Shown here: one piece after another, positions 1-22,487 of the stretch
Position numbering within the stretch: the stretch's first letter is position 1
How the letters are laid out: each line of letters opens with the position of its first letter
IMG/VR virus record: IMGVR_UViG_3300038564_000054
Location: 1-22,487 of that record
Direction: 5' to 3' (one strand)
Source: a virus
DNA length: 22,487 nucleotides
Notes under the pieces: generated by a model
Seen by the model: only the letters and a program-made list of their open reading frames with translations
Told to the model about the DNA's origin: nothing
Database searches by the model: none
Made by a program: the position numbers and the translations under genes

Positions 1-302
1 TTGTTTACTCTTAGCGTGTTGTATAGCTCTGCGTGTTGCTCGTTTGTAAATTCACGCTCAACCCCAAAACTATAAACATGGCTAATCTTGTTTACAATCT
101 GCTTATAAAGGTTTGTTTGATGGTGCAATTGAACGTCAAGCTTTAGCTCTTTAAATGCCGCATATACCAAACCAAGTTTATTTTCTACCTGATCACGATA
201 GTTATCGTTAAACATATTGAAACGCTTTTTAAACTTCTCAATTCGTGTTGCCGGTAAAGCGTTATGCAATGCCAAGCCTTTTGTTAGGTCAACTGTAGGC
301 AT
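1..302 (-). CDS. Probable portal protein, N-terminal part (runs off the left edge)
   Basis: An open frame of 100 complete codons starts at ATG (300-302) and runs out of the window. AAGGGG lies about 8 bases upstream of the ATG. The visible part is mostly helical and begins MPTVDLTKGLALHNALPAT. It also contains YRDQVENKLGLVYAAFKELK and a segment KQIVNKISHVYSFGVEREF. This last segment resembles the early part of phage portal proteins, where a helix is followed by a conserved Y/F-rich stretch. Position supports the call: it follows the terminase genes and the fibre cassette and would open the head module. The diagnostic wing, stem and clip regions lie outside the window. A different head protein cannot be excluded. 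Confidence 0.5.
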   Translation of the reverse strand, partial: MPTVDLTKGLALHNALPATRIEKFKKRFNMFNDNYRDQVENKLGLVYAAFKELKLDVQLHHQTNLYKQIVNKISHVYSFGVEREFTNEQHAELYNTLRVN

Positions 303-312
303 TTATAACCCC

Positions 313-540
313 TTAAATAGAATCAACGATAGTTTTCAAATCTTCAACCGTTACCGCCGAATCGATGTTGTCTTGAACAACAGCGTCTTCATCACGAATA
401 ACTTGTCGTTTAGCTTCTGCTTCTGTAGCCATAGCTGGAATAGTAGCTTCAATGTCTAAAGGTTTAAACTTCTCAGAACGTACTGCTCTGCGTTTCTCAT
501 GTGCAATTTCTTTTGCTTTTGTCATATCAATGTTAATCAT
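313..540 (-). CDS. Small phage protein at the end of the fibre cassette
   Basis: This 75-residue protein is soluble, charged and probably helical. It starts at the ATG at 538-540, preceded by GGAGACAG. Its start overlaps the stop of the upstream gene by four bases, so the two are probably translationally coupled. The N-terminus MINIDMTKAKEIAHEKRR and the middle EAEAKRQVIRDEDAVVQ match a kind of short protein I recall next to fibre or tail-assembly genes in many phages, with no assigned biochemical role. It has no signal peptide, membrane segment or cysteine. Its place between a chaperone-like gene and the portal suggests an assembly or scaffold-like role, which is inference only. Confidence 0.6.
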   Translation of the reverse strand: MINIDMTKAKEIAHEKRRAVRSEKFKPLDIEATIPAMATEAEAKRQVIRDEDAVVQDNIDSAVTVEDLKTIVDSI

Positions 541-821
541 TGTGCTGTCTCCAATTGTCTAATCTCTTCACGCCATTTTAAACGGTCAGCTTTAATTTGT
601 GTATTGTCTTGGTCATAATCTGGTAAGACTTTGAAATCAGAAGCAAGAAGCAACTGTTTAAGTTCAGCAATACGTTGAGTATTTAACTGTTCTTGTGTAG
701 GCGTATTGTTGATTGCTAACTGTTCGTTAAACTCTGCCTCTGTAATCTCTGTTAAATCTGAGTGGTTAGCCAAGATAGGGTCAACAAAGAGTTCATTGTT
801 TTTGTTTTTGTAGTATTTCAT
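537..821 (-). CDS. Tail-fibre assembly chaperone-like protein
   Basis: This 94-residue protein starts at the ATG at 819-821 with AAGGAAAC just upstream. The C-terminal half holds LLLASDFKVLPDYDQDN followed by RLKWREEIRQLE. That pattern (a Ser/Ala-Asp-Tyr/Phe-Lys-Val-Leu-Pro core, then a Trp-Arg-containing helix) is typical of the small assembly chaperones that follow tail-fibre genes. The N-terminal MKYYKNKNNELFVDP also fits that group, where it usually reads as a short beta region. The gene lies directly after the fibre-like genes and overlaps the next gene by four bases. It would fold or trimerise fibre subunits and probably not remain in the virion (family knowledge). The assignment rests on motif resemblance. 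Confidence 0.6.
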   Translation of the reverse strand: MKYYKNKNNELFVDPILANHSDLTEITEAEFNEQLAINNTPTQEQLNTQRIAELKQLLLASDFKVLPDYDQDNTQIKADRLKWREEIRQLETAQ

Positions 822-830
822 ATCGTTTCC

Positions 831-1178
831 TTATCTCAGTTCGTTCCACTTTTCGAAAGCACCGTTATGGATGTTTACTTGGTAAGCTGACCCATCTGGT
901 ATAATAAACTGCCCAGCCATTTTACACCCGCCAACATTTAACCCAGCATCACTGTCACCATCAACAATATTATCAACGGAATCTATACTAAATTGCATAT
1001 ATGAGGTTGTTGCTGTGTTATAAGCCGATACAGATATATATATAGGCTTACCAGTAGTATTTGTATAAGTAACCCCACCAGTTCTACTAGCAGTTACATC
1101 TTGCCAAGTCTGATTTACGCCAATGCCCTGATGAATATCACTATCGAACCCATCAGAGCCTCGAATAATAGAAGCCAT
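831..1178 (-). CDS. Fibre-like or decoration virion protein
   Basis: This 115-residue protein starts at the ATG at 1176-1178 with a strong GGGGG leader. It is rich in Ser, Thr, Gly and Asn with alternating hydrophobic residues, as expected for a beta-sandwich. The stretch GIGVNQTWQDVTASRTGGV followed by YTNTTGKPIYISV resembles a small domain often found at the ends of phage fibres or as separate exposed virion proteins. The ending includes GQFIIPDGSAYQVN, another beta-strand signature. There is no collagen-like repeat and no catalytic motif. It sits in a run of fibre-like genes and precedes the chaperone-like gene. It may contact the host surface, but receptor specificity cannot be read from the sequence. 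Confidence 0.6.
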   Translation of the reverse strand: MASIIRGSDGFDSDIHQGIGVNQTWQDVTASRTGGVTYTNTTGKPIYISVSAYNTATTSYMQFSIDSVDNIVDGDSDAGLNVGGCKMAGQFIIPDGSAYQVNIHNGAFEKWNELR

Positions 1179-1179
1179 A

Positions 1180-1389
1180 CTAACCCCCTACACCATCTGT
1201 TAAGGTTGCTTCATCTACTGTCCAGGCATCACGTAATGTACGGTCACTAGGAATATCAGCTACATCTACAATCTTGTAAGGCTTACCAGTGGGTACTACT
1301 TTCTGAGCGATGTCTTCTGCTTTAACATTAGGAGCAGGCACTACTACAGAAACCCCACCTTCATCATTTTTAAATATAATTCTTTTCAT
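1180..1389 (-). CDS. Small conserved phage protein of the fibre cassette
   Basis: This 69-residue protein starts at the ATG at 1387-1389 with GGAGGATAAA directly before it. The opening MKRIIFKNDEGGVSVVVPAP and the middle PTGKPYKIVDVADIPSDRT match a short protein I recall in many phage tail-fibre regions. In other phages it is usually left hypothetical or placed with assembly factors. The protein is acidic overall with no cysteines and no membrane segment. Only one base separates its stop from the start of the next gene and one base separates its start from the previous stop, so it is co-translated with its neighbours. I do not know its function. Confidence 0.6.
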   Translation of the reverse strand: MKRIIFKNDEGGVSVVVPAPNVKAEDIAQKVVPTGKPYKIVDVADIPSDRTLRDAWTVDEATLTDGVGG

Positions 1390-1390
1390 T

Positions 1391-1795
1391 TTATCCTCCG
1401 AATATTTGGACTGTGACTACGCCTGAATCAAAAGTGGGAGCTTGCGTACCCAAGCTAGTAATCACGTGGCAACTGCTTACCTTATTTGGATTACTTATGC
1501 CATTGTTATACCCATTTACTTGTGCAATCATATTACCATCGTTGTTAGCGTCTTTTTTTGCCGCACCAGCAGTCACAGAGTAATTAGCACTCGTCATGTT
1601 TTGCGTGAAATTTACTTGATAATTTCCTGTACCATTATCAGTAATACTAGAAACATTAAAACTATCTCTAATAGCAACTGTGCCAGTACCATTAAAATTA
1701 ACCCATGCCTTACAAACCTGTTTACTTAAGTTATCTGTAGGAGTAGTGTCAGCCGTTGTAGGGTTGACGATGTTTGCTACTTTTAGGTTGCTCAT
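1391..1795 (-). CDS. Fibre-like virion protein, paralogue B
   Basis: This 134-residue protein starts at the ATG at 1793-1795 after GGAGGCGAG. Its core has CKAWVNFNGTGTVAIRDSFN followed by VSSITDNGTGNYQVNF. This core is widely seen in receptor-facing or decoration proteins of marine phages and in prophage fibres. The upstream gene (1796-2173) carries nearly the same core, so the two are tandem paralogues. After the core the two proteins diverge: this one has an Asn/Asp-rich stretch (KKDANNDGN) and ends in VVTVQIFGG. The protein is beta-rich and has no catalytic motif. Divergent ends on a shared core fit variable host-contact surfaces, which is inference. Confidence 0.65.
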   Translation of the reverse strand: MSNLKVANIVNPTTADTTPTDNLSKQVCKAWVNFNGTGTVAIRDSFNVSSITDNGTGNYQVNFTQNMTSANYSVTAGAAKKDANNDGNMIAQVNGYNNGISNPNKVSSCHVITSLGTQAPTFDSGVVTVQIFGG

Positions 1796-2095
1796 TTACT
1801 CGCCTCCGAATACTGCTAAGTTATTAAAGGCTCTATCATATGCTGCGTCTGCCGTAGGAGTAACGTACCCGACTGCTATTGAAACAGAAGATACTGTATA
1901 AGCACTTATAGACATATTTGTAAAATAATCTGACAACTTTGTATGCCCTGGTGCAACTACAATTGAGTAATTTGTATTACTCATAGCCTGACTAAAATTA
2001 ACAGTATAAAGCCCAACTCCGTTATCAATAATACTAGAAACATTCAAACTATCTCTAATAGCAACTGTGCCAGTTCCGTTAAAATTAACCCAAGC
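1635..2095. repeat. Direct repeat of 74 bp shared by tandem fibre-like genes (1635-1708 and 2022-2095)
   Basis: The two 74-base copies align without gaps and differ at five positions that I count by eye. They encode the shared core ending in WVNFNGTGTVAIRDS in both genes. DNA outside the copies is much less alike. Such a short, well-conserved patch could come from recent duplication, from gene conversion or from strong selection on the encoded core. The coordinates given span both copies and the sequence between them. Confidence 0.85.
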
Positions 2096-2173
2096 AGTAC
2101 ATCTACCGTACTCTCTAGTTCCAGCTTTGTTTTTAAATTCGTCCGTTTGAACGCTATCTACAATTAAACTCAT
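1796..2173 (-). CDS. Fibre-like virion protein, paralogue A
   Basis: I place the start at the ATG at 2171-2173, giving 125 residues beginning MSLIVDSVQTDEF. This ATG overlaps the TAA of the preceding gene (TAATG) and has GGAG about 11 bases upstream. A start five codons earlier is possible but lies inside the previous gene without a better ribosome site. The core CTAWVNFNGTGTVAIRDSLN and VSSIIDNGVGLYTVNF is shared with paralogue B just downstream. The C-terminal half, with KLSDYFTNMSISAYTV and a final NNLAVFGGE, is different. The protein is beta-rich with few charges. It is probably an exposed virion component or an adaptor domain at a fibre end. Confidence 0.65.
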   Translation of the reverse strand: MSLIVDSVQTDEFKNKAGTREYGRCTAWVNFNGTGTVAIRDSLNVSSIIDNGVGLYTVNFSQAMSNTNYSIVVAPGHTKLSDYFTNMSISAYTVSSVSIAVGYVTPTADAAYDRAFNNLAVFGGE

Positions 2174-2613
2174 TAAATGATACTCCACGTACTTCCGTCA
2201 GGGATTGTAACCGTCACCCCGTCAGCAATTGTAATCACTCCTGCACTCATAGCATTTTTACCTGTTGTAATGGTGTAGTCTGCTGTAACTACTTGGTCAT
2301 TCTCATGAAATACTGCATCGTTGCCGCCGCCTGTAGCTCCGCCGCCAACCGCTCCCCAATCAGTACCGCTAAAACCCTCGAATTGCCCAGTTTCTGAGTT
2401 ACGCCTTAGTTGCCCCTCAACGGGTGCGCCTGGACGCTGTGCCGTTGTACCCGTTGGAAGCTGAGCCGCGCCTGTTGCAGAATCTTGCTCAGTTACGGTT
2501 GCGCCTTTTTCAGATGTCTCAATCTTGTCATCATTAAGATTGTTAAAGTTAGCGTCCATTTCAACGTGAGTTAACGCTGAACCTTTACCGCTTCTAGTTG
2601 TGATTACTGCCAT
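2173..2613 (-). CDS. Tail-fibre-like virion protein (first gene of the fibre cassette)
   Basis: This 146-residue protein starts at the ATG at 2611-2613, overlapping the terminase large-subunit stop as TAATG. The N-terminus MAVITTRSGKGSALTHVEMD and NFNNLNDDKIE is the usual opening of short phage fibre or tail proteins and probably forms an attachment helix. Residues around 50-90 (PTGTTAQRPGAPVEGQLRR, then FEGFSGTDWGAVGGG) form a linker seen in many trimeric fibres. The C-terminus SAGVITIADGVTVTIPDGS is a short beta motif typical of fibre tips. At 146 residues it is short for a full fibre and may act as an adaptor for the small proteins encoded downstream. I see no enzymatic domain. Confidence 0.7.
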   Translation of the reverse strand: MAVITTRSGKGSALTHVEMDANFNNLNDDKIETSEKGATVTEQDSATGAAQLPTGTTAQRPGAPVEGQLRRNSETGQFEGFSGTDWGAVGGGATGGGNDAVFHENDQVVTADYTITTGKNAMSAGVITIADGVTVTIPDGSTWSII

Positions 2614-3866
2614 TAGCCTACTCTCATTTTTAAATTAACCAAGCCTTGTGCCTGTTGCTCTTGATGCCTTACAACGACATACCCAAGACTATCATTCCAA
2701 TCGTCAGGCGTTGCCGCTCCTGGGTGTTTTTCAGGCGATCCGTTTTTGTCATACGCCTGTTGCTCAAGTGCTGATGTTATATTAACGCATTTCTCAGTGT
2801 TTACAAATAATTTTTTCTTTGAAAACATGATATTAACCGAATTTATCCTATCTTTAACTAACCCGTTTTTTCTAGGGGCTATTAATTCGTAGCCTGCATT
2901 GATTAGCATTTGGTTATCTGAGATTGACGCATTGGTTTTTCCAGCGTACCCACTTGCATCGGGGTATATTGTGATCGGGTTGTTTGGATAACGCTGTTTA
3001 AGGTTTTGAATTAATTGCATTGTGTCATGTGATTGCAACTCGTCAACGCAATGCATCTCATTGCCACGCTCAACGCATACCGCAGAACAACACCCGCCAA
3101 TGTTAAAGTCCTGCCCAATGTGCAACGGTTCGCCTTCTTGGATAACCTGGTTAGTGTCGTGTTCTGTGCGCTTGAAATACTCGTAAACTGTGCCGGTTGT
3201 AAGGTTTACAAACTGCCCATTGATATAAGCTTCGATTAGCTTTTCGCTATATGTATCTCTTAGCGCTTGCACATAGTCAGCAGGTAAAAATGGGTTTGAT
3301 AAAGTAGACGCTTGAATGTAACCGTAATCATCACCACCATCACGCACCCATCTGTTATAGCAGAATTTAAAACCCTCAGGCGTTGAGTAAGTGCTAACTT
3401 TGTTTTCCTGGCTTTCATCTTCTGCGCCAATGATTGATTGACGGTTACGAGCGATTACTTTATTCCAGGCTTCTTGCGCCTTATCCGTTTTTAATACGTC
3501 CAATTCATCAATATGCGATCTGAATGTTTCATAACCGATTATCCGCTCTGGGTTGTCGAGCGTTCTAAATATGAAATCACCCATTGAGCCGTTTGAAGTG
3601 TAAATAACGTTTTCTGATTTGTTGTACTTGTAGTTAATGCCGTAATCAGAAAGCTTGGTTTGCATTCTTGGCGCTATGATCAACCTGATAAGATCGTAAG
3701 TAGGCTCATAGATTCCAACCAATGCGCTAGGTGATAACATTGCATCTAGTATTGAAGCGTTTGCAAGCGTTTCAGATTTGCCCGTACCATAACCACCAAA
3801 AAAGCCTTTAAACTTCTTATCCATTTGTAAGAAGTCAGCCTGTGGTTTAGTTGCTTGTATTCGCAC
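2613..3866 (-). CDS. terL: Terminase large subunit (packaging ATPase-nuclease)
   Basis: I choose the GTG at 3864-3866 as start because GAGG lies six bases upstream, giving 417 residues. A TTG four codons earlier would also read. From the GTG, the Walker A motif GGYGTGKS is at 24-31 and the Walker B/catalytic region HIDELD has D120 and E121. The RNase H-like nuclease follows, with candidate metal-binding acids D253 (GQDFNIGG), D303 (YPDASG) and D392 (PDDWNDSLGY). The protein drives DNA into the prohead and cuts the concatemer. It overlaps TerS by 20 bases and the fibre gene by one. Length is typical of the family. The packaging type (cos or headful) cannot be read here. Confidence 0.93.
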   Translation of the reverse strand: MRIQATKPQADFLQMDKKFKGFFGGYGTGKSETLANASILDAMLSPSALVGIYEPTYDLIRLIIAPRMQTKLSDYGINYKYNKSENVIYTSNGSMGDFIFRTLDNPERIIGYETFRSHIDELDVLKTDKAQEAWNKVIARNRQSIIGAEDESQENKVSTYSTPEGFKFCYNRWVRDGGDDYGYIQASTLSNPFLPADYVQALRDTYSEKLIEAYINGQFVNLTTGTVYEYFKRTEHDTNQVIQEGEPLHIGQDFNIGGCCSAVCVERGNEMHCVDELQSHDTMQLIQNLKQRYPNNPITIYPDASGYAGKTNASISDNQMLINAGYELIAPRKNGLVKDRINSVNIMFSKKKLFVNTEKCVNITSALEQQAYDKNGSPEKHPGAATPDDWNDSLGYVVVRHQEQQAQGLVNLKMRVG

Positions 3867-4191
3867 CAATAACCTCAATCGTTACTTTCTGCGGGCTTCC
3901 GTCTTTTTGTTGTTCCTGGTCGCTCTCACGCCAACCGCCGCGAGTTTTTAATAAAAACATCATTGCAGAAGTATTTCCACCCATACATTGCTCGTATAAC
4001 TTACCAGCAACAGAAGTAATTACCTTTGCCGTGGCATGGTCTAACTCTTTTCGGTAATACTTTCGCAAAGTTTTTGGGTCAATATCAATAATATCTGCAA
4101 TGACTTCCTGGCGAATCCCAGCCATTGACATACTGGATACTTGTTTGCGTGTGCTTGCTGTTGGTTCGTGTGTAGGTGATGACTTAGCCAT
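3847..4191 (-). CDS. terS: Terminase small subunit
   Basis: This 114-residue protein has a helix-turn-helix near residues 22-45 (MAGIRQEVIADIIDIDPKT). A helical oligomerisation region with GNTSAMMFLLKTRGGWRE follows. That second motif is characteristic of one group of small terminase subunits. The protein would recognise the packaging site and regulate TerL. Its start overlaps the end of the ParB-methyltransferase gene by eight bases and its end overlaps TerL by 20 bases. The basic N-terminus (MAKSSPTHEPTASTRKQ) is probably disordered. The context (directly upstream of TerL) is as expected for the family. Confidence 0.88.
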   Translation of the reverse strand: MAKSSPTHEPTASTRKQVSSMSMAGIRQEVIADIIDIDPKTLRKYYRKELDHATAKVITSVAGKLYEQCMGGNTSAMMFLLKTRGGWRESDQEQQKDGSPQKVTIEVIGANTSN

Positions 4192-5497
4192 TTACCACCT
4201 CTTGAATATGGTGAGATTCCACAGGTTCGGAAATATCAGCTTGCGCCCCCTGCTTCAACTCATTGTATGATTGTTTCGTTGATTCTAACACAGCTTCTTT
4301 GCCAGTGTAATCTTGCCAGCGGTTAATTATAACATCAACATACTTTTCATCTAGTTCTGACATAAAACACGATTTTCCAGCTTTTTCACATGATAGCAAT
4401 GTACTGCCAGAACCACCGTACAAGTCCACAACGTTCACCTTGTCTTTTAAGCTATAATAATCGAAAAACCAATCTATTATCGCTACTGGCTTTTGTGTTG
4501 GATGCGCTCTCTTCTTGTCGTGCTCTTTTTCCATACCAAAGATTCCTGCCCATTTAACCCTGGCTAACATTCTTTTATGCTTTGCCTTACTCCAGCATAG
4601 TTCAAAAGTTGAGCCAAACATTTTATCGGCCGATTCATCCCCTCTCTTATCCCACACAACCCAAGAACCATTATTCTTGTCTGGCAAATGCTCTGCATAA
4701 TAATCAGCTCCCCATAAAAAAACTTCCTTACAATAACTAAAGTTTGCGAATACCGTGTTAATCAAACTTGGGTCGAAATCTGAATGGTCGCCGATTACAT
4801 TTTCGTAGCTATTGCCGCCACTACTGCCTTTAAATTTACTATCCATGCTGGAATAATCGGCGTCTAAAAACATACCATACGGTGGATCAGTAAAAACCAT
4901 GTCAGCCTTATTACCATTCATAAGCTTTTCAACATCATCAACACTTGTACTATCCCCACACATTAAACGGTGATTGCCTAAAATCCAAACATCGCCAAGC
5001 TTACTAATCGGTTCTTCTGGTAGTTCTGGCACTTCATCTTCATCAGTCAAACCATCAACTTCTTCGATAGGCATTAATTCTTCAATCTCACCAATGTCAA
5101 AACCAGTAAGTTCAATATTAAAACCTAATTCTTCTAATTCTTGGAATTCAACGGCAAGCATTTCATCATCCCAACCAGAATTTAAAGCCAATTTATTATC
5201 AGCTATAACGTATGCTTTCTTCTGTGCTTCTGTCCAACCTTTAGCAACCATGCAAGGAACTTTTTCATAGCCTGCTTTTTTAGCCGCCATCAATCGACCA
5301 TGACCTGCAATGATTTGATTATTTTCATCAAGCAATAAAGGATTTGTAAACCCCCACTCATTTAACGAAGCAACAATTTGATTAACTTGCTCATCGCTAT
5401 GTGTTCTTGAGTTTCTAGCGTATGGGATTAAGTCACCAACAGGGATATGTTCAATATCTGTATGGTCAACGCCTTTTATAATCGGGAAATCATTCAT
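4184..5497 (-). CDS. ParB-like domain fused to DNA methyltransferase
   Basis: This 437-residue protein has two domains. Residues 15-105 form a ParB/Srx-like domain with the box NQIIAGHGRLMAAKKAG at 60-76. Residues 165-400 form an N6-adenine or N4-cytosine methyltransferase of the beta class: DPPY at 204-207, HPTQKP at 332-337 and the AdoMet motif DLYGGSGST at 358-366. An acidic linker (DGLTDEDEVPELPEEP) joins them. Similar fusions are common in phages next to terminase genes. The enzyme probably modifies phage DNA against host restriction, and the ParB-like domain may aid DNA binding. The recognition sequence cannot be deduced. All core motifs look intact. It lies one base after a small gene of the same operon. 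Confidence 0.9.
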   Translation of the reverse strand: MNDFPIIKGVDHTDIEHIPVGDLIPYARNSRTHSDEQVNQIVASLNEWGFTNPLLLDENNQIIAGHGRLMAAKKAGYEKVPCMVAKGWTEAQKKAYVIADNKLALNSGWDDEMLAVEFQELEELGFNIELTGFDIGEIEELMPIEEVDGLTDEDEVPELPEEPISKLGDVWILGNHRLMCGDSTSVDDVEKLMNGNKADMVFTDPPYGMFLDADYSSMDSKFKGSSGGNSYENVIGDHSDFDPSLINTVFANFSYCKEVFLWGADYYAEHLPDKNNGSWVVWDKRGDESADKMFGSTFELCWSKAKHKRMLARVKWAGIFGMEKEHDKKRAHPTQKPVAIIDWFFDYYSLKDKVNVVDLYGGSGSTLLSCEKAGKSCFMSELDEKYVDVIINRWQDYTGKEAVLESTKQSYNELKQGAQADISEPVESHHIQEVVNG

Positions 5498-5498
5498 G

Positions 5499-5735
5499 TT
5501 ATTTAACCCTTATAGTGTCCACTGTTGTTCCGTATGAATTAACCATGTAAGCAACATCACCGCTTGCAAGTTGATAGTCTTCTGCGTGTTCTGATGTGAT
5601 CGTGTTATCACCCATATCATGAACAACGACTTCTAAATCCATAATACCGTCTTCTTGCTTATACTTGCAACTAATAACATTCATGATATTTTTGGTATAT
5701 CCGGCTTTATTTACAATCTTAATTGAGTTCGACAT
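5499..5735 (-). CDS. Small hypothetical protein, first gene of the packaging operon
   Basis: This 78-residue protein starts at the ATG at 5733-5735 with AAAGGAGCAAAA directly upstream, a strong ribosome site. It is mixed alpha/beta by appearance, acidic, with one cysteine and no membrane segment. I do not recognise the family. It is the first gene after the candidate promoter at 5764-5791 and ends one base before the ParB-methyltransferase start, so the two are co-expressed. The stretch MDLEVVVHDMGDNTITSEHA suggests a small beta-sheet domain. A role in DNA modification or packaging is possible only by position. Confidence 0.65.
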   Translation of the reverse strand: MSNSIKIVNKAGYTKNIMNVISCKYKQEDGIMDLEVVVHDMGDNTITSEHAEDYQLASGDVAYMVNSYGTTVDTIRVK

Positions 5736-5763
5736 TTTTGCTCCTTTTTCTTTTTATTGCTAA

Positions 5764-5791
5764 ATTATACCACTTTTAAACACCAGGCCAA
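5764..5791 (-). promoter_or_regulatory. Candidate sigma70-type promoter for the packaging/fibre/portal operon
   Basis: Reading the minus strand, TTGGCC (5786-5791) is followed by a 16-base spacer and TATAAT (5764-5769). A TG dinucleotide one base before the -10 box (TGGTATAAT) makes it an extended -10 promoter. The first gene starts about 30 bases downstream. The element lies after the terminator at 6126-6148, as expected for a new transcription unit. Confidence 0.65.
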
Positions 5792-5834
5792 GTAAATTAA
5801 TCTAACTTTTTGATTTTAAAAGGCTTAATCATTT

Positions 5835-6119
5835 GCGGTAACAATAAAACAGGTTTTGTTACCCCTTGTTACCTCTTTTGTTACCTCTGCAACCATTGGT
5901 TTTAAAGGCTTGTAGTAGTAGTAGTAACAAAAGTAACAATATTTATATATATATATAGAGAGATATATTAATCTCTATATGCCTTTATTACTATCTATAT
6001 ATCTATTTTTGCGGAAAAGTGTTACTTTTGTTACCTTTGCACATAAGTTGTTGATTTTAAAGGTATTTAGCGGTAACAACACTTGTTACTACTACGTTAC
6101 TGCGGTAACAAACCGTTAC
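5835..6119. other. Candidate replication origin: GTTAC/GTAAC iteron-like array
   Basis: The interval between the primase-helicase and the packaging operon has no gene across about 420 bases. It holds 13 GTTAC or GTAAC pentamers: GTAAC at 5838, 5924, 5933, 6073 and 6105; GTTAC at 5858, 5868, 5880, 6021, 6030, 6085, 6096 and 6115. Longer copies recur: GCGGTAACAA at 5835, 6070 and 6102, and TTTTGTTACC at 5854, 5876 and 6026. The two groups flank an AT-only tract with a hairpin (5953-5980). Clustered short repeats beside an AT-rich tract and next to a replication gene is the classic arrangement of an iteron origin. Function is inferred; an operator array for a phage regulator is the main alternative. 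Confidence 0.6.
5953..5980. repeat. AT-rich inverted repeat in the centre of the candidate origin
   Basis: The arms ATATAGAGA (5953-5961) and TCTCTATAT (5972-5980) are perfect 9-bp complements around a 10-base AT loop. The surrounding 5938-6010 is almost only A and T. There is no T-run suited to a terminator on either strand, so unwinding at an origin is a better explanation than transcription termination. Confidence 0.75.
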
Positions 6120-6125
6120 TCCAAT

Positions 6126-6148
6126 AAAAAACCCCACATTAGCGGGGC
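6126..6148 (-). terminator. Rho-independent terminator after the replication operon
   Basis: On the minus strand the stem CCCCGC/GTGGGG closes a TAAT loop and is followed by six T. It lies seven bases after the primase-helicase stop codon. It would end the early/replication transcript before the candidate origin. Confidence 0.88.
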
Positions 6149-6154
6149 AATTAT

Positions 6155-8758
6155 TTAGCCTATAACGGAATCAATCGGAATCTTAATACATCTGGATTTT
6201 GTGCCGTTAAAACTTACTAACCCAGCTTTTAATGCTCCATCTAATCGGATCAAAACTCTAGCCCAACCAGAACCCCAAGCCGTATCATTTAAAATACGTT
6301 TTAATTCGCTGTGATTGTTCGCAACGTAAATATAACCATCTTCAATAATAATCCCATAACGTCTGAGAATTTGCCCAGCGTCCATATTATGCAATTTATT
6401 ATCCCCTGAACTACCTGCCGCAATTTGCACAAACTCGGATATAGAACGATTGTAATTGAACCCGTCTACTTCTGCCCTTATTTGGTGTTGCATAATCGTG
6501 TGAATTAATCGCTCTTCATCACGCACATCTTCAGATTCTTGCGCTTCGGTAAAGTCAATTTTCTTAACGTATTCTCTGGCGTTCTCTAGGCTTATTTCTT
6601 CGTCTGATACATAAGCAAGCGCCCCAGATAATAAAGCGCCGTATTGATCGCCCATTCGTTGCGAGCCAAGATATTCAGCAATGGCACGTCCAATTACTTT
6701 AGCGTTGTGTCTTATCACCGGAATCATTTTGTAAGCCCTAGCGCGTAAAGAAGCTGTTAGTTTATCGGTTAAAAGGTTGTTGACGTGTTTTTCAAACTTA
6801 TGAAACTTATCAACTTCTGATTTAGATTTATCATGCTTTTTTAAGCTTAATACGCTTATGCGTGATTCGTCACTTGCCTGGTTGATTGCCACGTTAATCG
6901 AGCCAAACATAAACATGGAGCGAATAAAGAAAACCATCGCATCACCGCCCGCCGTTCCTTTAGTAATACCGCTTGATGAATTACTTGAAGCTTGTCTGGC
7001 CAACTCGATAACGGATTGCATTCTTCTGCGTCCTTGTTGGTCTTCAGATTCTGACTCATCAAATATAACCGCTCGCCCATCTTGTTTAAGCGTTTGGCGT
7101 ATTCCGGCTTCTGTTGTAGAGCCTTGAGTTCTAAATGCACCTTCGCCAACTATTCGGTCAACGATAAACTCTTGAATCCAACTTTTACCTGTACCCCTTG
7201 AGCCTGTGAGCCAAATATGTGGCCGCCAATCAAGTGCCGAGCAAATAGGTGCGAGAAAACACCAACCCGCCAGTAAATGCCCACTTATTGACTTATCAAA
7301 ATTCAACTCTCTAAATACATCAAATACCTGCCCAGCTTGCTCAACGGTTGCCGGAACTGTATCAATATTAGACTCTATTGCAGGCGCTAGTTCATAAATA
7401 AAACGCGTGTTAAAATCATGAATCTTAGTTATTTCACCGTCAACAATAAGGTTAGAACCAATATGTAAAACAGAACGGTTTAAATCGAACCATGCACCAC
7501 GCCCTCTAATCCTAGCCGGGTCAAATAATCCAACTCGCTCCTGGTGTCTGAATAGATAATCGGTTGCGAAAGTCCAATCTTCTTTTTCACCTTGAAAAAA
7601 CACCGACTTCCACCAGTCAAGAGAAGCAATCGAAAGCAAGTGTGTTTTAGAACCCATCGAGCCACGACTAATAGAAATAATCTTATTGGTTTTGGTTGGT
7701 AAGAAATAAAACTCATCACCAGAAAAACCTAAGCATCTAAACTGTGGATCATGTAAGTTGCTTTGTGCTGTCGTTTCCTTTTCCTGCTTAACTTGTATCG
7801 GTTCATTAATTTCAAACGTGTCATATTCATGCGTTTCAGTTGGTTCTTCTGTTTTATTATGAGTAAGCTTGGCAAGATATAAATTAACCGCTTCTTCACC
7901 TTCTAAGGCGTATAAATCATTAAAATCAGTAGGCTTTGTTTCCAGGTTTGTAAACTGTGGCAATCTATACTCGCAACCAGTCAACTCCGCCGCTCTGGAA
8001 GCATAATATAAACCAGGATTCTCAACCTTACCTTTAACCGTGTTGACACTACTCCAACGATCGTTATCAGCCGCAATAATAATACGCTTGTCAGGGTATG
8101 ACTTTTTAAGATGTGAAGCAACCTCCAAAAGATTACCCGTTGAAAAAGCCACCGCAACCGCTTTGCCCGTTACAGCGTGAATGGTTGCGCCTGTCGCATA
8201 TCCCTCAGCAATATAAATAACATCGTCAGGCGTACCAATCGAACAATATACTTGCTTAGTGGTTGAGCCTTTAACGTATCTTTTAAAGTTATTCGCATAA
8301 ATAATCTGCATCCCAACAACTTTGCGCTCTCTGCTATACATTGGAATCAATATTAAATGGCGCTTATGTGATCTAAACTCTTTTAAGCCCGTGTTTGCTA
8401 TTTGCTTTTTATTTAGATATGGGTGTATTGTGCAATGATTTGCTTTTGCGTAAAACCTGGCGATTCGTTGCCCGCTTCTTTGTTTACGCTGTAATTCACG
8501 TTGTTTAGCATACTCCCTACGCTCTTCTATTTGCTTTCGTTCCGCTGGCGATAATTGTGTGCCGCCATCAGCTTTCCAAATATTGCGAATGTCTGGTTCT
8601 GTCCAATCACCATAAACAACCGTTTGCGGGTTATCGTAGGCAATATACCAACCATTTTTTTTATTACGCTTTGTCTTAAACCTGTGAATGCGTCCATCAA
8701 ATACCACGTTTGGGGGTGATTCGATTCCGCTTGCTTGCATGTGTTGTTGATAGTTCAT
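6155..8758 (-). CDS. Toprim primase-helicase fusion (replication initiation)
   Basis: This 867-residue protein carries a primase-like N-terminal half. A beta region (residues 18-52, VVFDGRIHRFKTK) resembles plasmid TraC-type primases. The Toprim domain lies around 178-285, with E185 (YIAEGYATG) and D231/D233 (IAADNDR). The C-terminal half is a DUF927-like ATPase: Walker A GSRGTGKS at 519-526 and Walker B VIFDESES with D567 and E568. I see no CHC2-type zinc finger at the N-terminus, so primer-site recognition may differ from DnaG. Residues 300-340 look like a flexible linker. It overlaps the VRR-NUC gene start/stop by four bases and lies beside the candidate origin, which fits a replisome role. 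Confidence 0.85.
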   Translation of the reverse strand: MNYQQHMQASGIESPPNVVFDGRIHRFKTKRNKKNGWYIAYDNPQTVVYGDWTEPDIRNIWKADGGTQLSPAERKQIEERREYAKQRELQRKQRSGQRIARFYAKANHCTIHPYLNKKQIANTGLKEFRSHKRHLILIPMYSRERKVVGMQIIYANNFKRYVKGSTTKQVYCSIGTPDDVIYIAEGYATGATIHAVTGKAVAVAFSTGNLLEVASHLKKSYPDKRIIIAADNDRWSSVNTVKGKVENPGLYYASRAAELTGCEYRLPQFTNLETKPTDFNDLYALEGEEAVNLYLAKLTHNKTEEPTETHEYDTFEINEPIQVKQEKETTAQSNLHDPQFRCLGFSGDEFYFLPTKTNKIISISRGSMGSKTHLLSIASLDWWKSVFFQGEKEDWTFATDYLFRHQERVGLFDPARIRGRGAWFDLNRSVLHIGSNLIVDGEITKIHDFNTRFIYELAPAIESNIDTVPATVEQAGQVFDVFRELNFDKSISGHLLAGWCFLAPICSALDWRPHIWLTGSRGTGKSWIQEFIVDRIVGEGAFRTQGSTTEAGIRQTLKQDGRAVIFDESESEDQQGRRRMQSVIELARQASSNSSSGITKGTAGGDAMVFFIRSMFMFGSINVAINQASDESRISVLSLKKHDKSKSEVDKFHKFEKHVNNLLTDKLTASLRARAYKMIPVIRHNAKVIGRAIAEYLGSQRMGDQYGALLSGALAYVSDEEISLENAREYVKKIDFTEAQESEDVRDEERLIHTIMQHQIRAEVDGFNYNRSISEFVQIAAGSSGDNKLHNMDAGQILRRYGIIIEDGYIYVANNHSELKRILNDTAWGSGWARVLIRLDGALKAGLVSFNGTKSRCIKIPIDSVIG

Positions 8759-9111
8759 ATTCTTGCTTCTAACTCCTGTATTGCTTCTTCTGCTGAACGA
8801 GCTATATATCCTATACCATTTTTAGCATTAACGGCATTAATAAAATTGATTTGCTCGTCTGTTGGTTTTCCTTTAGGCGTTTTAACCTCAACCGCTAAAA
8901 ACCGCCCGCAAGGTGTCAAGCCGATTAAGTCACTTGAGCCAACACATAAACCTGACTTTATAAAACTTGCATTATCAAGTGTTACCTGACTTGCTTGTTT
9001 AAATAAAATACGACCAGCCCAAACTCCAGCCGATTCGTTACGCCACATAATACAACCCGCTTTTGATAATGCTAGTTGAATCTCTTTTTGTATTGTTGCT
9101 TCTGATTTCAT
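8755..9111 (-). CDS. VRR-NUC domain nuclease
   Basis: This 118-residue protein is a single VRR-NUC fold of the PD-(D/E)XK superfamily. Visible active-site residues are E10 (TIQKEIQLAL), D61 (GSSDLIGLTP) and E75-V-K77 (FLAVEVKTPKGK). The ending INAVNAKNGIGYIARSAEEA is also usual for phage members. Such stand-alone VRR-NUC proteins are thought to cut branched DNA such as replication forks or Holliday-like structures. It lies between the SF2 helicase and the primase-helicase with four-base overlaps on both sides, which suggests the three act together on replication or recombination intermediates. Length matches stand-alone phage members. Confidence 0.88.
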   Translation of the reverse strand: MKSEATIQKEIQLALSKAGCIMWRNESAGVWAGRILFKQASQVTLDNASFIKSGLCVGSSDLIGLTPCGRFLAVEVKTPKGKPTDEQINFINAVNAKNGIGYIARSAEEAIQELEARI

Positions 9112-10547
9112 CTTTTCAAGTCCTTATATATTCTTTTTGCTTCTGCTCTTAATTCATAACTTGGTTTATGTCCTTGTCTGCTTGCATATATATGACTAGC
9201 CCAACCATCTGGCGATTTCATATCTCTACTTATGCCAAGCTTAATCAGGTCTTCTAATCCTCTGGCCGCTCCCTGCTCTCGTTTTTTCACCATCTTTATC
9301 TGTGCTTTTTCTACTTCTATAAGGTCGCCGTCTACTTGTTCAATTGCCTGTCGTTTTTGTGCTGTTACTTCACCACAATTTGGACATTCAGGCGAATTAA
9401 TTGGTTGATATACAGCATAACATTTTGGGCATTGCTTAATTCGCAAGTCTTGTTCTTTCTTGCGTTTGCCTTTTTTACGACTGCCTTCTAATGACCATTG
9501 ATAGGGTGAATCTGGTAAACCTAGCAATGGATCAAGCGAATTACCAACATGATCTAATATTATTAACTTGTCTTTATCTTTATGCGGTCTTAAACCACGC
9601 CCAATGCCTTGTCTCCATACAATCAATGATTTTGTTTTACGCAACCATTGTACAACCTCAATTTTCGGAATATCTAACCCTTCCAAAAATAAATCAACCG
9701 ATGTTAAAACGTGCGTTTTACCATTTCTTACTCTATCAAGTGTCGCCTGGCGTTCTTTGTCTGTGTGGCTTCCGTCTAGTTGCTCGCAAGCGATACCTGC
9801 TTGCTGATACATATCTGCAACGTGTTTGGCATGCTCAACCGTTACGCAAAAAACAATGCAAGTCTTTCCCATTGCATGCTTTCGATAATGTTCAATTGCA
9901 TCGCCTGTTATTTTTGCCTTGTTTGTAATATCCGCTAATTCTTTTTTATTGTAATCACCTGCAACGGTATGCACACCACTTACATTAACCATTGATGGCG
10001 GTGCTAACAAACGATAATCACATAAAAAACCCATGTCAATTAACTGCCTAACATCAACTTCTTCAACTAAATGGCTATAAATATCACCAAGCCCGCGACC
10101 ATCTGAGCGTTCTGGCGTTGCTGTCAATCCAATCACCGTTGCATCTGGATAAGCATCTAGCATCTTAATGTAAGAAGGCGAAACTGAGCGATGGCACTCG
10201 TCAATGATAATAAGATCAGGCGCTTCTACTTTATCCAACCTATTAACAAGCGTTCCGATTGATGCAATTAGTATTGGTTGGTGGCTTGTGCGTTTACCTG
10301 ACTTTATTTGCCCATGCTCTAAGTGTTGCTTCCACATTGCGCCGCTTGTTTGTTTTAGTAATTCGTTTCTATGCACTACAAACATACAACGCAAGCCTTT
10401 TTTGCTTGCTGTGTCCATCATGTGAACGGTTAAAGCTGTTTTTCCAGCACCGGTTGGTGCTACGAGTAAAGTCCTCTTATGTTTGTTTATAATTGCTTGC
10501 CTTGTGCTGTTTATAAGGCTTTCTTGATATGGCCTAAGACTTAACAT
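9108..10547 (-). CDS. SF2 DEAD/DEAH-box helicase with C-terminal zinc ribbon
   Basis: I choose the ATG at 10545-10547, preceded by ACAGGAGAAATACTA. An upstream in-frame ATG (10569-10571) lacks a ribosome site. The 479-residue protein has Walker A APTGAGKT at 30-37, a DECH box at 116-119, motif III LTATP at 141-145 and motif VI QGIGRGLRP at 313-321. A basic linker (SRKKGKRKKEQ) leads to a four-cysteine zinc ribbon: C373, C376, C388, C391. The architecture matches phage helicases related to the RecG/UvsW/type III restriction group, which unwind forks or branched DNA. The C-terminal tail after 400 is helical and of unknown role. Its gene overlaps the nuclease gene by four bases. Confidence 0.92.
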   Translation of the reverse strand: MLSLRPYQESLINSTRQAIINKHKRTLLVAPTGAGKTALTVHMMDTASKKGLRCMFVVHRNELLKQTSGAMWKQHLEHGQIKSGKRTSHQPILIASIGTLVNRLDKVEAPDLIIIDECHRSVSPSYIKMLDAYPDATVIGLTATPERSDGRGLGDIYSHLVEEVDVRQLIDMGFLCDYRLLAPPSMVNVSGVHTVAGDYNKKELADITNKAKITGDAIEHYRKHAMGKTCIVFCVTVEHAKHVADMYQQAGIACEQLDGSHTDKERQATLDRVRNGKTHVLTSVDLFLEGLDIPKIEVVQWLRKTKSLIVWRQGIGRGLRPHKDKDKLIILDHVGNSLDPLLGLPDSPYQWSLEGSRKKGKRKKEQDLRIKQCPKCYAVYQPINSPECPNCGEVTAQKRQAIEQVDGDLIEVEKAQIKMVKKREQGAARGLEDLIKLGISRDMKSPDGWASHIYASRQGHKPSYELRAEAKRIYKDLKR

Positions 10548-10579
10548 TAGTATTTCTCCTGTAAAAACCATATAACAAT

Positions 10580-10783
10580 TTATTTAACTGTATAAACATT
10601 GTATTTTGAGTTGTGGACAACCTTGTTAATGAAATAGCTTTTTACACTAGGGCTTTCTTTTGTATATTCAATAGCCATTTGCATCGCTTCGTGTAATGAA
10701 AGGTCGATTGTAATCTCATTCAATCTTTTATCATTATGATCGCAAAATACAATCTCATAGCTTCCAACGGTTCTAACGTTCAT
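10580..10783 (-). CDS. Small hypothetical protein
   Basis: This 67-residue protein starts at the ATG at 10781-10783 with GGAG about nine bases upstream and overlaps the preceding gene by 11 bases. It has an alternating pattern suited to a small alpha/beta domain, with SLHEAMQMAIEYTKE as a likely helix and YFINKVVHNSKYNVYTV as a likely beta hairpin. There are no metal ligands or membrane segments. It is the last small gene before the helicase. I do not recognise the family. Confidence 0.6.
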   Translation of the reverse strand: MNVRTVGSYEIVFCDHNDKRLNEITIDLSLHEAMQMAIEYTKESPSVKSYFINKVVHNSKYNVYTVK

Positions 10784-10979
10784 TTAGTTTGCTCCATTTT
10801 AATGAGCATTTAGAATCACAAAATAATTGCTTAGGGTTATCAAGTTCAGATTCGCAGTAATTACAAAACCCGCTTGGCTTAATGCCTGAGCTGTATTCTT
10901 TTCTATTGGCTAAAGCGGATTGCACTTCCGCTTCTCTTAATGCTTCTGCAACGTCTAAAACATCTGCAAACTTTTCCAT
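10773..10979 (-). CDS. Small zinc-finger protein (DksA/TraR-like pattern)
   Basis: This 68-residue protein has an N-terminal helix (residues 3-30, ending ALANRKEYSSGIKP) and a four-cysteine cluster: C39, C42, C54 and C58 in FCNYCESEL and FCDSKCSLKW. The order helix, then C4 zinc finger, resembles phage and plasmid TraR/DksA-like proteins, which modulate RNA polymerase through its secondary channel. However, the acidic tip residues typical of DksA are not clear here, and the C-terminal FCDSKCSLKWSK also resembles simple treble-clef zinc fingers. The start overlaps the upstream stop as TAATG. A transcription-related role is possible but not shown. Confidence 0.65.
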   Translation of the reverse strand: MEKFADVLDVAEALREAEVQSALANRKEYSSGIKPSGFCNYCESELDNPKQLFCDSKCSLKWSKLNER

Positions 10980-11143
10980 TATTCTGAGACCTGGCTAATA
11001 ACTAACCCGTGATTAAAACGTAAAGTCTTATACGGCTTGCAAAAATTAAAATTAAACTGTTTTTCTAATAAATCAAATAGTTTATTAATAGTTAAATCAG
11101 TGTATTGAGTATCATTATTATAAATAGTAATTCTGTTTTCCAT
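10979..11143 (-). CDS. Small hypothetical protein, 54 aa, first gene after promoter P3
   Basis: The ATG at 11141-11143 is preceded by ACAGGAGAAATAAAA, one of the strongest ribosome sites in the window. The frame runs 54 codons to a TAA that overlaps the next ATG (TAATG). The protein begins MENRITIYNNDTQYTDL and is rich in Asn, Phe and Leu. It includes KLFDLLEKQFNFNFCKPY and is probably a small alpha/beta protein. I do not recognise it. Its position directly behind a conserved promoter cassette makes it likely to be expressed strongly and early. Confidence 0.7.
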   Translation of the reverse strand: MENRITIYNNDTQYTDLTINKLFDLLEKQFNFNFCKPYKTLRFNHGLVISQVSE

Positions 11144-11171
11144 TTTTATTTCTCCTGTTTGTTCAGTGCCT

Positions 11172-11199
11172 ATTATATACAGTTTTGAATATAAGTATA
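11172..11199 (-). promoter_or_regulatory. Promoter cassette copy P3
   Basis: The minus strand reads CAAAACTGTATATAATAGG, with TATAAT at 11172-11177 and only a weak -35 (TATACT, 11194-11199). The leader GAACAAACAGGAGAA follows and contains the ribosome site of the 54-aa gene. The same CAAAACTGT box, -10 and leader occur at P1 (about 17.25 kb) and P2 (about 15.15 kb). Confidence 0.72.
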
Positions 11200-11202
11200 G
11201 TT

Positions 11203-11415
11203 TTATCTTATATATTTATGCCTGTATTGTAATTCACAAAACGCTTTTGGCGGTTTCATGCTATCTGGGCGTATGATTTCAAGCGGTAATATCTTGTAAT
11301 CAGCGCAAGCTTGCAACTTTACCACATCAAGGCCATCGTTATCAATAATGGCGACACGATAGCCATTTTTATTTGCTAAGTCCTGGGCTTCTTTTAATGC
11401 TTCTATTAAGTTCAT
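11203..11415 (-). CDS. Small hypothetical protein
   Basis: This 70-residue protein starts at the ATG at 11413-11415 with only a weak AGAAG upstream. It looks alpha/beta: a helix (LIEALKEAQDLANKNGYR), then a strand (VAIIDNDGLDVV), then a Pro-rich segment. It has two cysteines far apart and no recognisable motif. It is the last gene before the P3 cassette, and its stop lies about 25 bases upstream of the -10 box. I cannot assign a function. Confidence 0.6.
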   Translation of the reverse strand: MNLIEALKEAQDLANKNGYRVAIIDNDGLDVVKLQACADYKILPLEIIRPDSMKPPKAFCELQYRHKYIR

Positions 11416-11431
11416 TATATTCTTCTATTAT

Positions 11432-11644
11432 TTAATCTTTAAACGCCATTCTAAAATCCATGCATCTATCTAGCTCACGCTTAATGACGTTATAACTATC
11501 GAACTTAGCCATAATTTCAAAAGCGGCTCTCTGTGCTTTTTGTGGTAAATGTAGAAAACGGCAATCGCCACCATCCACCTTGTCAAATTCTGCTAGTTCT
11601 TCTTTTTTCTTTTTGTCTAAGTCAATTAAATTTAGGTTAATCAT
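11432..11644 (-). CDS. Small hypothetical protein coupled to the methyltransferase
   Basis: This 70-residue protein starts at the ATG at 11642-11644 and overlaps the methyltransferase stop as ATGA, so its translation probably depends on that gene. It is charged and mainly helical: a Lys-rich start (LIDLDKKKKEELAEFDKV) and a long helix (QKAQRAAFEIMAKFDSYN). Two cysteines are present but not in a metal-binding arrangement. I see no known domain. A helper role for the methyltransferase is possible only from coupling. Confidence 0.6.
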   Translation of the reverse strand: MINLNLIDLDKKKKEELAEFDKVDGGDCRFLHLPQKAQRAAFEIMAKFDSYNVIKRELDRCMDFRMAFKD

Positions 11645-12258
11645 GCTGTACCTCCAAACATATCAATTTGCGCAGTATCTTTTTTAAAACGCTTACAAGC
11701 TAAATCGTAGTAATGCTTATCTATTTCCATTCCTACAAAATCATAGCCTGCGTAATGCGCGGCAATCGCGCTTGATGCTGAGCCAAGATGTGTGTCTAGG
11801 ATTTTGTCACCAGGTTTAGCGTATTTGTCTAGTAACCACTGATAGAGCTTTACTGGTTTTTGGGTTGGGTGAAAACGGTCAAGTTGATTAGGGCTTAATT
11901 TAAATATTCTCGTCCCACCTTTGCTAATCCATGCATACTCGCACTCAGCAAAATCACGTCCGTACATTGTCTCGCCTTTATCCCATATCGCAAAATATTG
12001 ACTCTGCGGAAGTTCAAAATAATTGCCGCCCCAAATAACCTGGTTCTTAGAAACACGGAAAAGCTCTCTAAAATAAATATCTTCAGGAATGCTTTTATCC
12101 CAGTCTTTTTTTGTTGGTTGCACTGTCTTTCTGCCACCCATATTCATGCTATTAACATCTATCCCATAAGGCGGGTCAACAATAGCCAAATCAAAAGCGT
12201 TATCAGGTAGGTCTTTCATGTAATCCATGCAATCAATATTTAGCAATTCAATACTCAT
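11641..12258 (-). CDS. DNA methyltransferase (N6-adenine or N4-cytosine, beta class)
   Basis: This 205-residue protein is a compact methyltransferase. DPPY is at 28-31 and precedes the AdoMet-binding motif DTHLGSAS (155-162), the order of the beta class; HPTQKP is at 130-135 and GMEID follows at 176-180. DTHLGSAS replaces the more common D-x-F-x-G-S-G form and is frequent in phage members of this family. The target-recognition region between 35 and 125 is short. It would methylate phage DNA, probably against restriction. It is the second DNA methyltransferase in the window. It starts as ATGA over the stop of a 46-aa gene. Confidence 0.92.
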   Translation of the reverse strand: MSIELLNIDCMDYMKDLPDNAFDLAIVDPPYGIDVNSMNMGGRKTVQPTKKDWDKSIPEDIYFRELFRVSKNQVIWGGNYFELPQSQYFAIWDKGETMYGRDFAECEYAWISKGGTRIFKLSPNQLDRFHPTQKPVKLYQWLLDKYAKPGDKILDTHLGSASSAIAAHYAGYDFVGMEIDKHYYDLACKRFKKDTAQIDMFGGTA

Positions 12259-12395
12259 TCTGCACCTCCATCAATCAATTCATCATATTCTTCAACACTC
12301 AAGTTCATAGCTTGTTCAGCTTTGATTTCAGTTTGAATACCTGCTTTAAGCCTTTCGTTATCACGTTGTAATTGTCTATATGATTTCTTTTTCAT
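12255..12395 (-). CDS. Very small helical protein, 46 aa
   Basis: The ATG at 12393-12395 has AAGGA about nine bases upstream, and the frame ends in a TGA that overlaps the methyltransferase ATG (ATGA). The 46-residue product has a basic, helical first half (KKKSYRQLQRDNERLKAG) that could form a short coiled coil and an acidic second half ending in EEYDELIDGGAE. It fills the gap between two enzymes exactly and is therefore probably real. The split-charge pattern suits a small partner or inhibitor, but no family is recognised. Confidence 0.65.
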   Translation of the reverse strand: MKKKSYRQLQRDNERLKAGIQTEIKAEQAMNLSVEEYDELIDGGAE

Positions 12396-12404
12396 GCCAT
12401 ATCC

Positions 12405-13190
12405 TTACTTACAAAAACACCCGATAGGCTGTTCATCTTCAAACATTGATAATTGCTCACTGCTCATTCTTGATATTGATTTCACTTCAATAGCAACTTT
12501 ATCTAATCCATCTGCTTTAAATCCATTGACTGCATTAAGCTGTTTATATTTTTTATCCATGCTTTCTAGCTCTTGCCATAAATCAGGGTAATGCTCATGC
12601 AGTTTTGCCAATGACTTTGTGCCTTGTTTCGGGCATAACCAACAACCAGTGCGGTTAAAGTGGTTGTACAGTGGATTAAATAATCCTCGCTCTTTAAGTT
12701 CTTCGCCTGCCATGTCTTCTGTTACCTGCCAAGTAACCATTGGGTAAATCTTATTTTTCCAATCAACAGGAATTCGTTTAGGCTCGTCAAAAGCAATACC
12801 TATGTAATAGAAGACATCACAATCTTTATAATGTTGTTTTATGTAGTTCTGTACTGGATTTACTTTTAATTCCCTTGTACACCAGCTCATGCCTAATTCA
12901 GCAGGAAAGCCTCTAACACGGCCTTCGTAATTTCCTTTTGTAATTTCTCCATCAGCCCATTTATCCCAAATATCACGGCCTTTACCCCAGTTAATAAGCG
13001 TTATTTTTAAGTCAGGGTATTTTGATTCCCAATAAGTTTTGCATTTTTCAATGTAGTCGTACATTTCGGGAAACTCAAAGCCAGTATCACAAAAGATAAC
13101 CTCGTCTAATGGATCGCCACGTTTTAACAATTCATCAACTAAATACGTTGAATCTTTACCGCCAGACCATTTAGCTATATATTTTTTCAT
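12405..13190 (-). CDS. PAPS-reductase-family PP-loop enzyme
   Basis: This 261-residue protein has the PP-loop SGGKDS at 9-14, which binds ATP or an adenylyl group, and FCDTGFEFPE at 33-42. WCTRELK places C104, and TGCWLCPKQG places C183 and C186; these three may hold an iron-sulfur cluster, as in related sulfur-transfer enzymes. GIAFDEPKRI (131-140) matches a further conserved element. The C-terminus ends with C258 and C260. It belongs to the phosphoadenosine phosphosulfate reductase superfamily, which includes CysH and the DNA phosphorothioation protein DndC. Its role in phages is not settled: sulfur assimilation, nucleotide or DNA modification are all proposed. It overlaps the upstream gene as ATGA. 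Confidence 0.85.
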   Translation of the reverse strand: MKKYIAKWSGGKDSTYLVDELLKRGDPLDEVIFCDTGFEFPEMYDYIEKCKTYWESKYPDLKITLINWGKGRDIWDKWADGEITKGNYEGRVRGFPAELGMSWCTRELKVNPVQNYIKQHYKDCDVFYYIGIAFDEPKRIPVDWKNKIYPMVTWQVTEDMAGEELKERGLFNPLYNHFNRTGCWLCPKQGTKSLAKLHEHYPDLWQELESMDKKYKQLNAVNGFKADGLDKVAIEVKSISRMSSEQLSMFEDEQPIGCFCK

Positions 13191-13693
13191 GCCATCGCCC
13201 TCAATTTATCAAGTGCTTTTGGATTTGTGCCTACTATGTGCATAGAAAAATATCTATTTTCTTCTAGTTCTTGAAGCTCATACTTGTTCAGCGGTCTATC
13301 TGCTTTAATGGTTGATGCAGTCGTTTCTTCTACGGGCTTAGTTTTTTTTCTGATTCCGTTCTTCTGTACAAATCTATCTATAGTTCTTTTGGTTGTGCCA
13401 AAATGCTCAGATACTTTTTGAGCTGAAAGGTTTTTAGTAACATACAGTTCTGTTACCTTTTCTTTTGTTTTTATTAACTCGCCATTTATCCACCAGCTTG
13501 TTTCTTCCGCACCTCTTTTTTTGTATTCGCCTTTTCTGAAATTACGGTTAAAATAACTAACAGAGCCTTTATTAATACCTAGAATTTCTGCAATCTCTAT
13601 CTGCATTAAGCCTTGTTTTTCAAGCTTGGCTATCTTTTTTTGAGCTTGCTTTAATGTCATGCCTGCTTTTTTAATCCAGTTCGGTTCTCTCAT
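13187..13693 (-). CDS. DNA-binding protein with two helix-turn-helix motifs
   Basis: I take the ATG at 13691-13693 (168 residues), which overlaps the preceding stop as ATGA and has GGGGGA just upstream. A TTG four codons earlier is less likely. The first HTH lies near 28-50 (GLMQIEIAEILGINKGSVS). The second lies near 86-112 (KNLSAQKVSEHFGTTKRTI). A basic segment (KKKRG-like, 58-61) and a charged C-terminus follow. Two HTH units in series are seen in homing-type or regulatory phage proteins that recognise extended sites. It could be a transcription regulator or a DNA-targeting factor. I see no nuclease motif. Confidence 0.8.
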   Translation of the reverse strand: MREPNWIKKAGMTLKQAQKKIAKLEKQGLMQIEIAEILGINKGSVSYFNRNFRKGEYKKRGAEETSWWINGELIKTKEKVTELYVTKNLSAQKVSEHFGTTKRTIDRFVQKNGIRKKTKPVEETTASTIKADRPLNKYELQELEENRYFSMHIVGTNPKALDKLRAMA

Positions 13694-13872
13694 AAATTCC
13701 CCCAAAGTTTTTCAAATTCCTTAACGTGTTGTATGTCTTCAATACGTCTTCGGATTTTGTTTCTTTGCTTGGCTTTCTTACTGACTTTTGATGGTTGATA
13801 TTCTGGTTTAGAATTTGCATAAACAATGGAAGGCCTGCCTTGTTTGTTTAGCGGATTTTCTTTATTTATCAT
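13690..13872 (-). CDS. Small basic hypothetical protein
   Basis: This 60-residue protein is strongly basic (SKVSKKAKQRNKIRRRIED) and probably disordered in its first half, with a short helix at the end. It starts at the ATG at 13870-13872, overlapping the MazG-like stop as TAATG, with AAGGATGA upstream. The charge suggests nucleic-acid contact. It overlaps the double-HTH gene by four bases, so both may act together. No family is recognised. Confidence 0.65.
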   Translation of the reverse strand: MINKENPLNKQGRPSIVYANSKPEYQPSKVSKKAKQRNKIRRRIEDIQHVKEFEKLWGNL

Positions 13873-14174
13873 TATTCATCCTTCACAAATAAGCCGTTTA
13901 CCATTTTTCCTGTACGCTTACTGATAACACTGTAAGCCTGCTCAAGACATTCATTTATTGTTGTACCATTCAAGTATGCCTGAATAATCAAAGTCACTAC
14001 AATGTCACCTATTGCGTCTTTAATATCATGATCGTTGCCATCAACTAAAGCTTGAAGCAACTCTGTCACCTCTTCCTGGGTTTTAATGTGTTGCTTTAGC
14101 GGTGTTGAGTGCTTAATTATGCCTTTTTTCTCCGCCCATACCACAACTGCCATTTGCAATTCTTCCATATTCAT
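13872..14174 (-). CDS. MazG-like nucleotide pyrophosphohydrolase
   Basis: This 100-residue all-alpha protein carries the MazG pattern: an acidic cluster at E34, E35 and E38 (QEEVTELLQAL) and a second at D53 and D57 (KDAIGDIVVTL) that together bind magnesium. The second cluster has Asp-Ala where larger MazG proteins have Glu-Glu, a variant common in phage members. The family hydrolyses (d)NTPs to monophosphates, and in phages it is thought to adjust nucleotide or alarmone pools. Length fits the short, single-domain MazG-like group. Four bases separate it from the DUF3310 gene. Confidence 0.83.
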   Translation of the reverse strand: MNMEELQMAVVVWAEKKGIIKHSTPLKQHIKTQEEVTELLQALVDGNDHDIKDAIGDIVVTLIIQAYLNGTTINECLEQAYSVISKRTGKMVNGLFVKDE

Positions 14175-14177
14175 TAT

Positions 14178-14438
14178 TTATTTTCCTTCTAAATAATCTA
14201 TAACGTGGCTTAAATACCATTGAGCCTTCTTTAAATCTTCCAGGCCGTTCTTATTTTCGTATCGGCTAACGTATTTGATAACATTGCCAATCGTATAATT
14301 TATATTGTTTGCCTCGATATACTCAAGCGGGCTGATTGCCATCTTAGTGTAATGATTTGGCTCTATTGGGTTGTTGTGTTGTTCCATGCGCTCAAATTCT
14401 CTTTCTTCTTCTGGTGTTGCTTGTTTAATATCAGTCAT
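14178..14438 (-). CDS. DUF3310 protein (SaV-like)
   Basis: This 86-residue protein has the DUF3310 signature: PNHYTKMAISPLEYIEAN, then NVIKYVSRYENKNGLEDLKK and QWYLSHVIDYL. Short DUF3310 proteins occur in many phages, often with nucleotide-metabolism genes, and have been annotated as nucleotide-kinase-like, without firm biochemistry. The first 20 residues are acidic and probably flexible. It lies next to a MazG-like gene, a pairing that supports a role in nucleotide pool control. Confidence 0.87.
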   Translation of the reverse strand: MTDIKQATPEEEREFERMEQHNNPIEPNHYTKMAISPLEYIEANNINYTIGNVIKYVSRYENKNGLEDLKKAQWYLSHVIDYLEGK

Positions 14439-14782
14439 TAGTATTTCTCCAATATTTCTCTATGCGAAACGGGTATTCTTTTAACTTCAAACTCAAAGCC
14501 ATGCTTTTCAACTAAATCGGCGATATAAGTATCACAATTTTCATCTTCGGCATTAATGGCGTTTACGTCATCAGTCCATTCTTTAAACCATTTTCTTAAT
14601 TCGCTGATCGTTCCGGCTTCTTTTGCTTGAATCTCAAACATACCAACAATCATGTCGAACTTGCTAGACCAATGGTTATTAAGTCGCATGAGTTCCATTT
14701 CGTGTATTTGGTTTTTTAACGCAATCTGATCTAATAACTTTTGATTTTGCTTTTTTAATCTATCTATTTTTAACATACTCAT
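14438..14782 (-). CDS. Hypothetical coiled-coil protein
   Basis: This 114-residue protein has a long N-terminal coiled-coil region (DRLKKQNQKLLDQIALKNQI) with heptad-like Leu/Ile spacing. An acidic C-terminal domain includes DDVNAINAEDENCDTYIADL. It starts at the ATG at 14780-14782, two bases after a 38-aa gene, with AAGGACGG upstream. It is probably an oligomer. I do not recognise the family, and no enzymatic motif is visible. Confidence 0.65.
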   Translation of the reverse strand: MSMLKIDRLKKQNQKLLDQIALKNQIHEMELMRLNNHWSSKFDMIVGMFEIQAKEAGTISELRKWFKEWTDDVNAINAEDENCDTYIADLVEKHGFEFEVKRIPVSHREILEKY

Positions 14783-14784
14783 AA

Positions 14785-14901
14785 TTAACCGTCCTTCTTA
14801 ATGCTTCTTCTGTTGATCCAATAACAATCATTTGGCAAAGTTTTTAACATCGTATGACTTACAACCAAAGTAATTAGCCAGTCGGCTTTACGATCACCCA
14901 T
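14785..14901 (-). CDS. Very small protein, 38 aa
   Basis: The ATG at 14899-14901 overlaps the stop of the upstream gene (TAATG), AAGG lies about 12 bases upstream, and the frame ends two bases before the next ATG. The product MGDRKADWLITLVVSHTMLK has a short hydrophobic middle (DWLITLVVSHTML) and a basic tail (WINRRSIKKDG). The hydrophobic part is too short for a safe membrane call. The precise fit between two genes is the main argument that it is real. No family is recognised. Confidence 0.55.
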   Translation of the reverse strand: MGDRKADWLITLVVSHTMLKTLPNDCYWINRRSIKKDG

Positions 14902-15122
14902 TATTTATTACCTTCCATGTAATAATCAAACGCTTTTTCTCTTATTTCTAGTTTTGATTTATGGGTAATATCTTCAACCATTAAAAACCCGTCTTTACCA
15001 ATGTCGCCTTGTTCGCAAGCGAAATCAATATCAGTCCAATGTGGGTATTCATCAAAATCTTCATCTTCGTATTTGACCATTAAGAAAATAATGCCGTTCC
15101 AATTATAATCAAACTCTTTCAT
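14901..15122 (-). CDS. Small acidic hypothetical protein after promoter P2
   Basis: This 73-residue protein starts at the ATG at 15120-15122, preceded by ACAGGAGAAGAAACA. It is very acidic and aromatic-rich in its first half (MVKYEDEDFDEYPHWTDIDF). A helix follows (KLEIREKAFDYYMEGNK). Strongly acidic small early phage proteins sometimes mimic DNA and inhibit host nucleases or polymerase; that is a possibility here, not a finding. It is the first gene behind the P2 cassette. No family is recognised. Confidence 0.65.
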   Translation of the reverse strand: MKEFDYNWNGIIFLMVKYEDEDFDEYPHWTDIDFACEQGDIGKDGFLMVEDITHKSKLEIREKAFDYYMEGNK

Positions 15123-15149
15123 TGTTTCTTCTCCTGTTGTTTAGATCCT

Positions 15150-15177
15150 ATTATACACAGTTTTGTATATAGTTAAA
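15150..15177 (-). promoter_or_regulatory. Promoter cassette copy P2
   Basis: The minus strand has TATAAT at 15150-15155 and a weak -35 TTTAAC (15172-15177, 16-base spacer). The box TATACAAAACTGTGTATA overlaps the -10 and is itself an inverted repeat (TATACA, six bases, TGTATA). A leader with AACAGGAGAAG follows. CAAAACTGT, the -10 and the leader are shared with P1 and P3. Confidence 0.75.
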
Positions 15178-15180
15178 TAC

Positions 15181-15348
15181 CTAAATTCTCTTAATTTCAA
15201 CCACTGGTTTATAAGGTTTACCATCAATAAACACAACCCCGTATTTAATCCAGCGCGTGATATGCATCGGTGTGACTTCCATTTGACGGGATAGTTCGGC
15301 TTGCGAACCACATCGAGTAATTGCGTCTTTTATATTTTCTAATTTCAT
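15181..15348 (-). CDS. Cro/YdaS-like small DNA-binding protein, 55 aa
   Basis: The ATG at 15346-15348 overlaps the upstream stop as ATGA, with AAAAGG about 13 bases upstream. The 55-residue product begins MKLENIKDAITRCGSQAEL. Residues 16-33 (QAELSRQMEVTPMHITRW) form a typical helix-turn-helix: a Q-A-E-L-S/A-R first helix and a T-x-x-x-I-T-R-W recognition helix. The tail GKPYKPVVEIKRI would form a beta strand used for dimerisation in Cro. Such proteins are single-domain repressors. The gene ends right before promoter cassette P2, so it is the best visible candidate to bind the repeated CAAAACTGT box (inference). Confidence 0.82.
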   Translation of the reverse strand: MKLENIKDAITRCGSQAELSRQMEVTPMHITRWIKYGVVFIDGKPYKPVVEIKRI

Positions 15349-15557
15349 TTTTCAAACCTTTTTGCATAACAAGTATTTAACTTGATTCTCATGTCGTTTT
15401 TTTCTTCTGTTGGCATTGCTTCCAACTTTATCTTTATATCGTTCAACATCATAGAGCGCACCATTTTATACGCCCTAAACCATCGTTGTTTATCTATCTC
15501 AATTGCTTGTTGTTGCTCCTGAGATAGATCGCACAAATTAGAATGGTGCTGAAACAT
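15345..15557 (-). CDS. Small hypothetical protein
   Basis: This 70-residue, mostly helical protein starts at the ATG at 15555-15557, inside the last 20 bases of the SSB-like gene, without a clear ribosome site, so it probably depends on translational coupling. Its Gln-rich start (LSQEQQQAIEIDKQRW) and the helix KMVRSMMLNDIKIKLEAM are the only notable parts. A later start at MVRSMML (residue 33) is possible. Its stop overlaps the Cro-like ATG. No family is recognised. Confidence 0.55.
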   Translation of the reverse strand: MFQHHSNLCDLSQEQQQAIEIDKQRWFRAYKMVRSMMLNDIKIKLEAMPTEEKNDMRIKLNTCYAKRFEK

Positions 15558-15930
15558 CGCTAAAGCCTACGTTTGCAGGTTGTTGCGGTTGCTGTTGCAT
15601 TGGTTGTTGCATCTGCTGTTGCGGTTGCATCTGCTGTTGTGGCTGATGTATTGGTTGTGATTGCTGGGTTGGTTGTGGTTGTTGGCCTTGCTGATTAGGT
15701 TCAAACATAGAACACATTACAGAGCTTTTTTGTGGTTGACCGCGTTCAACTGCGATTTGATTTTGTAGCATTAAGCACCCTGCTAAATCAACGGTTGGTT
15801 CGATAATCATGAACTGGCCGTTATCGCCTTGCATAACAACACCTAATTTCGTATAGCGTCCTTTTTCGTTTCCGTCTGTTCCAATGTAAGAACCTGTTTT
15901 AATTACTGCATCATATAGTTTTGTCGCCAT
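15538..15930 (-). CDS. SSB-like protein with Gln/Pro-rich linker and aromatic C-terminal tip
   Basis: This 130-residue protein starts at the ATG at 15928-15930 after GGAGAGTTAAAA. Residues 1-76 form a small beta-rich domain (KTGSYIGTDGNEKGRYTKLG) that could be an OB fold. Residues 78-119 are a low-complexity linker of Gln, Pro and Met. The protein ends GFSDVSAPF, close to the acidic-aromatic tip (DDDIPF) through which bacterial SSB recruits partners. Domain order, length and position beside a RecE-like exonuclease all fit a phage single-strand binding protein. The globular part does not show an obvious SSB family signature to me, so the assignment is tentative. Confidence 0.6.
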   Translation of the reverse strand: MATKLYDAVIKTGSYIGTDGNEKGRYTKLGVVMQGDNGQFMIIEPTVDLAGCLMLQNQIAVERGQPQKSSVMCSMFEPNQQGQQPQPTQQSQPIHQPQQQMQPQQQMQQPMQQQPQQPANVGFSDVSAPF

Positions 15931-15942
15931 TTTTTAACTCTC

Positions 15943-16347
15943 CTATTGAGTTGGTTGTTGTAAAATTAAAGGTTGTACTGTAAAAGGTTTACGCTTCCCG
16001 CGTGATGCGGTTAAGCTTATTTGCATAGGTTGTTGCAAGCCTGTTAAGTGGCTTATTCTGATACCCCCTACGGCTTTTCCTGCCCATGTAACCGTTGGGT
16101 CACAATATAAGGTTATCCCCTGGCCTGCCCACATTGAGGAATCAGTACCCCAAGCGGTTGCGAGTACGCGCCCCATTGATTTGCATGGCTTATAAGGTCG
16201 GCTAAAACCTTGAAGCCAAATTGAGATAGGTTGATCGCCTGATTCGCGAACGTCCACCTGCTGAATAATATAAGTCATTGGTGATACTATTAAATCATCG
16301 GCATTAAGTTGGTCGCTTTTGGGTTGCAGAGCGTGTGAAACGTCCAT
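15943..16347 (-). CDS. Conserved phage protein linked to the RecE-like exonuclease
   Basis: This 134-residue protein starts at the ATG at 16345-16347 with AGGAGATTAAATAAA upstream. It begins MDVSHALQPKSDQLNADDL and includes FSRPYKPCKSMGRVLATAW and KAVGGIRISHLTGLQQPM. I recall such proteins in many phages in the recombination/replication area, usually without a name. It is beta-rich and ends with a basic segment (SRGKRKPFTVQPL), consistent with nucleic-acid contact. It lies one base after the exonuclease stop, so co-translation is likely. No RecT, Erf or Sak protein is visible in the window, so this or the SSB-like protein may serve the exonuclease (inference). Confidence 0.65.
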   Translation of the reverse strand: MDVSHALQPKSDQLNADDLIVSPMTYIIQQVDVRESGDQPISIWLQGFSRPYKPCKSMGRVLATAWGTDSSMWAGQGITLYCDPTVTWAGKAVGGIRISHLTGLQQPMQISLTASRGKRKPFTVQPLILQQPTQ

Positions 16348-16348
16348 T

Positions 16349-17215
16349 TTATTTAATCTCCTGTTCTATTTCTTCTTCGTATTGTTCAATAGCCCATGAT
16401 GGCAAGCTAATATCTTCTAAAGCTTGATTAGGCATTGGCCAATAGTCTAGTTCTAACGCTTTTGTATATGATTGTAAATTCTTTTTAAACTCATGCGCAC
16501 CGATTAACACAGACTCCTGCGACAACTGCCAGACCTTATTAAAATATGGCGATGTTGTTTCAACGGCGATAAAAATAAACGTATATAACGGCTTTTTAAA
16601 TACTAGCTTATAAACATAAGCATAGAATGCATTTTGCACATGATAACGATAATCATATATTGACCGAGAAAAATCTCTCTCGTTTGCTGACCTTGTTGTT
16701 TTTAAGTCAATACCAAAGCCATCGGTTGTTAAATAATCAAAACGACATTTCAACAATGCGCTTGTTGTTGGACATTTAGCAAACAAAGATAATTCGCTGT
16801 AACCGTCTTTATTAAGTAACTCAGATGCATCTTTATTAGATAATACTTGCTCTTGCAACGATCGGACAAGATTTGCTTCTTTTGATGTTAATACGTTGTC
16901 TTTACCGTATTCTTTAACCGCTTCTTTATATTCCGCCTTTCGTTTATCTTCAACGTGTTCTAAAAGCATATAATCTTTTTCAAATAAATGCGGTTCTAAA
17001 ATAGCAGAGTGAATAATCGTACCCATGCGCATTGATGGAGTTGATTCGCTAGATTCTTTGAACTTGTAATGAGCTGGTGACTTGTTAATTAAGTCTAAAC
17101 CAGATTTTGAAATCCCTGGCGATGAATGGTAAACATCGTTTGGAATGTCATAAACGCCGTGCAATTGGTTTAAAACTGAATCAATCTCAAATTGTGATTG
17201 TGTTTTTATTTTCAT
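16349..17215 (-). CDS. RecE-like exonuclease (PD-(D/E)XK, DUF3799-type)
   Basis: This 288-residue protein has the layout of the exonuclease VIII C-terminal domain. An N-terminal Tyr-rich segment (VYDIPNDVYHSSPGISKSGL) leads to GTIIHSAILEP with H69. The catalytic core has E141 (YSELSLF), D160 (CRFDYL), D170 and K172 (GIDLKTTRS) and Q194 (YHVQNAFYAY). These are the usual metal-binding and catalytic positions. It would resect double-stranded ends 5' to 3' to start recombination-dependent replication. It is the first gene after promoter cassette P1, with a leader containing ACAGGAGAAG. Length is normal for the stand-alone phage form. Confidence 0.9.
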   Translation of the reverse strand: MKIKTQSQFEIDSVLNQLHGVYDIPNDVYHSSPGISKSGLDLINKSPAHYKFKESSESTPSMRMGTIIHSAILEPHLFEKDYMLLEHVEDKRKAEYKEAVKEYGKDNVLTSKEANLVRSLQEQVLSNKDASELLNKDGYSELSLFAKCPTTSALLKCRFDYLTTDGFGIDLKTTRSANERDFSRSIYDYRYHVQNAFYAYVYKLVFKKPLYTFIFIAVETTSPYFNKVWQLSQESVLIGAHEFKKNLQSYTKALELDYWPMPNQALEDISLPSWAIEQYEEEIEQEIK

Positions 17216-17241
17216 TTTCTTCTCCTGTTTGTTCGGGAATA

Positions 17242-17271
17242 ATTATATAACAGTTTTGTTTATCCTGTAAA
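17242..17271 (-). promoter_or_regulatory. Promoter cassette copy P1
   Basis: The minus strand has TTTACA (17266-17271), an 18-base spacer and TATAAT (17242-17247). The box ACAAAACTGT lies just upstream of the -10, and the leader GAACAAACAGGAGAAG leads into the exonuclease ATG. This copy has the best -35 of the three and is probably the main early promoter. Confidence 0.8.
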
Positions 17272-17314
17272 CACTTTTGAATATAATTTTTTATTGTTTA
17301 CATTGGTAATTTTA

Positions 17315-17563
17315 TTAGTTATCTGGAACTGTGCCGCTAACAGGTAAATGCTGTGGGATATTAATATCTTTTAGATAGTGTTCTGACTTGCCAAGCTCTT
17401 CTGCTCTATACCTTAGCTTGAGCAATGTTTTTTCCAGGCTTGATATGTGAATACCTAAAGCTATGGCGGCTTTTTGCTGTGATAGGTGGTCAATGCAAGC
17501 TTGCACTTTGTTGCGTTTGTTTTATGTGGTGCAAATTTCCAATAAAAAATTGTAATCAATCAT
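17315..17563 (-). pseudogene. Small HTH regulator gene interrupted by an in-frame TAA
   Basis: The ATG at 17561-17563 has an excellent ribosome site (AGGAGTAAAAGAAA), but the frame stops after 13 codons at a TAA (17522-17524). The same frame continues at once and stays open for 69 codons to 17315. It encodes QQKAAIALGIHISSLEKTLL, a helix-turn-helix of a common type, then a charged tail. The only plausible restart is a GTG at 17504-17506 (63 residues) without a clear ribosome site. The simplest reading is a full-length HTH gene of about 82 codons with a nonsense mutation. Alternatives are a 13-residue leader peptide followed by reinitiation, or a sequencing error. It lies between the lysis terminator and promoter P1. 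Confidence 0.6.
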
Positions 17564-17582
17564 TTTCTTTTACTCCTAAACT

Positions 17583-17604
17583 AAAAAACCGCATAAAGCG
17601 GCTT
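17583..17604 (-). terminator. Rho-independent terminator after the lysis genes
   Basis: On the minus strand CCGC/GCGG (extended by one G-U and two A-U pairs) encloses a TTTAT loop and is followed by six T. It starts three bases after the stop of the last lysis-region gene and would separate the late transcript from the early region. Confidence 0.87.
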
Positions 17605-17606
17605 GA

Positions 17607-18056
17607 TTATTTGTCGAATTTATTCAAAAGCTTATTTATCTGGCTTTGACTAAATGAATTTACCTTGTATTTTTCTAACTTGTTTTTTAAAAAATGTAAA
17701 TATTTAAGTTCATCATGGCTTAGTGAATCGTCATTAATATGGTCTTTATACCATCTATCAACATCAGCGCGTACTAGGTTTTTTTGTATTTCATTAAGTT
17801 CATCATTAACGCTTGATTTCAATTCTTTGATATTTTCATCTGTTGCTTCTGTCTTTTTAGATAAAGTAAACCAAACCATGCCGCTAGTCGCAATCGTAAG
17901 CCCAACCAATCCCAACTCGGTTGAGTGCATGATAAATAGGTTGTAATGTTCATTAAAATAATAAATTGAACCCGTGACTACTGCCGAAAAACTACCCCAT
18001 ATAAGAACGATGTCTTTTATGCACCTTGCTATTGATGAAATATTACGCTCTGCCAC
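17607..18056 (-). CDS. Two-TM membrane protein of the lysis region
   Basis: This 149-residue protein starts at a GTG (18054-18056); no ATG or TTG lies between it and the upstream in-frame stop. Two hydrophobic segments are seen at about 15-33 (DIVLIWGSFSAVVTGSIYY) and 48-65 (LGLVGLTIATSGMVWFTL). The cytoplasmic or periplasmic remainder is a charged helical, coiled-coil-like tail with RADVDRWYKDHINDD and HDELKYLHFLKNKLEKY. That arrangement (membrane anchor, then an Arg/Tyr helix and a Leu-rich helix) is common in small phage proteins near lysis genes. It could be a second holin, an antiholin or an inner-membrane spanin-like subunit. No lipobox partner is visible. Confidence 0.65.
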   Translation of the reverse strand: MAERNISSIARCIKDIVLIWGSFSAVVTGSIYYFNEHYNLFIMHSTELGLVGLTIATSGMVWFTLSKKTEATDENIKELKSSVNDELNEIQKNLVRADVDRWYKDHINDDSLSHDELKYLHFLKNKLEKYKVNSFSQSQINKLLNKFDK

Positions 18057-18094
18057 TTGATTTAATCCGTTAAATTATTTTTAATTTGATTACA

Positions 18095-18505
18095 TTATAT
18101 CATTGATAAATAAGCGATTGTCGGGTCTATTCTTATCCCTTCTGGGTTTTTTACCTCAAAATGAATATGCTCTGTTATACCCGGGTAGAATTGCCCTAAA
18201 CACTGGGACGCGCCAATAACATCATCGACTTTTATATCATCGCCAACTTTAACAGAAGGGGAAACATAAAAGAATCTGAATTTATAGTCAGCTTTTGTTA
18301 TTTCAACATAACGGATAAAGTTCTTATTCGGGTCAGCATAAGGAAAACCGATTTTACTAACTACGCCATCAATGGGTGATAAAATGTCCACTCCTGGATT
18401 GCACTCCAGGTCAATACCCATGTGGGTTCGTGAACCTCGTGACGCTCCAAAATGTCCACAACCATGTCCATCGCAACTTCGCATTTTCATATCCGCAAGT
18501 TTCAT
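18095..18505 (-). CDS. M23-family peptidase (endolysin)
   Basis: This 136-residue protein is a minimal M23 (LytM/lysostaphin-type) zinc peptidase. H28 and D32 come from the HMGIDL motif, and H113 and H115 from EHIHFEV. There is no signal peptide and no cell-wall-binding domain. M23 enzymes cut the peptide cross-bridges of peptidoglycan. Position after the holin-like gene supports a lysis role; a virion-borne entry enzyme is the alternative. The cluster SCDGHGCGHFG near the N-terminus is unusual and could bind metal or form disulfides. The spacing to the holin gene is two bases. Confidence 0.87.
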   Translation of the reverse strand: MKLADMKMRSCDGHGCGHFGASRGSRTHMGIDLECNPGVDILSPIDGVVSKIGFPYADPNKNFIRYVEITKADYKFRFFYVSPSVKVGDDIKVDDVIGASQCLGQFYPGITEHIHFEVKNPEGIRIDPTIAYLSMI

Positions 18506-18507
18506 TA

Positions 18508-18873
18508 TTACTTTCCCTTATATGAATTTACACCATTAACGCCAAACGATGCCCCAACTATTCCACCCCAGGCCGTTGTGATAGGTACAAACAATTCTTT
18601 CATCATGCTGGCCGCTGTGCTTGCCCCATTAGAATCGCCAAAATCAAAAGCAACCATAAATATTAACACCGTAGTTGCAAATAAATAAAAGCCATACATT
18701 ACACTTGCAAACCTTGATAAATCTCTGCGCATTAAGCCATTCGGATCAAGCGTTTTAATAAACAAGGCTTTGGCTTCTGCGCTTTCCATTTCTGTTTCAA
18801 TAGCTTCACTCGCAATATTCTCAATCGCTTTAACTGTGCCGCCACTGAATAAACTCGTCAAAAATCCTAGCAT
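18508..18873 (-). CDS. Holin-like membrane protein
   Basis: I start at the ATG at 18871-18873, which follows AGGGG by seven bases and lies just after the tail-tip stop; an in-frame start 18 codons upstream would overlap that gene. The 121-residue product has an N-terminal amphipathic region (MLGFLTSLFSGGTVKAIENI), then LDPNGLMRRDLSRF. Two clear hydrophobic segments follow at about 56-76 (ASVMYGFYLFATTVLIFMVA) and 93-113 (ELFVPITTAWGGIVGASFG). This resembles the 3TM holin family of phages and gene-transfer agents. It would release the peptidase by permeabilising the inner membrane. The neighbouring endolysin gene supports the call. Confidence 0.78.
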   Translation of the reverse strand: MLGFLTSLFSGGTVKAIENIASEAIETEMESAEAKALFIKTLDPNGLMRRDLSRFASVMYGFYLFATTVLIFMVAFDFGDSNGASTAASMMKELFVPITTAWGGIVGASFGVNGVNSYKGK

Positions 18874-18881
18874 AACAACCC

Positions 18882-20399
18882 CTAAATAATATAATTGCCT
18901 GATGTGTCTTTGTAATGCGTCTCGCAATACTCACGGCTTGAGAAGCTAACAATCCCGCTTTGGTTTGTTTCAACCGATAGAATTAAAAACTTTCTAACTC
19001 TGTCAAATAAGAAATGCTCAATCTCTACCACGTCACCAACTTCAATATCTGCGTGTTTCGTTGTCGTTGCAAAACTTGCAACCAATGGCGTTTGCTTTAC
19101 TCTGTTCCCGCTTTCGTCTTCACTATACCGCATTGAATTAAGAGTTATTTCTGCAATCTTTTGCGCTTGCGATTCTACAATTACACTTTTAACATCAAGA
19201 GCCTTATTCATGTCACGGCCATCGTTTGTTATTAGCTGTGAATCTGAAATCGTATAATCCGACTTTAACCAACTATCCACAGGATTAACCCAGTTCACTG
19301 TTATTGAGTTTGCAATGTCGTTATTACCTGGCATATTAATACCAAGTGTACCGTTGATAATATCTTGCTCTGTAAGTCTTTTTAAAGTTGTTTTTTGCTT
19401 TTTATCTGCATATATAACCCACTCACCAACAGAGCGAGCCAATGATAAACGACCACTGGCCATAACATCCTGTAATACCGATTGAATATTAAATTGCTGT
19501 ACTAATGCCAGGTTACAATCAGCCAATCCATTTGCAATAACATCAGCTTTTGCACTTGTAAAAGACGCTAAATCAAGAGCCGAATCTCGCACTTCTAATA
19601 AATCAGTTAAAACATCAGCAACAATCTCAACATTACTAGGATCGTTAGTAGTTGAGCTAAACGCACCCGATGCAATAGAACGAACAGATTTACCTAAAAA
19701 ATCAACACTAATACTTTTTAATTGCTGATTATCCGGCGCTGTATAAATCTGATGTACTGTTATATAAGTAACATCACCAGGAAAAGATATTGAATCAAAA
19801 CCAAGAGCTGAACCGGTATATGTGTTTGTGCCGTCATTAGTTGAGAAAACTAAGCTTTGTAAATTTACCGCACTTGATTGATAATTTGCTTTTACACCAA
19901 CATAAGTACCCGTATATATATTGCTTCCTCTGTCTGTCAAGGCTTCATTATTTGAATAAATACCGTTGATTGTTCCAATATCATGCCCACATAATGCAAT
20001 TACAGCCCAATAATCTCGGTTTTTTCCTGCTGTGTCTGAGTTTGCTGTTATTTGGTTTCCTGTGGTTTCCCAAACGATATTTCCAGCTAAACGGTTGCGG
20101 CCATAGCAAATAGGCACGGGCGCTGTATTGGTTTTTCTTGTTTGTAGCTTTTGCCCTGCATAACTTGCAACGCTTCCGAAGTCTGGAATATCTGGCGTTA
20201 ATGCACCACCAACCATTGATATTCCTGCAAGAGCCATAACACCAACCGCCGCATATACAGCCGCAACTGATCCAGTAGTTGCTAATGCCGCACCAAGAGC
20301 AAGCGATGCACTTGAGCCAGCCATAAAGCCAATACCGACCGCACCCAAGCCAGTTGCGATTAATGCAACACCAACAACTACTTTTACCGCGTCACCCAT
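18882..20399 (-). CDS. Tail-tip hub protein (gpI/gpJ-like)
   Basis: This 505-residue protein starts at the ATG at 20397-20399 with GAGGGTTAATA upstream. Residues 1-65 are an Ala/Gly-rich hydrophobic region (LIATGLGAVGIGFMAGSSA) like the lambda gpI region that feeds into the tip. The following part (PICYGRNRLAGNIVWETTG) and LCGHDIGTINGIYSNNEALT matches the N-terminal region of gpJ-like hubs. SVLQDVMASGRLSLARSVGE and the C-terminal VASFATTTKHADIEVGDVVE are also typical. It is about half the length of lambda J and lacks long C-terminal fibronectin repeats, so receptor contact may rest with separate fibre genes elsewhere. It is the last gene of the tail module. Confidence 0.82.
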   Translation of the reverse strand: MGDAVKVVVGVALIATGLGAVGIGFMAGSSASLALGAALATTGSVAAVYAAVGVMALAGISMVGGALTPDIPDFGSVASYAGQKLQTRKTNTAPVPICYGRNRLAGNIVWETTGNQITANSDTAGKNRDYWAVIALCGHDIGTINGIYSNNEALTDRGSNIYTGTYVGVKANYQSSAVNLQSLVFSTNDGTNTYTGSALGFDSISFPGDVTYITVHQIYTAPDNQQLKSISVDFLGKSVRSIASGAFSSTTNDPSNVEIVADVLTDLLEVRDSALDLASFTSAKADVIANGLADCNLALVQQFNIQSVLQDVMASGRLSLARSVGEWVIYADKKQKTTLKRLTEQDIINGTLGINMPGNNDIANSITVNWVNPVDSWLKSDYTISDSQLITNDGRDMNKALDVKSVIVESQAQKIAEITLNSMRYSEDESGNRVKQTPLVASFATTTKHADIEVGDVVEIEHFLFDRVRKFLILSVETNQSGIVSFSSREYCETHYKDTSGNYII

Positions 20400-20721
20400 T
20401 ATTAACCCTCATTATTATGCTATTCGGCTTGATTGCCTTTATAATCATTTTATTGTTTACTTCTGAATATATCCATTGCTTTGTTGCGCTTAAAGCAATA
20501 CCAACCGATGAACGTGTTAATACAACATCATCTTTTTGTGGATTTTCTACTTGGTCACAAAAGCTTTTAAAGAATGCTATATGATCGCGTCTTTTTAAAA
20601 AATCTTTGTCATACATAACAAAACAATCAGGGTTATCATAATTCCAACCGTTCCAAGTGTCTGGCACTTTATAACCTTTTATCCGTAAAAAGTCATAACT
20701 AGCTGTAAAGCAATTCATCAT
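20392..20721 (-). CDS. NlpC/P60-like (gpK-like) tail protein, possibly inactive
   Basis: I take the ATG at 20719-20721 (109 residues), which overlaps the upstream stop as ATGA. A TTG six codons earlier is possible. C4 in MMNCFTASYDFLRIKGYKVP fits the catalytic cysteine of the NlpC/P60 fold, and DDVVLTRSSVGIAL fits the second half. In active members a His stands where this protein has S72 (S-V-G-I instead of H-x-G-I). The domain is also short. It may therefore be a structural gpK-like subunit with no hydrolase activity, or the His may come from another position. Position between the gpL-like and gpI/J-like proteins agrees with lambda gene order. Confidence 0.6.
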   Translation of the reverse strand: MMNCFTASYDFLRIKGYKVPDTWNGWNYDNPDCFVMYDKDFLKRRDHIAFFKSFCDQVENPQKDDVVLTRSSVGIALSATKQWIYSEVNNKMIIKAIKPNSIIMRVNNG

Positions 20722-21332
20722 GGAGCTTCTCGCCCCCAATATAATTCTTCGGTCATTGCGTTGATGATTGTTGTGAATTCGTTTTGACTAAATAAACGAC
20801 TTGGTACGGCTTTATTCCAATGCGCAAACTGTGTGGTTAATGTACCCGATAAGCTTTGGCTTGTTGCGCTGAATGTATCAATTGCCCCGTCAAACAAAAT
20901 ATAAATATCTTTATTGGTTACGCCTGCCAAATCTAACTCAGGATAACCACCAGGCAGAACTTCTGCAACAACGCCAACAGGATAAGTATCCGCTCCGAAT
21001 GTTTGGCTTTCTGGCGTGTAGATAACTCGTTCAATCTTTGCTGAGTTGTTGCGCCATTCGTATGCGATTGCTTTGTCTACAACCTCACCATTCACGTTAT
21101 CGAGTTGAACGCTCACATTATCACTTGATAAGCTAAAATCTTCTGTTAATGAATTAAAGCTAACCGACATTGGAATATATTCATTGCCATCATATTGCAC
21201 AAAAACGTCATGATCCGTAAATCTTAACCACTCTTTAAACGTGCCATTATGATTACGCAACTCAAAAGTAAATAAATGTAATAGCGCAATGGATTCTTCA
21301 TTTCTTGCATTGGTTGTTATTGTCTTTGCCAT
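20718..21332 (-). CDS. Minor tail protein, gpL/DUF2163-like
   Basis: This 204-residue protein starts at the ATG at 21330-21332, overlapping the upstream stop as TAATG. It includes ESIALLHLFTFELRNHNG, FTDHDVFVQYDGNEYIPMSV and EDFSLSSDNVSVQLDN. The FTDHD and Y-P/A motifs and the order of strands fit the N-terminal half of DUF2163 hub proteins. These sit at the tail tip and play the role of lambda gpL. The last part (DGAIDTFSATSQSLSGTLTT, then NKAVPSRLFSQNEF) is also typical. Lambda gpL binds an iron-sulfur cluster through cysteines. I see no cysteine in this protein, so such a cluster is unlikely here. Confidence 0.72.
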   Translation of the reverse strand: MAKTITTNARNEESIALLHLFTFELRNHNGTFKEWLRFTDHDVFVQYDGNEYIPMSVSFNSLTEDFSLSSDNVSVQLDNVNGEVVDKAIAYEWRNNSAKIERVIYTPESQTFGADTYPVGVVAEVLPGGYPELDLAGVTNKDIYILFDGAIDTFSATSQSLSGTLTTQFAHWNKAVPSRLFSQNEFTTIINAMTEELYWGREAP

Positions 21333-22255
21333 TATCTTGCCTCCAAAATATCCGCTTCAACCGTATAAAATCCATCGACTCGTTTATTATACTTAAAGCC
21401 GTCATGCGAAAAGGTTGCGTTCAGATTGTAGAAAAAATCATTTTCCAGGTAATCATCTGCAACGTAATCTAGATGATTTTCTAAGTACTGATTAAATAAC
21501 CCTGATGATTTAGTATGTAAGACATAGTTACTATCAACATAGCCATAATCCATATATAGAGACTCAACGCTAAGCGTGTAACCCCCGTCGGTTATGCCGA
21601 ATTCATTAAAAACGCCACCACGCTTGCGGTAGAACTGGATAAGCTCTAAAAAATCAGCTTCATCGACCAACCAGTTCAAAGTCCAAACCTTACGCAAGCC
21701 GCCCCTGTCTTTAATATTAGATGATGAGCGCATAATGCTTGATACAAGGCTGTTACCTGTATAGCGATACTTAACCGAATAAGGTGAGATATAGCTTAAC
21801 AAATCGTTAAACGTGTAATCGGCTGACTCAGTGAAATTATAAGAACTTGTCTGTTCGCCTAGTGCCGCATAAGCTGGATAATTGAAGTGCAAGCTTGATA
21901 TTAACTCAATAAACCCAGTAAATCGCCTAGTACGTGCATCCGTTTGAAACTGCCAATCTTTAAACGCCCATACGCTCGCGTTATCACCTATAAACTCGTG
22001 TCTAGGGTCGCGCGCTTCGGTTGATTCATAGATAAAAGTATTCGAGTGGTTTTTTTCGTAAACATCGCGCAAAGCAAGCCAATCATCAGTATTTAAGTTT
22101 TTATAGTTCAACTTAATAGTAAACGCTGGCATAGTCATAGCGGCTATACGCTGAACATTGCCACTAGTCATCTCAATAAGCCCACCTTGCTTGGTGAACT
22201 CATCAATATTAACGTTATTCAAATTGGCATTTAAAACGCTTGTAAGATTGTTCAT
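21332..22255 (-). CDS. Distal tail/minor tail protein (gpM-like) with two related halves
   Basis: This 307-residue protein starts at the ATG at 22253-22255, overlapping the tape-measure stop (TAATG). The first half has the gpM pattern: FTIKLNYKNLNTDDWLALRD, then NTFIYES and VWAFKDWQFQTDARTRRFTG. The second half repeats the layout: VWTLNWLVDEADFLELIQFY followed by RKRGGVFNEFGITDGGY. This suggests an internal duplication or two stacked beta domains. The C-terminus has Tyr/Asn-rich beta strands. The position directly after the tape measure is the usual place of the distal tail or gpM protein that closes the tail tube. I do not see a carbohydrate-binding module. Confidence 0.7.
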   Translation of the reverse strand: MNNLTSVLNANLNNVNIDEFTKQGGLIEMTSGNVQRIAAMTMPAFTIKLNYKNLNTDDWLALRDVYEKNHSNTFIYESTEARDPRHEFIGDNASVWAFKDWQFQTDARTRRFTGFIELISSLHFNYPAYAALGEQTSSYNFTESADYTFNDLLSYISPYSVKYRYTGNSLVSSIMRSSSNIKDRGGLRKVWTLNWLVDEADFLELIQFYRKRGGVFNEFGITDGGYTLSVESLYMDYGYVDSNYVLHTKSSGLFNQYLENHLDYVADDYLENDFFYNLNATFSHDGFKYNKRVDGFYTVEADILEAR

Positions 22256-22487
22256 TAGCCGACCTGCTTAATTGTTTTACGAACTGAGCCGTTTGTTCTA
22301 AGTGAATTGTTAATTATGCCTTCAATTGTACCTTTATTGTTTACCAGGTAACTGTTAAAGCTTGCCGCATCAATGGCTTGCACGTTGAAATTAATCTCAG
22401 CGGTTGTTACATTGCCGCCCCCAGTATTTACCGGTGCGCCTTTGTTTATTTCGTCAATTAATGCCGCGTTATTTCTTGCGCCCGCTC
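22255..22487 (-). CDS. Tape-measure protein, C-terminus (runs off the right edge)
   Basis: The frame is open at the right edge and ends at a TAA (22255-22257) that overlaps the next ATG. The 76 visible residues include ALIDEINKGAPVNTGGGNVT, then TTAEINFNVQAIDAASFNSY and VNNKGTIEGIINNSLRTNG. The last pattern is the usual ending of siphovirus tape-measure proteins (an FN-V-x-A-I-D-A-x-S-F motif followed by a conserved II-N-N-S-L-R helix). The long central part that sets tail length lies outside the window. Tail genes directly downstream agree with this call. Confidence 0.85.
   Translation of the reverse strand, partial: AGARNNAALIDEINKGAPVNTGGGNVTTAEINFNVQAIDAASFNSYLVNNKGTIEGIINNSLRTNGSVRKTIKQVG

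Follow-up and report, generated by a model that had tools for sequence, protein, structure and literature searches.

Why short GTTAC/GTAAC repeats should crowd into a gene-free interval just past the end of a Toprim primase-helicase gene is the question raised by a 22.5-kb viral fragment record (IMG/VR IMGVR_UViG_3300038564_000054, 22,487 nucleotides, hereafter the window). An earlier note, made from the letters of this DNA, had proposed that the array is a phage replication origin and that a phage protein, perhaps the primase-helicase itself, binds the repeats. Comparison with related loci strengthens both proposals, the second through co-variation of the repeats with one domain of the protein, and the origin proposal came through both of the examined ways in which it might have failed: arrays occur at the corresponding position in relatives that share the primase, and the repeats are not equally dense elsewhere. 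With a probability of about 0.88, the sequence evidence indicates that the array is a replication origin and that P0001, the primase-helicase encoded next to it, binds it through its C-terminal domain.

The array occupies positions 5838–6119, outside the primase-helicase gene, starting 36 nt past its stop codon (Table 1). It holds 13 of the 45 GTTAC/GTAAC pentamers in the whole window, which bears out the count of 13 in about 285 bp made previously. Across 300 shuffles of the window that preserved its dinucleotides, the densest 285 bp contained at most 6 (mean 3.3), and all other pentamers in the real window reach 7 or fewer per 285 bp. The octamer GGTAACAA occurs seven times in the window, always inside the array (0.99 expected), the longer units GCGGTAACAA and TTTTGTTACC are each present three times, as had been reported, and GTAACAA is 782-fold denser here than in the remaining window. 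The interval 5736–6154 contains no open reading frame of 60 or more amino acids, in agreement with the description of the array as lacking a gene, and an Rfam search of the window returned no match.

Two iteron sets flank an AT-rich core directly 3' of the Toprim primase-helicase gene. The inner pairs, at 5924/5933 and 6021/6030 when read as GTAACA, are spaced 9 bp apart within each pair and are mirror-symmetric, both facing the core; these pairs, the two IHF-consensus sites, and the intrinsic terminator were absent from the earlier note. The core had been called AT-only, which proved too strong: positions 5939–6010 are 85% A+T, and the longest AT-only run is 19 nt. A hairpin with a 9-bp stem, also reported there, does exist (5953–5961/5972–5980), but its folding is no better than that of shuffled sequences (z −0.53; 62 of 200 shuffles equal or better), and it was rejected as a candidate element. 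The main genes of the window all lie on one strand, so that GC skew within the window is uninformative. Cumulative skew of complete genomes, which had been suggested as a check, gave minima that match the array in two of three complete related phages; phi1422 did not fit.

Table 1. Coordinates of the features considered at the origin locus, of other candidate readers of the repeats, and of upstream gaps in ~90-kb phages.
Feature	Position	Strand	Basis
Toprim primase-helicase P0001, 867 aa, proposed self-loading replication initiator	6155..8758	minus	Pfam, PHROG
C-terminal winged-helix-like domain, aa 746–867, proposed iteron-binding	6158..6523	minus	AF2; diverges where iterons differ
Long C-terminal beta-hairpin, aa 843–861, proposed specificity wing	6176..6232	minus	secondary structure; L009 substitutions
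Intrinsic terminator between primase-helicase gene and array	6121..6148	minus	7-bp stem, 5 GC pairs, T-tract
Gene-proximal iteron cluster, 7 GTAAC sites	6021..6119	none	pentamer count
IHF-consensus site AATCAACAACTTA	6044..6056	minus	consensus match
AT-rich core, ~85% A+T, proposed DNA-unwinding element	5938..6010	none	composition
Distal iteron cluster, 6 GTAAC sites	5838..5937	none	pentamer count
IHF-consensus site AATCAAAAAGTTA	5803..5815	minus	consensus match
Sigma70-like promoter of next operon, beyond the far end of the array	5764..5791	minus	TTGGCC-16-TATAAT, extended −10
Candidate alternative reader: HTH protein	13187–13705		
Candidate alternative reader: Cro-like protein	17315–17506		
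Candidate alternative reader: ParB-methyltransferase	4184–5497		
Gap of ~90-kb phage L012	2700–2940		
Gap of ~90-kb phage L014	2725–2940		
Gap of ~90-kb phage L015	2745–2920		
Gap of ~90-kb phage L017	2785–2970		
Gap of ~90-kb phage L023	1505–1716		
Gap of ~90-kb phage L026	2700–2892		

P0001 matches Toprim_3 in Pfam (1.9e-8), with a weak DUF5906 hit (E 0.024), and belongs to PHROG 35358 'DNA primase' (2.6e-165). D5_N and Pox_D5 were absent from the protein at E 0.1 in Pfam, and no Pfam model was significant for its helicase part or C-terminus. The AlphaFold2 model of the C-terminal domain (mean pLDDT 95.6) resembles a winged helix, with a long β-hairpin at its end. Foldseek searches of the PDB with two C-terminal models gave nothing below E 0.001; the top fold matches are winged-helix proteins, non-significant and suggestive only, and the best of these weak matches, likewise non-significant, is TcpK, whose structure was solved bound to oriT (transfer-origin) DNA. 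A sequence search of the PDB yielded no useful relative.

Several other genes of the window deserve mention in their own right. The ParB-methyltransferase, a DNA methyltransferase-like protein in which an N6/N4 methylase is joined to an N-terminal ParB domain, is encoded between the putative origin and the terminase genes, and a second DNA methyltransferase-like gene, recognized from sequence alone, lies at 11641–12258. Judged likewise from sequence alone, the product of 12405–13190, which adjoins the double-HTH protein gene, resembles PAPS-reductase/DndC-type enzymes, contains an SGGKDS motif, and possibly functions in DNA modification or counter-defence. The tandem frames 1391–1795 and 1796–2188 have in common a repeated motif, AWVNFNGTGTVAIRDS..NVSSI.DNG, and are apparently paralogous tail-fibre-type modules.

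The association of arrays with this gene was followed through scans of viral contigs, bacterial genomes, and named phages, which used helicase-based patterns and retained the best 80 loci per scan, giving a non-random sample of 323 loci in ~188 clusters at 85%. A first genome scan with P0001 alone found zero loci; an alignment-based scan found 68. A 6-mer present in seven or more copies and exceeding every shuffle by at least two was taken as a significant array, and 87 of the 188 clusters have one. In 62 of these 87 (44 viral contigs, 17 cellular genomes, and one named phage) the array begins between −120 and +150 nt from the stop codon, where the chance fraction is 3.7%, while roughly half of the clusters, most of the ~90-kb phages among them, have no array near the primase-helicase gene. 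Distant phages at 28–38% identity, namely phi1422, S-H1, KLER1-1, and Acjo_20, also have an array beside the gene, that of Acjo_20 being 5' of it. The repeats vary by lineage (GGTAACA, TGTATAC, CGCTGACA, GTCCGCAA, CGTGAGA, and others), and when aligned they conform loosely to GTAACA, with numerous variants. Typically, ~5–7 sites stand on each side of a gap that is usually 75–105 bp long and AT-richer than its locus (p 1.8e-13); a strict two-cluster test was passed by 45 of 72 arrays, and these 72 arrays contain 33 matches to the IHF consensus where 2.0 are expected. Repeat density in the array exceeds that in the rest of the genome by 37- to 488-fold in three complete related phages.

Other arrangements were observed at some of these loci. 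The array of Serratia phage MQ-4 (6965–7365 of L016) lies 1.6 kb from the primase-helicase stop codon with four annotated reading frames between, as though an insertion of genes had pushed initiator and origin apart. In the ~90-kb phages, the primase-helicase start is preceded by a gap of 170–230 nt that has no iteron array and mostly contains a conserved TTAGCTACCGG-like element, which in several of them sits inside a strong outer stem; Rfam had no match to the leader of four such phages. Locus L123 carries 20 copies of GCTGCA in less than 200 bp, ~1176–1352 nt past the primase-helicase stop codon, a run far denser than any iteron array that is probably a coding tandem repeat.

The identity of the protein that reads the repeats is suggested by lineages in which the repeat has changed. 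Three viral contigs, L008, L009, and L010, encode proteins 67% identical to P0001 and each have two repeat clusters around an AT-rich core at the same place as in the window. The repeat is TGTAACA in L008 and L010 and has changed wholesale to TGTATAC at the corresponding positions in L009, whose protein is ~95% identical to the other two. Nine of the 29 substitutions unique to L009 relative to L008 and L010 fall within the last 30 alignment columns (p 1.2e-7), four of them in the β-hairpin and the remaining five among the last five residues. At the DNA level, L009 and L010 are ~90% identical until 100 nt before the stop codon, 54–72% over the gene end and array, and 93–100% beyond +300. A second switch separates L165 and L172, with GCAACA repeats, from L175 and L171, with CGTAAC repeats: their helicase cores are 95–98% identical (98% vs L175), their C-terminal domains only ~37–40%, and DNA homology breaks ~300–400 nt before the stop codon and stays broken through the array.

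Where helicase cores differ by less than 8%, residues 842–867 differ by 3.6% in pairs that share a repeat vs 47.7% in pairs that do not. All 69 pairs with a C-terminal distance below 0.10 share their repeat, and C-terminal distance predicts repeat identity with an AUC of 0.978 vs 0.913 for core distance, both comparisons being made on pairs that are not independent. Column-wise mutual information across distant clusters is dominated by phylogeny, and partial Mantel tests were weak, with only residues 761–800 giving p 0.015. The gene end adjoins the array, and linked recombination could give co-variation without contact. The case for reading by the C-terminal domain consequently rests on a few close-range switches rather than on a global correlation, because the pairs are non-independent, gene end and array are linked, and the broad statistics are weak.

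This linkage gives the strongest of the competing explanations its footing, namely that the array is an origin whose iterons are read by another phage protein, the C-terminal domain co-varying only through physical proximity. The recombination tracts that exchange arrays do span the 3' end of the adjacent gene, and the window encodes further DNA-binding proteins that might serve as readers (Table 1). Such a reader is nevertheless improbable, given that the differences between L009 and L010 concentrate in the C-terminal β-hairpin and tail, that L165 and L175 diverge near the domain boundary instead of between genes, and that arrays track the primase-helicase gene across phages whose other neighbours differ.

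Recognition of repeats by the product of an adjoining initiator gene has precedents in mobile elements. In PICIs, the origin directly follows the 3' end of the initiator gene and is made up of an AT-rich region with an iteron set on either side; this layout is said to be unknown from any other bacterial replicon, and the rep-ori of EcCICFT073 replicates a plasmid (PMC6092414). The window resembles the PICI pri-rep-ori modules (SaPIs, EcCICFT073) in both this 3' placement and the two flanking sets. When EcCICFT073 was checked, 11 copies of GGTAGA, which resemble the GGTAACA of the phage family, were found directly 3' of its D5-type replicase. That replicase has the composition D5_N, DUF5906, and Pox_D5, whereas P0001 is a Toprim primase fused to a helicase without D5_N or Pox_D5, and only a P-loop segment aligns between them. 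Moreover, PICIs are satellites and the source of the window is not, since it encodes a large terminase (Pfam) and has terminase and virion/tail-type reading frames. In SCCmec, the C-terminal domain of Cch2 binds repeats that follow the gene encoding it, and SaPI Rep reportedly uses its C-terminal domain likewise to bind downstream repeats (PMC7581432). The same mode is proposed for P0001, whose C-terminal domain would bind the short repeats just past the end of its gene, although Cch2 and SaPI Rep belong to other helicase families (DUF927, Primase_Cterm), and Cch2 lacks a fused Toprim primase and has an origin of only three 5-nt repeats.

The P4 alpha protein, like P0001, has a Toprim primase domain fused to a helicase, and the Toprim parts of the two are homologous (hhalign 7.5e-18). 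Alpha additionally has a zinc ribbon and the D5_N and Pox_D5 domains, of which the D5 domains are absent from P0001; its helicase and C-terminal parts could not be aligned with P0001 by hmmsearch or hhalign, and the PDB fold search gave no match to an alpha-type origin-binding domain. The P4 repeats (type 1 iterons, GGTGAACA) are split between ori and crr, and crr lies 3' of the alpha gene behind a terminator, as does the array of the window. Phage lambda offers a further likeness, for ori-lambda combines iterons with an AT-rich tract and has IHF nearby. The lambda iterons are part of the initiator gene, whose product O is no helicase, whereas in the window the array stands outside the coding sequence and the helicase itself is the candidate initiator. 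From sequence comparison, the best explanation is that this phage family works like SaPI/PICI Rep-ori and P4 alpha-ori/crr, with a different helicase class and in tailed phages, not satellites. A literature search found no description of this tailed-phage primase-helicase family, which is weak evidence, most subscription papers lying outside its scope.

The P4 arrangement also suggests that the array might instead be an accessory site resembling crr, or a centromere-like partition or incompatibility site as in plasmids, with the true origin elsewhere; P4 has such repeats at both ori and crr, and the window is only a fragment. This is quite unlikely, as no partition ATPase was recognized among the proteins examined, no second array occurs in the window or in the three complete related genomes, and the layout equals that of tested PICI origins. 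That the array is a multi-site operator of the packaging operon is very unlikely indeed: a good sigma70-like promoter does lie just downstream, but outside the array, at 16 of 61 related loci the first reading frame past the array is convergent, the repeat changes along with the primase-helicase, and an AT-rich core between two clusters, accompanied by IHF-type sites, has the anatomy of an origin.

For an origin read by its own primase-helicase, the observed features, namely the array, its place beside the gene in dozens of lineages, the two clusters around an AT-richer gap, the enrichment of IHF consensus sites, and the co-variation of repeat and C-terminal domain, lead us to infer the following mechanism. 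Several copies of the primase-helicase would attach, through the winged-helix-like domain, to the iterons left and right of the core, while host IHF or an IHF-like protein would occupy the flanking sites and bend the DNA. The AT-rich core would then melt, allowing two helicase rings to load and depart in opposite directions, and the Toprim domain would prime synthesis for the host polymerase.

Most phage replication origins are unknown; in dozens of these lineages the putative origin can be located from sequence, since it adjoins the stop codon of a single gene. The data extend the PICI-type layout to tailed phages whose helicase belongs to an unrelated class, and the natural variants, including near-identical proteins with different repeats, form a panel for studying how winged-helix initiators read DNA and how replicon specificity changes. 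More broadly, there is perhaps an even chance that tailed phages contain a large undescribed family of self-loading Toprim primase-helicase replicons, in which exchange or re-tuning affects the C-terminal DNA-binding domain together with the iteron origin, as one cassette, giving many repeat specificities that may bar co-infecting phages or origin-borrowing satellites from each other's replication machinery.

Follow-up and report, generated by a model that had tools for sequence, protein, structure and literature searches.

What is the function of the short box that stands just before the -10 hexamer of three minus-strand promoters in this phage fragment, and which protein might read it? The stretch analysed, here called the window, is the complete IMG/VR record, a linear fragment of 22,487 bases with no near matches among 50,697 phage records. 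The original prediction described a single promoter-leader cassette used three times (P1, P2 and P3) and interpreted it as a coordinated early regulon with one regulator.

All recognisable genes of the window lie on the minus strand. Read from the highest coordinates downwards, lambda-like tail genes are followed by probable lysis genes including an M23-type peptidase, exonuclease VIII (16349-17215), a conserved 134-aa protein, a gene for a small helix-turn-helix (HTH) protein, a series of small genes that includes MazG, a PAPS-reductase-like protein and a DNA methyltransferase, a helicase (9108-10571), an endonuclease, a primase (6155-8758) and, at lower coordinates, a ParB/methyltransferase and then the large terminase. 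Two intrinsic terminator-like hairpins are predicted on the same strand, one (17586-17604) ending the tail/lysis unit just before P1 and the other (6131-6148) following the primase gene at the end of the P1-P3 unit. Because the other minus-strand terminator-like hairpins between these two lie only inside genes, P1, P2 and P3 most likely share one long early unit in which P2 and P3 are internal promoters; that the unit is early we infer from its gene content. An integrase was looked for in nine records, the window plus eight related records of which two measure 67 and 73 kb, and was found in none; since most of the nine are fragments, this does no more than suggest a lytic life.

Exact copies of the box, CAAAACTGT, number three in the window, all on the minus strand (17258-17250, 15165-15157 and 11187-11179), where Markov models of order 1-3 expect 0.3-0.4 copies; for the box followed after one or two bases by TATAAT the expectation is about 0.0005, again against three observed. 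The box had been placed directly before TATAAT, and the three sites hold, with a gap of 2 nt at P1 and 1 nt at P2 and P3 instead of none. The longer word CAAAACTGTNTATAAT is found without mismatch at P2 and P3, and its match count at up to three mismatches was reached by no shuffle. The same site thus recurs at several promoters beyond chance, as in an operator set.

The promoters differ in quality. P1, the first promoter of the exonuclease/replication unit, has the core TTTACA-18-TATAAT (17242-17271, minus strand), which matches sigma-70 at 11 of 12 positions and is the strongest between 4 and 20 kb; its exact box lies in the -35/-10 spacer, within the putative operator O1, ATAAACAAAACTGTTA (17248-17263, minus). 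At P2 the putative operator is ATATACAAAACTGTGT (15155-15170, minus), overlapping the -10 TATAAT (15150-15155, minus), and the box is enclosed, as originally described, by the inverted repeat TATACA-N6-TGTATA (15169-15152); the first gene downstream is 14901-15122 (minus). At P3 the corresponding elements are ATATTCAAAACTGTAT (11177-11192, minus) and a TATAAT at 11172-11177 (minus). The weak -35 boxes ascribed to two of the copies are those of P2 and P3, where by reading at best 3 of 6 positions match, while P1 is the exception already given. The dyad of the sites is weak (7 of 9 pairs at P2, 5-6 of 9 at most others), with an ACA-N4-TGT core in most of them. Just upstream of P1, a minus-strand reading frame (17315-17563) that has a good ribosome-binding site and encodes an HTH-like stretch is broken by an in-frame TAA 13 codons past its ATG, after which the same frame stays open for more than 63 further codons.

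Downstream of the box, the leaders measure 26-28 bases from TATAAT to ATG, and all three hold ACAGGAGAA, so that the common end sequence noted after TATAAT is indeed there. The run of bases shared exactly by P1 and P3 is GAACAAACAGGAGAA, which has 15 bases and not 14; it contains the ribosome-binding site of the P1 leader (17216-17241, minus) and recurs in that of P3 (11171-11144, minus), the P2 leader (15149-15123, minus) having ACAGGAGAAGAAACA. ACAGGAGAA also stands before the helicase gene of the window (10562), without a box, ACAGGAGA is found in the ribosome-binding site of gene 15943-16347, and the helicase leader of the related fragment L008 equals the P2 leader over a run of 20 bases, AACAGGAGAAGAAACAATGA. 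As ACAGGAGAA precedes helicase genes that have no box, the leader was rejected as a special element and does not belong to the promoter cassette; it is best read as a strong but generic ribosome-binding site, used at several genes and lying outside the regulator's site. An Rfam scan gave nothing above threshold, and hence no known RNA element in the leaders.

Further evidence for a functional site comes from L008, a fragment of 13.6 kb whose proteins are 67% (primase), 54% (exonuclease) and 76% (134-aa protein) identical to those of the window. It is the only closely related fragment found that carries the box region, L007 and L009 sharing the primase but ending short of it. Three matching promoters are present. 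S1 (ATTAATCAGTTGTGTATAATAGG...ACAGGAGAA) precedes the exonuclease unit, S2 (ATTATCAGTTTTGTATATAAT...AAGGAGAAA) immediately follows the homologue of the small HTH gene, and S3 (TTAAACAAAACTGTATATAATA...AAGGAGAAA) stands just ahead of the homologue of the P2 gene. The S3 box has the orientation seen in the window and is identical to P3 over 17 bases, though the genes downstream are not homologous. The boxes of S1 and S2 have the opposite orientation; taken from the other strand these sites are TATACACAACTGAT and TATACAAAACTGAT, and they then agree with P2 at 11 and 12 of 14 bases, against about half in the direct reading. The scan of relatives that had been proposed was borne out in L008, where a matrix built from the three window sites alone, without the -10 hexamer, ranked S2 and S3 first and second; S1 was detected only by a six-site model whose training set included it. 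By reading, the -35 hexamers of S2 and S3 match at 4 of 6 positions. The site is therefore conserved at the promoters of a relative, and, this being the one relative in which the box was found, its conservation rests on two phages.

The six-site model also revealed something that the original count of the boxes, otherwise right, had missed: a second, weaker copy upstream of P1, ATATTCAAAAGTGTTT (O2, 17284-17269, minus), located at the upstream edge of the -35 and 21 bp upstream of the P1 box. It scores 15.6 bits, a value matched by 1 of 2000 flank shuffles, and its L008 counterpart TTAAACAAAATTGTTT, 22 bp from S1, was matched by 4 of 2000; in each of the two genomes this second site is the fourth-ranking match of the matrix. 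With the same matrix and flank shuffles no second site was found near P2, P3 or S2, and S3 has only a weak hint of one (9.5 bits, 24 of 2000 shuffles). In L008 the exonuclease and helicase starts diverge and the pair occupies the space between them, its second site running into the likely -35 of the helicase, and a divergent promoter probably drives the helicase operon there. In the window, whose helicase block points the opposite way from the L008 arrangement, a plus-strand TATAAT (17282-17287) abuts the inverted O2 and could be a remnant of such a promoter. The helicase-endonuclease-primase block (6155-10571) is co-directional with the exonuclease block in the window and divergent from it in all of L008, L011, L012 and L014-L018, so that the lineage of the window has probably inverted or moved it.

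Further afield the box was not encountered. In six more distant relatives (L011, L012, L014, L015, L017 and L018, primase identity about 45%) no site scored above 14.6 bits, and no homologue of the 55-aa HTH protein was found in these six; several distant relatives seem, by eye, to have another HTH reading frame by the exonuclease. The box and the HTH gene thus appear to come and go together, which is consistent with their pairing, in few phages. Scans of IMG/VR for the pattern of the direct cassette returned L008 and, as single matches, L005/L006 and L090/L091. The single matches were judged to be chance, L090/L091 having no match to any window protein and L005/L006 being absent from the loci that match three or more window proteins. 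The inverted pattern returned L008 only, searches with the HTH protein, the P2 gene and the 134-aa protein gave no further phage with the box, and a primase profile run against 84,980 bacterial and archaeal genomes found no relative.

The proposed regulator is encoded by the last gene before P2 (15181-15348, minus), a 55-aa protein whose L008 homologue is 49% identical and occupies the same place, ending right before S2. Its AlphaFold2 model (pLDDT 81.5, with low confidence for the C-terminal 7 residues) has the predicted order b1-a1-a2-a3-b2-b3 (E3-5, H6-13, H16-23, H27-36, E39-41, E44-46). The best structure match of this model is lambda Cro (Z 6.6, rmsd 2.5, 52 of 55 residues); the twelve best PDB matches are all lambda-type Cro proteins (Z 5.2-6.6), and folds unrelated to Cro reach at most 3.5. 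A lambda Cro fold is accordingly what the model predicts; the Foldseek E-values are not significant (best 0.12). Pfam scores stay below the cut-off, with YdaS at 25.6 bits (cut-off 30) for the window protein and P22_Cro at 14.9 (cut-off 30.2) for the L008 homologue, and for this reason the protein is called Cro-like and not assigned to a family by sequence; a partial match to PHROG 35, "transcriptional repressor", was obtained with an E-value of 5e-6. The 55-aa protein is the best candidate for a regulator that would bind the box.

The regulon reading of the three promoters is probably right: the conservation of the box in L008, the inverted copies, the tandem pair and a candidate with a Cro fold all point to one regulator. 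A shared regulator of some kind, with the boxes as its operators, is quite likely; a site that occurs in either orientation, is paired at the first promoter at a distance of about two helical turns and covers the spacer and the -10 edge would suit a dimeric repressor. The complete statement, in which a dimeric Cro-type repressor has the box as its operator and is the 55-aa protein, can be held with somewhat less assurance and is still favoured. The protein would be made early from P1 and accumulate, and would then bind a pseudo-palindrome of 14-16 bp with the core ACA-N4-TGT. At P1, P2 and P3 the bound sites would cover the -35/-10 spacer together with the upstream border of TATAAT, so that the protein would jointly shut off the promoter of its own gene and those inside the recombination/replication operon, P1, with its two operators 21 bp apart, acting as the master promoter and P2 and P3 having one each. 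Binding, repression and timing are all three inferred.

The original prediction had left room for a box needed for activation. The rival considered here is an activator site or a host-polymerase element of the extended -10 type (TGTR), either of which would offset weak -35 hexamers. P2 and P3 do lack a good -35, and TGTR precedes TATAAT in five of the six promoters, P1 having TGTTA. However, the TG misses the canonical extended -10 position by one base (a TG one base upstream of TATAAT is absent at P1 and, by reading, at P2 and P3), P1 carries the box twice and yet its -35 is the best of the region, and the -35 hexamers of S2 and S3 match at 4 of 6 positions; neither the CAAAACTG core upstream of TGTR nor the inverted copies would be needed by an extended -10. 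Activators normally sit at or upstream of the -35, and this box extends over the spacer as far as the -10 edge. An activating role is thus improbable. A LexA box, CTGT-N8-ACAG, was also considered and rejected, ACAG being by reading at the required spacing in none of the six promoters. Since a weak -35 is not a trait of box promoters, the TG is out of position and a LexA box is missing, repression is favoured. A rival reading changes only the main ligand of the operators. Lambda-type Cro and CI share operators, and the record is a linear fragment of 22.5 kb, so a CI-type repressor or another regulator from the unsequenced part of the genome might be the main ligand, with the 55-aa protein competing at some sites or acting elsewhere; the different HTH gene that distant relatives seem, by eye, to have between helicase and exonuclease adds to this. 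Cro proteins also need not bind every operator, that of phiKO2 binding one of five (PMC4997575), which counts against the full reading. Against such a ligand, a scan of 30 window proteins revealed nothing recognisable as CI-like, the window and its eight related records yielded no integrase, and the 55-aa gene adjoins a box promoter in both phages. This explanation is unlikely, if less so than activation.

A last explanation dispenses with a shared regulator: the promoters would be alike through duplication of a promoter-leader segment that moved with gene blocks. The gene order in L008 gives some colour both to it and to the earlier proposal that the cassettes may be hot spots for homologous exchange. 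The window has the order HTH gene, P2, gene 14901, whereas in L008 the HTH gene and S2 are followed by a ParB-like gene, a gene of unknown function and a PAPS-reductase/DUF3440 gene, and then by S3 and the homologue of gene 14901; relative to the window this is an extra three-gene block bounded by two cassettes. By sequence reading, P2 shares the upstream TAACTAT with S2, and the orientation of its box and its downstream gene with S3. The 20-nt identity of the P2 leader with the L008 helicase leader also speaks for duplication. Exact runs shared between the window cassettes do not exceed 15 nt, however, the likeness is confined to the box, the -10 and the ribosome-binding site with divergent bases between them, and inverted boxes could not arise by simple duplication of a cassette, which makes this the least probable account. 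Fifteen bases of identity are too little for ordinary homologous recombination, and the hot-spot proposal is not supported by the sequence identity within the window. A recombination joint at the cassettes is weakly suggested by the one L008 block that does end at them.

The favoured reading, a Cro-like repressor acting on its own early promoters, resembles lambda Cro with OR/OL in several respects: a small HTH repressor with a predicted b-a-a-a-b-b Cro fold, early promoters overlaid by pseudo-palindromic operators, a first promoter with two operators spaced by about two helical turns and, in L008, an operator pair between divergent early units. It differs from lambda in that the Cro-like gene stands at the end of a recombination-gene block and not beside cI, and in its single operators inside internal promoters of one operon; the half-sites of lambda are of the TATCACC type, unlike TATACAAAACTGTNT of the window. 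In bacteriophage P1 one repressor, C1, serves many operators over several promoters of the genome; C1 is large, has asymmetric sites and keeps lysogeny, unlike the 55-aa Cro-like protein of this fragment, which has no sign of lysogeny genes. The stoperators of mycobacteriophages are likewise short sites repeated genome-wide and bound by one phage regulator (PMC9283540), but they also end transcription elongation at many sites, whereas the window sites all lie inside promoters. In the N15/phiKO2 Cro system there are five 16-bp operators with a T-A-N10-T-A motif; this Cro is all-helical, and that of phiKO2 binds only OR3 (PMC4997575). Nothing directly comparable was found in the open-access literature on lytic phages with dispersed Cro operators. 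Early promoters under a Cro-like repressor are of a known kind, and the dispersed layout is unusual.

These results would provide a concrete regulator-operator pair for an uncultured group of tailed phages without a close match in the reference phage collection, one in which a Cro-like repressor seems to run dispersed single operators in place of one OR/OL switch. The same 50 bp would link regulation and modular gene exchange if the cassettes serve as block joints as well. The most far-reaching version, in which a CI-less Cro-fold repressor exerts feedback on a whole operon of a lytic phage through single operators in successive promoters, each free to flip its orientation, the operator-promoter unit serving as the joint of gene blocks, is speculative and rather doubtful.

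Several observations lie beside this argument. The early regions of the window (12405-13190) and of L008 (2064-4346) hold differing PAPS-reductase-like genes near ParB-like or methyltransferase genes, that of L008 bearing DUF3440, and such genes are possibly linked to DNA modification. Between the primase and gene 5499-5735, a noncoding stretch (5736-6154) densely filled with short repeats around an AT-rich core is probably the replication origin and has counterparts at L008:11882-12228, L009:5508-5858 and L007:4110-4460. The repeat word is GTAAC in the window (13 copies, 0.8 expected), TGTAACA in L007 and L009 (11 copies) and GTATAC in L008 (10 matches, counted over both strands of the palindrome), and so differs between relatives though the primases are 67% identical. 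Lastly, three promoters of distant relatives (L012:694(-), 10915 and 13253; L016:694(-), 10915 and 13186) carry a different box, AACTGGTCAAACCAC, 18 bp ahead of TATAAT-like hexamers; its TGGT-N3-ACCA dyad is reminiscent of FadR-type GntR operators, and it gives a putative second set of promoters with a repeated operator.
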